Assembly (NCBI RefSeq): GCF_014191875.1
Contig: NZ_JACHXD010000025.1
Span: 1 to 64,000, forward strand
Reading direction: 5' to 3'
Length of the DNA stretch: 64,000 nucleotides
Origin: Pseudoduganella violacea
GTDB lineage: Bacteria > Pseudomonadota > Gammaproteobacteria > Burkholderiales > Burkholderiaceae_D
Under the pieces are notes generated by a model that was not told the origin of the DNA, did no database searches, and saw only the letters and a program-made list of their open reading frames with translations. Positions 1 to 64,000 of the stretch are shown here, piece by piece (position 1 is the first letter of the stretch; each line of letters starts with the position of its first letter). Position numbers and translations under genes: made by a program.

Positions 1-62
1 CAAATCGAACGGAAATATGCTTGATCGGCTCATAGTTCCACCTTTTTTGCGCACCAATCTCG

Positions 63-2513
63 CTAAAAGGGTGAATTGATCAGCGCTTCCCTAGGAATAT
101 TGCTATTCTTTGTAAAAACAGTTGGAGTTTTGGTGATGTTCCCCAGGTAAGAATCCATTTTGATCCGCTCAGCAGCACTTCCCTGCTCTTCGTACCTTAG
201 AAGCTCCTCAAACAACTTAATATTTCGTGGCTCCTTGGCCAAGTCCTTGCTGAACGTCTCACCACGCTGATAAGCATCGGAAACACTTTCCGAGAAGTCT
301 TGCTGGGTACGCAAATTGGCTTCAGCTCGCTCAGATCGAGCGACTGTTTCAGAAAAGCGAGCAGCTAATTCATGCCCGGACCTCTCGTCTCTAACAAATG
401 AACTGATCGCGTTAGAGTTACGACTTAGGGTATCCGCGAACTGCTGGAACTTCGCTTTGTCTTGGCTTCTTAACGTGCTACGTATTAACTGGTCCTGCTT
501 CTGTGCCGAGGCCGAATACTCCTTAGTTCCTTTCGCATGAAGTTGAATCCCTGCGTCAAATGGCGACAGGACCTTCAGGGCACCAGGAACCTTGGCTCCG
601 ACAAAACTAGAGCCACCAAATCCAACTGCAGCAACCTGCTGTTCACCAGCCCCAGTAGCCGCCGATACCGTTTTCACGATCTGCTGCAACTCACCGATGC
701 GTTCCCCCATGCTCTCGCTGCCGGTCGCGCTGGTTCCCGTCGCCTGGCTATGCCCTGACGTTCTCGAATCGGCATGCATTAACACATCGCTTAGCGCCGC
801 CGCCTTTTCTCGGGTTGCCGCGACAGATTCGGTCTGCGCCGCCGCAACGGATTTGGATGCCGCCTGCACATGCTGTTGCGTCACTTTCGCATCCACAATC
901 CGCGAGACCGGCCCCTCATTGGCCAGCGCCCGCGCCGCCGTCAGTCCGCTGATCACATTGCTGGTGTAGGTATTGCCCGACACATCGTCCTGGTGGCTCG
1001 CGAAGAACGCCGAGTTCCTGGTCGGCGCCAGCGTCACCTGATCCATGCTGGTATTGCCCAGGGAGACATTGCCCGATGCCGCCGTTCCGCTTGCGCTCGC
1101 CACCGTCGATTGCAGCATCTGGGTATTGCCAATGAGCGCGCTGCCGAAGGTTTCCATGCGTTTCAAACCGGCCCACGCAATGAGCGGGATACTGAGCGTC
1201 AGATAGCCGACAACGGCTTCCCCGGAAATGGCGCTCGAATAAATCGAGGACGATGTCATCAGCGACAGCGTATTGACGCCGTTCCCAACGGCCGACGCGG
1301 CCGCCATGTCGCGCGCGGCGTAGACCATTGCCATGTAGTTCAGGATGGCGTACAGGGGCGGCCAGAGCTGTATCCAGATCAGCACCGAGACATAGTTCTT
1401 CAATCCCATCATGGTTTCGCGGCCGCTGGTCATTAGCAGCAGCAGGATCACGATGGGGAAAATCGCGTAGGTGATGGCCTCGATGGTATTGCGGATGACC
1501 GGCAGGGCCTGTTCAGCGATCTTGCCCTGGTTGATCCACGCGGCGTTGGTCTGCGCCACCGCCTGCGCGCGTCCCACGGCCAGCAGCATCGACGCCGGGT
1601 CGTTGATCCGCTGGCCGGCGAGCAGGCTGGTATCGATCACGGCATTGATCATCGCGTTCTGGCGGATGATGTCGGCCGCGCTGGCCGCCGCATTGGCGAT
1701 ACCGTTGCGCAGATAGGCCTGCTGCACCTGTCCAGCGATGACAGCCGACGCCGCCATGCCGGACAAGGTTGGGTTCATCCGCAAGGCCAGGAGTCCCTGG
1801 ATGCGTCCAACTTGCGCCGGCATCTGCGCGTTCAGGCGCTGGTAAGCCTCGGTGCAGGGCGCGACCACCTGCATGCCCGTCGCATCCGTCACAGGGGTGA
1901 AGCGGGCCGGATTGGGCGTGGACATCATCGGCCACACATCACTCGATGCGGCGAACTCCTCCGCGGGAATATGGCCCGACGCCAGATCGTAGATCGTGCA
2001 GTTGTTGATGAAGGTGATCAGGTCCGTCCGGAAGCTCGGGCTCTGGAACACCACGGTCGATGCCTCGCGGATCAGACGGTTCCCGAACAGCAGGCCATTT
2101 TTCTGGTACGACAGCTCGCTCGGCAGATTCGCCGAACCCGGCAAGACCTGCATCGCCGTTTCGTACAGCTCGGTCAGCGTGTTGCCCACCGTACTGGTCA
2201 GCGACCCGAAAGCCGCCAAGCCAAAGGGAACGTTATCCACGATGCGTACCGCGCTCGATCCCGTCTTATCGACGATCCCGACCGTCACCCTGGGAACAAA
2301 GAGGACGGAGAGCACCAGCGTCACCGACACCAGCCAGTTCCATCCCTGTAGCCGTTGCGGCGCGATGGCATAGGCAACCAGCGCGGCGACAAAGCCGCAG
2401 AACGCGACAATGGCCAGTGCGCTCTTGAACGTATTGGCCCCGGCGATCGCGGCCGTGGCATTGAGGATCCCAAACAGGCTGTCGCTATTTTGATAGGCGA
2501 AAATTTCCCACAT
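63..2513 (-). CDS. traG: F-type conjugative transfer protein TraG
   Basis: Inner-membrane protein of the F-type type IV secretion system, 816 aa. In F, the TraG N-terminal membrane part acts in pilus assembly and mating-pair stabilisation, and the periplasmic C-terminal part acts in entry exclusion and mating-pair stabilisation. The first half holds several hydrophobic segments (roughly residues 30-80, 345-400 and 430-455); the second half is Ala/Ser/Gln-rich and hydrophilic, as in the family. GGAGAACGAGC before the ATG supports the start. It is the last gene of the long minus-strand tra operon, directly after traH, matching the traF-traH-traG order of F, SXT and IncA/C. It is shorter than F TraG, as in many ICE versions. 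Confidence 0.9.
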   Translation of the reverse strand: MWEIFAYQNSDSLFGILNATAAIAGANTFKSALAIVAFCGFVAALVAYAIAPQRLQGWNWLVSVTLVLSVLFVPRVTVGIVDKTGSSAVRIVDNVPFGLAAFGSLTSTVGNTLTELYETAMQVLPGSANLPSELSYQKNGLLFGNRLIREASTVVFQSPSFRTDLITFINNCTIYDLASGHIPAEEFAASSDVWPMMSTPNPARFTPVTDATGMQVVAPCTEAYQRLNAQMPAQVGRIQGLLALRMNPTLSGMAASAVIAGQVQQAYLRNGIANAAASAADIIRQNAMINAVIDTSLLAGQRINDPASMLLAVGRAQAVAQTNAAWINQGKIAEQALPVIRNTIEAITYAIFPIVILLLLMTSGRETMMGLKNYVSVLIWIQLWPPLYAILNYMAMVYAARDMAAASAVGNGVNTLSLMTSSSIYSSAISGEAVVGYLTLSIPLIAWAGLKRMETFGSALIGNTQMLQSTVASASGTAASGNVSLGNTSMDQVTLAPTRNSAFFASHQDDVSGNTYTSNVISGLTAARALANEGPVSRIVDAKVTQQHVQAASKSVAAAQTESVAATREKAAALSDVLMHADSRTSGHSQATGTSATGSESMGERIGELQQIVKTVSAATGAGEQQVAAVGFGGSSFVGAKVPGALKVLSPFDAGIQLHAKGTKEYSASAQKQDQLIRSTLRSQDKAKFQQFADTLSRNSNAISSFVRDERSGHELAARFSETVARSERAEANLRTQQDFSESVSDAYQRGETFSKDLAKEPRNIKLFEELLRYEEQGSAAERIKMDSYLGNITKTPTVFTKNSNIPREALINSPF

Positions 2514-2549
2514 GCTCGTTCTCCTTCACTTGCATCGCACAACAGCCTG

Positions 2550-3980
2550 CTACCGCAGATAGGCCGCACGGCGACCGAGCAAATCCAGCATATATTGCGG
2601 CATACTGCTTCGCAACTCCCGCTGCAATGCCTCCAGCGTGGAAGTCACCGATTCGATATGGCCGGACCGCTGATATAGCAGAGATTTTTCCTGTGCCAGT
2701 TGCGTCAGCATTTCCTGCGCACGCTGACGTAGCTCCTTTGTCCGTACTGATTGTTTGACATCCAACGCATAGTCCTTGTCCAGCACGTACATCCCAAGGC
2801 GAAGATTTTTTTCAAGAAGGACCTGTGCATAGTCAGCCGCAATGAGCTCCCGAAACCGCGCGATCAGCTGATCGCTGACATCCATCGAGGGCATCGCCGT
2901 CCCCAGGGAGAGCATGCGGTACACGGGTTCGGAGGTCTGGTTGACGAAACCGATCTCGGGTGAGTTGTTCGGGATCGGGACGCGCCACTGCATTTTTTCC
3001 GTGATGGAGCGCATCAGGCCTTCGACCTTCGTCACAAACGGCGTGTGCAGGTAGTTGGTATCGACCGTCACCACATCGCAGTCCGTGTAGTTATTACACC
3101 TGAGCATGTCCTGCTTCACCTTCCCGCCCGGAGCGGCACTGGTGCCGTACAGCAGCCGGCCGATCGAGGTCAGTGTCGGCGCCACCGGATTCGGGTCGCG
3201 CGTGCCTTCGTAGAAGATGACGGTGCCCACGATGCTCATGATCAGCTCACGCTCCTGGTCATCGAGCTGCGTGCCGGCCAGCTTCAATGCCTTCCAGGTG
3301 ATATTGCCGACAAAGGGCGCCTTGTTGCGGATCTTCGGGTCGGCCGAATTCCTGGCCGTGCTCAAGACGCCGGGCTTGTTGCTCTGGCAGCGCACCTTGG
3401 CCGCCGCGTAATCCGATTCCAGGCCCAGCATCACGGCCAGATCCTCGCAGGCCTTGTCCGTGCTCACGCCCGTCGCTTCCATCGCTGAACCGACCAGCGA
3501 CTTGGCGGCGTTGCAGGTGCCGATGTTCGCGTTGGTCATCATGCTTTCGATGTTCTTGGTCCATTTCGTTACGCCCCCCAGGAGCGGCGAGACCGATTCG
3601 AGCGCCAGCTGGAAGGCCACGCCGGGCAGCGCCGCCGTGATATTGCGCAGCATGTTCTTGAACTCGGCCGCCGAGATGTGCGAGAAGGAGCCGCCGAAGG
3701 CGTCGATCCCGCCGCAGCCGGCCTTCATGCTGGGGAACTCCACCGCCATCAGTTGGTAGGTCCGGTTCTGGGTGCGCATGATGATGCTCCCCCCGGTATA
3801 GGTGTTGTACACCTGGCCGCGGAAAGCGCCGGGCGCGGTGTAGTTGCCGATGGCGCCCAAATCCTGGTACATCTGCTCCACGGCCGCGTTCAGGTCGCCC
3901 GCCTGGGTGACGGCCGGCGCCAGCGCGCCGCACAGCACGCCAGCGGCTGCCATGCATTGGACTACTCTCCTTGCTTTCAT
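2550..3980 (-). CDS. traH: conjugative transfer protein TraH
   Basis: TraH is a periplasmic/outer-membrane-associated pilus assembly protein of F-type systems, acting with TraF, TraU, TraW and TrbI. The product (476 aa) has a signal peptide ending near VTQAGD. It contains the family features: an N-terminal segment like YTAPGAFRGQ, a GCGGIDAFGGSFSHI segment, paired cysteines, and a C-terminal coiled region (KSVRTKELRQRAQEML). The start at 3980 is preferred to an in-frame GTG 12 bases upstream because GGAG lies 7-8 bases before this ATG. It follows the TraF-like gene and precedes traG with 36 bases between, so it is co-transcribed. Confidence 0.93.
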   Translation of the reverse strand: MKARRVVQCMAAAGVLCGALAPAVTQAGDLNAAVEQMYQDLGAIGNYTAPGAFRGQVYNTYTGGSIIMRTQNRTYQLMAVEFPSMKAGCGGIDAFGGSFSHISAAEFKNMLRNITAALPGVAFQLALESVSPLLGGVTKWTKNIESMMTNANIGTCNAAKSLVGSAMEATGVSTDKACEDLAVMLGLESDYAAAKVRCQSNKPGVLSTARNSADPKIRNKAPFVGNITWKALKLAGTQLDDQERELIMSIVGTVIFYEGTRDPNPVAPTLTSIGRLLYGTSAAPGGKVKQDMLRCNNYTDCDVVTVDTNYLHTPFVTKVEGLMRSITEKMQWRVPIPNNSPEIGFVNQTSEPVYRMLSLGTAMPSMDVSDQLIARFRELIAADYAQVLLEKNLRLGMYVLDKDYALDVKQSVRTKELRQRAQEMLTQLAQEKSLLYQRSGHIESVTSTLEALQRELRSSMPQYMLDLLGRRAAYLR

Positions 3981-3992
3981 GCTTGTCTCCAC

Positions 3993-4820
3993 TTATTTTC
4001 CCGGCCAAAACAGCGGTGCACCCTGCCCCGCTCCCGGCCGGTCCTGCAATGCCACGATGCGCTCGACCAGTTGCGACTCCGAGAGCACCCCAAACCCCAG
4101 CGGCACGATCCGCCCTGCGAACGGCTGGGCCAGAAACACCGCCGGTACTTGCGCCACCTTCAAGGTGCGCACAATCCCGTTGTCCACCCGCGCCGCCGGC
4201 AGGGCCGGCAACGCTCCCCCATCGAGGCTGACCGCCACCAGCGGAATGCGGTAGCGCTGGCCAAAGGCCTTGAGCACCGGCGCGAAGGCATGGCAGTAGG
4301 GACAGTCGCTACGGAAGAAAAACATCAGCACATGGTCCCGGCCCACGCGCGCCAGCGTGTCGGCACGCGTGGCCGCCTGGGTCTGCTCATACACATCCAG
4401 CGCCGTGGCGTTCACCGGCCGGCCCTGGGTAGCCGGGTCCAGCTCCGGATGGGTCCAGGCGATGCGCTGGGCCAGGTCGGCAAATTGCGAGGCGTTGCGC
4501 ATGACCTGCGCTTCCAGCACCATGTAGCGGCGCACATTCGCTTCCGTCGGATGGATCACTGCCACCGCGCGCAGGTCTTCCATCTCGCGCTGCAAGCGCT
4601 TGAGGCGCGCCAGTTCGGGCGGCGCCGCGTCCCTGGCGGGCAGCCTGGGCGGCATGATGGGTGCCGCCGGCTCGGGCGCCAGCGGATCGTCGTAAAAATG
4701 CCAGCCGCGGCGGGCGTCGTCCACGGCCCCGGCCGGGGCAGGCGCCAAATCCCGCGCTGGCGCAGCGGTGGTGGCCAGGCACGCCAGCATCGCCAGGAAC
4801 CCGATCCATCGCCGCTTCAT
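3993..4820 (-). CDS. traF: TraF, thioredoxin-like conjugation protein
   Basis: Periplasmic protein of the F-type apparatus with a thioredoxin-like fold (275 aa). It has a signal peptide (MKRRWIGFLAMLACLATTAAPA), a charged middle region, and a C-terminal thioredoxin domain starting near residue 155 with an intact CPYC motif (Cys173-Cys176). F TraF has lost this CXXC, but many ICE homologues keep it, so oxidoreductase activity toward the Cys-rich TraN, TraU and TraH is plausible. The longer open frame upstream to 5288 only runs through the neighbouring gene. GGAGCGCCGCG before ATG fixes the start. It overlaps the upstream small gene by 4 bases. Confidence 0.88.
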   Translation of the reverse strand: MKRRWIGFLAMLACLATTAAPARDLAPAPAGAVDDARRGWHFYDDPLAPEPAAPIMPPRLPARDAAPPELARLKRLQREMEDLRAVAVIHPTEANVRRYMVLEAQVMRNASQFADLAQRIAWTHPELDPATQGRPVNATALDVYEQTQAATRADTLARVGRDHVLMFFFRSDCPYCHAFAPVLKAFGQRYRIPLVAVSLDGGALPALPAARVDNGIVRTLKVAQVPAVFLAQPFAGRIVPLGFGVLSESQLVERIVALQDRPGAGQGAPLFWPGK

Positions 4821-5224
4821 CGCGGCGCTCCTTTGGTCAGGTCTGCCGGCGGCTTGCCGTCGAGGCAGTAGTTGATGCCGAAGGTGATTGACTGGCGGGC
4901 CGGTGCCGCACCAGGCTGCAGGCGCACGTCGTCCTGCCATACCGCCACCTGCAGGCGGCGGCAGCCATGCTGGGCATAGACCAGCTGCGTACTGACGTCG
5001 ACCCGGATGGGCGTGCTGGCGGCGAAGTGCTGGCTGATCGCCTGCGCCGCCGGTCCAATCAAGGTTCCCTGGGCCGTGCCCGAGGGCGCGTCGATGGCCT
5101 GCAGCAGGAGCGGCGTGAAGTCTTCGACCGGGATGCGCGGTCCTGTCTGGGCCTGCACCTGGGCCTGCGCCAGGACCGGCACTGCGGCAGCCAGCAGCAG
5201 CCCATACCAATGACGGGTCAGCAT
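4817..5224 (-). CDS. small secreted hypothetical protein in the tra operon
   Basis: 135 aa with a clear signal peptide (MLTRHWYGLLLAAAVPVLAQAQ). The mature part carries two cysteines and no motif I recognise. Its start overlaps the traN stop (ATGCTGA) and its stop overlaps the traF start, so it is translationally coupled at both ends and belongs to the transfer operon. It is probably a periplasmic accessory protein of the pilus or mating-pair apparatus. No such gene sits between traN and traF in F or SXT as far as I recall, so it may be lineage-specific. Confidence 0.8.
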   Translation of the reverse strand: MLTRHWYGLLLAAAVPVLAQAQVQAQTGPRIPVEDFTPLLLQAIDAPSGTAQGTLIGPAAQAISQHFAASTPIRVDVSTQLVYAQHGCRRLQVAVWQDDVRLQPGAAPARQSITFGINYCLDGKPPADLTKGAPR

Positions 5225-6531
5225 TTGCCCCTCCCGAAGTAGCAGGCCGGCGCGCGGGCGGCGGCAGCCGACTGCACGTTGCCCACATTGGGCAGCGTCG
5301 GCGCGATGGAGGCGTAGAACTCGGTCAAGTCCATGCGCGCGAAGTCCAGCGTCTGGAGCTGGGCCACGGTGAAGCCGCCACAGGCGGGCGATTGCGGCGC
5401 GCCCCAGCCCATGCCCAGCTGGGCGCGTCCCTGTTCGTTGAGGATGCGCGCCAGTTTGGAGTTGAAGCAGCACTTGCCGGTGGAATGCTCGATGCAGGCC
5501 ACGCAGCGGCCCAGTACCCGGATGCACTTGGAGCACCAGGAGCCGATACTGCGGCACAGCGCGGCGCCCTCCTTCATCGCCAGCTTGCCCTCGTCCTGGC
5601 TGCACGACATCATCGACATGGCCACATAGAACACCACCGTGATCGCCAGCGACCAGGGTGTGACCGCGATGGCCACGCTGTCGCCCGTTGCCAGCGTCAC
5701 GGCCCCGGCCGGCAAGGGTGTGCCGTTGACGGCCACCGTGACGCCATAGCTGGTGAAGCTGCCGCTAAATCCCCGGCCCAACAGTAGCGACTTGACGCCC
5801 TGGGTGAGAAAGCGCCGGTTGTTGCCGTTCATCAGAATGTCGAACACCAGGCGCGAACCGACGCCAAAGAGCGACTGGTTGCTGAACCCCGCTCCAGCAC
5901 GGTCGGTGCGGCAGCAGTTGACCAGCAGGCGGTTGCGGCAAGTATTGGCCTCACCGCTGAACACCTTCATCGTGCCCGGATCGAGATAGACGCCCGCCTC
6001 GCGCGCCGCCTCCAGGTAGCTCATGGCCTGGGCGAAATCGGGGTCGTTGACCTGGCTGGTCTCGAAGCACTGGCTGCCCAGGCAGAAGGTGCCGGGGGTG
6101 CAGGGAGCACCCGGTGGACAGCCGGCATACAGGCCCGCCAAATCACCGGCCGTCTGCAACGGGTCGCGGGCCACGGCCTGGGCGCCAGCCACCTGCGGAT
6201 CGGCGGACGTGACGGGGGGACGGGCCGTGCCGGCCGAGGCCACCGCCTGGCGCTGGGCATCGCAGGCGATGTTGTTCGGTTGCGCGGCGCACAGCAGCAG
6301 GTGCTCGCGCGCCTGGTTCGCCAGGTCGGTGCGGCCGTAGAGCGCCGTTTCGGGCGGCGCCGTGGTATAGCCCGGCACCACGGCGCTGGCCGAGGCGGTA
6401 TTGACCGCACCGCTGGCCACCTGGTTGGCGGCGCGGGCCGCGGCCAGATCCATGCTGGTCTGGGCCAGCACGGCGCGACTTTGCCCTGCCAGCAGGCAGC
6501 CGGCCGTGACGAGGACAAGGATACGCCGCAT
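5218..6531 (-). CDS. traN: TraN, mating-pair stabilisation protein
   Basis: Cysteine-rich outer-membrane protein that in F-type systems stabilises mating pairs through recipient surface receptors. The product is 437 aa, shorter than F TraN (about 600). It has a signal peptide (MRRILVLVTAGCLLAGQSRAVLAQ), a disulfide-rich segment (CPPGAPCTPGTFCLGSQCFE), and a C-terminal Cys cluster with pairs such as CSKC, CVAC and KCCFNSKLARIL that are typical of TraN. It lies between trbC and the small secreted gene. The deleted or short central region would suggest a different recipient receptor from F, which is inference only. Confidence 0.88.
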   Translation of the reverse strand: MRRILVLVTAGCLLAGQSRAVLAQTSMDLAAARAANQVASGAVNTASASAVVPGYTTAPPETALYGRTDLANQAREHLLLCAAQPNNIACDAQRQAVASAGTARPPVTSADPQVAGAQAVARDPLQTAGDLAGLYAGCPPGAPCTPGTFCLGSQCFETSQVNDPDFAQAMSYLEAAREAGVYLDPGTMKVFSGEANTCRNRLLVNCCRTDRAGAGFSNQSLFGVGSRLVFDILMNGNNRRFLTQGVKSLLLGRGFSGSFTSYGVTVAVNGTPLPAGAVTLATGDSVAIAVTPWSLAITVVFYVAMSMMSCSQDEGKLAMKEGAALCRSIGSWCSKCIRVLGRCVACIEHSTGKCCFNSKLARILNEQGRAQLGMGWGAPQSPACGGFTVAQLQTLDFARMDLTEFYASIAPTLPNVGNVQSAAAARAPACYFGRGKC

Positions 6532-6533
6532 GG

Positions 6534-7298
6534 CTACTCCCGCAACCGGCGCAGGAACACCCCTGCCTCGGCCGAAAAACGGGGCGCGCGCGCGTCCATC
6601 TGCGCCAGCGCGTAGTCAATCGTGACGTCGCCCGCCACCAGCAGGTAGGCGCCGGGCGCAAAACACGTGCCGGCGCCGCAGTCCTGACCCAGGCTGGCGT
6701 CGCGCAGCAAGACAAAGGACGGCACCTGGGTCACGCCGAAGCGGTCGAACGCCTGCGGATCGATTTGCAAGGCGACCTGGCGCTGCCCCAGGAGCTGGCG
6801 CAGATGGGCCATGGTCTTGACCAGGGAACCGCCTTCCAAGCCCCGCAGGAGCAGGACGGCCTTGGCGCGCGCGCCCTGCTCGATCAGGCGCCGCAGCGCG
6901 CCTTCGGGCATCGACAGGCTGACAAACACCAGAAGCTGCGGGCCACTGAGCGACACGGGAACCAGGGCGCCGCTGGCGGCATAGTTCTGGGCCAGGGCGG
7001 CGATATCGACCATGTTCCCTTTGGCGGGTTGGGGTAGTTGCGCCACGCCGGCGCCCTGCTCCACAGGACCAGGCGCAAGCCCCGGTATCGATGCGGCTGC
7101 GGGCAAGGCATGCTGGCGGGCCGCCCGCGCCATGTCGGCCTCCGTGATGACCGGACGATGGCGCGCAGCGCGCGCGATATCGGCCTCCTGCACCGGCGTT
7201 TGCGCCAGCCCCAGGGTCGACAGCATGGCCAGGGACGCCAGCGGCCAGCGGACGGCCGTGGCCACACCGCGGGAAAGGCGCCGCGCATGCGGCGGCAC
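6534..7298 (-). CDS. trbC: TrbC, F-type pilin assembly protein
   Basis: Periplasmic pilus-assembly protein of F-type systems, which works with TraW. About 254 aa. The N-terminus has a basic/hydrophobic signal region (SRGVATAVRWPLASLAMLSTLGLAQT). The C-terminal half has the TrbC thioredoxin-like core: LLVFVSLSMPEGALRRL, a GLEGGSLVKTM segment, and a VTQVPSFVLL cis-proline-type motif. I chose GTG at 7298, which follows the traU stop by one base. A longer frame to 7346 would start at TTG inside traU. No strong ribosome site is visible at the GTG, so coupling to traU translation is likely. Confidence 0.87.
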   Translation of the reverse strand: MPPHARRLSRGVATAVRWPLASLAMLSTLGLAQTPVQEADIARAARHRPVITEADMARAARQHALPAAASIPGLAPGPVEQGAGVAQLPQPAKGNMVDIAALAQNYAASGALVPVSLSGPQLLVFVSLSMPEGALRRLIEQGARAKAVLLLRGLEGGSLVKTMAHLRQLLGQRQVALQIDPQAFDRFGVTQVPSFVLLRDASLGQDCGAGTCFAPGAYLLVAGDVTIDYALAQMDARAPRFSAEAGVFLRRLRE

Positions 7299-7299
7299 G

Positions 7300-8340
7300 T
7301 TAATAGCCCACACAGCAGTTCCCCTTGCGAAACAGCATGAAAGCAAAATCCTCGCCCTTGACCGGATACTCCTTGGCGGCGCCCCACAGCACGGTGGTGC
7401 GCCCGAAAGGACGACAGCAGCGCCCCGCCTCCTTGCCGGTGGCGGCGATCGGATACGTCAATTGGGTCTTGTAGGCGGCCTTGTCCATCACCGGCAGGAA
7501 GTACGGCCCGCATAGCCCGGCCGCGCCATGCCGCCCCCAGGCCAGCAGCTCCCGGTGCATCTTGGCCGTTAAGCGCTGGCTCAAGAGTTCAGCCGTGCGC
7601 ACGCCGCCCAGGTGGTAGCTGCTGTGCCCATCCAAGGGATACATGCCGCCCTGGCAGCCGGCGCACCAGAACAGTTCGGCGCGGCTAAAGCCGAACGTGG
7701 CGGCCACGCAATCGGCGGCGCAGGCGGCAATGGCCACCGGGTTGGCGAACAGGGCCGCCTCGGGATTGAGGATCAAGGTCAGCTCGTCGTCGTTCCACAA
7801 CGGATCGACCTCGGTCAGGTAGGCCAGATCAAAACCGGCGCGCTCCAGGCAAGGAAAGTCCGCGATCACCTGCAGCCAGTACAGCGCGGGATTGACGTAG
7901 AAGTGGGCCTGATAAAAACCGTTCTGTTCGCCGCTGGCATCGGTATGACGGCCCGCCTCGGGCGCGGCGATGCCGGGGTTCAGGTCCACGCCGCCCAGGG
8001 ACACCAGGCAGAAGGGACGGCGCACCACCTCCACATGGCGCGCCGGCTCCCAGAAGCCGATCGACAGGCCAATCGTCGGGTTGACGCCGCAGGAGCAGAT
8101 GGGCGAGGCCGGGTTGCCGATATCCTCCTGCCCGCCCAGGTCGGCCAGGCGCTGCCCGCCCAGGGAAATGGGCAGGATGCAGCTCCAGCAGATGTCGGTG
8201 ATCGGATTGGGGAAGCGTCCCGTGCAGGTGCTCAGACCCGCCGCCTGCGCTGGGATACCGAAGCCCCATAGCGCCAGGAGCAGGACGCCAGCGCACCAGC
8301 GCCCCCGCGCCTTCCCCCGGCGTGTCGCAGGCGTCATCAT
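7300..8340 (-). CDS. traU: TraU, conjugative transfer protein
   Basis: Periplasmic protein needed for DNA transfer in F-type systems (346 aa). It has a signal peptide ending near GIPAQA, then the family signature CTGRFPNPITDICWSC followed by the CSC motif (ICSCG) and a GFWEPARHVEVVRRPFC segment. There are many cysteines, including the terminal GNCCVGY. The start at 8340 follows GGAGGCGCC closely (ATGATG; the second ATG at 8337 is an alternative) and overlaps the traW stop. Assignment is secure from the CxxC/CSC pattern and the W-U-TrbC-N order. Confidence 0.94.
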   Translation of the reverse strand: MMTPATRRGKARGRWCAGVLLLALWGFGIPAQAAGLSTCTGRFPNPITDICWSCILPISLGGQRLADLGGQEDIGNPASPICSCGVNPTIGLSIGFWEPARHVEVVRRPFCLVSLGGVDLNPGIAAPEAGRHTDASGEQNGFYQAHFYVNPALYWLQVIADFPCLERAGFDLAYLTEVDPLWNDDELTLILNPEAALFANPVAIAACAADCVAATFGFSRAELFWCAGCQGGMYPLDGHSSYHLGGVRTAELLSQRLTAKMHRELLAWGRHGAAGLCGPYFLPVMDKAAYKTQLTYPIAATGKEAGRCCRPFGRTTVLWGAAKEYPVKGEDFAFMLFRKGNCCVGY

Positions 8341-8996
8341 GGCGCCTCCTTGTCCGTGGCGGGTGCGACCGGTTCCGGCACCAGTTCATCGATGCGCAGT
8401 CGCCGGCCTTCCTGCGACACCAGGGCCGGTACGCGGGTAATGTGCAGGCGCCGGGTCAGCGCACCCTGCTGGTCGTAATACACCGGCCGCTGCCAGCGCC
8501 GCATCAGTTCCAGGTAGGCGCCACCGGTCAGAACCGGTTTAAGGGCACCCGCGTAGCGCGCCTGCAGGCGCTCGGCCAACGCCACCTGGCGGGCATCGCG
8601 GCCGTCGAAGAACAGCAGGCGCCGGCGCAGGGGCACGATGTCGAGCGGATTGCTGCGGGTGCCGGCCGGGAACAGCACGGCGCCCTTGGCATCGACGATG
8701 CGCTGGGCCAGGACATAGGTCGGGTCATGGTAGAAGGTGCGGGGCGTGCTGGCCACCGGCAGCGCCAGGGGCGGTGGCTGCAAGACCGCCTGCCGGCCAC
8801 GCGCCACGATCTGCTGCTGCAGGCGCTGCAGCTCACCGCTGGCCTCCTTCTCGCGCAGGCGCCGCGTGATCATCGCCAGCAGATGCTCTTCGCCAATGGC
8901 ATAGGTCGGCCCGATGGTCGCCAGGGTGTCGGCGCGGACCACGCCCAGGGCGGATACCACCAGGAGCGGCACGGCACGGGAGAGCGGTACAAGCAT
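8337..8996 (-). CDS. traW: TraW, conjugative transfer protein
   Basis: Periplasmic pilus assembly protein (219 aa) that pairs with TrbC. It has a signal peptide (MLVPLSRAVPLLVVSALGVVRA), then the conserved GPTYAIGEEHLLAMI segment, a coiled region with R/E/Q, and a C-terminal FFDGRDARQVALA ... RVPALVSQEGRRLRI part typical of TraW. TAGGAG lies 6-7 bases before the ATG. It overlaps traU by 4 bases. F-type pili need TraW for extension rather than for the core channel. Confidence 0.92.
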   Translation of the reverse strand: MLVPLSRAVPLLVVSALGVVRADTLATIGPTYAIGEEHLLAMITRRLREKEASGELQRLQQQIVARGRQAVLQPPPLALPVASTPRTFYHDPTYVLAQRIVDAKGAVLFPAGTRSNPLDIVPLRRRLLFFDGRDARQVALAERLQARYAGALKPVLTGGAYLELMRRWQRPVYYDQQGALTRRLHITRVPALVSQEGRRLRIDELVPEPVAPATDKEAP

Positions 8997-9005
8997 GATG
9001 TACTC

Positions 9006-9533
9006 CTAAAACAGGGGCCGCACCACGGCGATGATGTCGTCCGCGCGCACCAGGCCCGTGATGCGGTAGCGCGAATCGAAGCTATCGGGGCTCGTGCCCT
9101 GCATGTAGAAATAGCGGGGCGGAATCACCGCGTCGGCGATCGGTTCGAGCGGCAGCCTGGACGCGGCCGTATAGCGCTTGGCCTGGCCGGCGTCGGCGCC
9201 GTTGACGAACACGCGCCGCCCCACCACCTGCACCTGGTCGCCCGGTACGCCGCCCACGCGCTTGAAGAAGGGCTGCCCGGCCAAACCGGGGAAGAGGCGC
9301 GCCGCCGGCCCCCGGCAGGCGTAGATCACGTAGTCGCCCCGCCTGACCGGGCCGGCACCATACTGCACGATGGCCACCGTATAGGGCAGGCTGGGCGTGA
9401 CGTTAAAGAGCAGCGGCAGGCGCGGCGCGGGGTCGACCAGCACGCGCACCGCGGCCAAGCTCCAGATTGCCCCCAGCGGCAGGTACAGATACCAGCGCCG
9501 CCGCGCATGGTGCAGGAAGTGTTCGTCCATCAT
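9006..9533 (-). CDS. trhF: S26-family signal-peptidase-like TraF/TrhF
   Basis: Membrane-anchored serine protease of the S26 type (175 aa), as found in H-type, SXT and IncA/C transfer regions, where it is thought to mature a pilus or cyclisation substrate. A transmembrane helix (YLPLGAIWSLAAVRVLV) is followed by the catalytic serine in TPSLP (Ser48) and the general-base lysine in PFFKRVGGVPGD (Lys91), so both catalytic residues are present. The start is at ATGATG overlapping the trbI stop. A long apparent frame to 9956 is the same frame running back through trbI and is not real. Confidence 0.9.
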   Translation of the reverse strand: MMDEHFLHHARRRWYLYLPLGAIWSLAAVRVLVDPAPRLPLLFNVTPSLPYTVAIVQYGAGPVRRGDYVIYACRGPAARLFPGLAGQPFFKRVGGVPGDQVQVVGRRVFVNGADAGQAKRYTAASRLPLEPIADAVIPPRYFYMQGTSPDSFDSRYRITGLVRADDIIAVVRPLF

Positions 9534-9880
9534 TGCACCCGTTGCCGCAGCAGCGGCGTCAGATCGGCCACCTGGGGCCGCATGCCGATGACGGCCGCCT
9601 TGTCCACCAGCAGGCATTGGCATTCCTCGGCCAGCTTGAACAGTTCCCGCTGAAAACGCCGCTGGAACTGCTGGCTGCGCTCGATGGCGCGCAGGGCATC
9701 CCCCGCGCTGGCCGCGGACGGTACGCCCTTCATCAGCTGGGTGTGCATGCCCTGGTAGAGCTGCGCGGCGTCCACCACGGCGATGGCCGTGGCCGGGCGC
9801 CGCACCAGGCGGTCGTAGAGCCCGATCGATGCCGCGCAGCAGGCGGCAGCGACGAGCAATTGCAGGGCCAGGGCCTTCAT
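9530..9880 (-). CDS. trbI: TrbI-like F-type assembly protein
   Basis: 116 aa with one N-terminal membrane segment (ALQLLVAAACCAASIGLYDRL) and a periplasmic coiled part containing VVDAAQLYQGMHTQLM and RRFQRELFKLAEECQCLLVDKAAVIG, a pattern shared with F-type TrbI proteins (unrelated to the P-type TrbI/VirB10). In F it affects pilus extension and retraction. It overlaps traC by 4 bases upstream and the S26 gene by 4 bases downstream. The assignment rests on length, topology, the VDxA start of the periplasmic part and its place between traC and traW. Confidence 0.82.
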   Translation of the reverse strand: MKALALQLLVAAACCAASIGLYDRLVRRPATAIAVVDAAQLYQGMHTQLMKGVPSAASAGDALRAIERSQQFQRRFQRELFKLAEECQCLLVDKAAVIGMRPQVADLTPLLRQRVQ

Positions 9881-12447
9881 GGCGCCCTCCCGCTGCGCGC
9901 GGCCAGCACGATGGCGATGGCCTCGTCGATGCTGTGGCCACGGGCGCGCAGTTCATCGATCGGCTTGTTGTCCTCGATCTTGTTGGAAAACAGCAGGTGG
10001 GTGGCCGGATCGAGCACCAGGCGCCCTACCCCCTCCCCCATGGGCGAGGAGATATACATTTCGGCAAAGGCGCCCGCCTCGGTGCGCAAAGAGTTGAGCA
10101 GGCGCTTTTTCGACTGGTCCATCAGGAGGCGCCCCTTGCGGTCCAGGAGTTCAATCGATTCGGGCTTCTGGCGCAGCAGGAACACCCAGTCCGAGCAGTT
10201 GAACGCCGCTTCCATCTGCGCCGAGCCGTAGTAGTCGTCCGCGCCCTGGGTGGCCGTCACCAGCGAGCCGCCGTATTTGCGGGCGCGCCGCGCCGCCTCC
10301 TCCACCACGGCCGCCTTGATGGGGTCGTCGCTGCCGATCTCGCCCAACTGCTGCTTGAGTTCGTCGATGATCAAGAGCTTCTTGAAGTTGCGCGTCAGAT
10401 ACATTTCCGCCGTGATCTGGTACAGCAAGAGGATGTTGACGACGGCATGCAGGTCGGGCCGGCGTTTTAACTCCTCGTTTTCGATCACGATGAAGTCGTT
10501 GGTGAAGTCGACCGTGTTACGCCCCTCGAAGAAGCGTTCGTACTGGCCGCCCTTGGCGTAGGGGTTGAGCATGATGGCCAGGTCGCGGATGCGCTGGTCG
10601 TCACGGATGCCCAGGCCGGCGATGGATCCGGTCGCAAAGGCGTCGCGCATGGCCGTCATCGTCATGTCCTGGCCGTATTGTTCCCATTGCTGCAGCAGCA
10701 CCGTCGAGATGGCCTTGTACTGCACCTCTTCCAGGCGGCCCTGCATCGAACACATCTTGGCCACGGCCGGCACCAGCATGTCCATGTCCTCGCGGATATC
10801 GCGGATCTTGGAGAACGGATTGAGGTTGATCGCGCTACTGGCCTTGAACTCGATATAGGTGCCGTTGGCCTTGCGGCACAGCTTCTCGAACGAGCGGCCC
10901 AGGTCCATCATCCAGACCTTGGCACCGATCGAGCGATACGACCAGGCCAGCTCATTGAGCAGGACCGACTTGCCCGAGCCCGGCGCGCCCACGACGGCCG
11001 CGTTGGCGTTGCCCAGGTCGTTGTCGAACAGGTCGAGCGTGGTGATCTGGCCGCGGCGCCCGGCCAGCACCAGGGTGGGCGTACGGGTGCCGCGCCACTC
11101 GCCGATCACGGGCGCCAGGTGGATGGCGTTGGCCACGGCCTTGCGCGTGACGCGGCGCATCTTCTTCAGGTCGCGGTGGAAAGCGGGCGTCAAGGTCATC
11201 GGCAGGCTGGCCAGAAGCGCCTGGCGCTGCATGTAGATGTCGGCGTTCAGTTCAAAGCCGCGTGCCCGCCAGATGGCACGGGCCGTTTCAGCGGCGGCCG
11301 CCGCCCGCTCCGGCGCCGTGAACAGGGCCAGCTGGTGGTACATCGACACCAGGGCGCCGCCGGCATCGGAGGCGTCGGCCGCCGCCTTCCAGTCGCGCTG
11401 CTTCTTGTCCACATCGGGCATGATGCTGGCCATCTTGCTGCCGGCGTTTTGCGTGGCGCGGATGTGGTTGGCCGTAATGGCCGCGCGCGTCTCGATGGGG
11501 TCCAGGATGTGCACGCCCATGGTGAGTAGAAACGGTGCGCTGTACTGCAGGGCCGGCTGCATCAGGTCGCCGATCAGGCTGCCCATCTGCCACAGGGCAA
11601 AGCGCTCCGGAAAGGACTTGATCGAAAAAAACCGCGCCTCCAGCGCCGCCGCGCTGCCCTGGCGGGACAGCAGCAGCCCTTCGGCCTGGGCATCCTGCAC
11701 CGTGTCAAAGTCCACGATCTGGTCGCGGATCTCCCTGCCGTCGTCGTAGTGCAGCGGCGCCAGGTGGTTGCGCGCCATGCGGTCGGGATTGGTGAACTGC
11801 GCGCACCAGTTGATCAGGGCGTCGACGTCGGCCACATTGGCCGGCAAGGTCGCCGCGCCCAGCGTCACGGCCATGGTCTCGCGCAGGGCGCACAGCTCCT
11901 CGCGCCGCGTCTGGTCATGCGCCTCGCCCGGCAGCGTGACGCTGATGAAGAGGCGAAAGTCCCGTATCGTGAAGTGGTAGCCGTGCGTCAGCGAGCGCTG
12001 CGTGCCCTCCAACAGGTGCTGTACGCGCTGGCGGGCCAGGCTACGAAACAGGTTGCTGTTGCGCGCCGGGCGGCCATGCAGGCGGGCCTGCTCATATTGG
12101 TCCTTGTCCTCCATGCGCTGGTTGGCATAGCGGGTCAAGAGCGCGCGGACCTGGGGCGTTGCGAACAGGTGGAACTGGATGCCGGTGCCCTTGGGGCAGT
12201 TGGCATACAGGCTTTGCAGTACTTCCACCATGCGCTCGTCGGCTCCGCTCTGGGGCAGCACATCGAGCAGGAAGCCCAGGCAGCCATCGCGGTTCACGAA
12301 CAGCTGCTGGTCGGCGATATAGGCGCGGTATGGTAGCCACGAGGCAAACTGGCTGGCGGGCGACTCCTCGTCGCGCTGCAGCCCCAGCCAGGCCAGGACA
12401 TGGCGCATGCCCGGTTGGCGTAGACGTTGGTTTTCCACGGTATGCAT
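9877..12447 (-). CDS. traC: TraC, VirB4-type ATPase of the secretion system
   Basis: Cytoplasmic ATPase energising pilus assembly (about 856 aa; usual for the TraC family). The N-terminal TraC-specific domain covers roughly residues 1-400, with a later NTPase domain. Walker A GAPGSGKS is near residue 487 and Walker B KLLIIDELKQ near 692, and the DRKGRLLMDQ / GVGRLVLDP C-terminal motifs are present. The frame is open to 12468, but GTGGAGAACGATC precedes ATG at 12447, which therefore is the better start. It begins 20 bases after the end of traV and overlaps trbI at its end. Confidence 0.95.
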   Translation of the reverse strand: MHTVENQRLRQPGMRHVLAWLGLQRDEESPASQFASWLPYRAYIADQQLFVNRDGCLGFLLDVLPQSGADERMVEVLQSLYANCPKGTGIQFHLFATPQVRALLTRYANQRMEDKDQYEQARLHGRPARNSNLFRSLARQRVQHLLEGTQRSLTHGYHFTIRDFRLFISVTLPGEAHDQTRREELCALRETMAVTLGAATLPANVADVDALINWCAQFTNPDRMARNHLAPLHYDDGREIRDQIVDFDTVQDAQAEGLLLSRQGSAAALEARFFSIKSFPERFALWQMGSLIGDLMQPALQYSAPFLLTMGVHILDPIETRAAITANHIRATQNAGSKMASIMPDVDKKQRDWKAAADASDAGGALVSMYHQLALFTAPERAAAAAETARAIWRARGFELNADIYMQRQALLASLPMTLTPAFHRDLKKMRRVTRKAVANAIHLAPVIGEWRGTRTPTLVLAGRRGQITTLDLFDNDLGNANAAVVGAPGSGKSVLLNELAWSYRSIGAKVWMMDLGRSFEKLCRKANGTYIEFKASSAINLNPFSKIRDIREDMDMLVPAVAKMCSMQGRLEEVQYKAISTVLLQQWEQYGQDMTMTAMRDAFATGSIAGLGIRDDQRIRDLAIMLNPYAKGGQYERFFEGRNTVDFTNDFIVIENEELKRRPDLHAVVNILLLYQITAEMYLTRNFKKLLIIDELKQQLGEIGSDDPIKAAVVEEAARRARKYGGSLVTATQGADDYYGSAQMEAAFNCSDWVFLLRQKPESIELLDRKGRLLMDQSKKRLLNSLRTEAGAFAEMYISSPMGEGVGRLVLDPATHLLFSNKIEDNKPIDELRARGHSIDEAIAIVLAARSGRAP

Positions 12448-12467
12448 GATCGTTCTCCACAAGACCA

Positions 12468-13079
12468 TTAATGCTCGGCCGCCGACGCGGCCATCACCGG
12501 TTCCACCGGCGGCGGCGCGGCGGCACCGTTCTCCATCGAAGCGGCGGGCGGGCTCTCAGCTACCGGGACCGGGGCCGGGCTTGGGTTGGGGGCCACGGCA
12601 GCAGCAGGGGCTGGCGTGACCGGCGCGCGCAGCGGCGCATAGGCCTCGCGCAGGTGGCGCTGCACATGGTCGAGCTGCCAGCGCCCTTCGTCGATGCGCA
12701 CATACACGTAGGACTGGTCGACCAGGTCGTGATCGGCGTCTTCCCACGGCTTGATCCAGAGACGCAGGATGCGCGGGGCTGAGCGCAGCGGCGTGGGCAG
12801 TGCCGCCTCGACGGCACCTGCTGCCGTGTCGCGGCCCTGGGTCGGCAGCAGCAGGCGGTGCGTGGCCGGTGCGCTGGTATACGGCAGGCGTTGGGTCGCG
12901 CGCAAGGCTTGGTGGTAGGTGCCGGAAATGGACTGGCACTGCACACCGGCAGGCGCCTTGCAGCCATATTCCGCCGAGCCGCCCAGGCCCGACATATTGC
13001 CGCAGCCGCCGAGCATGGCGGAGCCGACAAGGGTTGCCACCAGGGTGGCCGGACGTTCAAGGTTGGGGCGGTGGGACAT
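12468..13079 (-). CDS. traV: TraV, outer-membrane lipoprotein (VirB7-like)
   Basis: Lipoprotein that with TraK and TraB builds the outer-membrane core complex. About 203 aa. The lipobox is LGGC (AMLGGCGNMSGL), followed by the TraV signature cysteines (EYGCKAPAGVQCQSISGTY). The C-terminal third is Ala/Pro-rich low complexity. The start at 13079 has GGAGG seven bases upstream; the longer frame to 13313 lies inside the DsbC-like gene. It overlaps that gene's end by 23 bases. F TraV has the same pair of conserved cysteines near residues 30-40. Confidence 0.92.
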   Translation of the reverse strand: MSHRPNLERPATLVATLVGSAMLGGCGNMSGLGGSAEYGCKAPAGVQCQSISGTYHQALRATQRLPYTSAPATHRLLLPTQGRDTAAGAVEAALPTPLRSAPRILRLWIKPWEDADHDLVDQSYVYVRIDEGRWQLDHVQRHLREAYAPLRAPVTPAPAAAVAPNPSPAPVPVAESPPAASMENGAAAPPPVEPVMAASAAEH

Positions 13080-13866
13080 GCTGCCTCCTACTGGGGTCAA
13101 TGGATGCGGTGGGGGAAAGCGTGCGGGACGCCAGGCGCGCCGCGATATCGGTTGCCTGCAAGGCGCCAGAGACCATCTGGCCGTCCTCGAAAAGCAAGGT
13201 CGGTGTCCCCTGGACCTGCAGCCGGGCCGCCAGGGCCAGGTTGCGCTCCAGCGGGTGCGGACATGTCGGCGCCGTGGCCGGGAGCGCCAAGGTGCCCGCC
13301 AGCGCCTGCGCATAGGCCGTCTGCCGGTCGGTGGCGCACCAGATGGCCAGCGGCAGCGCCTCGCCTTGAAACGGCAGCAGGAAGTGGTAGATCGTGACGT
13401 CGTCCAACTGCCTCAGCTCCCGGTCCAACTGGCGGCAAAAGCCGCAGGAGGGATCGGTAAAGACCACGAGCTTGCGCCGGCCGGCGCCGCGCACCAGGGT
13501 GATGGCGTCGCCCAGCGGCAGCGCGCCGGGGCGCGGGATTGGCTTGGTGCGCACGCGCGCCGCTTGCGGGCCGCCGTCCTGCGCGGGCCTGCCGGCGCCC
13601 GTGCTCACGTCCTGCATGGACTGCAGGTCGACCAGGCGGCCGAACACCATATAGCGCGCGTTGCGGGGCGACACGAAGGCGACGTTTTCGCCCATCCATA
13701 AGGCATACAGGCCCGGCACCGGCGTGCGGCTGGCGCGCTCAAATGCAGTGGCCGGGTAGGCCTTGCGCATGGCGGCGAGCAGGCGCGCTTCGTCCGCGCT
13801 GGCGCCCGCCTGGCCGGCCAGGGCCAGCAGGCAGGTGGCGAGAACGCGATTAATCAGCCAGGGCAT
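13057..13866 (-). CDS. DsbC-like periplasmic disulfide isomerase
   Basis: 269 aa with a signal peptide (MPWLINRVLATCLLALAGQAGA), an N-terminal DsbC/G dimerisation-like region, and a thioredoxin fold with an intact CGFC motif (Cys141-Cys144) and a cis-proline segment (QGTPTLLF). DsbC homologues are a regular part of SXT, IncA/C and related F-type transfer operons and probably fold the Cys-rich TraN, TraU and TraV. ATG at 13866 lies six bases after GGGAG; the in-frame ATG at 13872 touches that motif and is less likely. It overlaps traB (upstream) and traV (downstream). Confidence 0.9.
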   Translation of the reverse strand: MPWLINRVLATCLLALAGQAGASADEARLLAAMRKAYPATAFERASRTPVPGLYALWMGENVAFVSPRNARYMVFGRLVDLQSMQDVSTGAGRPAQDGGPQAARVRTKPIPRPGALPLGDAITLVRGAGRRKLVVFTDPSCGFCRQLDRELRQLDDVTIYHFLLPFQGEALPLAIWCATDRQTAYAQALAGTLALPATAPTCPHPLERNLALAARLQVQGTPTLLFEDGQMVSGALQATDIAARLASRTLSPTASIDPSRRQHVPPPQP

Positions 13867-15193
13867 CGTCATCTCCCGTAGGGGCATCCCTACCTTCTGG
13901 CAGCGCCGCCGGCATGCGCACACCACGCGTGATGACAATGTCGACCTGGCGCGCGCCGTCGATCTCGATCACTGGGAAGGTCTGCTCGGCCAGCTTGATG
14001 TAATAGTTCGCCAGGTTGTCCAGCGCCCGCCCGACGCCCCCGGCCATGCCGCGCCGCATCTGCTCGGCGGTGCCTTGCGGGGAGGTACTGAGGGTGCCCA
14101 GGGGCGAAGCGGTAAAGGTGCTGCCGCCTTGCGCGAAGCCCTGGCCAATGCCGCCGACGATGCCGGCGCGCAGGGCGTTGGCCAGGAGCTGCCCCTGCTT
14201 GGTGACGAGGCGCCCACGCATGCCGACCTTGCCATCCTCGCCATACACATTGCCTTCGATTTTCACTTCCAGCACGCTGCGGTCATACCGCACGCAGGAC
14301 AGGTTGCTGGTGCGCAGATAGGCCCGCTCGGAGCTGATGTCGCCATAGCCGGCGGCGATGACGAAGCATTCCTTGACCTGCGCGCGGTAGCGGTTGGGCA
14401 GCACGGCGTTGTCCAGGAGCCGGATCAGCACCGGCTGCGGATTGCTTTGCGCCTGGCCGCCGGTCGGCGCATCCAGGCCGCCCAGGAGCTGGCCGCGCAC
14501 GAAGCTGACGGGCAGGTAGCTGGCCAGGGTGTCGCCCGCCACCGCCGGCGCTGCGGCCCCGGTGCCTCCCTGCGCCGTAACTGGCGCCTCCTTGCCCGCT
14601 CCCCCACCCAGGGACACGCGCTCCATGGCCTGCGCCTCCGGTTCAACGCGCGGCATGGCCTGCACGCCCGGCGGCAAGGGGGCCGCCATGGGGCCAACCG
14701 GGCTGCCAGGGGGATAGGTGAGCGGCGGTGCAGAAGGTGGCGGGGGCGGCGCGGCGGCAATGGGCGCCGGCGCCATCTCGGCGGGGGACGCGGGCACGCT
14801 GGCCAGGCTGCGATCGAGCTCCCGCTTTTCGATATCCGACAGGCGACGCATCAGGGCCGCTTCATTGCTCTGGCGGTCGGCGTTGAACTTGTCCTGCGCT
14901 TCCTTGTCCACCTTGTACTGCGCCATTTCCTTGCCGGCGGTGCCCAGCCATTGGTCGACCGGGTTGACCTGCATGGGCGTCACGCCCCCGGCCAGCTCGG
15001 GATTGGTGACGACGCGCTCGCGCGCCGGCGCACCGGCCGTGCCGCTAGGAGGTGTGGGCGAGGCGGAAAACGCCAGCACGGCCCAGAACACGCCCACGCC
15101 ACCGGTCAGGGCGCCCGCCGCCATCAGGTATTGCTGCTGCCTGGGATTCATCTTGGCCAGCATGGCCCGCAATTGTTTGCCCACTTGCTTCAT
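13850..15193 (-). CDS. traB: TraB, VirB10-like core complex scaffold
   Basis: Envelope-spanning scaffold of the secretion channel (447 aa), linking TraC/TraD at the inner membrane with TraK/TraV outside. There is a short cytoplasmic N-terminus, one transmembrane helix near residues 23-43 (YLMAAGALTGGVGVFWAVLAF), a charged coiled stretch, a proline-rich spacer (near residues 160-185), and a C-terminal VirB10/TrbI-like beta domain (SFVRGQLLGGLDAPTGG, CFVIAAGYGDISSERAYLR, GMRGRLVTKQGQLLANAL). It overlaps traK and the DsbC-like gene. Confidence 0.95.
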   Translation of the reverse strand: MKQVGKQLRAMLAKMNPRQQQYLMAAGALTGGVGVFWAVLAFSASPTPPSGTAGAPARERVVTNPELAGGVTPMQVNPVDQWLGTAGKEMAQYKVDKEAQDKFNADRQSNEAALMRRLSDIEKRELDRSLASVPASPAEMAPAPIAAAPPPPPSAPPLTYPPGSPVGPMAAPLPPGVQAMPRVEPEAQAMERVSLGGGAGKEAPVTAQGGTGAAAPAVAGDTLASYLPVSFVRGQLLGGLDAPTGGQAQSNPQPVLIRLLDNAVLPNRYRAQVKECFVIAAGYGDISSERAYLRTSNLSCVRYDRSVLEVKIEGNVYGEDGKVGMRGRLVTKQGQLLANALRAGIVGGIGQGFAQGGSTFTASPLGTLSTSPQGTAEQMRRGMAGGVGRALDNLANYYIKLAEQTFPVIEIDGARQVDIVITRGVRMPAALPEGRDAPTGDDDALAD

Positions 15194-16002
15194 GGCGCGT
15201 CTCCCGTCTGCCGGATCACATGCACGGTGGTGCTCTCGCCGGGCCGCAGGTTCAGGTGATCGATGGCCACCGCCAGCACCTGCCCTTCTTCGCGGTCAAA
15301 TTCCTGTTCCGCCAACACCATGGGCGCATTGCTGACATTGGTCAGGCGGTAGGTTTCACCGGTCAACTCCCGGCCCGCCACGGTGCGCACCAGGCGCAGT
15401 TGCGCCTCCTGCCACAGCGCCATCGGCCGCTCGGTGTCGTCCACCTGCCAGTCGTCCTGGCGACGGCCCGATGCCATCGCCACCAGCATGGCTTTCAAGG
15501 CGCGGACGTGGGCAGCGCTGCGGCGCAATGGCACCGGCACGGCATCCCGCGCTGGCCGCGTCTTGTCTTCGATGACGATGGTTTCGGCCGGCACGTCGGT
15601 GCGGCGCAGCGACAGCGTGTAGGTGGCGCTCGCGGACGAGATGAAGAGACTGATCGGTTGGGTTCCCACGGTCACGGGACGCACATACACCTCCCCTTTG
15701 GGCAGGTCACAGATGAGCGCCAGGTCGCCGCGTCCATTGACGGGCGGCGGCACCGACAGCGCCATGCCAGGCGAGGTAGCCGCACCCGCTTCAAGGGGCC
15801 GCGCCTCGCAGTTGCTGCTCGACTGGATATTGCCCACGACATCGGTGATGCGCGCGCCCGCGATACGGATGCGCGTCGGCGCGTCCTTGGACACGAAGGC
15901 CTCGATGGTGGCGCCATCGCGGGCCTGGCGTGTCTGCGCCGCCTGCCCTATCCCGCTAACGCTGGCGAGCGCCATCAGTAGCGGCAATGTTTTGCTGATC
16001 AC
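15190..16002 (-). CDS. traK: TraK, VirB9-like secretin-type core protein
   Basis: Periplasmic/outer-membrane core protein (about 270 aa) with a signal peptide (VISKTLPLLMALASVSGIGQA). The family's two beta domains can be followed: an N-terminal secretin-like part (ITDVVGNIQ ... KGEVYVRPV) and a C-terminal part (YRLTNVSNAPMVLAEQEFD). The start is GTG at 16002, because GGAGGTTGACC directly precedes it at ideal spacing; no in-frame ATG lies near. The gene therefore overlaps the end of traE by 47 bases. The frame upstream to 16104 is a traE shadow. Confidence 0.92.
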   Translation of the reverse strand: MISKTLPLLMALASVSGIGQAAQTRQARDGATIEAFVSKDAPTRIRIAGARITDVVGNIQSSSNCEARPLEAGAATSPGMALSVPPPVNGRGDLALICDLPKGEVYVRPVTVGTQPISLFISSASATYTLSLRRTDVPAETIVIEDKTRPARDAVPVPLRRSAAHVRALKAMLVAMASGRRQDDWQVDDTERPMALWQEAQLRLVRTVAGRELTGETYRLTNVSNAPMVLAEQEFDREEGQVLAVAIDHLNLRPGESTTVHVIRQTGDAP

Positions 16003-16555
16003 GGTCAACCTCCTTGAAGGCTTTGAGATGGCTGCGGCCACCGCGGTAACTGAACTGGGCCAGGTAGCGCTTGGGCGTGACCGAGGTCTCCTGGCCGTTG
16101 ACATAGGTGCGCAGCCGCCCCGACAAGAGCACGGTCTGCTTCTCCTCGTCGGGTTCTAACTGCTGCAACAGAAAATAGGTGCTCGCATTGAGCTTCTTGA
16201 GCCGCTCCGCCTCGACTTCCTGTCGGATCTTCAAGGCGCCGGCCTCGTCCGGTTCGACAAAGGAGAGCAAGGCCTCCTTCTTCCACTGCACCGAAGCGGG
16301 CGTCACATCGAGAATGAGCCAGGCGACGTAGCCCCCCATCTGCTCGAGGTAGGCGTTGCTCACCCGCGCACCGGACACCCAGAAGGGCTTGTCCACGGTG
16401 GGCGGCGTCACCACGATGCGCTGCGTGCCGAGCGTCTGGTAGACGGTCAGTAGGGCGACAGACAGGCACGCCGTGAGCGCGCCGATGGCCAGCCGCTGGC
16501 CGCGGATGCGGTCCTTCAATCCTTTCAGGTCGTCCTGGTATCGGAGATGGTCCAT
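15956..16555 (-). CDS. traE: TraE, VirB5/VirB8-like pilus assembly protein
   Basis: 199 aa inner-membrane protein with one N-terminal helix (LAIGALTACLSVALLTVYQTL) and a periplasmic domain in which the conserved TraE features are visible: KPFWVSGARVSNAYLEQM and the LSGRLRTYVNGQ segment. F TraE is the VirB8-type member of the core machine. AGGAGGACGTG precedes ATG at 16555. The upstream traL ends 12 bases away, and the downstream traK start lies inside this gene. Confidence 0.92.
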   Translation of the reverse strand: MDHLRYQDDLKGLKDRIRGQRLAIGALTACLSVALLTVYQTLGTQRIVVTPPTVDKPFWVSGARVSNAYLEQMGGYVAWLILDVTPASVQWKKEALLSFVEPDEAGALKIRQEVEAERLKKLNASTYFLLQQLEPDEEKQTVLLSGRLRTYVNGQETSVTPKRYLAQFSYRGGRSHLKAFKEVDRDQQNIAATDGARQR

Positions 16556-16567
16556 CACGTCCTCCTG

Positions 16568-16867
16568 CTAACCGACCATGCGCCGGAGATGGGACGGCGG
16601 CGTGGCCCGCATGGCGCTGACGGGACTGGGCGGAAAGTGCCAGTACAGCCAGTGCAAGGCGAAGGCCGGGTGCTTATCGGCCTTGATGCGGGCCAGCCAC
16701 CGGCTGGCATACAAGCCCGCGGCCAGCGCCAGGCCAAAGGCCCATTTCGAGCCGGCCAGGTAGCCCACGAAGGCCATGAACAGAACGGGTGCGGCCACAT
16801 CGATGTCCCACAGCCCGACCTTCCAGACGTCATCCAGTCTGCGCGGAATATAGGTGTCGGCCAGCAT
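16568..16867 (-). CDS. traL: TraL, VirB3-like pilus assembly protein
   Basis: Small inner-membrane protein (99 aa) with the TraL N-terminal pattern YIPRRLDDVWKVGLWDIDVAAP and two hydrophobic helices, ending in the conserved ALHWLYWHFPP segment. TraL/VirB3 proteins associate with the TraC/VirB4 ATPase. Here it lies in the canonical A-L-E-K-B order. The start follows CACAGGAGAACGGG at the usual distance. Confidence 0.93.
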   Translation of the reverse strand: MLADTYIPRRLDDVWKVGLWDIDVAAPVLFMAFVGYLAGSKWAFGLALAAGLYASRWLARIKADKHPAFALHWLYWHFPPSPVSAMRATPPSHLRRMVG

Positions 16868-16888
16868 CCCGTTCTCCTGTGTTGCCGT

Positions 16889-17248
16889 TTAAATGACCGC
16901 GCCCATGATGGCGCCGGCGATCACCAGGCCCACAGCCGCGAAGATGGCCAGCCCGACATAGAACAGCACCGGACCGAAGTTACGCAGTGCCGCCAGCGAA
17001 ATCAGGGCGACGACAAAGCCGATGAAGCCGACCAGCGCCTTGACGCCGGGCGCCAAGGCCGCCAGTTGGGTCAGCGCGGAGACCAGGGGACCGGTGATGC
17101 CGCCGAAGGCCACCAGGTCGATGGCCTGCGTCGGAAAGGCGATCGCCAGCCCCAGCAGGATGGCGGTCAACAGGGCGATGGCGTTCCACGCCTTCTTCGA
17201 TAGCGCCGGCATCAGCCGCACCGGCACAGGGGTATTCAGGGTACGCAT
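16889..17248 (-). CDS. traA: TraA, conjugative pilin precursor
   Basis: Pilin precursor (119 aa) with a long basic leader (MRTLNTPVPVRLMPALSKKAWNAI), a hydrophobic leader helix ending at FPTQA, and a mature part of about 70 residues with two hydrophobic helices (ITGPLVSALTQLAALAPGVKALVGFIGFVVALISLAAL and FGPVLFYVGLAIFAAVGLVIAGAI). That is the F/SXT pilin architecture. The start at 17248 follows AAGGAGACATAT at good spacing. It is the first of the pilus genes proper, before traL, which is the order seen in F. Confidence 0.9.
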   Translation of the reverse strand: MRTLNTPVPVRLMPALSKKAWNAIALLTAILLGLAIAFPTQAIDLVAFGGITGPLVSALTQLAALAPGVKALVGFIGFVVALISLAALRNFGPVLFYVGLAIFAAVGLVIAGAIMGAVI

Positions 17249-17381
17249 ATATGTCTCCTTCAAAATGGTTGTGATCTGCCGTGTACTGCGGCGCCAGGCG
17301 GATGGCATGGCGGCGCGCCATCCGGGTGATCAGGTGGCGCACGCACCATGGCGCCCTTCCAGCCGCGGCGGCGTACGGAGG
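17249..17381. other. 133-bp gap between OmpA-like gene and traA
   Basis: Untranslated stretch between the stop of the OmpA-like gene and the pilin start. I see no convincing sigma70 promoter and no hairpin with a T-tract. An RNA-processing site or an internal promoter that raises pilin expression would be natural here, but nothing in the sequence proves either. Confidence 0.3.
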
Positions 17382-18053
17382 TCATTGACCGTCCTCCTGT
17401 TGCAGGTGGAACGTGACCTCCGCCCGGCGATTGGCCTGGCGCCCTTCCTCGCGGACGTTGTCGGCGACATAGCAGCAACGCCCGGCCGCCGCGAGCCGCA
17501 CCGGCATCCCTGGCGGCAGTTGCTGCCGCAGATAGCGGTGTACGGCTTGCGCGCGCGCCTGGGCGAGTGCGTGGTTGATGCGCTCGCCGCCGCTGCTGTC
17601 GGTGCGTCCGGTAATTTCGATACGCCGCGCCTGCGGTGCCAAAGGGAGAAACTGCAGCAGTGCATTGCGTGCGCTATCGTCCAGCTGCGCCGAGCCGAGG
17701 GAAAAATGAATGACGGCCGTTTCTGCCGACGTACGAGCGTCGGGCCTGGGCCGCGCCGATATCTCGTCCAACGCTTTGGGTAGCGCGGCAGGCATGGCCG
17801 CCCCCGCGCTGGCATCGATGAATGTCTTGGGCGAGCGGGCTGGGCATGTGCCTGCCCGGCACTGGCCGTAGTAGGCCGCCGCGCCATAGCCCCATTGCGT
17901 CAGCGCGGTGCGCTGGTCGAGTCCTCTGATCGCTGCAGGGACTGGCGCAACCGCCGCCGGGGCCGGTCGCGCCCGCTCCGGTGTGCAGGCCGCCACCGTG
18001 ACCAAGGGTGGTATCGCGGCGGCGACCGCCACTAGATGAACAAAGGGATGCAT
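17382..18053 (-). CDS. OmpA-family peptidoglycan-binding protein
   Basis: 223 aa exported protein whose signal region ends in a possible lipobox (VTVAAC). The C-terminal half is an OmpA/MotB-like domain: VIHFSLGSAQLDDSARNALLQF, then GRTDSSGGERINHALAQARAQAVHRYL, and NRRAEVTF at the end, which contains the conserved D and R residues that bind diaminopimelate. The start at 18053 has GAGGACGCC before ATG. It probably anchors the transfer apparatus to peptidoglycan. It lies between the lytic transglycosylase and traA on the same strand, with a gap of only 7 bases to the upstream gene. Confidence 0.85.
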   Translation of the reverse strand: MHPFVHLVAVAAAIPPLVTVAACTPERARPAPAAVAPVPAAIRGLDQRTALTQWGYGAAAYYGQCRAGTCPARSPKTFIDASAGAAMPAALPKALDEISARPRPDARTSAETAVIHFSLGSAQLDDSARNALLQFLPLAPQARRIEITGRTDSSGGERINHALAQARAQAVHRYLRQQLPPGMPVRLAAAGRCCYVADNVREEGRQANRRAEVTFHLQQEDGQ

Positions 18054-18060
18054 GGCGTCC

Positions 18061-18585
18061 TCACCCAGGCTGGTGCCCACTGCGATGGCGCCTTGCCTGC
18101 GCCGGCGCGTTGCCCGTCTGGGGCGACATCAACAGGAAGTGGTACACACGCCACGCGTACCGCATGCGCGTCGCGCGGCACCGCTCGGGTGTCATGGTGA
18201 CGCACGATGCGTTGAACGCGCCGACCGCTTCCCATGAGCGCCCATGGCGCGCGAATTTCTCGGCCAGAATGCGTGCCCCGGCGTGGATATTGGTGCAGGG
18301 GTCAAACAGCTGCTCGGGGGCGACTCCCAGGTTGCGCAGCATGCCACTGTTGGTGTTGATCTGCAGATAGCCAATGTCCACCGTTTTCGTCACCCGGTAG
18401 TGGGTACGGTTCACCGCACGGGGATTTAAGGCCGATTCGGCCTGGGCCATGGCATAGAGCAGCGTGGCTGGCACCGCGTGTTGGCGCGCAGCTTCCTGCC
18501 AGCAGGCCGACGCCCATCCTGGCGCGGCAAGAAACAGCATGGCGAGGCGATGATAGGAAAGTCGCATGGCGATCAGCAGGCACAT
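18061..18585 (-). CDS. lytic transglycosylase (VirB1-like)
   Basis: Muramidase-like SLT-domain protein of about 174 aa that opens peptidoglycan for assembly of the secretion channel. The signal region YHRLAMLFLAAPGWASA is followed by the SLT signatures: catalytic glutamate in YAMAQAESALNP (about residue 50), DIGYLQINTNSGMLRNLG, and the AGARILAEKFARHG helix. Two starts are possible (18585 or 18567); neither has a strong ribosome site. It is the first recognised gene of the pilus operon. Confidence 0.88.
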   Translation of the reverse strand: MCLLIAMRLSYHRLAMLFLAAPGWASACWQEAARQHAVPATLLYAMAQAESALNPRAVNRTHYRVTKTVDIGYLQINTNSGMLRNLGVAPEQLFDPCTNIHAGARILAEKFARHGRSWEAVGAFNASCVTMTPERCRATRMRYAWRVYHFLLMSPQTGNAPAQARRHRSGHQPG

Positions 18586-18608
18586 ACCTGGCAAAGGTTG
18601 AACACTGT

Positions 18609-18627
18609 CCCGCGTACGGAACGCGGG
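18609..18627. promoter_or_regulatory. stem-loop upstream of the transglycosylase gene
   Basis: Perfect 7-bp inverted repeat CCCGCGT / ACGCGGG with a 5-base loop, inside the 5' leader of the tra operon between the candidate promoter at 18.7 kb and the transglycosylase start. There is no T-tract, so it looks more like an mRNA structure or binding site than a terminator. Confidence 0.4.
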
Positions 18628-18691
18628 TCCGGGTGAACTCACTCAGGTAAGCCTGGCGCATCGCCTGGCAAGGTAACGGCAAGGGTCGCGC

Positions 18692-18720
18692 CCTATCCGG
18701 GCGCTGGTAAAACCGGTCAA
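18692..18720 (-). promoter_or_regulatory. candidate promoter of the pilus/tra operon
   Basis: On the minus strand, TTGACC (18720-18715), a 17-base spacer and GATAGG (18697-18692) form a plausible -35/-10 pair about 110 bases upstream of the transglycosylase start. The -35 overlaps the stop codon of the preceding hypothetical gene. The 12-mer ACCGGTCAATAG spanning the -35 (18712-18723, plus strand) recurs exactly at 28927-28938 upstream of the flhD-like gene. Confidence 0.4.
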
Positions 18721-19217
18721 TAGTGCGCGGCGGCACGCAATGCGATGTTGCGCCGCGCGTGGTCAAATATCCGGGCCTTCGCATTGGACGCCTGCATCGC
18801 CAGGGCCACGCAGCCGGTCGTAAAGTGATCGAGCTTAAATTGCGGGTGCGGATGGCGATTCAGTTCGGACTTCTGCAGGGCCAGCAATTGCCGGTACTGC
18901 ATCCGCCACATGGACTCCTGGCGCCGCGCCGTTTCCTGGTCGCGCAACACCAGCTGCGTATGCAGGAAGCCGAAGATGCGCACCGCAGGGTCCGCATCCT
19001 CAAACACCACTGATACGCAAGCGCTGATCAGGTCTGGATAGCGCAGCTTGGGCGAGCAGTTGCCGACATCGTTGTAGAGCACCTCCAGTAGATTGAATTC
19101 GTCGAGCCAGATCCGGGTGCCCACGATATCGACTTGGCGAGAACAGGCTGGCGTAGGCCGCGGAGAACTGGTGCCTTGGCCTGTCTGATATTCCGTGTGT
19201 ACGCTGCTTGTGTTCAT
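18717..19217 (-). CDS. hypothetical protein upstream of the tra operon
   Basis: 166 aa soluble protein without a recognised domain. The N-terminus (MNTSSVHTEYQTGQG) is polar. The middle reads as a helical/beta mixture (TRIWLDEFNLLEVLYNDVGN ... RIFGFLHTQLVLRDQETARRQESMWRMQYRQLLALQ) and the end is basic. I preferred the ATG at 19217 because TGGAAATGGGCC precedes it; the frame continues upstream to 19340 without a good site. Possibly an ICE-specific regulator or cytoplasmic accessory protein. Its stop codon sits in the candidate promoter of the tra operon. Confidence 0.65.
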   Translation of the reverse strand: MNTSSVHTEYQTGQGTSSPRPTPACSRQVDIVGTRIWLDEFNLLEVLYNDVGNCSPKLRYPDLISACVSVVFEDADPAVRIFGFLHTQLVLRDQETARRQESMWRMQYRQLLALQKSELNRHPHPQFKLDHFTTGCVALAMQASNAKARIFDHARRNIALRAAAHY

Positions 19218-19611
19218 GGCCCATTTCCAAAAATGACAATATCGGAGGGAATAGGCGCTACCATACGCCAGGCCGACGACTTCCACACCGACAAAGATGC
19301 CTTCTCTTGTGGCGCTTTTGGCCGGCGCGTGCAGAATCACATGGTATTTCGGTGTACTTCAGATGACGTGGGCACGAGAACCCATCCTCAACGGATGCCC
19401 GTTCATGTTTCGTGGCGCAGACTTATCGGACAGCGACGGCCAGATGCATTAGAGTATTGCTTGTTTATCAATCCGCTTTAAATTCACCGTCGATGATCCC
19501 AGGGCTACAAGACAGGTTGCGCTCAACGAGCCACAACAGCCTGCCCAGGCCGGGAACGTCGTCGTTTTACCAAAACAGGATAGGCCACTGTGCCCAGGGG
19601 ATAATCGATAC
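19218..19611. other. divergent intergenic region at the cargo boundary
   Basis: About 390 bp between the minus-strand hypothetical gene and the plus-strand serine hydrolase. It must hold promoters for both directions and the left boundary of the inserted cargo genes. I find no convincing terminal inverted repeat or target duplication. The part nearer the hydrolase (19430-19500) is visibly more AT-rich than the tra genes. Confidence 0.4.
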
Positions 19612-20724
19612 ATGATCATTCGCACTAACCGCCTAGCAGCAATTTGCCTCATCACGCTTGGATTCCACTGCACCCAAAGCACCGCAACGCCATTTGAGGA
19701 CGCCAACAGGCAGGCCAGGCAGTCAATCCAGCAGATCATGAAAGATCAACACATTCCAGGATTACAGATCGCCGTTATCAAGGATGGTCGCGTGATCCTG
19801 TCCGAGAGCTACGGCCTGGCCAACGTTGAAAACGGTGTGCCAGCGACCCGTACCACCTTGTTTCCGATTAATTCAGCAACCAAGTCGTTTACCGGCGTGG
19901 CGATGATGCAATTGGTCGAGGCCGGGCTGGTCGACCTCGATGCGCCCATCTCCCGCTACCTGGCTGATTTGCCTGATTGGTGGCGCGGCATTCGTATCCG
20001 GCAACTTCTTGCCCACACATCCGGGTTACCCGAGATCATTGATCAGAAGGGTCTGATCGGGGGTGGAACCGAACTCGCGGCCTGGGAAAACGTGAAGGCA
20101 AAACCCGTGGAAGCGCCTGCTGGCGAACAATTCGCATATAACCAGACCAACTATGGCTTACTGGCACAGGTGATTGCGAAGCAAACCAAGCAGCCCATCG
20201 AACGCTACATTGCGGAACGGCAGTTTGCACCTGCTGGCATGACCCTGTCCACGTTCGGGGACAGCTACGATCTGGTTCCAAACGCGGCAACGATCTATAG
20301 CCGCTCTCCGCGTGGCTCCCTGGCCAAGGACGACAACAACCGATTATCCCACTGGTTTTACGACATTCCATACAGCTTGTGGGCTGGTGCTGGCATCCAA
20401 ACCACTGCGGATGAAGTGGCGCGATGGCTTATTGCGCTAATGGACGGCCGGTTGATCGGCCGCTCGTCGATCCAGCGCATGTGGGCGCCCGAAAAACTCA
20501 ACAACGGTACTGATGGTGATTGGGCGGCTGGCTGGCCTGTGCTGCAAACGACACCCACCCGACAAGTCGCTGGCATCGGTGGTGCCAGGGCCGCCTTTAT
20601 CGTTGATGCCGAAGATCGGCTTGCGATCGTCGTCCTGACCAATCTTGCTGGCGCCAATCCCCAACGCTTCATACCACGCATAGCGGATTTTTATCGGCAA
20701 AGCCAAGTACGCGTAGCGGAATGA
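19612..20724 (+). CDS. serine hydrolase, class C beta-lactamase-like (S12)
   Basis: 370 aa exported protein (signal peptide MIIRTNRLAAICLITLGFHCTQSTA) of the S12 penicillin-binding-protein/beta-lactamase/esterase family. SxxK is SATK (Ser88, Lys91). The second motif reads YNQ at Tyr176, where classical class C enzymes have YxN. The C-terminal part keeps the fold (WAGAGIQTTADEVARWLIAL, VAGIGGARAAFIVDAEDRLAIVVLTN) but no clear KTG triad. It is more likely a D-aminopeptidase/esterase-type member than a clinically relevant beta-lactamase. It starts a plus-strand cargo block against the tra genes. Confidence 0.88.
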   Translation: MIIRTNRLAAICLITLGFHCTQSTATPFEDANRQARQSIQQIMKDQHIPGLQIAVIKDGRVILSESYGLANVENGVPATRTTLFPINSATKSFTGVAMMQLVEAGLVDLDAPISRYLADLPDWWRGIRIRQLLAHTSGLPEIIDQKGLIGGGTELAAWENVKAKPVEAPAGEQFAYNQTNYGLLAQVIAKQTKQPIERYIAERQFAPAGMTLSTFGDSYDLVPNAATIYSRSPRGSLAKDDNNRLSHWFYDIPYSLWAGAGIQTTADEVARWLIALMDGRLIGRSSIQRMWAPEKLNNGTDGDWAAGWPVLQTTPTRQVAGIGGARAAFIVDAEDRLAIVVLTNLAGANPQRFIPRIADFYRQSQVRVAE

Positions 20725-20847
20725 ACCGCGGTGGCGCGCCAATGGAACATCTATGCTGGGGCAGTTCGCTTCCCACCTGGCCAATAACGGCTGCGGATGC
20801 TGGCTTTGTGCTCATTACCCCCCTCGAAACTGTCAAGCCACGTGAAC

Positions 20848-20872
20848 ACTCCTGACAAGATCTGTCAGGAGT
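20848..20872. promoter_or_regulatory. perfect palindromic operator upstream of the DJ-1 gene
   Basis: Perfect 10-bp inverted repeat ACTCCTGACA / TGTCAGGAGT with a 5-base centre (AGATC). It lies 60 bp before the DJ-1/PfpI start and just upstream of a TATACT hexamer at 20879-20884 that would serve as a -10 box, so a bound regulator would cover the -35 zone. No T-tract follows, which argues against a terminator for the upstream serine hydrolase, though that role is not excluded. Confidence 0.6.
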
Positions 20873-20931
20873 CCCTTCTATACTAAGCCATCATTTTCTG
20901 AAATTTGTATCGTGCTTTGAAAGGTAAATAG

Positions 20932-21501
20932 ATGGCTAAAGTCGCTTTAATATTGACGCCTGGTTTCGCCGACTGGGAATATGCTTACATCGCCGGAACT
21001 GGGGTAGCGTACTACGGCATAGATGTCAGATTCTTCTCGCCAACGCCGGGACGTTTTAGCTCGCAAGGCGGCTTGAACGTCGCCGTGCATGAAGGCCTGC
21101 AACACTGCCTGGACTGGCAACCCAATGTCGTCGGCATCATCGGCGGGCAGATCTGGGAAGGGACGGACGCGCCAGAGTTGACCGAATTTCTCCTGCAAAG
21201 CCGATCCAATGGCGCGACCATTGCCGGTATTTGCGGTGGGACGCTGGCACTGGCCAGGGCAGGACTTCTGGACACGATTCCGCATACCTCGAACAGTATC
21301 GACTTCTTGGAGAAAAATGCTCAAGGCTACAAGGGCGCTGCGCTCTATCAGGAGAGCCGCCGTGCCATCGCTGCCGAGCGGGTCATCACGGCGCCGGGAC
21401 CTGCGCCGATCAGTTTTACCTGTGCCGTGTTTGAGGCTGCGGGACTGCAGCCAGAAGTCACAGCACAACTGAGCGGAATGCTGGCATCGGAATCAATCTG
21501 A
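20932..21501 (+). CDS. DJ-1/PfpI family glutamine-amidotransferase-like protein
   Basis: 189 aa single-domain protein of the DJ-1/PfpI superfamily. The nucleophile elbow is AGICGGTLALARAGLL with Cys101, and the early acidic residue (DWEYAYI) is in the expected place. The HTSN segment after the elbow replaces the usual HxT region. Related proteins are YdeA/YajL-type or cysteine hydratase-like enzymes; exact activity cannot be told. AAAGGTAAATAG precedes the ATG. It sits between a palindromic operator and a convergent terminator as a self-contained transcription unit. Confidence 0.88.
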   Translation: MAKVALILTPGFADWEYAYIAGTGVAYYGIDVRFFSPTPGRFSSQGGLNVAVHEGLQHCLDWQPNVVGIIGGQIWEGTDAPELTEFLLQSRSNGATIAGICGGTLALARAGLLDTIPHTSNSIDFLEKNAQGYKGAALYQESRRAIAAERVITAPGPAPISFTCAVFEAAGLQPEVTAQLSGMLASESI

Positions 21502-21511
21502 TCATCAGGGC

Positions 21512-21549
21512 CTGTCAGAAATTTTCCCCTCACACAAAATTTCTGACAG
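21512..21549. terminator. bidirectional hairpin between convergent cargo genes
   Basis: Perfect 14-bp inverted repeat CTGTCAGAAATTTT / AAAATTTCTGACAG with a 10-base loop, located between the end of the DJ-1 gene (plus) and the end of the epoxide-hydrolase-like gene (minus). A T-run closes the stem's inner part on each strand. It fits a two-way terminator between converging genes. Confidence 0.7.
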
Positions 21550-21607
21550 ACTTGTTTGATTGCTCGCAGAATTGCCCCACTTCGATTGGGCCATTTTTCA
21601 GTGCAAA

Positions 21608-22582
21608 CTAACCCAATGTACGAAGAAACTCAATCAGAGAGGCGTTTACCGTTTCAGCAGCCTCTTGCTGTAACCAGTGTCCTGCATCGGGAATCGTGTA
21701 TGAGCCACGCAGATTGGGCGCAAGTTGGGGTATGCGCGAAATAATGTCTTTCATCCCCGGAATAGCTAGCCCGGTATCTCGCTCACCTACCATATAGAGT
21801 GCCGGTGTGGGAACCGTTACGCCATCAAAAGCGCCTTGCAATTGCCAGTTTCTGTCCAGATTGAGGTAATAGTTCAAGGCTCCCTGGAAGCCCGTCCTTT
21901 CGAAGGTTCGGACGAAGATGTCGAAGTCTTGCTCAGTCATCCATGCAGGCATTTGAATCGGCTCTGGAAGACCAGCCAAGTACTGACGATGTTTGGAAAC
22001 CATCGAGAACGGATTGGGCGAATTCTCGTTACGTTCCCCGATATCGCCTGACGCATTGAAATATATCCTCTTCAACGTCGACTTAACATCTGCTTCAAGC
22101 TCATCCTTTGCCGACGAGGCACAGAAATAATGCGTATAAAACCAAGCTTCTTCATTGTTGGGAAATAGTCGACTCGGCAACATCGGCGCCTTAGCCATCA
22201 GCGGCACGCCAAGAGCTACGACGGCGCGAAAACGGTCTGGCCTCACCTGCACTGCCTGCCATGCAATAGTGGCCCCCCAATCGTTTCCGACAACAACGGC
22301 CTGGGGCTCTCCTAATACGTCCAAAAGGCCGACTAAGTCAGCCACGATATCCAACGTAGTATAGGTGCCACTGTCACTTGGACTGTCACTCTTTCCGTAT
22401 CCCCGTAAGTCCGGCGCTATGGCACGAAAGCCTGCGGCTGCAAGGACCGGGAGCTGGTTTCGCCATGCGTATGATGTTTCGGGAAAACCATGTAGCAGTA
22501 ATACAATTGGGCCTCTTCCTTCTTCTACGATGTGCAAACGAATACCATTCGTCATGACAATTGATTGAGTACAAGATGCCAT
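21608..22582 (-). CDS. alpha/beta hydrolase, epoxide hydrolase-like
   Basis: 324 aa alpha/beta-hydrolase of the epoxide hydrolase / haloacid-dehalogenating branch. The oxyanion motif is HGFPETSYAW (His31), the nucleophile elbow is GNDWGA with Asp101 as nucleophile (Asp rather than Ser marks this branch), and the catalytic His302 is in DAGHWLQQE. A cap domain covers residues 135-230. It is divergently transcribed from an Rrf2-type regulator 72 bp away, the usual arrangement for a regulator and its target, so it may be induced by an electrophilic or toxic substrate. Accessory cargo of the ICE. Confidence 0.9.
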   Translation of the reverse strand: MASCTQSIVMTNGIRLHIVEEGRGPIVLLLHGFPETSYAWRNQLPVLAAAGFRAIAPDLRGYGKSDSPSDSGTYTTLDIVADLVGLLDVLGEPQAVVVGNDWGATIAWQAVQVRPDRFRAVVALGVPLMAKAPMLPSRLFPNNEEAWFYTHYFCASSAKDELEADVKSTLKRIYFNASGDIGERNENSPNPFSMVSKHRQYLAGLPEPIQMPAWMTEQDFDIFVRTFERTGFQGALNYYLNLDRNWQLQGAFDGVTVPTPALYMVGERDTGLAIPGMKDIISRIPQLAPNLRGSYTIPDAGHWLQQEAAETVNASLIEFLRTLG

Positions 22583-22654
22583 GATGCTCTCCTCTCGCTA
22601 TACCGGACCGGCATATCGTAACATCATAAGTAACAATTTAAAAGGCCAGATTAG
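22583..22654. promoter_or_regulatory. shared promoter region, hydrolase / Rrf2 regulator
   Basis: 72-bp divergent spacer containing CCGGACCGG (a near-palindrome) and the direct repeat GTAAC-ATCATAA-GTAAC in an AT-rich context. It is the obvious place for the Rrf2-type regulator to bind and control both genes. The exact operator cannot be assigned by eye. Confidence 0.5.
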
Positions 22655-23074
22655 ATGCAACAAGATACAAGGCTAGCGCGACTTCTCCATGTGCTGCTTC
22701 ACATGCAGCTCAGAGGTGGCTCAACCACATCCGAAACGATTGCCCAGATGCTTCACACAAACCCCTCTTTGGTGCGACGTACGATGGCGTGTTTGCGCGA
22801 TGCGGGCTACGTGAAAGCAGAGCGGGGCCCCGGTGGCGGATGGCACCTTTCCTGTAGCCTGTCAGAGGTGACGGTAAAGGACGTTCACAACACGCTCCCC
22901 CGCACCAATGTATTCACATTTGGGCCTGCCCAAGATAATCCTGCATGTCCGGTTGAAGCAGCCGTCAACGCGCATTTAAACGCGGCGATGGAGGAAGCCG
23001 AAAGCACCCTGCTAAGGATTATGGGCGGGACCAGTCTCGCCGACCTGGTTAAGAAAATGGGACCACCGCTTTAA
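22655..23074 (+). CDS. Rrf2 family transcriptional regulator
   Basis: 139 aa winged-helix regulator. The N-terminal Rrf2 DNA-binding unit is clear: LARLLHVLLHMQL, TSETIAQMLHTNPSLVRRTMACLRDAGYVKAERGPGGGWHLS. The three-cysteine iron-sulfur cluster motif of IscR/NsrR is absent: only Cys residues near 54, 66 and in NPACPVE (about 93) are present, not in the cluster spacing. It therefore resembles the YwnA/cluster-free branch. It diverges from the epoxide-hydrolase-like gene and probably represses it and itself. Confidence 0.87.
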   Translation: MQQDTRLARLLHVLLHMQLRGGSTTSETIAQMLHTNPSLVRRTMACLRDAGYVKAERGPGGGWHLSCSLSEVTVKDVHNTLPRTNVFTFGPAQDNPACPVEAAVNAHLNAAMEEAESTLLRIMGGTSLADLVKKMGPPL

Positions 23075-23082
23075 AGACAGTT

Positions 23083-23102
23083 CTGCCTCCCCTGAGAGGC
23101 AG
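23083..23102. terminator. stem-loop after the Rrf2 gene
   Basis: CTGCCTC / GAGGCAG, 7-bp perfect arms with a 6-base loop, nine bases after the rrf2 stop codon. No T-tract follows, so it would be a weak or factor-dependent terminator at the end of the cargo block. Confidence 0.45.
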
Positions 23103-23291
23103 CAAACTCTACGAAGCGATTCATCGTCAAATGGATCCGCTTTTACAGCGCCAGGCCAAAGGTCTCTGTCCTGTATTCTGTGTCCCTGCCCTTCCCCATC
23201 GACATATCTACCCCCGGCACACACCACCGCTCCCTTTACTCATCAGCGCAATCGGGGCCAGGCAACGCTTATTCCCCTCTGACTTCACAAG
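23103..23291. other. intergenic region, right boundary of the cargo patch
   Basis: About 190 bp between the rrf2 stem-loop and the end of the DUF4400 gene. No gene, promoter or inverted repeat of note. The base composition returns here to the GC-rich level of the tra genes, so the recombination boundary of the cargo block probably lies near this point. Confidence 0.3.
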
Positions 23292-23909
23292 CTATTTCTT
23301 GTGATAGTTGGCCAACGCCACATTGGCCATCACGCTTCCCGTCAACGCCAGCGAAGGCAGCGCGATGGATGGCAACGTGGTGGGGACGACGCAAGCCAGT
23401 ATGGCCAGGCAGACCGTCAGGATCACCCCGCAAGCACACGCCGCAAACACTTCCGGCCGATGCGCGACCAGCTCCTTTCCCTTGACCGCCCGCCGGACCA
23501 GGCCATCAACGACGGCCAGGCCCAGGAACAGCAGCAATGCGCCAGACAGGCAGGCTAATACCGCTAGCCGGTAGGTGGCCAGCAGCACCAGGGCGTTCAA
23601 GGAACGGAAGTACGCGTTGCCGGCCAGCCGGTTGCCCATCGCTCCCACCTCCCCCTGGACGACCGAATCGACCGCCGGCCGATTCGCTTCGGCTTTCGGC
23701 ATGAGAGGAGCCTGGCGCGGCGGCGGCGCCTGCAACGCGAACAGGGTTTCCAGCATCTTGCGCGCATGCGCCTCGCCCCAGAACGCGCGATGGTTCGCAT
23801 GCTCGGTGCGGATCTGGGCAAGAAACGTCTGCGCCGGATAGGCCGACGGCAGGTACAGCACCAGAAGCAGCAGCGTCAGCAGGGACGCAATGGTGACGAT
23901 CCGGATCAT
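23292..23909 (-). CDS. DUF4400 integrating-element membrane protein
   Basis: 205 aa inner-membrane protein of the type found next to traD in SXT/TOL/PFGI-like elements (DUF4400 / ICE membrane protein family). It has a first helix at residues 5-25 (IASLLTLLLLVLYLPSAY), a periplasmic part with HANHRAFWGEAHARKM, then three more helices (LNALVLLATYRLAVLACLSGALLLFLGLAVVDGLV, VFAACACGVILTVCLAILACVV, SIALPSLALTGSVMANVA). The start overlaps the traD stop. Its role is unknown; the steady linkage to TraD suggests coupling-protein function. Confidence 0.85.
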   Translation of the reverse strand: MIRIVTIASLLTLLLLVLYLPSAYPAQTFLAQIRTEHANHRAFWGEAHARKMLETLFALQAPPPRQAPLMPKAEANRPAVDSVVQGEVGAMGNRLAGNAYFRSLNALVLLATYRLAVLACLSGALLLFLGLAVVDGLVRRAVKGKELVAHRPEVFAACACGVILTVCLAILACVVPTTLPSIALPSLALTGSVMANVALANYHKK

Positions 23910-25819
23910 GGTGGCACGCCCTCCTTCGCGCTGCCGCCGTCGCCTTCGGCGTCACCCGGATCGAGCAGCGCCAGGCGCCCCTTGCACAGGCGGCCACCGG
24001 CCACCGAGGCAAAAAACTGCAGGTTGGGCAGTTTGCCCAAGAGCGACATCGGCACCAGCTCGTTCATCTCCTCCGTGATCTGGGTCGAGTCAACCGCCGT
24101 GAAGTCCCCAAGGTGGCCATCGTGGGCGGTATTGCGCCCCACCTTCATATTGTGGATGGCCGTCTGGCCGAAGGTCTCGTTGATGAACTTCTGGGTCGGC
24201 TGGTCCTTGGTGCGGAACGCGATCATATTGTTCAAGTTGCCCAGCGCCATGCGCGCCGCTTCCTCGCTGCCCAGGCGTTCGGCCAGGTCGGCAATGGTCT
24301 GCATGGCCGCCGTCGTGTAAACGCCGCCTTCGGCGCCCTTGTTCATGATCTCGATTAACGGCTTGTTGATGACGTTCGACACCTCGTCGACAAACAGTGA
24401 GATGCGCCGGTAGCCGCCCAGGTTGTAGCGAATGCCCGAGCGCGCCGCCAGATCAGCCAGCGACATCGCGCCGATGGCCGAGGCCACCGAGGGATCGGGC
24501 AGCGAATCGAGGCAGATCAGGAGCACATGGCCGGCGCGCTCGATCTTCTCCAGATTCATGATGGGGCGCTCGTCGTCGACGTCGAACGGATCGGGCGACA
24601 GGCTGCGGCCCAGGTCGCCCGAAGTCAGCATCGACAGGATGGGCAGGAGGTTGGCGGTGATCTTCTGGTAGTGTTCCCGGTTGTGGCGGAACACCCGCAC
24701 CTGGGAATCGATGGCTTTGTCGCGCCGGGAGGCGTGGACGTGGCGCTCATAGTACTCGACGAAGGCCAACAGCTCGGCGCTGGCAATGGGCGAAGGCGAT
24801 TTGATGCTGCCGCGCCGCACCCGCTCCAACAGGTGCACCAGGTCCGGCTCCGTGCGCCAGTGCATACCCAGCAACGCCTCGTAGAAACGCTCCAGCGAGC
24901 GCTCCAATACCGGCTCGATGCCGCCCTCGATGTACTGCATCAGCTTCATCAGGTTCGGGCGCATTTCCAGCCGGATCATGCCCTGCGTGACCACATTGAC
25001 GGCATCCCAGCCGAAGGCCGAGAACGTCCCGGCGGTGTCGGGCGGCAGGATGGCCTGGATGCGCGACGCGATCTCGGTCGGCTTTTGCCAATTGAAGGTG
25101 AAGTCGAGGCGCGCCCCGGTTTCCGGGAAGGCCGGGTGGAACCACAGGAAGGTGTCGGGATCGCGGTAGTCGGCACAGGCGCGCATGACCAGGCGTTTGA
25201 GCCGCTGCGAATTCTTCGGGTCCAAAATGATGACCACGTCGCCCCGGCGGATCGCCTGCGTGATCAGCCAACCCAGACAGACGCCCTTGCCCGACTGCGT
25301 GGTGCCAACGACTAACGTGCCGCCTTCGAAATTTTGCAACGGGCGCATCAGCACCTGTTCGCTGCGCTCAACACCGTGGATGTAAGGCAGGCCGATCTCG
25401 GCGTCCGGCTGCGGATTGTCCACATAGCCCAACAACAGCAGGAGCGCCGGCGCGATACGCATTTCCCGGTAGTCGATCTTGGCCAGCTCATACAGGCGCT
25501 GGGAATGGATCGGCAACCATTCGAAGCCGAAACCAAAGACCACCTGGCCGGGGTCCCTGGTCAGCACCGCCAAGTCGCCTGTCGTGATGCGCTGCATGGC
25601 CCGGCCGGAGAGCGCCGCGCGGATGGCGACGATGCGCAGTCCCTGGCGCAGGCGCACGATGGCCATCACCACGCACAGCGCCAGCAGGAAGAGGCCCAGG
25701 CGATACGGAATGGCCTGGGGCGTGAACGCCAGGTAGGCCAGTGCCCCGCCCCCCCAGCATGCGGCGGCCCGAAGCTCCAGCGGGCTGCGCCATGGCATCT
25801 CATACTGGCGCAGCAGCAT
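23906..25819 (-). CDS. traD: TraD, type IV coupling protein (SXT/TOL type)
   Basis: 637 aa membrane-anchored ATPase that brings the relaxase-DNA complex to the channel. Two N-terminal membrane helices lie at about residues 20-60. Walker A is GTTQSGKG near residue 173 and Walker B ISLFVDEVSN near residue 477; the motif KFINETFGQTAI is seen in SXT-type TraD. GGAGAAGGCG precedes ATG at 25819. It overlaps traI by 20 bases and DUF4400 by 4, so all three are translated as a coupled unit. Confidence 0.95.
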   Translation of the reverse strand: MLLRQYEMPWRSPLELRAAACWGGGALAYLAFTPQAIPYRLGLFLLALCVVMAIVRLRQGLRIVAIRAALSGRAMQRITTGDLAVLTRDPGQVVFGFGFEWLPIHSQRLYELAKIDYREMRIAPALLLLLGYVDNPQPDAEIGLPYIHGVERSEQVLMRPLQNFEGGTLVVGTTQSGKGVCLGWLITQAIRRGDVVIILDPKNSQRLKRLVMRACADYRDPDTFLWFHPAFPETGARLDFTFNWQKPTEIASRIQAILPPDTAGTFSAFGWDAVNVVTQGMIRLEMRPNLMKLMQYIEGGIEPVLERSLERFYEALLGMHWRTEPDLVHLLERVRRGSIKSPSPIASAELLAFVEYYERHVHASRRDKAIDSQVRVFRHNREHYQKITANLLPILSMLTSGDLGRSLSPDPFDVDDERPIMNLEKIERAGHVLLICLDSLPDPSVASAIGAMSLADLAARSGIRYNLGGYRRISLFVDEVSNVINKPLIEIMNKGAEGGVYTTAAMQTIADLAERLGSEEAARMALGNLNNMIAFRTKDQPTQKFINETFGQTAIHNMKVGRNTAHDGHLGDFTAVDSTQITEEMNELVPMSLLGKLPNLQFFASVAGGRLCKGRLALLDPGDAEGDGGSAKEGVPP

Positions 25820-27740
25820 CGCCTTCTCCCGGTGTCGCCGCCGCGTCCGGCACCATGAACTGCGGCGCGATCAACAGGCCCGGCCGCTTGACGCCCTGGA
25901 TCACCCGCGTCTGGATGGCCTCGCCATCGGCCTGCAGCGCCAGCATGTCGGCATCGGCCAGGGCGCGCAATGCCTGGCGCGCATCCAAGCCCCGCGCCGC
26001 CAGTTCGGGCAAAGGAATGAACAGTCCGGCTTGCGTACGCAGGCTGGGCGCATCCGGCGCAGTGGCAATCGCCTGCAGGGCCGCTGCCACGGTCGGATTG
26101 AGGCGCAGCGGCATCTTCAAACCATGGGTTGCCTGCAGCACCAGGTCGCCACTAACGGCGTTGCGCTGACGGGGCTTGCGGGGCCGGCGCAACGTTGGCG
26201 GCGCCGCTTCGGCGGCCGCTGCCGCCCGGCTCCCATGCTCGTCCTCGGCCACCGGCCCAGGCGATATCGCGATCGCAGGCAAGCGCAACTGCGTGTCGGC
26301 CTCCTTGGCTGGCGCCCCCTTCCCCGGCCGTGCAGGCGGCGCTGGTGCGGGTGTTGGCTCGAACCGCTCGAACGGCTCGCCTGGGTCGCATGGCTCACCT
26401 AGATCACATGGCTCGCACGGTGCGTATGGTTCCGGTGGCGCGGCCGATGGGGCTGGGGCTGGGGCTGGGGCTGGGGCCGGTGACGGCGATGCGTCACCCG
26501 GCGCGCCGCGCGCGGGCTCGGCATGCGCCTGCGGGGGAGCCCTGCCGGCAAGGTGGCCATCGAGCGGCTCGGGCTGGGGCGAGAGCACCGCCAGGATGGT
26601 TCCAGCGGAGACGAAGCGGATGGCGTCCAGCGGTTCCGGCACGCCGGGCGGCCAGATCGCCAGCACCGCCCCCTGCCCTTCCCGGCTGGCGACCAGGCCG
26701 GCGGCGACTAGCATGGCCAGCATGGCATCCGGCGACTGCGGCACGCCGGGCAGACGCTCGTCGTCGAGCCGCCGGATGATATCGGCCAGGCCGTTCGGCC
26801 AGACCATGAACAGGCCATCCCTGCCGAACCACAGGCGGGAGCGGCCGATATTGGGTTGCCAGGCCTGGTGCGTGACCACCAGCTCGCGCACCACATCGAT
26901 CACATGCCGCGCCAGGTAGACGGGCGGCTTGCGCGCACCGGCGCCATCGCCCTCCGCGCGTAGATTGCGGTTGATGACCAGCACGGCCGCATGGCGCACC
27001 AGACGGTCCATCACATTGTGCTCGTGGTACATCGCGGTACCGGCAATCGAGGCCAACATCTGCGGCACGATCACCGTGTTGCCTTCCGCCAGATCCGCCA
27101 TGGTCGCTGCGGGCACAATCATGGGCAGTGCAAACAGCCCCAGCATGCGCGTTTCCGGACCGCTATTCCAGCGGACGCGCAACCGCGCGAGCTGGCGCTG
27201 TTCGAGCCAGCGTGTCAAAGGGGTCAGATAAGGCTGCCAGCACCCGTCGCCCTCGTCGTATACCGCCACCTGGCTCAAGGTACGGTGCAGTTCCGCGCAC
27301 AAGCCCGCCAGGAAGGCCGCGCGGCGCCAGCGCGGTTCCAGGCGGCGGCGGTGCGAAATGGTCAGGCGGCCCGCAAAAATCTGGGCGTCGGTTGCCTGCA
27401 AGGCAAAGAAGGCGGTCTCCAGGCCCAGGCGCGCCAGGCCGCCGGCGCCGCTGAAGTAGCTGTCGGGCGTGGCGGGCAAGGCGTTGACGAAGTACAGGTA
27501 GCCGCGAATGGGGGCCAGCAGGTCAGCGGCAAAGGTGGCGGGATCGCTGCCGTAGCAGAGTTTGATGCGGCCAATCAGATCGGCGTGTTCGGCCAGCATC
27601 GCCTCCACGGACTGCGCGGCCATGCCCACGCTGGCTGTATCCTGGGCCGGGGCCGGGTCGACTGCTGGCGCGGCAGGCACGCTGGCGGCCCCTATGCTGC
27701 GGGCGCGCGCCAGGAAGGCGGAAAATCGGTGCAAGAGCAT
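25800..27740 (-). CDS. traI: TraI_2 (MobH-type) relaxase-family protein
   Basis: About 646 aa. The N-terminal TraI_2 domain (residues 40-330) includes LPATPDSYFSGAGGLARLGLETAFFALQ and LEPRWRRAAFLAGLCAELHRTLS. The C-terminal winged-helix TraI_2_C-like domain (final 110 residues) includes FIPLPELAARGLDARQALRAL and GVKRPGLLIAPQFM. Between them is a long Pro/Ala linker with an EPCDLGEPCDPGEP repeat. MobH relaxases carry an HHH ... RHSLE motif at the SYFSGAGGLARLGLE position and an HD pair; here those histidines are absent, so nicking activity is uncertain. The start at 27740 is the first ATG; the frame upstream starts at TTG. Confidence 0.82.
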   Translation of the reverse strand: MLLHRFSAFLARARSIGAASVPAAPAVDPAPAQDTASVGMAAQSVEAMLAEHADLIGRIKLCYGSDPATFAADLLAPIRGYLYFVNALPATPDSYFSGAGGLARLGLETAFFALQATDAQIFAGRLTISHRRRLEPRWRRAAFLAGLCAELHRTLSQVAVYDEGDGCWQPYLTPLTRWLEQRQLARLRVRWNSGPETRMLGLFALPMIVPAATMADLAEGNTVIVPQMLASIAGTAMYHEHNVMDRLVRHAAVLVINRNLRAEGDGAGARKPPVYLARHVIDVVRELVVTHQAWQPNIGRSRLWFGRDGLFMVWPNGLADIIRRLDDERLPGVPQSPDAMLAMLVAAGLVASREGQGAVLAIWPPGVPEPLDAIRFVSAGTILAVLSPQPEPLDGHLAGRAPPQAHAEPARGAPGDASPSPAPAPAPAPAPSAAPPEPYAPCEPCDLGEPCDPGEPFERFEPTPAPAPPARPGKGAPAKEADTQLRLPAIAISPGPVAEDEHGSRAAAAAEAAPPTLRRPRKPRQRNAVSGDLVLQATHGLKMPLRLNPTVAAALQAIATAPDAPSLRTQAGLFIPLPELAARGLDARQALRALADADMLALQADGEAIQTRVIQGVKRPGLLIAPQFMVPDAAATPGEGDAAAPV

Positions 27741-27815
27741 GGCTGGCAGGAAGGGACATTGGGCCGGCCCAGTGTGGCGTGCCCACTTCGCCCCGTCCAA
27801 GCAAAACCGGGGACG

Positions 27816-28427
27816 CTAGGGCGTGCTTTCGTCCAAGGACGGCCAGGCGGGCCAGTCGAGGAGATCGGCGGGCGCCGCCAGGGGCAGATAGTGCGCCTGG
27901 ATCCGCGTATCGCGCCAGTAGCGCTTCAAGAGCTTGCAGAAGACGCAACCCGACTGGTCGCCGCTGCAGTCGCCCAGCGACACCAGATAGCGCGAATGGC
28001 AGATGGCGCAAGCACGCAGGGCCAATTGGGGACTACTGCAATTCCAGATCCCTTCCAGATCGCACACCAGATTAAAGGCCCGCTCGAACGAGATGCGGGG
28101 AGCGGCGGTACAGCGCTCCGCATACATGCGGTAGGCCGCCACCAAGGCTTCGCCCGGGCGGCACAGCTGTTCCGCCAACAAGGTCGCGCAGATCGCCCCG
28201 AACACGGAAGCTTCGGCCCGTTCGATCGTACTGCCCAGGTGATACCAGTCGCAGGACTCGGGCCAGCGTCCGCTGGCTGACGGCACTTCCCGGTAGAAAT
28301 AATCGCGCAGCAGGGACATGCTCAAGCCCGTGATGCGCGATACCGTGCGGATGCGGGCACCCAGCGCCACGCAGGATTTGGCCAGTTGCAGTGCCCTGAT
28401 ATGGGTATCCACGAACGCCGCGCCCAT
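27816..28427 (-). CDS. FlhC-like transcriptional activator of transfer genes
   Basis: 203 aa protein of the FlhC family. The helical N-terminus has RIRTVSRITGLSMSLLRDYF (HTH-like), and the C-terminal zinc site is intact: Cys140-x2-Cys143 and Cys161-x2-Cys164 in CAIC...CVFC. In SXT/R391 and IncA/C elements FlhDC homologues (SetCD, AcaCD) switch on the transfer genes. Here the pair sits directly before traI and traD, and no flagellar genes are near. It lies 15 bases after the FlhD-like gene, with GGGGGCGGAC before the ATG. Confidence 0.92.
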   Translation of the reverse strand: MGAAFVDTHIRALQLAKSCVALGARIRTVSRITGLSMSLLRDYFYREVPSASGRWPESCDWYHLGSTIERAEASVFGAICATLLAEQLCRPGEALVAAYRMYAERCTAAPRISFERAFNLVCDLEGIWNCSSPQLALRACAICHSRYLVSLGDCSGDQSGCVFCKLLKRYWRDTRIQAHYLPLAAPADLLDWPAWPSLDESTP

Positions 28428-28442
28428 GTCCGCCCCCGATAA

Positions 28443-28775
28443 CTAGGCAGCGGCCTGGCTGGCGGCCCGCTCTCCGGGTGGCCGGACCGGCGGCCGGGCG
28501 CCCACCGTGCACAAGGTCATGGCCAAGCCCGGCGGCGCATCCAGCAGCTCAGCCAAGTTACCGACCGGTTTGAACAGGCTTTCGTGCGGCATATTGGCCG
28601 CCAACACCTGCAGCTGGCTCACGCTCATGCTGGCTAAGCGGGCGGCGCATGTCCGGTCCAAGTGGAACTTATAAGCCGCCGCGGCGCGGTCGCTCTTTAA
28701 GCAGGCCTGGATGGTCAGCAGGAAATTCAGGTTGAGGTACTGCACTTCGGTCAATGCAATGGCATGGTCCATCAT
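28443..28775 (-). CDS. FlhD-like partner of the transfer activator
   Basis: 110 aa, same length class as FlhD. The characteristic core is visible: VQYLNLNFLLTIQACLKSDRAAAAYKFHLD, then ARLASMSVSQLQVLAANMPHESLFKP. The C-terminal 30 residues are low-complexity Pro/Ala/Arg. GGAGGTGTC precedes ATG at 28775. FlhD alone does not bind DNA well; it acts as a heterocomplex with the FlhC-like product encoded next. It is the first gene of the flhD-flhC-traI-traD-DUF4400 unit, so the activator and the relaxosome genes share a promoter. Confidence 0.88.
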   Translation of the reverse strand: MMDHAIALTEVQYLNLNFLLTIQACLKSDRAAAAYKFHLDRTCAARLASMSVSQLQVLAANMPHESLFKPVGNLAELLDAPPGLAMTLCTVGARPPVRPPGERAASQAAA

Positions 28776-28908
28776 GACACCTCCGTTGTGCCCCGTTGTG
28801 GCGGGGCGTGGTCATTGCCCAGGTAGCGATTGGCGGTGCAACATGGCACCCTGCCCTGCTGTTGCCTGCCAGGTGATGCCGGCCTCGCAGCACACCATCA
28901 CAAGTCAG

Positions 28909-28935
28909 GCTATACCCCGTTGCCAGACCGGTCAA
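28909..28935 (-). promoter_or_regulatory. candidate promoter of the flhD-flhC-traI operon
   Basis: On the minus strand TTGACC (28935-28930), a 15-base spacer, and TATAGC (28914-28909). The spacer is short by two bases, typical of activator-dependent promoters. An AGCA-N2-TGCT palindrome (28937-28946) abuts its -35 element, where a bound repressor would exclude polymerase. Confidence 0.45.
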
Positions 28936-28936
28936 T

Positions 28937-29056
28937 AGCAAGTGCTGTTCGTGTGCACTGCAAAACGATATCCCTCTTGACTCCGATTCGCTTTCGAGTA
29001 GATGCTAGCGTTATGTAGCATTTTGAAATCATCCGATACAACAAATAGCAACTGCT
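28937..29056. promoter_or_regulatory. repeated palindromic operators in the ICE switch region
   Basis: Three inverted repeats lie between the FlhD-like gene and the S24-type repressor: AGCA-AG-TGCT at 28937-28946, ATGCTA-N8-TAGCAT at 29002-29021, and AGCA-AC-TGCT at 29047-29056. The first and third share the longer consensus ATAGCAASTGCT. Repeated dyads between a repressor gene and a divergent activator operon are the expected layout of an immunity/switch region. Confidence 0.6.
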
Positions 29057-29097
29057 CAAAACTCCCCAAACCTGCATCCCACCATAGCGACTGCCCC

Positions 29098-29793
29098 ATG
29101 GAGACGAACCTGTGCAGCACACCGCTTTCCCGTCAGCAGGCTCAGCAACTCGATCTTCACCTCATTCCCGGCCTATGCAACCGGCTGATCGCGGAGATGG
29201 CAATGCGCAACATCTCGCCCCATCAGTACATTCCCTTTCTCAGCGAACTGACCGGCCGGGCACCGCAGACCGTGGCGCGCTGGATCGATCCCGACCACCC
29301 GGGCATGCCCGACCTGTCGTCACTGGCCGTGCTGTCCATCCAGTTCGGCACCGATGTCGGCTGGCTGCTTGGGCTGGCGCGCGAACGCGCGCCCCTGGTA
29401 CAAAGCCAGCTGCCGCCGGCACTCCTGTCGCAGGTCTGTCCTGACAGCCCCGCTTGCGCCAGTTGGCTGCCCCCGTTACTGGCACACGCCCAGGCGCACG
29501 CGCGGCATCCGGTGGCCATCATGCGCGGCAAAGACATGGCGCCCTTGATTGCGGACGGCGCCCCCTTTTTTTACGACGACACCGTTCGCCAGGTCGAGGG
29601 CAACGGCGTCTATCTGCTGCGGCACCAGGACAAACTGCTGGTGCGCCATATCGCTATCCAGGTCGGCAGCGGCTTGCTGCTGCGCTGCGAGAACGCCCAT
29701 TACGGCGCGACGCTGATCCGCGACAGGAGCCGGCAGCGCAGCCTGGAGATACTCGGCAAGGTGGTGCTGGCGATCAATGCCTGTCCGCTCTAG
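29098..29793 (+). CDS. XRE/S24-type repressor without cleavage dyad
   Basis: 231 aa repressor-like protein. The N-terminal HTH region (residues 25-95) has SPHQYIPFLSELTGRAPQTVARWI and a VGWLLG tail. The C-terminal S24 (LexA/CI) fold starts near residue 138 with MRGKDMAPLIADGAPFFYDD and ends with LLLRCENAHYGATLIRDR. The catalytic serine of GDSM is Asp146 and the lysine is Arg183, so self-cleavage should not occur. It diverges from the flhD-like operon, as SetR does from the regulatory genes of SXT. The start at 29098 has only a weak ribosome site; earlier in-frame ATGs fall on operators. Confidence 0.82.
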   Translation: METNLCSTPLSRQQAQQLDLHLIPGLCNRLIAEMAMRNISPHQYIPFLSELTGRAPQTVARWIDPDHPGMPDLSSLAVLSIQFGTDVGWLLGLARERAPLVQSQLPPALLSQVCPDSPACASWLPPLLAHAQAHARHPVAIMRGKDMAPLIADGAPFFYDDTVRQVEGNGVYLLRHQDKLLVRHIAIQVGSGLLLRCENAHYGATLIRDRSRQRSLEILGKVVLAINACPL

Positions 29794-29817
29794 GCGCTGA
29801 CGCGCCGCCAACAGCCA

Positions 29818-29869
29818 ACGACAAACCGGCTGCCCGGTGGCGATGCCACCGAGCCGCGCAGTTTGTCGT
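29818..29869. terminator. nested bidirectional hairpin, repressor / DUF932
   Basis: Nested inverted repeat: ACGACAAAC / GTTTGTCGT (9 bp) enclosing CGGCT / AGCCG and CGGTGGC-GAT-GCCACCG (7 bp, 3-base loop). It lies between the converging ends of the repressor gene and the DUF932 gene. Very stable; no long T-run. Confidence 0.7.
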
Positions 29870-29890
29870 CCGCCTGCAGCACGCCGGGGC

Positions 29891-30958
29891 TTACGCCGCC
29901 TCGGCCAGTTGCTGCCATTCCCCCTGGCTCAAGGCCAGGAGCTTACCGCCGATCTCCTCGAATTCCGTGGCGCGATCGTAGTCGTCCACTTCCTGCGAGT
30001 AACCGGTGACGGCGTTGACCAGGCCGTAGCCGGTCAGGTCGCGCTCTTCGATCAGGTGGCGCAGCACACCGGCGCACTCTGCCTCGTTCAATGCATACCG
30101 GTTGGCCAGCACCTCCACCACCTTGACCGGGTTGCCCCGCAGTGGGATGCCCATGGTCTTGCGCATCTTCTCCGAGAGCAGTTCGAAGGTCGTCTCCGAC
30201 ACCGCCGCCTGCACCATATCGCGCACCTTCAGGAACACCGCCTTGTCGTCGGCCTCCAGGGTATCGTCCTTGAAGACCAGCACGGCATCGTCATCGGCCA
30301 CCAGCGCGCGCCCCGCATGGTTCTTGCGCATGCTACGGTCGCAGACGATCAGGCCATTGCTGCACACGAGCCGGTACAGCAGCGGCTCCACGCGCAGGGT
30401 GCCGCATCCGACCTCCGAATTACTGACAATAACACCGGCCTGCAACACATCGCCCGGCGCCACCTCGCACGTCGTCTTGGCGCTGACCACCTTCAGGTAC
30501 AGCTTCGCTTCGGTCAGTTCGACCGATTCGAACCTGGCGCCAGGCAATTGCTGCAGGATCGGCAGCACGCTTTTGGCCAGCTCGAAGTTGTCCAGGCGGC
30601 GGTAACGTGTGGACAAGAACGCACGTGCCCGGCCATCCAGGGTGCGCAGCAGGTAGCTGTCCGGGGCATTGAGCTTGAGCCAGCCATTGATGTTCTGGTC
30701 CAGCAGCTCCGGATAGTCGGCGCGCATGCGCTTGAAGTACGACAGCGGAATATCGAGCCGTTTGGCCAACTGGCCGCAGGCCAGGTCGTTGAGCGGGTAG
30801 CGCACCGCGCCACCGGCCTCGTCAACCACCACATGGCACTGGCCAGAGGCATGAGTCACGCTGTGCATCCGTTTTGCCGGCACCACCAGGTCTTTCTTTG
30901 CAGCGGCTTGGCGTTCCAGTTCGGTCGCCAAGTAAGTCAGGGAACGTCCGGTTTTCAT
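29891..30958 (-). CDS. DUF932 protein
   Basis: 355 aa protein of the DUF932 (phage/plasmid-like, LGT-type) family, common on conjugative plasmids and ICEs and of unproven function. Family segments include HSVTHASGQCHVVVDE, YPLNDLACGQLAKRLDIPLSYFKRM, AFLSTRYRRLDNFELAKSVLPIL, GVIVSNSEVGCGTLRVEPLLYRLVCSNGLI and a C-terminal region with NPVKVVEVLANRY. The start at 30958 is preferred over 30973 because GGGAGAAACCACG lies before it. It is probably part of the maintenance operon transcribed from 33021 to the left. Confidence 0.87.
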   Translation of the reverse strand: MKTGRSLTYLATELERQAAAKKDLVVPAKRMHSVTHASGQCHVVVDEAGGAVRYPLNDLACGQLAKRLDIPLSYFKRMRADYPELLDQNINGWLKLNAPDSYLLRTLDGRARAFLSTRYRRLDNFELAKSVLPILQQLPGARFESVELTEAKLYLKVVSAKTTCEVAPGDVLQAGVIVSNSEVGCGTLRVEPLLYRLVCSNGLIVCDRSMRKNHAGRALVADDDAVLVFKDDTLEADDKAVFLKVRDMVQAAVSETTFELLSEKMRKTMGIPLRGNPVKVVEVLANRYALNEAECAGVLRHLIEERDLTGYGLVNAVTGYSQEVDDYDRATEFEEIGGKLLALSQGEWQQLAEAA

Positions 30959-31102
30959 CGTGGTTTCTCCCATCAGATTGCGAATGCCCCTCCCCTGCCG
31001 GGGACGAGCCCCGCGGGGTCAATCATCTGCGCCGGCCTCTCGGTGGCGCCTGTGTGCCCATGCACACCCTGCTCTGGCAGAGCTGCCAGTGTTACACCGT
31101 CC

Positions 31103-32107
31103 TCACGCCGCCTGCATCACTGGCGCCGCATGTTGGGTCAGCACATCGGCCCAGTCAGCGCCACCGGCACGGGGAATGAAGACTTCGGCGCGCCGGTTGA
31201 TGCTGCGCTGCCGCTCCTTCATGAAACTGCGTGCCAGGCCATACGCGGCGGCCTGGCCGTCAAACATCGCGTCGGCATCGTTGTCGCCGTAAATGCGCAA
31301 GTGCCGCACCTGCTCCGGTATCCACAGCCGCTCCAGATTGCCGGCGCAGATGCCGATCCACACCGGTTGGCCGGTGCGCTTGAAAATGGCCAGACCGGTT
31401 TCGATGCCTTCACACACCGCCAGCTCCTCGCCGGCCGGTGCCAGGCGGATCGCGCCGCCCTGCATGCCGTCGCCCAGCAGCTTCTTGGCGTTGCGCCCTT
31501 GTACCTTGGCCCCCTGTTCCAGATAGGTCCGGTGCAGGGACACTGTGGCGCCGTGACGGTCTTGCACACGGGCCACCATGGCGGCGTAACGGCCGACCAG
31601 GACCGGTTTGCCGTTGGCCGCGTCTCTCTCGTAATACGCCAGCGACGGGTGGCAGCGCAACGCCTGCGGATAGCAGGCCATTCCCAGGCCGCGGCCGCAC
31701 AGGTAGCGATCAACATGGTCGCCAGCCGCAACGGGCTGGCTTTCGGCCAGGAGGCGACGCAGCATGCGCGCCGTCTCCCGCGCCGGCGGCGGGATCGGCG
31801 CGGCAAGCTGCACCATCCCCAGCCACACCTCGACATGCCGCAAGGCTGTCGTGGCGTTCCAGCCGAAGTAGCCCATCAGCAGCTTGAAGCCGCCACCGGC
31901 CCCGCAGGCGCGGCAGACATAATTGCCGTCACCATATTTGTCGGTGTATTGAAAACGGTCGGTGCCACCGCAGCCTGCCAGTGGGCAGGGTTGGTTGCGC
32001 CGGTTCAGCACCGTCTCCGCCACGCCCAGCGCCTGCAGCAAGCCCGTCCAGCGGCCCGTCGCCTGCTCCCGTGCGCGCTCGAAGCGTGCCCGCAGTTGTT
32101 CATTCAT
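31103..32107 (-). CDS. P4-type DNA primase (zinc-binding + Toprim)
   Basis: 334 aa primase. An N-terminal zinc-binding domain with Cys41, Cys46, Cys65 and Cys68 (CPLAGCGGTDRFQYTD ... YVCRACGAGGG) is the P4-alpha/DnaG-like type. The C-terminal Toprim_3 domain contains LAVCEGIETGLAIF (conserved glutamate) and LRIYGDNDAD (DxD). No helicase domain, so it is a stand-alone primase, likely to prime the transferred strand in the recipient or support ICE replication. It lies 27 bases downstream of a small hypothetical gene and belongs to the same leftward unit. Confidence 0.92.
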   Translation of the reverse strand: MNEQLRARFERAREQATGRWTGLLQALGVAETVLNRRNQPCPLAGCGGTDRFQYTDKYGDGNYVCRACGAGGGFKLLMGYFGWNATTALRHVEVWLGMVQLAAPIPPPARETARMLRRLLAESQPVAAGDHVDRYLCGRGLGMACYPQALRCHPSLAYYERDAANGKPVLVGRYAAMVARVQDRHGATVSLHRTYLEQGAKVQGRNAKKLLGDGMQGGAIRLAPAGEELAVCEGIETGLAIFKRTGQPVWIGICAGNLERLWIPEQVRHLRIYGDNDADAMFDGQAAAYGLARSFMKERQRSINRRAEVFIPRAGGADWADVLTQHAAPVMQAA

Positions 32108-32134
32108 GGCATGCCTCCTGCCCGTACACCGGCC

Positions 32135-32443
32135 TTATTCGGCCAGGCGCCGCGTGAATAGCATGCCCGAGCGCAGTACGTAACCGAGCATGGCCAACGG
32201 CAGCAACCGGCGCGGCAGATAGAACCGCTTGATCGGGTCGCCCCGGTTCAGGTTGCCAATCAGGTAGCCATCCCACTCGAGTGCAATGGTGACTTGCCGC
32301 TCCTGGCTGCGCAGGTGGAACTTGCGGCCGGGACCACCGGTTAACAACTCACTTTCCTTGATGAGGTAATCGAGCTCATCCTGATTCTGCACCTGCTGGT
32401 AGCACCGGCTGGGGCGCAGCGCCAATTTTTTCCTATCACACAT
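32135..32443 (-). CDS. hypothetical protein before the primase
   Basis: 102 aa basic protein (MCDRKKLALRPSRCYQQVQNQ...). A middle beta-rich part (KFHLRSQERQVTIALEWDGYLIGNLNRGDPIKRFYLPRRLLPLAML) is followed by a short C-terminus. No domain recognised. AGGGAGCATC before ATG at 32443 selects this start over 32488. Close spacing to the primase suggests a function in DNA processing or maintenance, by context only. Confidence 0.68.
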   Translation of the reverse strand: MCDRKKLALRPSRCYQQVQNQDELDYLIKESELLTGGPGRKFHLRSQERQVTIALEWDGYLIGNLNRGDPIKRFYLPRRLLPLAMLGYVLRSGMLFTRRLAE

Positions 32444-32508
32444 GATGCTCCCTTCCATGAAATGCGCTTGCACGCGGTGCCCTGTCACACGGCCACCATC
32501 GCAAGCAG

Positions 32509-33021
32509 TCAGGAAAACAAGTCCTGGCGCGGGTCGTGGCGCCGGATTTGCTCGTTAAGCCATTGGGGATTTCTCGCCAGGCAATCGGCAACCCACGCCG
32601 GGTTGGCCATGACCTCCTGGCGTACCCATTCCGGGTACTGCCTGATGCTCGCTTCGATCCAGCCGCGCAACTGCCCACCGATCCAGTCGCGGATTTCCTG
32701 TGGGTCGAGCGCGCCCAGAAAGGGCAAACGCGAGAATGGACTGCACGACACCACGCGCAGGCAATTAACAAAAGAAAAAGGGCGGGTATCGCGCTCGGGA
32801 TCGGTAAAGATCCAGCGCACCAGCTCCAGCTTATCGGCCAGCGGCGTGTTTTCGTTGCTGAGCAGCCTGACCTTCTGCAGGAGCCACCAATGCAGGTGGA
32901 CCACCTCTTCCTCGGTGAACTCGACGGCCTCATCGTCGTCGAACAGTTCGGTCAGGATATCTTCTGCGCGGACGCATGGCATACCGCCACGGCGCGCAGC
33001 ACCCGATAGGTACTGCCTCAT
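32509..33021 (-). CDS. hypothetical protein, first gene of maintenance operon
   Basis: 170 aa soluble protein, acidic in the first half (AEDILTELFDDDEAVEFTEEEVVHLHWWLLQ) with a tryptophan-rich second half (IRDWIGGQLRGWIEASIRQYPEWVRQEVMANPAWVADCLARNPQWLNEQIRRH). No known domain. GGGAGGCAATC precedes the ATG at 33021, so the frame upstream to 33063 is not needed. A long inverted repeat lies 30-66 bases upstream of the start. Tentatively a plasmid/ICE maintenance protein. Confidence 0.68.
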   Translation of the reverse strand: MRQYLSGAARRGGMPCVRAEDILTELFDDDEAVEFTEEEVVHLHWWLLQKVRLLSNENTPLADKLELVRWIFTDPERDTRPFSFVNCLRVVSCSPFSRLPFLGALDPQEIRDWIGGQLRGWIEASIRQYPEWVRQEVMANPAWVADCLARNPQWLNEQIRRHDPRQDLFS

Positions 33022-33050
33022 GATTGCCTCCCTGGGTAGAACAGACGAGA

Positions 33051-33087
33051 CAATCACCCACATGGGATGCTTGTCCCATGGGGATTG
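33051..33087. promoter_or_regulatory. long inverted repeat upstream of the maintenance operon
   Basis: CATGGGA-N6-TCCCATG (33061-33080, perfect) extended outward by CAATC (33051-33055) and GATTG (33083-33087). It lies 30-66 bases before the start of the leftward operon and points to an operator; an RNA hairpin in the leader is the alternative. Confidence 0.5.
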
Positions 33088-33472
33088 AAGAGGTGCCGGA
33101 CGTGTTACCGGCGGCTGTGAGGCTGGCTTGACTACACGGCCGATGCCGTTTTGACGGGCTGCCAGCTACCGTCAGGAAACCATGCCGCCGCACCGGTTGA
33201 TCAGGCGGGCGGAGCTGCTACGCAGTATTGTAGGCGGCGAGATGGGCACCGCCAGTCCCCGTACGACGAAAAGCCATACCACCCACTTGGCCCTCCATGG
33301 CAAGCGCCAGCGCATATCACCTTGCCGACGTGATGATCGATCGGGCGCGGCAGCGCAACAGCAGTTGGCTCCTGGACTGGAATGACAGCGCATCGCGCCC
33401 TGCTTTTGGCTTGTCATGGCATGGCGCCTGCAAGAGCATGGGGCTTGCCGCGTCTTTTCGAGGAGCCTCGCC
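33088..33472. other. divergent intergenic region, candidate oriT location
   Basis: About 385 bp without a credible gene between the leftward maintenance operon and the rightward DUF1845 gene. It must contain at least the DUF1845 promoter. Non-coding gaps of this size in conjugative elements often hold oriT, but I see no nic-site motif I can name, so this is only a candidate. Confidence 0.3.
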
Positions 33473-34276
33473 ATGCCACAGCACGCCTTATCCCCCATTA
33501 TTGTGCGCCGTGATCATGGCGCGGCGAACCGCAAGCTCATCGCCCGACAGGCCAATGCCGACTTCGCCCGCGTCGAATCGGCCAGCCGCAAGATCGGCAT
33601 CCTCCTCTCCAGTCCCGAAGGCAAGCGCTTGTACCTGCGCTGCTTCGACGTGACGCAGATGAATTTTCATTTTATCTCGGTGTTTGCGCGCCTGCGCCTG
33701 GCCGACGACGATATCGGCAAGGTCGAGCAGGAATTACGCACCATGCTCGATACCCGTCTTAACCGTTTGAACCGGGTGCTGGCGGACGTGGAAGCGAAAT
33801 GCCATGCGCACGGCATCCTCAACCTGGCGAGCTATGACGTGGAGCCGCTGAACATTGAGGCGAAGGTGTTCTCAATGCTGGGCCGGCGCCTGCTCGAAAT
33901 GATCGGCAAGGTCGACCAGCTCATGCCGATGCTGGAGACCTTGTGCATCGACGAGGCGATGAGCACCAGCCAGTTGAGCCTCGAAAAGGCCCGGATCAAG
34001 AACACGGTGCGCAGCGCCGCCAGCACGGCCCGTACCCTGCGGCTAGGTCTGGAACGGCGCATCGCCGCCCTGCAAAACGGCGACAAGAAAGCTGCCATCC
34101 CCGCCACTCCGGCCCTCCGCCCAACCACCGTGCAGGCCAAACAGAGCGGCGCGGCGCCCGCCAGCCTCCCGGCGCGGAACGCCGCACCGGCGCCAACACC
34201 GCAGCCAATCTCAGCGCCGCCCGATGAGGACGGCAGCCTGGTCGCCGCCGGCGATATACAGGCACTACCCAGCTAG
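33473..34276 (+). CDS. DUF1845 / AcaB-like regulator
   Basis: 267 aa. Residues 1-200 match the DUF1845 family of ICEs and conjugative plasmids (family pattern: ANADFARVESASRKIGILLSS, LRCFDVTQMNFHFISVFARLRLAD, RLNRVLADVEAKCHAHGI, RRLLEMIGKVDQLMPMLETLCID). AcaB, a transcriptional activator of IncA/C transfer genes, belongs to this family. The last 65 residues are an Ala/Pro-rich tail. Start ATG at 33473 follows GAGGAGCCTCGCC. Its relation to the FlhDC-like pair (AcaB with AcaCD in IncA/C) suggests the same regulatory layer here. Confidence 0.75.
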   Translation: MPQHALSPIIVRRDHGAANRKLIARQANADFARVESASRKIGILLSSPEGKRLYLRCFDVTQMNFHFISVFARLRLADDDIGKVEQELRTMLDTRLNRLNRVLADVEAKCHAHGILNLASYDVEPLNIEAKVFSMLGRRLLEMIGKVDQLMPMLETLCIDEAMSTSQLSLEKARIKNTVRSAASTARTLRLGLERRIAALQNGDKKAAIPATPALRPTTVQAKQSGAAPASLPARNAAPAPTPQPISAPPDEDGSLVAAGDIQALPS

Positions 34277-34327
34277 AGCCGCGCCCACCATACTGGCCAC
34301 GAGCAGGCCTGCCACACGCGCCCAGGC

Positions 34328-35878
34328 TCATCCGGGCAAGGTGCGGTGCCCATCGTGTGCCAGCCCAAAGATCGCACCCAGTTCCCGATACCGATAAGCG
34401 CTAAACTCTCCCGGCCGCTCGATACGGCACAGCAGATAGGGGGCGGAAAACGCGGCCGTCGCCAGCAAAAAGTAGTCAAAGACATGCACATTATGCTGAT
34501 CGAGCCGGGCGGCCAACACAAAGTCGGCCGGCATGGCTTGCCTGAGCGGGATCTTCCAGCGCACGCGGCCATCCTCATCGAACCTGGCCCTGCAAACGAC
34601 CACCGTCAAGCGCACCGAGCCATCAATGACGAGGTTCCCTATTCTGCCCTCCCGGCACCAGCGCTTCCCAGCCCGTTCAACCAAGCCCTCCACTGCCTTG
34701 ACCGTCCGCTTGAGCTGCTCGCGCACCCGATGACGGGTGACGGCATACTTGAACACGCTGTCCAGCGGCAGGCCGGCGATCGCGTAAGCGGTGGCCAGGG
34801 TGCCAAACTGGGCTCTGACAGCATGCGCGCTGGGTAAACGCGGGTCGGCATCGATCAACGCCGCGGAAACCCGACCGTGCTTTGCATACAGCGCCTGCAA
34901 CTGCTGCGGAAAGTGGTTCCAGTTTCGCGGCGCGCGCCGGCGCATCCGCTCATTCTGTGCCTGTCGAAATATCGCCGGCGAAATCATCGGTGTCAGCCCC
35001 GATGCATGGCGTACCCATTGCGCGGTGGGATTATGGACCGTCTTGGTGCTTAAACGGCGCGAGGTGCGGTTGTAGACCATCACCCCCGCATACTTTTCGT
35101 TGACGAGAATGCTCTTGACCTGCGACGGGTGCCATGCCACGCCCATGAAGTTGGGCACACCCTGGGCGCTGAGCTTGGCGGCAATGGCCGTGTCCGTCAG
35201 GTGCTGGTGGATGTACCAGCGATAAATCCGGCGCACAACCGCCACCTCCTCCTCCGGACCGGCAATGAGCAGCACGCGGTCCGTCAATGCCGGTTTGCGT
35301 TCACCGGCCTGCAGCACGCGTTTGGCGGTGCCGTCGCCTGCGACCGCCAGGCGCCGGATCCCGTACCCGGCAATCCCACCGGGTTTAAAGCCGGCGGACG
35401 AGAGCCGGACCTGGGCGGCGAACACCTTGGCGGAAAGTTCCCGGCTATACTCGGCCGCCATCGCGCGCTTGAATCCTTTGACCATGGCTGCGAGTGGCGA
35501 GCCGTCATTGGCAAACGGTTCCGCGCAGTACTCGACCTGAATGCCCGCGCGCCGGCAGACGTATTCATAATGCGCGCTCTCGTCGGTGTCCTGAAACCGG
35601 CCCCAGCGGCTCACGTCGAACACCAGCACCACCTCGAAGTCGGCATCGCCCCGGTGCACCTCCCGGATCAACTTGGCCAGTCCGGATCGTCCAGCCAACA
35701 CCAGCCCGCTTTTTCCTTCGTCCGCATAGACCCGGACCAGTTGCATATGGTGCTCGCTGGCATACTGCGTAATGCGCTGCAGTTGGTGGCCAATGGAATG
35801 GTCCTGCCGCTCGGTGGACATCCGCACGTAGGCTACCGCACGCTTGGCCAGCGGCTCCTTGGATGGGGTCTTACGCAT
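34328..35878 (-). CDS. large serine recombinase 1
   Basis: 516 aa serine recombinase. Resolvase-type catalytic domain at residues 12-160: VAYVRMSTERQ with nucleophile Ser21, then YADEGKSGL, VLVFDVSRWGRFQD, and AAEYSRELSAKV. The recombinase domain covers residues 165-310 (RRIYRWYIHQHLTDTAIAAKLSAQGVP, VNEKYAGVMVYNRT). A further 200-residue C-terminal domain (VRWKIPLRQAMPADFVLAARLD) is shared with recombinase 2 and not typical of phage integrases. It converges on the DUF1845 gene. Role: either mobility of an inner segment or a DNA inversion function. Confidence 0.92.
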   Translation of the reverse strand: MRKTPSKEPLAKRAVAYVRMSTERQDHSIGHQLQRITQYASEHHMQLVRVYADEGKSGLVLAGRSGLAKLIREVHRGDADFEVVLVFDVSRWGRFQDTDESAHYEYVCRRAGIQVEYCAEPFANDGSPLAAMVKGFKRAMAAEYSRELSAKVFAAQVRLSSAGFKPGGIAGYGIRRLAVAGDGTAKRVLQAGERKPALTDRVLLIAGPEEEVAVVRRIYRWYIHQHLTDTAIAAKLSAQGVPNFMGVAWHPSQVKSILVNEKYAGVMVYNRTSRRLSTKTVHNPTAQWVRHASGLTPMISPAIFRQAQNERMRRRAPRNWNHFPQQLQALYAKHGRVSAALIDADPRLPSAHAVRAQFGTLATAYAIAGLPLDSVFKYAVTRHRVREQLKRTVKAVEGLVERAGKRWCREGRIGNLVIDGSVRLTVVVCRARFDEDGRVRWKIPLRQAMPADFVLAARLDQHNVHVFDYFLLATAAFSAPYLLCRIERPGEFSAYRYRELGAIFGLAHDGHRTLPG

Positions 35879-36279
35879 CGGCGTACGCGGTGCGACCTGG
35901 TCCTGCTATCGCCTCACCGCGCCCCGGTACCGTTTGGCACAAAACGGCCCGGCCAGCACGAGGATATCCCGTCCACGCCGTATCGTTCCGGCCAGGGTGG
36001 CAAGGCAGCAAGCATGGGGAAAAGACAGTTCTGTGTCGCCAGCCATAAGACATCGCCTCACCCTCCCCTTCTGTGCAGCGATAACGCCACTGCTTGATTT
36101 TCATCAAGCCGCCGCATCGCGTTTCATGGTTCAATAGTGCAAGCAGGCAAGCGAGCATGCACTGCCAGCGACGGTTGCGCACCCCACCTTCCTGGAAAGC
36201 GGCACGCCGCATCGCCACATCGCATATCCTGTTCCTGGCCATTCGTCGCCAGCCACGCCGACACCGGCAGGGAGAAGCC
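35879..36279. other. intergenic region behind recombinase 1
   Basis: About 400 bp between the start of recombinase 1 (minus) and the first small plus-strand gene. It holds a short stem-loop GCTTGAT-TTTC-ATCAAGC at about 36092-36109, and nothing gene-like. Promoters in both directions are needed here. This is also where a crossover site of the recombinase could lie. Confidence 0.4.
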
Positions 36280-36525
36280 ATGCGCCAACATGAAATGGTC
36301 ATTCAGCAATTTACTGTCCAGGATGCCTCGCAACGGCGCTACCAGATGGTCATCATCCAGTCCTGGGACGCTTCCCCTGCCGCATGCGCGGGTGCCCGCA
36401 CCGGATCAACCTCACAGCGTTTTGCGCTCACAACCGGCGAGACTGCCATCCGGCGCAACCACCATACCTTTGAAGTCATCCTGCCCGGCCACGCGCAACG
36501 GCTCACGGTGCACCGGCTCAAATAG
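36280..36525 (+). CDS. small hypothetical protein
   Basis: 81 aa basic protein (MRQHEMVIQQFTVQDASQRRYQMVIIQSWD ... TFEVILPGHAQRLTVHRLK). AGGGAGAAGCC before ATG supports translation. The layout of short beta strands (VIQQFTV, YQMVIIQ, HTFEVIL, QRLTVHR) suggests a small beta-sheet domain. No family recognised. It starts a run of three small plus-strand genes between recombinase 1 and the cyclase. Confidence 0.6.
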   Translation: MRQHEMVIQQFTVQDASQRRYQMVIIQSWDASPAACAGARTGSTSQRFALTTGETAIRRNHHTFEVILPGHAQRLTVHRLK

Positions 36526-36623
36526 GGGCATCAAGGATCAACACGGCGTGCTCCCGTGTTTCCGCACGCCATTCACACTTGACCGTAGCACTGCCATTTT
36601 CCATTCTGGCATAGTCTCTCATT

Positions 36624-36857
36624 ATGACCAGGCGATTTGATGCACACACGGCCGAGAAAATTGGCATTGCTCTGCTCACCCGAGAAGCATTTGGCGTAGG
36701 CGCATCCATTACCTATGCCCTGCTCTCGGGCATCTCGCCATGCCTGATCGAGAGCGTGCTGTCGCGCCCCAGGGAGCAGTTGCGCGACTTTGGTTCGCTG
36801 CCGCGCCCGACGCCCGATCGCCGCAGTAGCAAAACCACGACGACGACACGCCACTAA
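36624..36857 (+). CDS. small hypothetical protein
   Basis: 77 aa (MTRRFDAHTAEKIGIALLTREAFGVGASITYALLSGISPCLIESVLSRPREQL...). The middle helix-turn-helix-like run (VGASITYALLSGISPCLIESVL) resembles an HTH where the recognition helix ends in a LIESVLSRP motif, so a small DNA-binding protein is possible; this is inference. Ends in a basic Thr/Arg tail. Ribosome site weak. Confidence 0.5.
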   Translation: MTRRFDAHTAEKIGIALLTREAFGVGASITYALLSGISPCLIESVLSRPREQLRDFGSLPRPTPDRRSSKTTTTTRH

Positions 36858-36939
36858 GCATCCGCGCACCCGATGTTTGCGCCAGATCAATGCCCTCCAT
36901 GGTACCCCACCTATGCTGGAAAGACACCAAGGAGAGATC

Positions 36940-37164
36940 ATGGAACAGTTCTCGTCCCCCTCGCCACTAAGTCCGGCCATGAAGACGGCATACCAGCGCC
37001 TTTGGCGGCAACTGGAAGCAACCCATGGCCATGTATTTACGATGGCGTTTCTGACGGACTACGCACCAGAGATCCTGTCCGCGCTGGGACAATTGCAGTG
37101 CTCATCGCAGCGCAGGCGATACGACAGTCGCCGAACACGCCACATCCGCCGGCATCCCTGCTAG
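36940..37164 (+). CDS. small hypothetical protein
   Basis: 74 aa (MEQFSSPSPLSPAMKTAYQRLWRQLEATHGHVFTMAFLTDYAPEILSAL...). Helical, with a basic C-terminus rich in Arg/Ser. AGGAGAGATC directly before ATG at 36940 is a strong ribosome site. No recognised domain. Confidence 0.55.
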   Translation: MEQFSSPSPLSPAMKTAYQRLWRQLEATHGHVFTMAFLTDYAPEILSALGQLQCSSQRRRYDSRRTRHIRRHPC

Positions 37165-37359
37165 CGCCACAATGATCCATTCAGGGGCCATGGCGGCGCA
37201 AGCCTGCTAGACGGCCTTGCTCATGACGCCCCAAAATATACGTCCACTCAGAGCGGGCATCGAGCTCAACGCCGCGGCAAACGGCATCGTTCCGCCGCCG
37301 CTGGCATAAGCGAGGCAGCGGGCTGTCCTGCCAAGTCCGTCTGCATCCGCATTCGGGGC

Positions 37360-37734
37360 TTACCGTTGCGGACACATCCTGATCACACGCGAGATCTGCT
37401 GGGTGGTAAAACCAGTCCCCTGGATGAAGGGGATGCAGTCGGCCGGCGTGGTGTACGACTCCTGCACGGCGAAATGGCCGGCGAATCGGTATCGGTCCGG
37501 TTCCTGACGAATGAATACCGGAACTGGCTCCATCTGCCGGGACAGCGTATAGCCTGCAGCACGCGCCGCAGCGCCGCTATTGCATACGATGTATTCGGGC
37601 GCTCTGGGATTTAACTCCGCGCGCAGACAGGCCGCGACAATTTTTCCCCGATATGCCGGCAGAAAGGACGCCTTATTGCCACCTACAGCCGCATGGATAT
37701 CATCACGGCTGTACACCTTGTTAAGTTCGAACAT
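37360..37734 (-). CDS. hypothetical protein, small globular domain
   Basis: 124 aa. Compact globular pattern beginning MFELNKVYSRDDIHAAVGGNKASFLPAYRGKIVAACL, then PRAPEYIVCNSGAAARAAG, VPVFIRQEPDRYRFAGHFAV and a C-terminal FTTQQISRVIRM helix. The combination of 'Y.R..I...VGG....YLP...GKIV' and 'VPVF.R.....Y.Y.G...V' recalls small DNA-modification-sensing or restriction-associated domains, but I cannot name a family with confidence. GGAGAGATAC precedes the ATG. Surrounded by mobile-element genes, so a defence or maintenance role is possible. Confidence 0.65.
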   Translation of the reverse strand: MFELNKVYSRDDIHAAVGGNKASFLPAYRGKIVAACLRAELNPRAPEYIVCNSGAAARAAGYTLSRQMEPVPVFIRQEPDRYRFAGHFAVQESYTTPADCIPFIQGTGFTTQQISRVIRMCPQR

Positions 37735-37949
37735 GTATCTCTCCGTTCATCATGACAGCGATCTGCCGTCAGCGTCCGGTAGGATACTGATTACCCCATA
37801 AAGACAGTATCAATACTGCATCGTTTTCTGTTAACGCCATATCAAACTTTCACCGTATCCCTCACCGGGCTTGCCACACCGGCATTCGGCGCCATGCCGT
37901 CACGCGGGCTTAGGAGGGCCTGCTTGTGTGTACGCCTTCCGGCATCACG

Positions 37950-39539
37950 TCATGCCAATACGATTTCTGGCGTGGAGGTGTCGTTTAGCGGGGAAATGCA
38001 GACCTTGTTTCTTCCGCTGTGCTTCGCCTGATAGAGCGCCTTGTCGGCAGCAATCACCAAATCAATCGGCTCACTGCGCAGCCGCGCGGGGGCGAACGCT
38101 TCCACTCCGGCACTCACAGTAACCAACCCCGTGCTGTTACCTGTATGCTCCAGTTTCAACGCCGCAATCGCGGCCCGGATATTTTCAGCCACGCGCATCG
38201 CCCCGTCCACATCTGCCCCCGGCAACAGCACCGCCATCTCTTCACCGCCATAACGTGCGGCCAGGTCACCAGGCCGGTGTTTGCTATCGCTCACCACCTT
38301 CCCGATGGCCCGTAAGCACTCATCACCGGCGGCGTGGCCGTAGATGTCGTTGTACTGCTTGAAGCAATCGACATCGATCATGATCAGCGCCAGCGAGCTG
38401 GCATCGCGCATCGCCCGGCTAAACTCACTGCTGAGCGAAGTATCAAATTGGCGCCGATTGGCCAGGCCAGTCAACCCATCTTGCATCGCTAGCCGTTCCA
38501 GAGTCTGATTGAGCGCCTCCAGTGAATCGCGCGCCTTGACCAATTCGGCCTCCGCTTGAATCCGCAGACCAATCTGTTTGATCAAGCGGAATCCCGACAG
38601 ACCGAACGCGATCACCAGTAAGCCCACCGTTGCGCCATTCAGATAGGCGTCGGCACGCCACTTGGCGAGAATTTCATCCTTGGACAGCGCGGCGGACACC
38701 ACCAGTGGGTATTGCTTCAGGCGCCGATAGCTATTCACTCGTGTTATGCCATCCTGCCCGGAAGTGAAGGTCACCGTCGCGACGGGCGCTTTGGGGAGAT
38801 GATCCCGAAAGAGCGGCAGCTTAGAAATGTCCCGACCAAAGGCCTTCTGAGTGAAGGGCCTACGCACCAGCATGGTGCCGTTGTCCAGCGCCAGCAGAAT
38901 GGCCCCGCTCTTGCCAATATCAAAGCGCCGGTAGAACTCGATGAAATAGTCCATTCTGATCGTCGTCAGCACCACCCCAGCGAACGCGCCATCGGGAGCA
39001 TTGATACGCCGCGAGACGGGCAAGATCCACTCCCCCGTGGATTTACTGCGCACCGGCACGCCGATATGTGGCCCCAGATCCGGATGTGCCTGGTGAAATT
39101 TGAAATACTCCCGGTCAGCGTTGTTCTGGTTCTTGAGCAGCACAGGCTGCGAGTTCACCAGCCAACTGCCATCGGCCCCATAGACAAAAATGCCATGCAG
39201 TTGCGGCAGCTCCGCAACACGTTGCACCAGCAACTGATGGGTACGCTCGTAGTCGATATCCGAGGGCGTGTCGCTTTCGATGCGTTCGACCAAGCCCACC
39301 AAGACGGTGTCCGCCGCCTTGATCGTGTCATAGGCATGCTGGCCCACCGCTTGGGCCAGATTCGCCGTGGCCACTTCCGATTGCGCCAACTGGATGGTGC
39401 GCGCGCGCCACGTCAACCACCCTTCAACCACCAGCAAGGACAGGCAGACGAGGACGACAAAGATACCGGTGAGACGCTTAACCGAGGGGTCCTTGGGGCC
39501 GAGGCGCCGGGATTGCATCAGTAGACTCTGCAGAATCAT
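37950..39539 (-). CDS. membrane diguanylate cyclase (dCACHE-GGDEF)
   Basis: About 529 aa. A first transmembrane helix (GIFVVLVCLSLLVVEGWLTW), a periplasmic dCACHE-type sensor (residues 45-290, PQLHGIFVYGADGSWLVNSQP ... VVLTTIRMDYFIEFYRRFD), a second helix near 300-320, a coiled linker (LVKARDSLEALNQTLERLAMQDGLTGLANRR), and a GGDEF domain. The signature is GGEEM near residue 433, one residue off the GG(D/E)EF consensus, and the inhibitory site RPGD five residues upstream is intact. It should make c-di-GMP. Cyclases are known cargo of SXT/R391 ICEs. The start at 39539 is the best of several ATGs. Confidence 0.9.
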   Translation of the reverse strand: MILQSLLMQSRRLGPKDPSVKRLTGIFVVLVCLSLLVVEGWLTWRARTIQLAQSEVATANLAQAVGQHAYDTIKAADTVLVGLVERIESDTPSDIDYERTHQLLVQRVAELPQLHGIFVYGADGSWLVNSQPVLLKNQNNADREYFKFHQAHPDLGPHIGVPVRSKSTGEWILPVSRRINAPDGAFAGVVLTTIRMDYFIEFYRRFDIGKSGAILLALDNGTMLVRRPFTQKAFGRDISKLPLFRDHLPKAPVATVTFTSGQDGITRVNSYRRLKQYPLVVSAALSKDEILAKWRADAYLNGATVGLLVIAFGLSGFRLIKQIGLRIQAEAELVKARDSLEALNQTLERLAMQDGLTGLANRRQFDTSLSSEFSRAMRDASSLALIMIDVDCFKQYNDIYGHAAGDECLRAIGKVVSDSKHRPGDLAARYGGEEMAVLLPGADVDGAMRVAENIRAAIAALKLEHTGNSTGLVTVSAGVEAFAPARLRSEPIDLVIAADKALYQAKHSGRNKVCISPLNDTSTPEIVLA

Positions 39540-39942
39540 GCGATGGCCTCGATATAGAAAACTGTCACTCGGGCAAATCCAGTAGCCCACGAATGCCAAG
39601 CCACGCGGCGCCGTCATAACAAGGGCGGTGCCTTCACTGCGCCAGGTCCGAGAACGTTGCGTCACCCGCTTAGCATAGACCAATGAATCAATGAAATACT
39701 CTCAGATAATCACGTAGGACCACCGGGCATTTGGCTAAGCTTGCGGCGCGGGGTTGTCTATCGTCCAGGCTCACTACCGCCTGCGACATACCGTTGACAT
39801 TGGAGAGAATCACGCCGCGTCATTCCTGGCAAAATCGACCATCGTCCCGTACTTCCTGACAGCGGTTCGGCAACCGGCGCCCCGTGACGGCACCGGCATT
39901 CCCAGCACTTCCACGCATGGGTTACCCACAAGGCAGCGAGAG
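39540..39942. other. intergenic region between cyclase and recombinase 2
   Basis: About 400 bp divergent spacer. AT-rich near 39690-39720 (GAAATACTCTCAGATAATC), which fits promoters for one or both genes. Nothing else gene-like. It mirrors the 400-bp spacer behind recombinase 1. Confidence 0.4.
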
Positions 39943-41502
39943 ATGAACGATCAGCCAATGCCCACGCCAACAGCCAAGGGACAGCGGCGTCGCGCCGCCG
40001 TCTATGTCCGCATGTCAAGCGCACCGCAGGACCATTCGATCCAGCACCAGTGCGCCATGCTGAACGAGTATGCGCAAGCGCACGATATCGAGATCGTCAT
40101 GATGTATGCCGATGCGGGGAAAAGCGGCCTGCGTATCAATGGCCGGGAGGGACTAAAAGGACTGCTGGCCGACGTGCAGTCCGGTGCGGCCGACTTCGAG
40201 CTGGTGCTGGTGTATGACGTCAGCCGCTGGGGGCGCTTCCAGGATATTGATGAAAGCGCCTATTACGAATTCCTCTGCCGCCAGGCTGGCGTGCAGGTGG
40301 TGTATTGCGCCGAACAGTTTATCGACGACGGTTCACCGCTGAACGCCCTGCTGAAAGGGGTCAAGCGCATCATGGCGGCCGAATACAGCCGGGAACTGGG
40401 GACCAAAGTGCTGCTGGCGCAATGCCGCTTTGCGCGTTTGGGCTACAAGCAGGGAGGGCGGCCCGGCTATGGCCTATGCCGCGTCCCGGTCGCCCAGGAT
40501 GGGCAGGCACGGACGCCGCTCGCGTATGGAGAACGCAAGCCAGCTGCCACCGATCGTGTCGCGCTGCGTCACGGCAGCCCGGACGAAGTGGCGCTGGTCT
40601 GCCGCATCTATCGGTTGTACACGGAGGATGGCTGGAGCGACACCCGTATTGCGGCACAGTTGCGGGCGGAGGGTCTACTCAATCATATGGGCCGTCCCTG
40701 GGATACCGCCACTGTCCGCCGCATTCTGACCAGCCCACGCTATTGCGGCGAGATCGTGTTCAACCAAACCACGCGCAGGCTGCGCAGCAAGGCCATCCCG
40801 AACCCCGAGCAGCTCTGGGTACGCTGCACTGAGGCGATCACCCCCATGGTCAGCCAGGCCACCTTTGCGCTGGCGCAGCAGATCCGGAAGCGGCGCGCCG
40901 AGGGACCGGACAGGGAGGCTGTGCTGGCACAGCTGCGCGCGGTCTTTGCGCGCCATGGCAAGATCAACGCTGCGCTCTGCCGAACGTCGTCGTTGCCGGG
41001 AAAGGTTTGGATCCGGCGACTGTTTGGCAGCTACGTACAAGCCTATGTGGCAGCCGGCTTGCCGCTGCAGCATACGGCCAGCGGGGCGCTGGGCATTCTG
41101 AGCATGCACCAGCACGTCGACGCCCTGCTGGCCGCTGTCACGGCACATGCACGGCAAGCCGGTGCGACGATTCAACGGACTGAGGTCTGGAATGTGGTGC
41201 GCTTCAATGATGCCCTGTCGGTGAAAGTATCGGTTGCCTCGTACCGACGGTGTCCTGACGCTTGGCGGCGCTGGCGCATCCCATTGAACAGCGGCGCCCC
41301 CGCCGACTTCGTCCTGTGCGGGCTGATGGACCTGGAAAATCAGAACATCGATCGCTATCTTCTCCTGTCCCCCGCAGCGTACCGGAAAGATAGCTTATAC
41401 CTCCGAGCGGACAAGCTCGACCATTACCGGAGCAACTGCTTTTCGCAGCTTGATGACCTTTTCGGGTTAAGCAGTAGTCCTGAACACATCAATGAACACT
41501 AG
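39943..41502 (+). CDS. large serine recombinase 2
   Basis: 519 aa, homologous to recombinase 1 over its full length and facing it. Catalytic Ser25 is in AVYVRMSSAPQ, followed by YADAGKSGL, VLVYDVSRWGRFQD, AAEYSRELGTKV; the recombinase domain has RIYRLYTEDGWSDTRIAAQLRAEG and SPRYCGEIVFNQT; the C-terminal domain has RWRIPLNSGAPADFVL. The start at 39943 is chosen over the earlier frame because the resolvase domain begins right after it. Intact motifs, so probably active. Confidence 0.92.
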   Translation: MNDQPMPTPTAKGQRRRAAVYVRMSSAPQDHSIQHQCAMLNEYAQAHDIEIVMMYADAGKSGLRINGREGLKGLLADVQSGAADFELVLVYDVSRWGRFQDIDESAYYEFLCRQAGVQVVYCAEQFIDDGSPLNALLKGVKRIMAAEYSRELGTKVLLAQCRFARLGYKQGGRPGYGLCRVPVAQDGQARTPLAYGERKPAATDRVALRHGSPDEVALVCRIYRLYTEDGWSDTRIAAQLRAEGLLNHMGRPWDTATVRRILTSPRYCGEIVFNQTTRRLRSKAIPNPEQLWVRCTEAITPMVSQATFALAQQIRKRRAEGPDREAVLAQLRAVFARHGKINAALCRTSSLPGKVWIRRLFGSYVQAYVAAGLPLQHTASGALGILSMHQHVDALLAAVTAHARQAGATIQRTEVWNVVRFNDALSVKVSVASYRRCPDAWRRWRIPLNSGAPADFVLCGLMDLENQNIDRYLLLSPAAYRKDSLYLRADKLDHYRSNCFSQLDDLFGLSSSPEHINEH

Positions 41503-41639
41503 CTCAGACAGGCGGCTTACGCCGATGTCAGGCTTTCGATTTTCTTAGCAAGCACGCGCCCGCCGCGCCACAAACAACTATGCTGAGCGTCGACAACGGG
41601 AGAGCGAACTCGTTGCGGCCAGCGAAAGCAAAGGCAGTG

Positions 41640-41805
41640 TGTAGTGGTCAACCCGTCCCGGACACTACGTTAAGTTTTTCTTCGGCGACGGCCGGTGCCT
41701 GTCCCTGGTTGAACTGATGTGGCCCTATCCAGTTATACCGGTGCATCAGGTAATGACTGATGTCCCGTTGTGCTTCTTGTGCCGTCATGTAACCGGTTGT
41801 GCCAC
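41640..41805 (-). pseudogene. IS3-family transposase remnant with terminal repeat
   Basis: The minus strand encodes only the last 50 or so residues of an IS3-family OrfB transposase (GYMTAQEAQRDISHYLMHRYNW...PHQFNQG, then AVAEEKLNVVSG). The end of the element is the motif TGTAGTGGTCAACC (from 41640), a typical IS3-type terminus containing the stop codon. Everything upstream of about 41805 has been lost. Confidence 0.8.
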
Positions 41806-41813
41806 GCGGAGCT

Positions 41814-42005
41814 TCATGAGAAGACTTTGACGGCCAAACCGGCGACGGCAATCGTTGCCCCGATTAGCCATTTCCACTCCCGCGAACAGAAACCCAGACA
41901 GGAACGGACCGCGCGAGCTGACCAATGCGGGTGTTGATATGGCAGGCCAAGGTACTCATTAAAATCAGCGTCGTCTTGCCCCCACCATTTTTTGAGCCAT
42001 CCCAT
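41814..42005 (-). CDS. small hypothetical membrane protein
   Basis: 63 aa (MGWLKKWWGQDDADFNEYLGLPYQHPHWSARAV...) with one C-terminal membrane segment (KWLIGATIAVAGLAVKVF). GGAGGAATGGGATGGG surrounds the start. No family. It is the most downstream gene of the decayed islet and may be a remnant itself. Confidence 0.5.
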   Translation of the reverse strand: MGWLKKWWGQDDADFNEYLGLPYQHPHWSARAVRSCLGFCSREWKWLIGATIAVAGLAVKVFS

Positions 42006-42046
42006 CCCATTCCTCCGATCACACACCCTGTTCGATTTCAAAAGCT

Positions 42047-42325
42047 TCACTGCAGAATGCACAGCTCGCCCATCTTCACTCGCCATTCGATAAAGCTGTA
42101 ACAGACATGACGAATACGCTCGGCGACCAGTTCGGGATCAGGGCCTTCCGTCCCAGTTCGGTCACGAACATCTGCACGTCTGTTATGTCGGAAGGCTTGC
42201 CGCGCATCGGCATCAATGCCCGCAAGGTCCTCCAGATGTTCGAGCGTAATACCGGGGCGACGGATTGCTACTTTCTGAACCTGCGTCACACGCCTCATCT
42301 TTATTTTTTTCATCCAATGCCTCAT
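42047..42325 (-). CDS. hypothetical protein coupled to the Abi-alpha fragment
   Basis: 92 aa (MRHWMKKIKMRRVTQVQKVAIRRPGITLEHLEDLAGIDADARQAFRH...). Its ATG overlaps by four bases (ATGA) with the stop of the reading frame that continues the broken upstream gene, the classic coupling signal, which is the main reason to believe it. No domain recognised. Confidence 0.5.
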   Translation of the reverse strand: MRHWMKKIKMRRVTQVQKVAIRRPGITLEHLEDLAGIDADARQAFRHNRRADVRDRTGTEGPDPELVAERIRHVCYSFIEWRVKMGELCILQ

Positions 42326-42683
42326 TTAATATTAACGCTAAGTGCCGAACTCGGATGATCCTTCAGCCAGCCGTAGCGGTGATTCCGCACGGTTGCTTGC
42401 AGCAGACCGTCCGAAGCGATTGAGATGTCCACGATCTTGCCATCCGCACTCGCACGGCAACTCGTCTCTCCACGGGCACGCGTTCGATGGATTTACGAAA
42501 ATGTCTAGCAAGGCGATCTTGAAGAGCCGCGGTAAATTGCAGGGGGAAGAGAACTAAGCGAACCGTCTTCATGAGGTCTTCGCCTATCTTGCCCGTCTCC
42601 TTTAGGGCCGGAGACACAAGGTCATCGTACGCTGCTTTGGCAACGTCAGGTGGTATGGATTTGATTACGTCGAGTTCATTCAT
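42322..42683 (-). pseudogene. frameshifted Abi-alpha (DUF4393)-like gene
   Basis: The N-terminal 75 residues (MNELDVIKSIPPDVAKAAYDDLVSPALKETGKIGEDLMKTVRLVLFPLQFTAALQDRL) match the start of Abi-alpha/DUF4393 proteins, which usually are about 250 aa. After RKSIERVPVERR the open frame becomes Arg-rich nonsense, while another frame reads GKIVDISIASDGLLQATVRNHRYGWLKDHPSS and ends in a coupled ATGA. This fits a deletion or frameshift. Abi-alpha proteins are linked to phage abortive infection. Confidence 0.6.
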
Positions 42684-42696
42684 AACTAGGTGTAGG

Positions 42697-42900
42697 TCAA
42701 CTGCCAGATTGTTTGGACGCGAACAATCGGTTACCGGTCTCTCTCAGTCCTGGGCAAATGCTTTGCCTTTTCAAACCGGATAGGTGGGCTTCATTGTCAG
42801 CCCACTGCTTGATCTGAAGCAGCGCACCAGCCAGTAGCGGCAAATCTAAAGCATCGGGATCAAAGCCAGCGGCCTTCACTGCAGCATTCAACTTATCCAT
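42697..42900 (-). CDS. hypothetical protein
   Basis: 67 aa (MDKLNAAVKAAGFDPDALDLPLLAGALLQIKQWADNEAHLSGLKRQSI...). Helical, no domain recognised. It lies 13 bases before the Abi-alpha-like fragment on the same strand. The pattern of a helix pair with conserved acidic turn would suit a small defence-accessory or antitoxin-like protein, but this is speculation. Confidence 0.45.
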   Translation of the reverse strand: MDKLNAAVKAAGFDPDALDLPLLAGALLQIKQWADNEAHLSGLKRQSICPGLRETGNRLFASKQSGS

Positions 42901-42923
42901 CAATCGTGGGCTTTCTAAAACTA

Positions 42924-43322
42924 TTAACGCGAGAGCAAAGTGGCCCAAAATTGCCGCCCAAACTCTTTAGCGACGATCTTATCTCGCCCTCGTGGGCCGA
43001 AACAATCGATCGCAAAAAATCCAACTGCCACAACAGTCGCCGACGTCCAGAATCCGTACTCGAAGACACGCGCAAACACCACAATAAACAGCCAAAATTT
43101 AGCGACGCCTTTCAGGACATGAAAGAAGCAACAATTCGCAGCATGCGGATACTCCACCCACAGGCGCAGCGCCGCAACAACTCCACCGCCAGTTGAAGTG
43201 CTTTGAAGTTTGTCACTCTGGACAATCGGCACGCACTGCGAGCAGCGAAGCTGATCGCCATCCTGCTCGTGGACAGTTCGCCTTTTGCAATGGATGCAAT
43301 GGCGCAGCTTTGGTGGCGGCAT
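42924..43322 (-). CDS. zinc-ribbon membrane protein
   Basis: 132 aa with an N-terminal zinc ribbon (CIHCKRRTVHEQDGDQLRCSQC, two CxxC pairs) followed by two close hydrophobic segments (FWLFIVVFARVFEYGFW, TSATVVAVGFFAIDCF) and a charged end. No named family. It follows the larger membrane gene with a 14-base gap on the same strand and lies in the AT-richer defence-like islet. Confidence 0.6.
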   Translation of the reverse strand: MPPPKLRHCIHCKRRTVHEQDGDQLRCSQCVPIVQSDKLQSTSTGGGVVAALRLWVEYPHAANCCFFHVLKGVAKFWLFIVVFARVFEYGFWTSATVVAVGFFAIDCFGPRGRDKIVAKEFGRQFWATLLSR

Positions 43323-43336
43323 TGTGTCTCCCTTGC

Positions 43337-44098
43337 TCAACGAACGATGAAATTCGAAACAGGCCCACCTGCCGCGAGGGATAGGCGATCTTGCTTCTCC
43401 TTCGCCTGCTTCTGCAATTCTTCGTACAATTCAACATCCTTGATCCATATTGCAGGACTGTATTCCCGCCACCAAGAGAACCAGCACAAAATCAGCAATA
43501 TAAGACCAACACAAAGCAGAAACGCCACTGCCAAGCCATGATATGGCGTATTCAAAATGTGCTGGATACTTGACTGCGTCCCAAGTTGGCCCACATAGTG
43601 ATTGATCGCATATAGGACGAGGCACTGGAACGAGGCATTACCAGCCTTCTCCATCGACTCGACATTCCGAGCAACGCTGGCTTCTTTTTCTTTGACCTTC
43701 GCAAGCAGATATGCGCTTTGCTCCCGATCCGCTTTTTCCCGAAGCTGCTCGATCTTTACATAGTTTGGCAGATCAACTTCACGATCGTTGGTCAGCGATG
43801 TCCGAATGTACCAAATGCCAAACGAAATCAGTGCCTCGCCGATAGGCAAGACTGCCGAAACGGTCAGTCCTAACGCAACAGCGGCAAGAAGCAGATTGCC
43901 GGTGTCGGCTGCCCAATTTGCACTCTCCCATTTGAAGGAATAGAGGCTCGCGCCTTTCACCAGCATCAATGCTGTCTCCGCAAACAACACTGCTGCACTG
44001 ACCCTAACAACCCACTTTAGTTCGAAGAACTTATCAAAGACAGCAAAGGCACCGCTTTGCTTTGAGCCACCATCTTCTTTGACTGCCTGTTCCGCCAT
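43337..44098 (-). CDS. four-helix membrane protein of unknown function
   Basis: 253 aa. Membrane segments near residues 30-50 (VVRVSAAVLFAETALMLV), 60-100 (TGNLLLAAVALGLTVSAVLPIGEALISFGIWYI), 165-180 and 195-215 (LAVAFLLCVGLILLILCWFSWW), with a cytoplasmic coiled stretch between (KIEQLREKADREQSAYLLAKVKEKEASVARNVES). The start at 44098 is preferred over 44119. Membrane proteins beside ATPase remnants are common in defence islands, but no specific system is recognised. Confidence 0.65.
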   Translation of the reverse strand: MAEQAVKEDGGSKQSGAFAVFDKFFELKWVVRVSAAVLFAETALMLVKGASLYSFKWESANWAADTGNLLLAAVALGLTVSAVLPIGEALISFGIWYIRTSLTNDREVDLPNYVKIEQLREKADREQSAYLLAKVKEKEASVARNVESMEKAGNASFQCLVLYAINHYVGQLGTQSSIQHILNTPYHGLAVAFLLCVGLILLILCWFSWWREYSPAIWIKDVELYEELQKQAKEKQDRLSLAAGGPVSNFIVR

Positions 44099-44136
44099 TG
44101 CGCCTCCCTCACAAAACAAACTAAAAAAATCTCTGG

Positions 44137-44603
44137 CTAAGCAAAAATTCCTTTTTCCTTTCGACGTCTCTCCACGTCGTCAGAGCGGCTCTTCATACGC
44201 TCGACTGTCTCGGTCAGCGCAGTAAGGTCTTGGTCCAAATCATCGGGGGAAGGTAGTGGAGGTGGGTCTTCAGCACCACCTTCATGCGTGAACATCGAAC
44301 AACGCGTCATGCCGCCAAAAACTTCCTTGATGTCATCGTCGCCCACTTCCACCTTAAGCAGTTGTTGCGTGTTTATCGAACGCTTAAAGCGCTTTACCGA
44401 CGCATTGAATAAGAGGTCTTCAACAACGAGCTCCCATGTGTCTCGCATGCTCCGGTAAAGCTGGCGGGCCTTGTCGTTATATGCCTCAAAGTCATTGTTT
44501 GCGTCCAGCGCGCCCTTCGAGCAGCAGCTGCCTGCTCTTTGAGGACATTAATCCAAGCTGGTTGTTGACTTACCCACTTTGCAATTTCAGCGATGATGGT
44601 CAT
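44137..44603 (-). pseudogene. internally deleted AAA ATPase (RloC/AAA_13-like)
   Basis: Two pieces of one protein in different frames. The first 22 residues (MTIIAEIAKWVSQQPAWIN) match the start of large AAA_13-type ATPases of phage-defence nucleases. From about 44520 another frame gives their C-terminus (ANNDFEAYNDKARQLYRSMRDTW and RFKRSINTQQLLKVEVGDDD ... GMTRCSMF). The Walker motifs and the core between are missing, so the gene is inactive. The frame change occurs around the AAA/SKGALD junction. Confidence 0.75.
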
Positions 44604-44974
44604 TTAACATTCCTGCAAGACTGGTGTCACACAGGAAATATTGCCATATCCCTTCCAGAATTCCGAGCTTTATTTATACCTATTGCCTAACTTGATCCCT
44701 TAGCGCCTGCAAAGGGGGGCATAACTACATCACGGCGCCGATCACGGAAGAGGCCCTTGGCGCCAGCCAGCGTCTCAGTGTCCACCTTTGTCAGTAGGAT
44801 CGCCTCCCACCGCCGAAATCCCCTCTGGCCGCTTCCGCTTTTGTATGGACTGGATCCATGCCCCGGCCGAGCATAGAAGCGCTCACCGATGCGCAACAGC
44901 AGGCATGCCGAGGCGCCAACTGGAAGCGCATCGCATCCATTCCTTCAACCGTTCACGCAGGAGCTTGACGCACC
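44604..44974. other. intergenic region before the excisionase gene
   Basis: About 370 bp. A minus-strand frame (44687-44896) is open but has no convincing ribosome site or family, so I leave it out. AT-rich around 44640-44690 with no clear promoter. The composition shifts from AT-richer (left) to GC-rich (right), marking the border of the decayed islet and the integration module. Confidence 0.35.
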
Positions 44975-45229
44975 ATGGATACCCGCACTCTCACTACCAC
45001 CGACATGCTGACGCCCGGCCGGGTGCTCATTAAACGCAAGCAGCTGCTGCAGAAAGTGCCGCTGGGTGAGCGCACAATCCTGGAACTGGAGCGCTGCGGG
45101 AAGTTCCCCAAGCGCTTCTCCATCACCACGCGCTCGGTGGCCTGGGACCTCGATGAAGTCGACGCCTGGATCGCCGCGCAGCAGGCCGCCGCCGTGCCGC
45201 AGGCCGCACCTGGACTCAAGAAGCCGTAA
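44975..45229 (+). CDS. AlpA-family excisionase/regulator
   Basis: 84 aa winged-helix protein of the AlpA type (RKQLLQKVPLGERTILELERCGKFPKRFSITTRSVAWDLDEVDAWI), the excisionase-like regulator common beside P4-type integrases. Its 3' end overlaps the 3' end of the integrase gene by 14 bases in convergent orientation. CGCAGGAGCTTGACGCACC precedes the ATG. It should promote excision of the ICE or regulate integrase. Confidence 0.88.
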   Translation: MDTRTLTTTDMLTPGRVLIKRKQLLQKVPLGERTILELERCGKFPKRFSITTRSVAWDLDEVDAWIAAQQAAAVPQAAPGLKKP

Positions 45230-46409
45230 CCCAGCGATCGATCATATCGGCCCACTCCTGCAGCATGCCGCGGCGCTGGTCCGCGTATTCGGCCTTGTTG
45301 TACACCGCCCGCACGCCACGCTGCTCATGGGCCAGGCACTTCTCGATCCAGTCGGTATTAAAGCCCGCCTCATGCAGCAAGGTCGAGGCCGTGCGCCGCA
45401 AGTCATGGGGCGAGAATGCGGCCAGCGGGCGGCCCGCCGCCCGCGCCATGCGCGACACCGACGTCGTCACCTGGTTCAGCGTCGCATTGGAGATCGGCAG
45501 GCTGGTGTCGTAACGCGAGGGCAGCACGTAGCGCGAGCCACCGGCGCATGTGCGCAAAGCGATGAAGATGTCGGCAGCCTGGCGCGACAGATAGACGTTG
45601 TGCGGGTTGCGCCGCTTCATGCGCTCGGCCGGAATGGTCCAGATGCCGCTGGCAAAATTGATCTCGTCCCAGGTCGCATCGGTCAGCTCGGACTTCCTGA
45701 CCATGGTCAAGAGCAGCAGCTTCACCGCCAGGCGTAGCGTTGGCGCGCTTTGCACCTTTTCCAGGTATGCGTACAACCAGCCGATCTCGGTGGCGCTTAA
45801 GGCCCGGTCGCGCGGCTGGAACGTGGCAATGGAGCATGGCGGCACCTTATCGGCCGGATTGGGATGCTCGTGCCCACGCTGCCCGGCATGGCGAAACACC
45901 AGCATCACAATCTCGCGCGCGTGCACCGCGGTGGCCGGCGCCCCGCGCGCCACAATGGTGTCGCACAACGCGCGCAGCTCTTCATGCGTGATCTCCTTGA
46001 GCAGCAGGCGAGCAAAGGGTTCGCGCAGATCGCGCTCGTAGACGGCGCGGCGCATATCGCGGGTCGATTCCGACATGCGGTAGGTTGTCAGCCAGCGTTC
46101 GGCCCATTGGCCAAAGGTCTCCTCGGCCTGGTGGCGCTGGCGGACCCGCTGCTTGTGCAGCCGGGGCGAGATACCGGCGGCAAGGAGCTTTCTGGCCTCC
46201 CCCAGTTTCGCGCGCGCCTCCAGCAGGCTCAACCCACCCGAGCCATAGCGCCCCAGTACCAAAGTCTCCTGACGCCCATTGATCCGGTAGTTCAAACGGA
46301 ACGACAAGGTGCCCGAAACGAGCACCGTCACATACAGCCCATCGCGGTCAGCCACCTTGTACGCCTGCGGCCCCGGTTTCAGGCTGCGAAGCTTGCTATC
46401 AGTCAACAT
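45216..46409 (-). CDS. int: P4-type tyrosine integrase of the ICE
   Basis: 397 aa site-specific integrase. The N-terminal DUF4102-type arm-binding domain begins MLTDSKLRSLKPGPQAYKVADRDGLYV. The core-binding SAM-like domain spans 95-190. The catalytic domain shows Arg in TMVRKSELTDATW (near 236), HDLRRTASTLL (near 334), the second His region LAHEQRGVRAVYNKAEY (tyrosine near 369). GAGAGGCGTAAA precedes the ATG. It faces away from guaA's end as usual for elements inserted in the 3' end of guaA and lies 400 bp from it. Confidence 0.95.
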   Translation of the reverse strand: MLTDSKLRSLKPGPQAYKVADRDGLYVTVLVSGTLSFRLNYRINGRQETLVLGRYGSGGLSLLEARAKLGEARKLLAAGISPRLHKQRVRQRHQAEETFGQWAERWLTTYRMSESTRDMRRAVYERDLREPFARLLLKEITHEELRALCDTIVARGAPATAVHAREIVMLVFRHAGQRGHEHPNPADKVPPCSIATFQPRDRALSATEIGWLYAYLEKVQSAPTLRLAVKLLLLTMVRKSELTDATWDEINFASGIWTIPAERMKRRNPHNVYLSRQAADIFIALRTCAGGSRYVLPSRYDTSLPISNATLNQVTTSVSRMARAAGRPLAAFSPHDLRRTASTLLHEAGFNTDWIEKCLAHEQRGVRAVYNKAEYADQRRGMLQEWADMIDRWVTAS

Positions 46410-46428
46410 TTTACGCCTCTCAAAATTA

Positions 46429-46682
46429 ATACCATCAGATTGCCAATTTCCCCCAATGAATCAATAAGTTAGCGCACCTAAAAATGTCCGCTTTCGGGGC
46501 GTTTTTGGTCATTTTGGGGTCGCAGATACCATCAACGAAAAACGTGATGAACAGCGCGGTTTTTTTCTTTTGAATCAGCTACTTACACGATTTTGATACC
46601 ATCAACTCCAAGCGGTCGGGCTGATGGTATCGCCGTACCGTCTTCGCCAGCGTCACGCGATACCATTGGCGATACCATCAAC
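46429..46682. repeat. GATACCATCA repeats, probable integrase arm sites
   Basis: Copies of GATACCATCA(AC): 46525-46536, 46595-46606, 46671-46682; an inverted copy TGATGGTATC at 46622-46631; a variant GATACCATTGGC at 46659-46670; and ATACCATCAG at 46429-46438. Clustered direct and inverted short repeats between an integrase gene and its attachment site are the expected arm-type binding sites. Confidence 0.7.
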
Positions 46683-46737
46683 AAACCGGGCTTGCCCCTG
46701 CCGCTCCCCGCCGGTTCTCGCCACGTCAAAATAAAAA

Positions 46738-46761
46738 AAACCCCTGATAAATCAGGGGTTT
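46738..46761 (-). terminator. Rho-independent terminator of guaA
   Basis: 11-bp stem AAACCCCTGAT / ATCAGGGGTTT with a two-base loop; on the minus strand the stem is followed by a run of T residues (the A-run at 46731-46740). It lies 47 bases after the guaA stop codon. Confidence 0.9.
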
Positions 46762-46807
46762 CGATGGTCTTCTTGCCGCGTGCTGCGCTAGGCAGCCGGA
46801 TGAAGAA

Positions 46808-46835
46808 TCATTCCCACTCGATCGTCGCAGGCGGC
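46808..46835. other. guaA 3' end, probable attachment site (att)
   Basis: The last codons of guaA (PPATIEWE, with GAGTGGGAATGA at its end) are the known integration hotspot for guaA-specific integrases. Integration restores the guaA 3' end, leaving a direct repeat of this segment at the other end of the element, which lies beyond position 1. The exact core cannot be set from one end. Confidence 0.55.
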
Positions 46836-48418
46836 TTTCCCGAGATGTCGTACACCACGCGGTTCAAGCCTTTGACTTCATTGATGATGCGGTTGGATAC
46901 CTTGCCCAGCAGCGAGTGCGGCAGGTGGGCCCAGTGCGCGGTCATGAAGTCCTGGGTTTGCACGGCGCGCAGCGCCACCACGTAGTCGTAAGTGCGGCCG
47001 TCGCCCATCACGCCCACCGATTTCACCGGCAGGAAGACGGCGAAGGCCTGGCTGGTGGCGTCGTACCAGTTCTTCGGCACGTTGTCGGGATCGGCGCCCT
47101 CCACTGCCACCGCTTCGTAAGGCGTGTTGCGCAGTTCTTCGATGAAGATGGCGTCGGCGCGGCGCAGCAGGTCGGCGTATTCCTTCTTCACTTCACCCAG
47201 GATGCGCACGCCCAGGCCTGGACCTGGGAAGGGATGGCGATACACCATATCGTGCGGCAGGCCCAGGGCCACGCCCAGCTTGCGCACTTCGTCCTTGAAC
47301 AGTTCGCGCAGTGGCTCCAGCAGTTGCAGGTTCAGGGTTTCCGGCAGGCCGCCCACATTGTGGTGGCTCTTGATGGTCTGGCCCTTCTTGCCCTTGCCGG
47401 CCGATTCGATCACGTCCGGGTAGATGGTGCCTTGCGCCAGCCATTTGGCATTCGAGCGCTTGCCCGCTTCCACCTGGAACACTTCGACGAATTCGCGGCC
47501 GATGATCTTGCGCTTCTGCTCAGGATCGGTGACGCCGGCCAGGTGGCCCATGAACTGTTCGGTCGCGTCGATCTGGATCACTTTCACGCCCAGGTTCTTC
47601 GCGAACATATCCATCACCATCTTGCCTTCGTTCAGGCGCAGCAGGCCGTGGTCGACAAAGACGCAGGTCAGCTGGTCGCCGATGGCGCGGTGGATCAGGG
47701 CTGCGGCCACGGAGGAATCGACGCCGCCGGACAGGCCCAGGATCACTTCATCCGTACCGACTTGGGCGCGGATCTTCTCGACCGCTTCGCTGATGTAATC
47801 GGGCATATTCCAGTCCGATTTGCAGCCGCAGATCTCGTGCACGAAGCGGCCCAGAATGGCCTTGCCCTGCACGGTGTGCGTCACTTCGGGGTGGAACTGC
47901 ACGGCGTAGAAGCCGCGGTCTTCGTCGGCCATCGCCGCGATCGGACAGCTGTCGGTGCTGGCCATCAGCTTGAAGCCGGCCGGCATTTCCAGCACTTTGT
48001 CGCCGTGGCTCATCCACACTTTCAGCATGCCGTGGCCTTCGTCGGTGACGAAGTCGTTGATGCCGGTCAGCAGCTTGGTGTGGCTGCGGGCGCGCACTTC
48101 AGCGTAGCCGAATTCGCGCACCAGGCCATTTTCCACCTTGCCGCCCAGTTGGGCCGCCATGGTCTGCATGCCGTAGCAGATGCCCAGCACCGGCACGCCG
48201 GCTTCGAACACGGCTTGCGGCGCGCGCGGGGAATCGCCTTCGAGCGTGGAGTTGTGGCTGCCGGACAGGATGATGCCCGAGGCGCCGTAGTTGCGCACGA
48301 ATTCGTCGCTGACGTCGTAAGGATAGACTTCGGAGAACACGCCGGCATCGCGCACGCGGCGCGCGATCAGCTGGGTTACCTGGGAGCCGAAATCGAGGAT
48401 GAGGATTTTAGAGTGCAT
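46808..48418 (-). CDS. guaA: GMP synthase (glutamine-hydrolysing)
   Basis: 536 aa enzyme converting XMP, ATP and glutamine to GMP. The N-terminal class I amidotransferase has its nucleophile in VLGICYGMQ (Cys near residue 80) and a QFHPEVTHT histidine/glutamate pair; the ATP-pyrophosphatase domain has LSGGVDSS near residue 232; the dimerisation domain ends in PATIEWE. It follows guaB with a 103-bp gap. The gene is complete even though an ICE is inserted at its 3' end. Confidence 0.98.
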
Positions 48419-48482
48419 GGATGCGTAGAGGCCAGATTAGAAAACTGCGAAGTAAAAGCGCCGGCGGCGGTGCCGCATCTGC

Positions 48483-48503
48483 CGGCGGGTTGCAAACCCG
48501 CCG
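48483..48503. promoter_or_regulatory. stem-loop in the guaB-guaA spacer
   Basis: CGGCGGGTT-GCA-AACCCGCCG, 9-bp arms with a three-base loop, 19 bases after the guaB stop and before guaA. There is no T-tract, so it is probably an mRNA-stabilising or attenuating hairpin between the two cistrons rather than a full terminator. Confidence 0.55.
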
Positions 48504-48521
48504 CCGGCCTAGAAGGAAGGC

Positions 48522-50054
<1,533 letters not shown>

Positions 50055-50109
50055 TCACTTTGCGCCGGCGCTTTGCGTTTTCGTCCATATTGCGCCTGCA
50101 GGTCAAGAC

Positions 50110-50811
50110 TCAGCTGACGCCCTCCTCCTCCACGCTGGTCTCGCTGCCGCTGCCAACCGGCACTTCCCAGGCGCCGCCATTGCCGTCCTCGGGCTGGGGC
50201 GCCGCGCCGGGAACATCAAACAGAACCTGCCTCGCGGGCAGCATGCCGACCAAGGCGGCGGGCTTGTTCTCCGCCATGTGCAGTTTCAGCAGCTCGGCGG
50301 CTTTGGCCAGGCTTACGTAGAAGGACTTGGCGTACTTGGCGACAAACTGGTCCGAATCGCTCGATGAGCTGAAGTGCAAGATGGGCACGATATGGCGACG
50401 CATGAAGTTGATATGGACGCCGCTGGCGGAAAAGCCCGCCATCCTGGCGCAGGTGGCGGCACGCTCGCCTTCCGCCACCGAGCATAGATAGGAGTCCTGG
50501 TGGTCCAGCGCCAGCCAGCTGGCGGCGGCACCCTCAACGAAAGGGCCGGGCACGAAGCGTTTCGCCCTATTCACCGGGCCTGGCAGGGTCACGACCGAAC
50601 AGCCATGGCTCAAGGAGTTGCAGACGTTCACGCTGCCATGGTCAAAGCGGCTGACCGAAATCGGATCGGTATAACCGAAGGGGAAGAACTCCTTATAGAA
50701 TTGAAGCAGCCTTTCCTTCAACGGCGGAGTGGAGGCGGGAGTCTCGGCGCGAACCGGCGCCGCCTGCAAGCCCAGGGCCAGGCAAGACGCCAACAATGAG
50801 GCTAAACGCAT
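50110..50811 (-). CDS. hypothetical exported protein
   Basis: 233 aa with a signal peptide (MRLASLLASCLALGLQAAPVRA). The mature protein has four cysteines (VCNSLSHGC, YLCSVAEGERAATC) that may form two disulfides, a central FVEGAAASWLALDHQ segment and an acidic, low-complexity tail. No known family. AGGAGTATCC precedes the ATG. Monocistronic; the next gene starts divergently 140 bases away. Confidence 0.72.
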   Translation of the reverse strand: MRLASLLASCLALGLQAAPVRAETPASTPPLKERLLQFYKEFFPFGYTDPISVSRFDHGSVNVCNSLSHGCSVVTLPGPVNRAKRFVPGPFVEGAAASWLALDHQDSYLCSVAEGERAATCARMAGFSASGVHINFMRRHIVPILHFSSSSDSDQFVAKYAKSFYVSLAKAAELLKLHMAENKPAALVGMLPARQVLFDVPGAAPQPEDGNGGAWEVPVGSGSETSVEEEGVS

Positions 50812-50951
50812 GGATACTCCTTTATCCCGGTTGAGAGAAAGCCCGGCCTGCGCCAGACCCTGGCAATTATACAAGTTTGCCGCGCACGCATCGCTCGTTG
50901 ACAGCCGCCGGCATTCGTGGCGAAATCGGGGGCAGAGTATCTCGGAGAACG

Positions 50952-51524
50952 ATGATGAAATCCACTCCAGGCAAACGGTTTCCCGCCAGTAGACAGGCGT
51001 TTGCGGCGCATGGCGCCGCCCTGCTGGCCGCCCTGCTCTGCTGGCCCGCGCTGGCCCAGGCGCAATGGGTATGGCTGAATGAACGCGGCGTCAAGCAGCT
51101 GTCCGACCAGCCGCCACCGCCCGCCGTACCAAACAGCCGTATCCTCAAAGCGCCGCGCGGCCAGATGCCGGAGCCGCTGACGGCCGCTCCTGCCGCCGAC
51201 GAAGCGCCAACCGCCGAGGGAGAAGCCGCGCCGGCGCCGGACAACAAGCCCAGAGCCAAGCCCACGCTCGCCGAACGCAACGCCGACTACAACAAGCGCC
51301 GCACCGAAGCGGCGGCGGCCGAACAAAAAACCCGGGAAGAAACCGAGCGCCAAACCGACAACGCCAAGAACTGCGACAGCATCCGCGCCAACCAGCGCGT
51401 GCTCGAATCGGGCGAGCGCGCCGCCAACTACGACAAGAACGGCGGCCGCAGCTTCATCAGCGACGAGCAGCGCGCCCAGCAAATCAAGCGCAACCAGCAA
51501 ATGCTGGCCTCGGGCTGCAAATAA
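50952..51524 (+). CDS. DUF4124 domain protein
   Basis: 190 aa exported protein. Signal peptide MMKSTPGKRFPASRQAFAAHGAALLAALLCWPALAQA, then the DUF4124 motif QWVWLNERGVKQLSDQPPPP, a low-complexity Ala/Pro/Glu middle, and a C-terminal coiled part containing NCDSIRANQRVLESGERAANYDKNGGRSFISDEQRAQQIKRNQQML. DUF4124 proteins are common periplasmic proteins of beta- and gammaproteobacteria with unknown function. The first ATG of the pair at 50952 follows GGAGAACG. Confidence 0.85.
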   Translation: MMKSTPGKRFPASRQAFAAHGAALLAALLCWPALAQAQWVWLNERGVKQLSDQPPPPAVPNSRILKAPRGQMPEPLTAAPAADEAPTAEGEAAPAPDNKPRAKPTLAERNADYNKRRTEAAAAEQKTREETERQTDNAKNCDSIRANQRVLESGERAANYDKNGGRSFISDEQRAQQIKRNQQMLASGCK

Positions 51525-51537
51525 GCCCACTTTTAAT

Positions 51538-51589
51538 GCTGAGCCCGTGTCCGATTGGGGTCTGACCCCAAGGTGGACACGGGCTCAGC
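51538..51589. terminator. nested inverted repeat between DUF4124 and rnfH genes
   Basis: 15-bp outer stem GCTGAGCCCGTGTCC / GGACACGGGCTCAGC encloses a second stem TTGGGGTC-T-GACCCCAA (8 bp). It separates two convergent genes and would terminate in both directions. The inner GGGGTCTGACCCC core resembles dispersed intergenic repeats of this bacterial group. Confidence 0.75.
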
Positions 51590-51605
51590 TGTCGGCGCGC
51601 TGGAG

Positions 51606-51902
51606 TTAGGCGGGTTTGCGGGCGCGGCGGCGGCGGGCGTCTTTGGGGTCGGCGATCAGGGGGCGGTAGATTTCGATGCGGTCGCGCGCTTGCAGCACGG
51701 TGTCGAGGGTCTTTTTCTTGCCGTAGATGCCGACGGCCATGGTGACGAGGTTGATGTCGGGCGCGTCCTGCAGCACGCCGCTCATTTCGATGGCCTGGCC
51801 GATGGTCGTGCCTTCGTCCACTTCCAGCGCGCGCAGCAGGGCCGATTCGGGGTGGGCGTAGCAGACGCTGATCTTGATCTTCTCAGCCATATGTTCAGCC
51901 AT
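51606..51902 (-). CDS. rnfH: RnfH family protein
   Basis: 98 aa ubiquitin-like (beta-grasp) protein of the RnfH/RatB family (KISVCYAHPESALLRALEVDEGTTIGQAIEMSG, NLVTMAVGIYGKKKTLDTVLQARDRIEIYRPL). Its ATG overlaps the stop of ratA by 8 bases (ATGGCTGA), the usual ratA-rnfH pairing. Function is not settled. Confidence 0.93.
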   Translation of the reverse strand: MAEHMAEKIKISVCYAHPESALLRALEVDEGTTIGQAIEMSGVLQDAPDINLVTMAVGIYGKKKTLDTVLQARDRIEIYRPLIADPKDARRRRARKPA

Positions 51903-52326
51903 ACACCGTCTCGGCGCGCTTGCAGAAGGAGTCGACCATGCTGTTGGCGATCATGCCGAATACCGGGCCGACCACCTGTTCCAGCAGGCGGCTGGAAAAT
52001 TCATAGTGCAGGTCGAGTTCGACCTTGCAGGCGTCGTCGCGCAGGGCTTTGAAGGCCCAGGTGCCGTCCAGGGTCTTGAAAGGACCGTCGACCAGCTTCA
52101 TCTTGATCAGGCTGGGCCGGGTGTTGGTGTTGGCGGTCGTGAAATGCTGGCGGATGCCGCGGTAATGGATGCCGACGCTGGCGACCACGCTGTCTTCGCT
52201 GCGCTCGCGAATGTCAACGCCACCACACCAGGGCAAAAATTTGGGATAATCTTCGACCTTTGCGACCAGCTCGAACATTTGTTCCGCGCTGTATCCCAGA
52301 AATACCGACTTGTGAACTACTGCCAT
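51895..52326 (-). CDS. ratA: RatA-type START/polyketide-cyclase domain protein
   Basis: 143 aa coenzyme Q-binding-like START-domain protein (VVHKSVFLGYSAEQMFELVAKVEDYPKFLPWCGG, LVDGPFKTLDGTWAFKAL, LDLHYEFSSRLLEQVVGPVFGMIANSMVDSF). RatA in E. coli was described as a toxin blocking 70S assembly, and homologues as Coq10-like; which applies here is open. The start at 52326 follows the conserved family length. Divergent from smpB, as in many proteobacteria. Confidence 0.94.
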   Translation of the reverse strand: MAVVHKSVFLGYSAEQMFELVAKVEDYPKFLPWCGGVDIRERSEDSVVASVGIHYRGIRQHFTTANTNTRPSLIKMKLVDGPFKTLDGTWAFKALRDDACKVELDLHYEFSSRLLEQVVGPVFGMIANSMVDSFCKRAETVYG

Positions 52327-52409
52327 TGCGTAACCGTTTGCTATGATGTTGGATTGCCGCGCCCCGCGCGAAAACCGTAGTTTAACCGACCTGCGCATAT
52401 TTACCACTC

Positions 52410-52859
52410 ATGACCATTGCCGATAACCGTAAAGCCTTTCACGACTATTTCATCGAGGACCGCTATGAAGCGGGCCTCGTGCTCGAGGGCTGGGAAGTCA
52501 AGGCGATCCGCGATACGCGTGTGCAGATCAAGGAAGCCTACGTCACCATCCGCGATAAGGAACTGTACCTGTTTGGCGCGCACATCAGCGCACTGCCGAC
52601 GGCGTCCACCCATATCCACCCGGAAGCGGTGCGCACGCGCAAACTCTTGCTGCATCGTCAAGAAATCGACAAGCTGATCGGCAAGGTCGAGCGCGCCGGC
52701 TATACCCTGGTGCCGCTCAATCTGCACTACAAGGGCGGCCGCGTGAAATGCGAGATCGGCCTGGCCAAGGGCAAGAAACAGCACGACAAGCGCGCCACCG
52801 AGAAGGAACGCGACAGCAACCGCGAAATCCAGTCGGCCATGAAGCAGAACCGCCGCTGA
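52410..52859 (+). CDS. smpB: SsrA-binding protein SmpB
   Basis: 149 aa tmRNA partner for rescue of stalled ribosomes. All signatures are present: [76 protein letters not shown] and the basic tail. Divergent from ratA over an 83-bp spacer. The ssrA gene itself is not visible in this window. Confidence 0.98.
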
Positions 52860-52866
52860 TCCAAGT

Positions 52867-52897
52867 GTCGCCGCACGGCCTCAAATCCGGCGGCGAC
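52867..52897 (+). terminator. stem-loop after smpB
   Basis: GTCGCCGC / GCGGCGAC, 8-bp arms with a 15-base loop, starting seven bases after the smpB stop codon and followed by AATTTCC rather than a T-run. A weak terminator or processing hairpin. Confidence 0.5.
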
Positions 52898-52964
52898 AAT
52901 TTCCAATCAGAAACATTCATGTTACACTCGCCGGGATGAAGAACTTACCGAGCTGGAGGAAACA

Positions 52965-53630
52965 ATGGATGTGAAAGCCGCTGCTGCCCTGATGGCAGCC
53001 TGCGCATTGGCCGGCTGCGCCATGCCCTATTCCCCCGTGCCGGTAGCGACCAATTTCCCGAATACCGAGCAGCCCAAGCTGCAGGCGGCCGCCCACTGGG
53101 ACGTGATCGCGCGCCATGTGCAGCAGACGCTGTCGAACGACCTGAAAAAAGCCTCGCCACGCCCCTTCTATGTGCCGGAGCCGAAGGCCAACGCCTCCGA
53201 GTTCGAGCAGGCGCTGACCAGCCATATCATCACTTCCCTGGTGAATGCCGGCCATACCGTGTCGCTGACCCCGGCCGGCGCCCTGAAAGTGGACCTGAAG
53301 GTGCAAGCCGTCACCTTCGCCGCCAATCGCCCGCAATACCGTTACCGCGGCGAAGCGACGGCGCTGGCCACCGGCCTGTGGGTGCTGAGCGATATCGATC
53401 CGACCGTGGGCGCCGTCGGCACCGTGGCCGCGCTGGATACCTATAGCTGGTTCCGCGCCAAGTTCGCGCCCGGCGCCACGCCCAAAACCGAAGTGATTGT
53501 GACGGTATCGGTCACCGATCAGTACCGCTATCTGGCGCGCACCAGCTCGGCCTATTATGTCGCCGATGCCGACGCCGCCCTGTATAACGGCGCCCTTGTC
53601 AAAGAATACAAACTGCGTGGAGACCGCTAA
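52965..53630 (+). CDS. hypothetical lipoprotein upstream of flgO-like gene
   Basis: 221 aa lipoprotein: signal region MDVKAAAALMAACALAGC with lipobox ALAGC (Cys18). The mature part contains SEFEQALTSHIITSLVNAGHTVSL and LKVDLKVQAVTFA, patterns seen in outer-membrane assembly lipoproteins beside FlgO-like proteins, but I cannot name a family. AGCTGGAGGAAACA precedes the ATG. Overlaps the next gene by one base (TAATG), so co-translated. Confidence 0.78.
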   Translation: MDVKAAAALMAACALAGCAMPYSPVPVATNFPNTEQPKLQAAAHWDVIARHVQQTLSNDLKKASPRPFYVPEPKANASEFEQALTSHIITSLVNAGHTVSLTPAGALKVDLKVQAVTFAANRPQYRYRGEATALATGLWVLSDIDPTVGAVGTVAALDTYSWFRAKFAPGATPKTEVIVTVSVTDQYRYLARTSSAYYVADADAALYNGALVKEYKLRGDR

Positions 53631-54181
53631 TGCGCCCCGTTAAACTCCTGTGCGCCGGCGCCCTGGCCTTGCCGCTGCTGCTGGCCGGCTGCGCCAATCA
53701 GCCCAAGGAAGAAGCCAATTACAATACCGTGGCGTCGAACCAGTTCGTCGGCGCCAACTATGCCGCCGCCGACTCCCTGCTGCGCCAGCTGGCAGGCAAA
53801 CTGCAAGCCGAACAGCCGGTCATCATGGCGACCGTGGTGAATATCGACGCGCTGGAACAGACCTCCACCCTGGGACGCCTGATCTCGGAACAGGTGTCCA
53901 CCCGCATGGCGCAGGGCGGCACCAAGATGCTGGAAATGAAGCTGCGCAACAGCGTGTATATGAAGCGCAACCAGGGCGAATTGATGCTGACGCGCGAACT
54001 GGGCGAAGTGGCGCTGGCGCATAAGGCGCAGGCCATTGTGGTCGGTTCCTATGCCGAGACCAGCGATATGGTCTTCGTCAATATCAAGGTGGTGCAGCCC
54101 AACACCAACTATGTGCTGGCCGGCCACGATTATGTGCTGGCAAAAGAAGGCATCGTGCGCTCGATGCTGCTGCAGCGCTAA
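53630..54181 (+). CDS. FlgO-family outer-membrane lipoprotein
   Basis: 183 aa lipoprotein (MRPVKLLCAGALALPLLLAGC; lipobox LAGC) with the FlgO domain: NYAAADSLLRQLAGKLQAEQPVIMATVVNIDALEQTSTLGRLISEQVSTRMAQGG and RELGEVALAHKAQAIVVGSYAETSDMVFVNIKVVQ. FlgO in Vibrio is an outer-membrane flagellum-associated lipoprotein; this group is also found outside flagellar loci. No flagellar genes lie near, so the function here is open. Confidence 0.85.
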   Translation: MRPVKLLCAGALALPLLLAGCANQPKEEANYNTVASNQFVGANYAAADSLLRQLAGKLQAEQPVIMATVVNIDALEQTSTLGRLISEQVSTRMAQGGTKMLEMKLRNSVYMKRNQGELMLTRELGEVALAHKAQAIVVGSYAETSDMVFVNIKVVQPNTNYVLAGHDYVLAKEGIVRSMLLQR

Positions 54182-54195
54182 ACCGCCCTCCCCGT

Positions 54196-55596
54196 CTACA
54201 GGAAGCCCAACCTGCGCGCCGACGCGTTGTAATTGGCCAGGTTGGGCAGCAGCGCCAGCAAGGCGCTGTCCGATACGCCCAGCCAGCTCCCCAGCGTTGC
54301 CGCATACTGATCGACGGAGGTCGTCGGCAATAGCCGTCCCTGGCCCACATCGTCGGCGCCGTTGTTCGCCACCAGCGGTGGAATGCCGTAGAAGCCGCGC
54401 CCTTTCACGGCGCCGCCCAGCACGCAATGCATGCTGCCCCAGCCATGGTCCGAACCGTCGGTATTCACCGTCAGCGTGCGGCCGAAATCCGAGGCGGTAA
54501 AGGTCGTCACCTTATCCGCCACGCCCAGCTCCACGGTCGCCGCATAAAAGGCCGACAGCGCGCTCGCCACGCTGCCCAGCAGTCCCGGATGCACGGTGCT
54601 CAAGCCATCGTGGGTATCGAAGCCGCCCAGCGACACAAAGAAGACCTGTCGTTTCGCCCCCACGGAACCGGCGGCCGAAATCATGCGCGCCACCATTTTC
54701 AGCTGGTCGCCCAGGCTGTTCGAAGCCGGGAAGGCGGTATTGATGGCCGGAGCGCCGGCCAGCGCGGTGTTCAGCGTGGCATTGGCGTCGATGGAGCGCT
54801 TGGTGACGCGGGTGTATTCCTGTTCCAGCAGGTGCGCGCGCGGCTGGGTGAGCATGGTCTGCAAGGCGCTGCTGGCGGCGGTGGAACCGAACAGCGGCTT
54901 TTGCAGCGCATCGAAGGACACCGGCCCGCTGCTCGACACCTGGTACTGCACGGCCGAGCGTCCGGCCAGGTAGACGGCGTTGCCGGACACGTTCACGCAG
55001 GTGAACGTGGCATTGCCGTTGCCGGCCTCGAACAGGTCGCCGATGCGTCCGCCCCAGCCCGAGACCGCGCCTTCCGGCGCCGAGGATTGCCAGATCGATT
55101 GCTGGTCGTTGTGCGAAAACAGCTTGGGCGGCAGCGGCACCGACTTGGCCAGATACTGCTGCTTGGTGGTGGGCTGGATCAGCGGCCCGACGTTCAGCAG
55201 CACGCCCATCTTGCCCGCGTCGAACAGCGGCAGCAGCGGCGAGAGCTGGGGCGCCAGCGCGTATTGGCGCAGCGCGCCGCTGGAGTCGACCGGAGCGCTG
55301 GCGGGATTGAGCAAGGTCGCGGCCAGGCCGTCGCGCGCCAGCGCCAGCTTCGGGCGCAGATTGTAGTAGGCGTTATAGCTGTTGGCGTCGTAAGGCACGA
55401 CGGTATTGGCGTAGTCGTTGCCGCCATACAGGAAGACGCAGACGATGGCCTTGTAATCGCTGGCGGTGGCGGCTGAAGCCTCGGCCAGCGCGGCCAGGTT
55501 CAGCGCCCAGGGCGCGGCCACGCCCGCCACGGAAAGGGCCGACGCCCTTTGCAGAAAGGCGCGGCGCGACGCATTCATCGTGCTCGAACGGCTCAT
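54196..55596 (-). CDS. DUF1501 family exported protein
   Basis: 466 aa protein with a twin-arginine-like leader (NASRRAFLQRASALSVAGVAAPWAL), typical of DUF1501 (sulfatase-like fold) proteins. Family motifs: VCVFLYGGNDYANTVVPYD, SLGGFDTHDGLSTVHPGLL, FTASDFGRTL..NTDGSDHGWGS. AGGAGCCATC precedes the ATG. Paired with the DUF1800 gene directly upstream, an arrangement found across proteobacteria and planctomycetes; activity unproven. Confidence 0.93.
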   Translation of the reverse strand: MSRSSTMNASRRAFLQRASALSVAGVAAPWALNLAALAEASAATASDYKAIVCVFLYGGNDYANTVVPYDANSYNAYYNLRPKLALARDGLAATLLNPASAPVDSSGALRQYALAPQLSPLLPLFDAGKMGVLLNVGPLIQPTTKQQYLAKSVPLPPKLFSHNDQQSIWQSSAPEGAVSGWGGRIGDLFEAGNGNATFTCVNVSGNAVYLAGRSAVQYQVSSSGPVSFDALQKPLFGSTAASSALQTMLTQPRAHLLEQEYTRVTKRSIDANATLNTALAGAPAINTAFPASNSLGDQLKMVARMISAAGSVGAKRQVFFVSLGGFDTHDGLSTVHPGLLGSVASALSAFYAATVELGVADKVTTFTASDFGRTLTVNTDGSDHGWGSMHCVLGGAVKGRGFYGIPPLVANNGADDVGQGRLLPTTSVDQYAATLGSWLGVSDSALLALLPNLANYNASARRLGFL

Positions 55597-55605
55597 GATG
55601 GCTCC

Positions 55606-57222
55606 TTACTTGAGGACGACGAAATCGGGGGCGGCCAGCGCCAGCGTCAGGGCGGCGCGGATACGGTTCAGGCGCGCCGCATCCGTGCCGCGCGCCATGG
55701 CGTTGATGGCGCCCACGATCAGGGCTTGCGATTCCGCGCCCAGCTGGCCGGCGGCCAGCACGGTATTGATCTCGGCCAGCAAGGCGTTGCCGTTTTCGGC
55801 CAGCGGCATCAGCGACGCGTAGTCGGCGGCGAGGTCGCCAAGGCGGCCGCCAACGGCGCGCTGCATGAAGTTCACATAGCCGACCACCGAGGTCTCATTG
55901 GCGATCTGAAATTCCGGCGCGACCATGCCGGCGCTGGCGATGCCGCTATTGGGCGGCACATAACCGGGGCGGAAGAAGTTGAATACCGAAGGCGAGCGCA
56001 GCGGACTTTGTCCCAGCTTGCTGGCCGGGTCGCTGGTATTGCCGACAGCCCAGGCATCGCTGGCCGACTTCACTTCGTAGGCGCGCGCCCAGGCCAGGAA
56101 GCGCAGCATGGGTTCGCGCAGCTTGCCCTGGCCCGGCGCCGCCGCATCGCTACGGCGCGCTTCCGGGTCGAGCAGCACGGCCTTGACGACGGCACGCAGA
56201 TTGCCGCGCGCGCCCGTGCCATCGTTATTGAAGGCGGCCGCCACCCGCCACACATAGGCCGGACTGGGATTGCTGCACACCAGGCGCTGGATCAGCTGGC
56301 GTCCAATGAAGGGACCAACGTTCGGGTGCGCATAGATGATGTCGAGCGCCGCGTTCAGCGCGTCGGCCCCGCCCAGCCCCGCCGGCACGCTCTTGCCGAG
56401 GAAGCTGGAAGCGCCGCTTTCATGGCGCGCCGCGATCTGCTGCATCGGGCGGCGCAAGAAGTCGGGCGTGCTGGTGTCGCCGCCCGCCAGGTCGAAGTCC
56501 CAGCCGGTGAAGATGCGCGCCAGGCCGCTGATGTCGTCCTGGGTATAGGTGTAGAGCGGCGCGCCGACCTTGCCCGTCTGCGGCGTGCCATCCTGGTTCA
56601 GCTGCACCAGGCCGATGGTAAACAGCTGCATCAGCTCGCGCGCATAGTTTTCGTCCGGATGGGCGCCCGTCGCCGGATTGGCTTTCCGGCTGCCGCGATA
56701 AGTCAGGTACTGGCCCATGGCGGCGCTGGTGGACACCTGGCCCAGCAAAGTGCGGTAGTTGCCGAAGGCGTTCGCTTCCAGCAGGTCCATATACGCGGCG
56801 GCGGAAAACTGGCGCCAGCCGGCGCCCACCAAGCCACCGATCGAGGTCACCAGGATTTCGGACAGGGCCAGCGTGACGCGCTGGCGCAGCGTGTCGGACG
56901 AGACAAGCAGCTTGCGCCAGACGGCGGGGTCGAAACCCGCTTCCGAGTTTTTATACGTGACGGCGTTGAAGCCCTTGGCCACCAGCCAATCCCAGCGCCA
57001 GCCGCTGGCGGGCATGGCAAATTGCGCATCGAGCCAGCCGGCATAGCCCAGCGACTGCACCTGGGCGATCTGGGCGCGGCTGGCGCCCATGCTGGCCTGG
57101 GCCAGGAAGCGCGCGGCCTCGGCGTCGGAGACGGCGGCCATGGCGCGGCCGGAAGCGCCCAGCAGGGCGGCGCCGAGGGCCAAGGTGGGGGCGGGGGAAT
57201 CGGAAAGCACGGTCGCGTTCAT
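55606..57222 (-). CDS. DUF1800 family exported protein
   Basis: 538 aa DUF1800 protein: signal-like N-terminus (PAPTLALGAALLGASGRAMA), then AARFLAQASMGASRAQIAQVQSLGYAGWLDAQFAMP, the metal-linked NYARELMQLFTIGLVQLNQDG segment, DDISGLARIFTGWDFDL and SPSVFNFFRPGYVPP. Always found beside DUF1501 proteins; the pair is exported and probably acts together. The gap to the next gene is 9 bases. Confidence 0.93.
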   Translation of the reverse strand: MNATVLSDSPAPTLALGAALLGASGRAMAAVSDAEAARFLAQASMGASRAQIAQVQSLGYAGWLDAQFAMPASGWRWDWLVAKGFNAVTYKNSEAGFDPAVWRKLLVSSDTLRQRVTLALSEILVTSIGGLVGAGWRQFSAAAYMDLLEANAFGNYRTLLGQVSTSAAMGQYLTYRGSRKANPATGAHPDENYARELMQLFTIGLVQLNQDGTPQTGKVGAPLYTYTQDDISGLARIFTGWDFDLAGGDTSTPDFLRRPMQQIAARHESGASSFLGKSVPAGLGGADALNAALDIIYAHPNVGPFIGRQLIQRLVCSNPSPAYVWRVAAAFNNDGTGARGNLRAVVKAVLLDPEARRSDAAAPGQGKLREPMLRFLAWARAYEVKSASDAWAVGNTSDPASKLGQSPLRSPSVFNFFRPGYVPPNSGIASAGMVAPEFQIANETSVVGYVNFMQRAVGGRLGDLAADYASLMPLAENGNALLAEINTVLAAGQLGAESQALIVGAINAMARGTDAARLNRIRAALTLALAAPDFVVLK

Positions 57223-57369
57223 GGCGGCTCCAGTACGGCGGGCTGGGTGGGGCGGACTTCCTTGCTATCGAGAAATATTAGCCCAATTCCCGCAACCTGG
57301 ACAGGGAATTTGTAAGCAGCTGCGACATCGTTGCCGGCCAACCGCGCAAGCTGTCCTGGGCAATCCCGC

Positions 57370-58200
57370 TTAGGACAGCGCGGCCGCCAAGGCCGGCAAG
57401 ACCTGTTCCACCGGCTCGCCCACCTTCAGCGCCAGCAAGTGGTCGGCGCGCGTCAGACCGGCATTGATGGCGGCGATCGGCTTGCCGCTTTCCGCCGCCA
57501 GTTTGCAGAAGCGGAAGCCGGAAAACACCATCAGCGAGGAGCCGACCACCAGCAAGGCGTCGGCCTGCGCCAGCATGCCGAGCGCCGCCTCGGTGGTGGT
57601 CTTGGGGACGTTGTCGCCAAAGAAGACCACGTCGGGCTGCAGCATGCCGCCGCAGCCGGCGCAGTGGGGAATGTGAAAATCTTCCAGCGCCTCCGGCTCC
57701 AGCTGGGCATCGCCGTCGGGCAGAGGCTGGGCCAGCGTATCCGCCATCTGCGGATTGGCCTGGGCCAGTTGCCGCTGGATGTCGGCGCGCGCATAGCGCG
57801 CCTGGCATGCGAGGCAGACGACGGTGTGGATATTCCCATGCAGTTCAAGCGGGGCGCGGCTGCCGGCGCGCTGGTGCAAGCCGTCGACGTTCTGCGTGAT
57901 AAGGGAGACGATATGGCCGCCCTCCTCCAGCGCCGCCATGGCGTGATGGGCGGCGTTCGGGGCGGCGCCGGCCAGGGTCGGCCAGCCCACCATGCTGCGC
58001 GCCCAGTAGCGGCGGCGCACGGCGTCGGAACGGCGGAATTCCGGCCCCTGCACGGGCAGCCTGCCGCGCCGCGTGCCATCCTTGTCGCGGTAGTCGGGTA
58101 TGCCGGAAGCAGTGCTGATGCCGGCCCCGGTCAGGGCCAGCACGCGGCGGTGGCGGCCCAGGAACTGGGCCAGGCCGGCAATCTGTTCGGATCGATTCAT
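57370..58200 (-). CDS. Sir2-family NAD-dependent protein deacylase
   Basis: 276 aa sirtuin. GAGISTASGIPDYRD (NAD binding), TQNVDGLH, catalytic His121 in LELHGN, zinc ligands CLAC (129-132) and HCAGC, and GSSLMVFSGFR. All catalytic and zinc residues are present, so it looks like an ordinary class II/III deacylase, not a defence-type NADase. The ATG at 58200 with TAGGATGCC upstream is preferred to 58209. It is the last gene of the rhs-toxin-immunity unit, 30 bases after the immunity gene. Confidence 0.93.
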   Translation of the reverse strand: MNRSEQIAGLAQFLGRHRRVLALTGAGISTASGIPDYRDKDGTRRGRLPVQGPEFRRSDAVRRRYWARSMVGWPTLAGAAPNAAHHAMAALEEGGHIVSLITQNVDGLHQRAGSRAPLELHGNIHTVVCLACQARYARADIQRQLAQANPQMADTLAQPLPDGDAQLEPEALEDFHIPHCAGCGGMLQPDVVFFGDNVPKTTTEAALGMLAQADALLVVGSSLMVFSGFRFCKLAAESGKPIAAINAGLTRADHLLALKVGEPVEQVLPALAAALS

Positions 58201-58230
58201 GAACGGCATCCTAACACCGTTCGCGGATCG

Positions 58231-59016
58231 CTAACCGGCGCAGGGCTTGAAGTTGACGCCTTTGATATCGGCTGCGGCCAGCTTGGTGTACAGCTCCCGC
58301 GTCACCAGGAAGGCTTGGCTGGCGCTGGCGCCGCTGCCGAAATACTGCGCTGACTTGAAGGCGGCGGCAGGCGCCGTCTCCGGCCGAGGATGGAAGCCCT
58401 TGACCGGCGGCAGATACTTGGGCCGACCGCAGCAGTTGCAGGTCGTCGCGGCGAGATGCGACAGATCCAGTTCGGCTTGCGCCTGCACGTCCAGTTGCAC
58501 TACCGAATCGAGCGCGGCGCCGCTCTTTTGCAGCAGCACCGGCCGGCAGGCGATGCCGAAAGGCTCGAACAGCGCCGACCACACTTCGGGCTTGACGAAG
58601 TATTCATCGAAGACCCAGTTCAACTGCAGCACATCGTTCTTGCCCCACACCGGCGCCTTGGCAAAGCGGAAGGGCTGGATCTGGCGCTTGCCCGCGCCGC
58701 AGGCCTCGCAGTAGCCGCTCAAGTCGTAAGTCGCGGCCAGATAGCCGCGATCCTCGGACGGTTCCGGATAGCCATGATGCCAGGCCGGGGCCAGCGCCAG
58801 GTACTGCGCGCCTTTCAGCTCGGCGGCGCTGAACTTGGTGCTGACGGTATCGACGGCGCCGAAGCGGCGCGCCAGCGCCTCGACCGCAGGCCAGCGCGCA
58901 TCGCTTTCTTCAATCTGGAAAGCGGCAAAACCGGTTTCCAGCTCCACGCCGGCGGCCAGGAAGGCTTGTCTTTCCGCTTCCTCAACCGCCAGCCCAATGC
59001 GGTGCATGATCTTCAT
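58231..59016 (-). CDS. double-CXXCG (SitI-like) putative immunity protein
   Basis: 261 aa protein with two CXXCG motifs, CEACG near residue 104 and CNCCG near residue 194, the hallmark of the gmx_para_CXXCG/SitI family. In Myxococcus xanthus such proteins are immunity partners of SitA toxins. Here the gene starts 10 bases after the end of the Rhs-type toxin gene and runs the same way, matching immunity position. The C-terminal QAFLVTRELYTKLAAADIKGVNFKPC pattern is also shared with the family. Cytoplasmic, no signal peptide. Confidence 0.85.
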   Translation of the reverse strand: MKIMHRIGLAVEEAERQAFLAAGVELETGFAAFQIEESDARWPAVEALARRFGAVDTVSTKFSAAELKGAQYLALAPAWHHGYPEPSEDRGYLAATYDLSGYCEACGAGKRQIQPFRFAKAPVWGKNDVLQLNWVFDEYFVKPEVWSALFEPFGIACRPVLLQKSGAALDSVVQLDVQAQAELDLSHLAATTCNCCGRPKYLPPVKGFHPRPETAPAAAFKSAQYFGSGASASQAFLVTRELYTKLAAADIKGVNFKPCAG

Positions 59017-59026
59017 AAACTCGCTA

Positions 59027-60985
59027 TTACAAGCCCAAGGCTTTCAAGATTTCCGGATAATTTTTGTAAATTTGCTTGGCTGCCGATTCCACCTGGTCCT
59101 TGGTCGCGGTCGCCGTGCCCTCGCCGTAAGGAATCAGCTTGCGCCACGCATTGGTGAACGCCTGGTGCTCGGCCTCGGTCAGCGCAATCGACTTCATCTC
59201 CTTTTCGGCCACGCCCAGCACGCTGGCGAAGCGTTTCTCGATCAGGTGGTGGGCTTCCAGGCCGGTGCCGGCGGTCAGCTTTTTCAGATCCTTGTACGAC
59301 TGGATGCCGTAGTTGGCTGCCTTCTGGAAGCCTGACAGGCCGTGCGACACCGCGCGCGCCGCGCCTACCGCATGTTCAGTCGCACGCAGCGCCTTGAAGG
59401 CCTGGCCCACGCCGGGAACCGGGCTGGCGACGCCGACCACGCTCAGGCCGACATCGACCATGGCCGCGCCCACACCCACGCCAGTATAAACGGCCAGCCC
59501 CAGCTTGCCCAGGTCGTAGACGAGGAAGGCAACGTCGAGCGGGCTATGGCCGTCGGGATCGACGAAGCGGTAGGGATTGTTGTTGGCATAGGCATAGCGG
59601 TTGAAGCTGTGCACATCGGCCGGATCGACCGTGGCCGGATCGATGCCGTAGAAGCGGCCCAGTTCCGGATTGTAGTAGCGCGCGCCCATATAGCTTAAGC
59701 CGGTATTGCCGTCATACGGCTTGCCGGCGAACCAGAGCTTGTTGCCGCTGGCGGCGGCTGGCTTGTTCAACTGCTCGCCATAGGGACGGTAGTTCTCCTT
59801 CCACACTACATTGCCGTTGCTGTCGGTGGCCAGCATGGGGGTACCCGCCACGTCGTTGTGGAAGAAGGTGGTGCCATTGACCGAAGGCGCAGCCACGCTT
59901 GCGGTTTCGTTATAAGTCTTGCTGCCGCCCGCGCCGGTAGCCGTCCAGACGCAGCTTAGCGTCTTGCCCGCCCATTCGGCGGCGGCCACGCCCTGCATGC
60001 TGCCGCTTGGGCTGACGTTGGCGCTACCCACCGCGCCGATGCCGTTCACGCTGCAGCTATACGATACGGTGGTGGCGTTGGACGAATTCCAGTTGACGGT
60101 AAACGCCGCGCCCGGCGCCAGCGGCGATGGCGTGCGGCCGACCGAGATGGTCGGGGCGGCCGGCGGCGTGCCGCCGCTGACGCTGACATTCACATTCGGC
60201 GAGGTGTCGCCAAACCATTCGACATACTCGCGCAGCATGCGCCACTGGAAGCCGTAGGCGCCGGAACTCGGCGGCGCCTTGACGGCAAAGCTGAAGGTCG
60301 CGTTCTGGCCCGGCGCCACCACGGTCGGCACATCGACCCGGCTCATGCCCCAGGTGGCGCTATCCTGCGGATTTTGCGAACCGAGTTTGTACGCGGTGGC
60401 CGCGGTCCAGGTGGCCGTGCCAATATTTTTGAACGTGACGGAGACATTGTAGGTGCTCCCCGCCGTCATCGACGCCGGCACGCTGTGCGAAACAAACTGC
60501 GCCTGGTTCGGCGGCGGCGGATTGACCTGCACCGCCACATTCGGCGTCATTTCACCGAACCACTCCACCGCCTCTTGCACCATGCGGCGCTGGAAGTTGT
60601 AGGTACCGGCCGTGGCAGGCGCTTTGACGTTGAAGGTAAAGGTGTATTGCTGGCCTGGCGCCACCGTGGCGCCATTATCCATGAAGGCGCGGCCGCCGTC
60701 CCAGCCCTGGTTGTCCTGTGGATTTTGCGAGCCCAGGCGGTGCATGCTGGCGGCGGTCCAATTCTTGCCGCCGCTATTTTTCAGCGTCACCGAAACGCTA
60801 TAGGTCTGCCCCGCCGTCATCACGGCCGGCACATTTTGCGCGACGAATTGCGCATCGTTGACCTGGGCTTGGACCGGTGACAGCAGGCCGCCCAGAATCA
60901 GCAACAACAGCAGGCTCAGAGCCTGGACTCCCAGTTTTCTCCAGCAATGAACAAACCAGGCAAACGGATTGAGTGGATATGTCAT
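59027..60985 (-). CDS. exported NBR1-Ig / Rhs-core polymorphic toxin
   Basis: 652 aa. Signal peptide (KLGVQALSLLLLLILGGLLSPVQA), two tandem NBR1-like Ig domains (residues 45-160 and 165-275; each with PAVMTAGQTYSVSVTLKN / PASMTAGSTYNVSVTFKN and VEWFGE/DTSPNV), a third Ig-like domain, then the Rhs core (FFHNDVAGTPMLATD, YMGARYYNPELGRFYGIDP, NRYAYANNNPYRFVDPDGH) ending in the DPDG junction. The tail has hydrophobic segments and a nuclease-like end with EAHHLIEKRF near residue 579. The Rhs YD shell is not in this protein but in the gene upstream. Toxin activity is inferred. Confidence 0.85.
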   Translation of the reverse strand: MTYPLNPFAWFVHCWRKLGVQALSLLLLLILGGLLSPVQAQVNDAQFVAQNVPAVMTAGQTYSVSVTLKNSGGKNWTAASMHRLGSQNPQDNQGWDGGRAFMDNGATVAPGQQYTFTFNVKAPATAGTYNFQRRMVQEAVEWFGEMTPNVAVQVNPPPPNQAQFVSHSVPASMTAGSTYNVSVTFKNIGTATWTAATAYKLGSQNPQDSATWGMSRVDVPTVVAPGQNATFSFAVKAPPSSGAYGFQWRMLREYVEWFGDTSPNVNVSVSGGTPPAAPTISVGRTPSPLAPGAAFTVNWNSSNATTVSYSCSVNGIGAVGSANVSPSGSMQGVAAAEWAGKTLSCVWTATGAGGSKTYNETASVAAPSVNGTTFFHNDVAGTPMLATDSNGNVVWKENYRPYGEQLNKPAAASGNKLWFAGKPYDGNTGLSYMGARYYNPELGRFYGIDPATVDPADVHSFNRYAYANNNPYRFVDPDGHSPLDVAFLVYDLGKLGLAVYTGVGVGAAMVDVGLSVVGVASPVPGVGQAFKALRATEHAVGAARAVSHGLSGFQKAANYGIQSYKDLKKLTAGTGLEAHHLIEKRFASVLGVAEKEMKSIALTEAEHQAFTNAWRKLIPYGEGTATATKDQVESAAKQIYKNYPEILKALGL

Positions 60986-61012
60986 GAACGTTTTCTCTTA
61001 TGCGTTGGCCGA

Positions 61013-64000
61013 TCAGGGAGTAACGGTTTGGGCGATGCGTTTGCCGCCCAAATAGAAGTACTCGATCAATTTATTGGATTGACTCGGCGTGAATTCGATC
61101 AACTGGTTGCCGTGCGAGCCGTAGATCTCATAGGACTTGACGCCAGCCTTGTTGACCACCAGCCGGCGGTTCGCGCCGTCGTAGCTGTATTCGGTCTTCA
61201 GGGCCGCATTGGCGCAGTTCACGCAGCGCAGATTGGGCATATCGTCATAGGTGTACGCATTGCCCGAGGCCGTGCTCACATTGCCATAGGCGTCGTAAGT
61301 GAAGCGCGTCGAGCGTTCGCCGGAGATGCTGTCGAGACGATTGGCGCCGTCGTAGCTGTAGTTCAGCGCACTGGAACCGAAGGTCTGGCTCTTGATATTG
61401 CCGGCGCCATCGTACTGGATGCTGCCGGCGCCCCAAGGGCCGGCAATGCCGGTCAGGCGGTTGGCGCCATCGTAGCCCAGGGTGCGGTTATAGCCGCCGT
61501 CCACGCTGTTGCGGATCGCGGTCAGGTTGCCGACGCCATCATAGTCGTAGCTGTTGTCGAAATACGTGGCGCTCCCCTTGACCGTGCTGAAAGAGCTGGG
61601 CCACAGGCGGGCATGCTGGCGATAGGTGCTGCTGGTGCCGTTGGCATAATTGATCTGGCTGATCTGGCCGGAAGGCCAGTAGCCGATACCCGTCACATAA
61701 CCGGAAACCTGGGTCGGCCGGCCTAGCACATCGGGCGCGAAGGCAACCACCCGGCCCGAGCGCGGATAGGTCATCGAGTCCAGTTGGTCGTTGGCATTGT
61801 AAGCATAGCCGGTGGTGAAGGTCAGGCCGTCGACGCTCACGCTTTCGCTGCCCAGATTGTCGTTCGCGTCATAGTCGTTGACGCGATTGCCGGCGCTGGA
61901 GGAGATGGTCTTGATCTTGTCGGTCTTGGTGTAGGTATAGCTGACCGCCGGCGTGCCGCTTGGATAGGTGGCCGTCTTGACGCGGTTGCGGCCATCGTAG
62001 GCGAACGTGACCTGGCCGGAGGAACCCACCTGGCGGCTGGTCATATTGCCCGCCTCGTCGCGGCCATACGTGGTGGTGCCCGTTTCCGGATTGGTGACCG
62101 AAGTCAGATAGTAATTGCCGTTATAGCCGTAGCTGCGCGTCAGGCCACCCTGGCTCACGCTGGTGCTCAGGTCGCGCGCATTGCGCGCCACGCTGAGGTT
62201 CATCGCCGGTTCGGCCGCCACCACGCCCATCAGGAACAACTGCTGCAGATTGCCGTAAGCGCGGTACTGCAGGGTGGTCGAATTATTGCGTTCGTCCACC
62301 ACGGTCTTGTCGACGCCGACGTAGCTGATGGTCTGCGAACTGCCGTCCGCGTTCGAGACGCGGATCGGGCGGTTCAGGATATCGTACTGGTAACCGGTTC
62401 CCGCCGAGCTGCCCGGATGCGATTCGAAGGTCTTGCGGCCCAGCGCATCGTAGCTGTAACTGCGCGTGACGCCGCCCAGGGTCACGCTCTGCGGGCGGCC
62501 AAAGCCGTCATACACGGTGCTTTCCACCAGGCCGCCGCGCGTCATGGTCTTGCCGTTGGCGCTGTAGGAAATGCTGGTGGCGTTCCCGCGCGGATAAGTG
62601 ATCGACGTCATCCGGTTCATGGTGTCGAAGCCATAGCTGCGGGTCTTGCCCTCGCCATTGGTTTCCGACAGCAGCGCGCCGGCGGCGCTCACCGTGCGCG
62701 TGATCTGCACGCCTTCGGGCTGGGTCTCGCTTTGCGGGATGCCGCGCTTGTAACTCGCATAGCTGTGCACCAGATTGCGCGGGAAGGTGGCGCTGGCCAC
62801 ATTGCCCTGGCTATCGTAGGTATATGAAGTCTTCACGCCGTCCGTGGTCACGGACAGCAGATTGCCGTTGCCGTCGAAGCTGCGCGTGGTGGCGCTGCCG
62901 GCGAAGCTTTCATCCTTGACCAGCTTCAGGATCCATTTGCCCAGGTCCTTGTAGTAAGCCACGCTGGTGCTGCGGTTGCCGCCGCGCGGCCCGGCCTCGG
63001 TGATCGTGCCGGGATTGCCGTGGGCGTCATAGTTCGCATAGCTGGTGCTGAAGCTGACGCCATTGAGCACGATGGTCTTGCTTTGCAGGTCGGGAACCAG
63101 GACCTGGTCGTCGCTGATGCGCAGCCGGCCGGCGACTTCCTGCGTGTCGGCCGTGGTCAGCACGCGCGGCTGGTACACATAGCTTTCGCGGTAGCTGTCG
63201 CCTAGGGCGAGATCGACCGGCAGGCCTATCTTCCATGCACCCGGCTTGGCGGCGATGCCGCAGTAGGTGTTGTACTCGGGGCGCTTGGTGTTGCAGACGT
63301 TATGCCAGGCCGGAACGGCGGCCAGCGCGGTCGGCGTGAAGTAGCCCAGACCGTAGAAACGGCGCACCTCGCGTCCCGCCGGGCCATCGATGGTGACGGT
63401 GTCGAAACTGCCCTCGGGCACATTCTTCGAGATCGGCCGGTCATAGCTGTATGTCCAGACACCGCCATCGCTGGTGCGGCGCTCCAGCACGTCGGGCTGG
63501 CCCCAGGCCATATGCGCATTTTCGAGGATGTAGTCCCAGGTATCGAGGTACTCCTCGCTTGGTGGGCTCGACCAGCCTTCCAGCGCGTACGTGGAATATC
63601 CCTCGGCCGGGAAGTCGAAGAAGGTGCGGTAGGTGTAGCTGCTGGTGCCGCCGGTGGGCAGGGTGATCGTCTTCAGCGGCTCGAAATCGCACAGCATCAG
63701 GATGCCGGCGGCATTCGTCGTCGGGCAGCTGTCGGGATAGCTGAAAGCGTAGGAGGTGCCATCCGGCTGGATCACCTTGGCCAGTTGCCCGCCCACGTAG
63801 TAATAGCTGCCGATGCCATTCGGATAGCGGTGGTATTTGTAAGCCCGGGGATGATATTCGAAGCGCCAGACCGCGCCATCGGGTCCCTCCACGCTTTGCA
63901 GCCGTGGACTACGCCAGGTATCGCGGTTGCCGCAATTCGGTTCGCCAAGGTCATAGTTGAACTTGATGACGCGGCCATCGCTCGCGCTGATTTGCGACGG
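61013..64000 (-). CDS. Rhs/YD-repeat protein, 5' end beyond window
   Basis: The frame is open through the right edge, so at least 995 codons belong to this gene and its true start is outside. It consists of many YD repeats (for example GRPQSVTLGGVTRSYSYDALGRKTFE, GNLTAIRNSVDGGYNRTLGYDGANRLTGI), which form the hollow Rhs shell. It ends at FYLGGKRIAQTVTP, just where a normal Rhs protein continues into its HxDxxGSP core; that core is encoded by the next gene. Probably exported. Confidence 0.93.
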   Translation of the reverse strand, partial: PSQISASDGRVIKFNYDLGEPNCGNRDTWRSPRLQSVEGPDGAVWRFEYHPRAYKYHRYPNGIGSYYYVGGQLAKVIQPDGTSYAFSYPDSCPTTNAAGILMLCDFEPLKTITLPTGGTSSYTYRTFFDFPAEGYSTYALEGWSSPPSEEYLDTWDYILENAHMAWGQPDVLERRTSDGGVWTYSYDRPISKNVPEGSFDTVTIDGPAGREVRRFYGLGYFTPTALAAVPAWHNVCNTKRPEYNTYCGIAAKPGAWKIGLPVDLALGDSYRESYVYQPRVLTTADTQEVAGRLRISDDQVLVPDLQSKTIVLNGVSFSTSYANYDAHGNPGTITEAGPRGGNRSTSVAYYKDLGKWILKLVKDESFAGSATTRSFDGNGNLLSVTTDGVKTSYTYDSQGNVASATFPRNLVHSYASYKRGIPQSETQPEGVQITRTVSAAGALLSETNGEGKTRSYGFDTMNRMTSITYPRGNATSISYSANGKTMTRGGLVESTVYDGFGRPQSVTLGGVTRSYSYDALGRKTFESHPGSSAGTGYQYDILNRPIRVSNADGSSQTISYVGVDKTVVDERNNSTTLQYRAYGNLQQLFLMGVVAAEPAMNLSVARNARDLSTSVSQGGLTRSYGYNGNYYLTSVTNPETGTTTYGRDEAGNMTSRQVGSSGQVTFAYDGRNRVKTATYPSGTPAVSYTYTKTDKIKTISSSAGNRVNDYDANDNLGSESVSVDGLTFTTGYAYNANDQLDSMTYPRSGRVVAFAPDVLGRPTQVSGYVTGIGYWPSGQISQINYANGTSSTYRQHARLWPSSFSTVKGSATYFDNSYDYDGVGNLTAIRNSVDGGYNRTLGYDGANRLTGIAGPWGAGSIQYDGAGNIKSQTFGSSALNYSYDGANRLDSISGERSTRFTYDAYGNVSTASGNAYTYDDMPNLRCVNCANAALKTEYSYDGANRRLVVNKAGVKSYEIYGSHGNQLIEFTPSQSNKLIEYFYLGGKRIAQTVTP

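What the first reader, a model, noticed from the sequence alone, without database searches (positions are those of the whole stretch)
59027..64000. Rhs protein split into a YD-repeat shell and a separately exported core/toxin with NBR1-like Ig repeats
The long YD-repeat protein stops at the exact point where Rhs proteins continue into their core (GKRIAQTVTP then stop). The next gene, 27 bases downstream, has its own signal peptide, two NBR1-like Ig domains and a third Ig-like domain, and then supplies the missing Rhs core (HNDVAGTP ... GARYYNPELGRF ... DPDGH) and the variable toxin tail. The two proteins together carry the parts of one Rhs toxin. A shell and an interchangeable toxin cartridge made as two polypeptides is unlike standard single-chain Rhs/TccC toxins.
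Basis: partly seen in the sequence, partly recalled or inferred. Interest (0 to 1): 0.75.

Follow-up and report, generated by a model that had tools for sequence, protein, structure and literature searches.

The report
Two-piece Rhs toxin: shell plus cartridge
A bacterial toxin family normally made as one giant protein is here made as two separately exported proteins, a hollow shell and a small toxin-bearing cap that would complete it, and the same cut recurs in many Beta- and Gammaproteobacteria, sometimes with several different caps behind one shell.

Summary
ORF1 (YD shell, 1276 aa, running past the window end) stops after ..EYFYLGGKRIAQTVTP. After 27 bp holding a second in-frame stop, ORF2 (652 aa) has a signal-peptide-like start, two NBR1-type FW Ig domains, a third Ig-like domain, the Rhs core and a toxin-like tail. 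A possible immunity gene follows.

The split is not an error or decay. Of 78 related loci, 70 carry the core as its own gene without shell sequence, mostly just signal peptide, core and variable tail. A signal-peptidase-type site lies 1-3 residues before the core in 53 of 75 (about 9 expected from shuffles). 22 such genes follow a shell frame ending 5-13 residues past its last motif; 34 follow a shell extended by further residues. On a core tree, 84 of 86 split cores share one branch (SH-aLRT 95). The folded shell model (pLDDT 88) ends roughly 8-20 residues before the core begins in solved Tc chains. Several loci carry two or three cartridges with near-identical signal peptide and core but dissimilar tails.

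Best reading: shell and cartridge are exported separately and assemble into one Rhs cocoon. Assembly is inferred, not shown. The Ig domains are a minority insert at the junction. The closest precedent, TcB/TcC, is cut about 430 residues earlier. New variant of a known kind.

The parts
61013..64000 (-). YD-repeat shell gene (C-terminal 995 codons plus stop; whole gene to about G000:C25:64843, 1276 aa, own signal-peptide-like N-terminus). Ends ..EYFYLGGKRIAQTVTP, before the Rhs core
60986..61015 (-). Junction: TGA stop of the shell (61013-61015), then 27 bp with a second in-frame stop TAA (60998-61000)
59027..60985 (-). Cartridge gene, 652 aa: signal peptide, Ig, Ig, Ig-like, Rhs core, toxin-like tail
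60866..60985 (-). Signal-peptide-like N-terminus (residues 1-40, ..LLSPVQA|Q)
   Evidence: sequence; heuristic
60521..60856 (-). First NBR1/FW-type Ig domain (approximate limits)
60176..60514 (-). Second NBR1/FW-type Ig domain; matches ILRUN and NBR1 FW structures (approximate limits)
59885..60157 (-). Third beta-rich (Ig/FN3-like) domain, from the model (approximate limits)
59546..59872 (-). Rhs core / plug (TTFFHNDVAGTP .. DPDGH) with the two aspartates that match the Rhs autoprotease pair (residues 449 and 476, invariant in 66 aligned relatives)
59030..59545 (-). Variable tail with toxin-like C-terminus; HH motif (..EAHHLIEKRF..) at 59246-59251, possibly an HNH-type nuclease (motif only)
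   Evidence: no Pfam/NCBIfam match
58231..59016 (-). Candidate immunity gene, 261 aa, 10 bp after the cartridge; two CxxCG motifs seen by eye
   Evidence: position; no family match; one full-length homologue on an Arthrobacter plasmid

Best explanation
This is a two-polypeptide Rhs polymorphic toxin. The shell gene makes a Sec-exported YD-repeat beta-cocoon that lacks the last part, the Rhs core or plug. The next gene makes a separately Sec-exported cartridge: signal peptide, optional Ig domains, Rhs core with its autoprotease aspartates, and a variable toxin. I infer that outside the cytoplasm the core docks onto the open end of the shell in trans. It would complete the spiral, seal one end with the toxin inside, and cut the toxin free by the conserved aspartate pair, as in single-chain Rhs and TcC. 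Ig-type domains would sit at the junction as spacers or adhesins. The downstream gene would be the cognate immunity gene. Shown: the genes, the exact cut, its conservation, complementarity to solved cocoons, tail diversity. Inferred: export, assembly, cleavage, target, immunity.
For: Cut conserved: 70 of 78 loci, 80 split core ORFs; 84 of 86 split cores on one branch, SH-aLRT 95, with 5 fused and 1 orphan. Cut exact: 22 class A shell frames stop after the tail motif, 21 by 5-8 residues and one by 13; a strict [AVS]xA site lies 1-3 residues before the core in 53 of 75 cartridges against 8.5 in shuffles, at most 18; the six nearest frames that hold both have 7-15 residues there. Export: signal-peptide-like N-termini in 76 of 80 cartridges against 130 of 794 matched controls, and in the first 60 codons of 37 of 47 shells against 34 of 179. 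Fit: shell model pLDDT 88, pTM 0.82, strand to residue 994 of 995; its end aligns to 4o9x 2071, 6h6g 2037, 5kis_B 569, 6l7i_G 544, and the ORF2 core starts at 2084, 2050, 584, 556 there (numbering caveat in the Full report section). The same Ig family (Big_3_5) sits on the shell side of the cut in L023 and L035 and on the cartridge side in L027 and L038. Tails hit many toxin families; nine matches to immunity families among 66 downstream frames. Tandem cartridges. Precedent: YenB packages a third C protein from another locus besides YenC1 and YenC2 (PMC11067744, passages).
Against: No interaction data and no model of the complex. 24 of 80 cartridges have no detected shell beside them; some are second or third cartridges or lie at contig ends or behind an upstream frame in which the tail was not found, but L029, L040, L057, L070 and L095 seem to stand alone within 2.5 kb, and L083/L085 follow only other core fragments. 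Several of the 56 adjacent 'shells' are short frames or fragments (L041 705 aa, L044, L053, L056, L075). The core alone is predicted only partly (second half pLDDT 43-75). Many gamma shells carry 67 to over 2000 residues after the cut, which trans-assembly must accommodate. In Tse15 about 40 residues separate the two parts, not a dozen. The window's toxin and immunity genes match no family.
Confidence: 0.77

Rival explanations
1. The two proteins act separately: the YD protein is a surface adhesin, and the signal-peptide/core/toxin protein is a self-contained secreted toxin whose core only serves as an autoprotease or pretoxin module.
For: Each half has its own signal-peptide-like N-terminus. 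Some cartridges stand without a nearby shell. Some shells carry adhesin-like domains such as Big_3_5 and TSP3.
Against: 56 of 80 cartridges lie next to a shell frame that ends at, or is extended from, the pre-core point. The core is the plug of the cocoon in solved structures and aligns to the part after the shell's end. The same Ig family appears on either side of the cut.
Confidence: 0.15
2. Extra cartridges are mostly silent reservoirs, like orphan rhs-CT modules, used only after recombination into the first position; two-piece assembly is real only for the first one. (Compatible with the best explanation.)
For: In L044 and L056 the cartridges carry shell-tail fragments, as orphan modules do. 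Identity is high up to the core and lost in the tail.
Against: In L034, L053, L060, L062, L080 and L088 the later cartridges have their own signal-peptide-like N-terminus with no detected shell fragment before them. In the class survey, 24 of 32 uncut short core frames without shell sequence lack that signal peptide.
Confidence: 0.35
3. A sequencing error or a decaying single-chain gene.
For: The two frames are in the same phase, 27 bp apart.
Against: Two in-frame stops, a fresh signal peptide and Ig domains in between; the same cut in 70 of 78 loci across several orders.
Confidence: 0.02

Closest known systems
Tc toxin B and C subunits (TcdB2/TccC3, YenB/YenC)
   Same: A YD/Rhs cocoon made from two polypeptides, the second carrying core, autoprotease and variable toxin; one B protein can package several C proteins (PMC11067744, passages).
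   Different: The cut lies elsewhere: residue 4 of the TcC chain 4igl_B aligns at model residue 569 of 995, so the Tc cut is about 430 residues earlier. Only RHS_repeat was found in the full shell, no SpvB or propeller family. Both parts here look Sec-exported.
Single-chain Rhs / WapA polymorphic toxins
   Same: YD repeats, Rhs core with the aspartate pair, polymorphic tail, downstream immunity gene.
   Different: Core and toxin are a separate gene with its own signal peptide, conserved as one branch of the core tree.
Orphan rhs-CT modules
   Same: Extra core-toxin cassettes downstream of a main gene.
   Different: Here the cassette is complete (own signal-peptide-like N-terminus, beginning at the core); 24 of 32 uncut short core frames without shell sequence in the survey lacked that.
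Bacterial teneurin-like proteins (PMC13018210, abstract and passages)
   Same: YD shell around a toxic C-terminal domain, immunity genes, signal peptides and an Ig-like domain in some.
   Different: The abstract and passages read describe no two-gene form; no teneurin shell Pfam match in the shell.

Membership tests
Rhs/YD polymorphic toxins | YD repeats forming a beta-cocoon | tested here: met
   RHS_repeat E 3.5e-54; shell model aligns to Tse15, RhsA, TcC and teneurins, Z 13-24
Rhs/YD polymorphic toxins | Rhs-associated core with the autoprotease aspartates | tested here: met
   TIGR03696 E 1.8e-21; both aspartates invariant in 66 aligned relatives; by a motif test both sites in 78 of 86 split cores; RhsA D1324/D1346 by literature. 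Activity not tested
Rhs/YD polymorphic toxins | Shell, core and toxin on one polypeptide | tested here: not met
   Two genes, two in-frame stops; split in 70 of 78 loci
Rhs/YD polymorphic toxins | Polymorphic C-terminal toxin | tested here: met
   Met for the family: many toxin Pfam families among 66 members, most in one or two members each. The window's own tail matched no family
Rhs/YD polymorphic toxins | Cognate immunity gene downstream | tested here: inconclusive
   Gene 10 bp downstream in the window without a family match. 73 of 80 split cores have a mechanical ORF close downstream, without a control; nine matches to immunity families among 66 frames scanned
Tc toxin TcB/TcC | Cocoon cut in mid-shell, TcB with SpvB/propeller, TcA partner | tested here: not met
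   Cut about 430 residues further on; only RHS_repeat found in the full shell. TcA was not searched for
Bacterial teneurin-like proteins | FN-plug, NHL and YD shell in one chain | tested here: inconclusive
   No teneurin or NHL Pfam match in the shell; TEN_YD-shell weak on ORF2 only; the model aligns to the teneurin-like 9ifo, Z 21.5
NBR1 FW domain | FW-type Ig fold | tested here: met
   PF16158 E 8.8e-14; 6vhi Z 13.0, 7vqo Z 11.4, 4ole Z 10.9

The most novel reading that the evidence does not exclude
One exported shell is a common launcher loaded in parallel with several different ready-made cartridges, each a complete exported cap with its own warhead and immunity gene, so a cell shows a mixed population of toxins without any recombination. 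The cut at the plug is the conserved device that makes this possible, in one old lineage of Beta- and Gammaproteobacteria.
Probability: 0.45. Interest if true: 0.78.

Novelty: new variant of a known kind. Interest (0 to 1): 0.68.

Why it matters
Rhs toxins fold their toxin inside a closed cocoon, and how the toxin gets in and out is an open question. A natural two-piece version, cut at the plug with both halves separately exported, would let loading be tested in trans with purified parts. It also offers a simple explanation for loci with several toxin cassettes behind one shell, and suggests that small proteins annotated only as 'Rhs core domain' may often be caps for a shell rather than fragments.

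Tried and rejected
Frameshift or sequencing error: rejected (second in-frame stop, signal peptide, 70 of 78 loci split). Ig domains as the essence of the system: rejected; N_BRCA1_IG matched 6 of 66 aligned core proteins.

Toxin identity: the tail was searched in 369 genomes of the class; only the own genome and one weak match came up, and plasmids gave none. The weak match (L135, 33% identical) is an Rhs core with a VHHIIEKRF tail, its frame cut by the end of the stretch, next to an unrelated downstream gene. The immunity gene gave one weak match in 369 genomes, with three stops inside, at a place where the listed frames look like peptidases by eye, and one 25.6%-identical full-length homologue on an Arthrobacter citreus plasmid with no Rhs gene annotated in the stretch shown. 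In 31 genomes of relatives it matched only the own genome. The label 'double-CxxCG, SitI6-like' is recalled and not tested.

The top 50 rows of the fold searches with the cartridge model match Ig-type domains, so the core and tail folds were not tested that way. T6SS: ClpV model best 831 bits against a cut-off of 885, not over it; a T2SS secretin is present; the delivery route is undecided. Independent split: L175 (another branch) has a signal peptide but no YD-rich frame upstream in the fetched stretch; not counted as support.

First controls that were too easy: one search compared cartridges and shells with frames searched over only 60 codons (60 of 400), and allowed shells 250 codons (41 of 47). 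With equal search lengths the contrast stays, but for shells over 250 codons the control rises to 71 of 179. The first cleavage-site count took the last site before the core, looser motif allowed (median 3, 73 of 75 within 7), which favours near sites; the shuffled control is. The first spacing count (7-34, 25 frames) had a cut-off of 40 set by me; all 45 frames with both motifs span 7 to 387, the long ones perhaps because the tail profile hit an earlier repeat. The first half ran, then it stopped on an error; one search did the rest.

Literature: seven searches (the last on FW domains) showed no listed title or abstract start on a split at the core; one search was swamped by shellfish papers and by silkworm papers. 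Full texts were looked at only as outline with abstract, or passages, of PMC13018210, PMC3482391, PMC11067744, PMC4612132 and PMC8765631. No preprints are held there.

Rows dropped: core matches under 95 residues and identical cores; L025_9816 from the tree; nine tree rows relabelled 'split' by eye after the automatic pass, among them L029 (no signal peptide seen), L175 and the contig-cut L192; eleven loci with inserts or odd N-termini left out of the cleavage counts; one of 66 downstream frames, L088's, left out because it is the next cartridge. The signal-peptide test is a home-made heuristic, not SignalP.

Full report
What is there. On the minus strand three genes follow each other: a YD-repeat protein (from beyond 64000 down to 61013), a 652-aa protein (60985-59027) and a 261-aa protein (59016-58231). 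The first ends ..EYFYLGGKRIAQTVTP, and 27 bp separate it from the second; a second in-frame stop lies in that gap. The second protein has a signal-peptide-like N-terminus, two NBR1-type Ig domains, a third Ig-like domain, the RHS and Rhs-associated core domains, and a tail with an HH motif. The second Ig matches the FW domains of ILRUN and NBR1. The shell gene is complete on the contig, 1276 aa, with its own signal-peptide-like start.

Is the cut real and conserved? A homology search with the second protein in one genome per species gave 441 relatives; the best 80 were kept as 78 loci. Using profiles of the core and of the last 50-odd residues of the shell, I asked for each locus whether core and shell lie in one frame. 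70 of the 78 loci carry the core as its own gene (80 such genes); the labels are automatic with nine tree rows set by eye. Of the other eight, six have shell tail and core in one frame (L033, L077, L078, L091, L093; L097 too, but its frame is only 340 aa), one is orphan-like (L073) and one is cut by the contig end (L094). The search was by similarity, not by architecture, but it covers only the nearest relatives. I fetched 40 stretches chosen by hand for short core frames from the rows shown. Of 77 core frames there, 8 were of the signal-peptide-plus-core kind, one more (L192) looks like it but is cut by a contig end, 34 had shell sequence in front, 24 had neither and 11 (L192 among them) were cut. 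Some of the 8 are loci already seen (L186 repeats L056, L188 repeats L054, L195 repeats L046). So the arrangement is a minority among Rhs genes and the rule in its own lineage.

The lineage. A tree of 153 core domains puts 84 of 86 split cores on one branch with 5 fused and 1 orphan core (SH-aLRT 95); outside it are 39 fused, 22 orphan and 2 split cores. The label needs 7 changes, against 50 for shuffled labels. There are few columns (109), the root is unknown and inner forks are weak. The split loci are 48 Gammaproteobacteria, 19 Betaproteobacteria and 3 unranked. The few fused frames inside the branch could be re-fusions.

The cut is exact. In the six nearest frames that hold both parts, 7 to 15 residues separate shell tail and core; over all 45 such frames the range is 7 to 387. 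22 split cartridges follow a shell frame that ends within 20 residues of the tail motif: 21 by 5-8 residues, L092 by 13; among them are L041's 705-aa frame and two fragments in L044. 34 follow a shell frame that goes on into further residues. In 75 cartridges without an insert, a strict [AVS]xA site lies 1-3 residues before the core in 53, against a mean of 8.5 (at most 18) in 200 shuffles. By a home-made test, 76 of 80 cartridges look Sec-exported against 130 of 794 control frames searched over the same lengths, and 37 of 47 shells in their first 60 codons against 34 of 179. So a mature cartridge would begin where the core begins.

The two parts fit one object. AlphaFold2 with 51 rows folds the window's 995 residues of the shell confidently to the end (mean pLDDT 88, pTM 0.82). 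The model aligns to solved Rhs, TcC and teneurin cocoons with Z of 13 to 24, its end falling at 4o9x 2071, 6h6g 2037, 6h6e 2037, 5kis_B 569, 6l7i_G 544 and 4igl_B 570. By sequence, the ORF2 core starts in the same chains at 2084, 2050, 2045, 584 (query 374), 556 (query 371) and 590 (query 379), that is 8-20 residues on. One search counts in the entries' own numbers and in sequence positions, so this holds only where the two agree; for 6sup, 7q97 and 8cp6 they visibly do not. In Tse15, where both parts were aligned by sequence, about 40 residues lie between. Residue 4 of TcC (4igl_B) aligns at model residue 569, so Tc toxins are cut about 430 residues earlier. RhsA's C-terminal region seals one end of the cocoon and needs D1324 and D1346 for cleavage (PMC8765631, passages); the matching aspartates (449 and 476) are invariant in 66 aligned relatives.

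Accessory domains sit at the junction. Ig domains of the Big_3_5 family follow the cut on the shell in L023 and L035, and precede the core on the cartridge in L027 and L038; the window and a few relatives have NBR1-type Ig there (N_BRCA1_IG in 6 of 66 aligned core proteins). That one kind of domain appears on either side of the cut is what one expects if the two ends meet in the assembled particle.

Cartridges are swappable. Among 66 proteins, tails hit Ntox10 (5), Tox-URI2 (2), HNH (2), and in one each Ntox47, TseH, AHH, EndoU, Colicin_D, ribonuclease, M91, REase-7, Ntox8 and others; most tails hit nothing. 73 of 80 have a same-strand mechanical frame right downstream, without a control, and 66 frames scanned (65 of these and the window's) include Imm40 (2), Imm26 (2), Imm8, Imm11, Barstar, Colicin_immun and Tdi1_C. 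In nine loci with two or three core frames (L025, L034, L044, L053, L056, L060, L062, L080, L088), N-terminus plus core are 81-98% identical and the tails, compared from 60 residues after the core, show no real similarity. In L034, L053, L060, L062, L080 and L088 the later cartridges look complete and have no detected shell fragment; in L044 and L056 they carry shell-tail fragments like orphan modules; L025's second frame lacks its start.

Interpretation. The simplest account is a two-piece Rhs toxin assembled outside the cytoplasm. TcB/TcC shows that such trans-assembly and swapping of cargo work: YenB packages YenC1, YenC2 and YenC3, the last from another locus (PMC11067744, passages). Against it: no complex was tested or modelled, the lone core is only partly predicted, and some cartridges lack a nearby shell. 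The toxin of the window itself is unidentified beyond an HH motif shared with one distant Rhs tail. A T2SS secretin is in the genome, which fits Sec export, but the route is open.

Known or new? The parts are known; six literature searches on Rhs and one on FW domains listed nothing on a split at the core, with the limits told under Tried and rejected. I rate it a new variant of a known kind.

Noticed in passing
L023, L035, L056, L058, L059, L069, L072, L074, L079, L081, L082 (ends of shell ORFs): Many extended shells, mostly of Gammaproteobacteria, end in a short hydrophobic C-terminus such as ..LIPILHLLLH..IVIVTGLLLN..MIPIRSLLLN, with no basic cluster after it. Sorting tag or docking peptide? 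Unexplained.
   Followed up: no
G000:C17:50914-60006 (L102): The same genome has a 3031-aa single-chain Rhs with NBR1-like Ig stretches near its N-terminus, 51-54% identical to those of the cartridge; similar giant frames with Ig matches occur in same-genus genomes.
   Followed up: partly
L044 2080-10368 (Acidovorax radicis): A full shell with one cartridge, then a 201-aa and a 65-aa shell-tail fragment each with another cartridge: a graded series between orphan modules and clean cartridges.
   Followed up: partly
L175 7743-8501: A signal-peptide-plus-core gene on a different branch of the core tree, without a YD-rich frame upstream in the fetched stretch: perhaps an independent split.
   Followed up: partly
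L137 (Arthrobacter citreus plasmid CP053689): Full-length homologue (25.6%) of the window's candidate immunity protein, with no Rhs gene annotated in the 6.8 kb shown: perhaps a lone immunity gene in another phylum.
   Followed up: no
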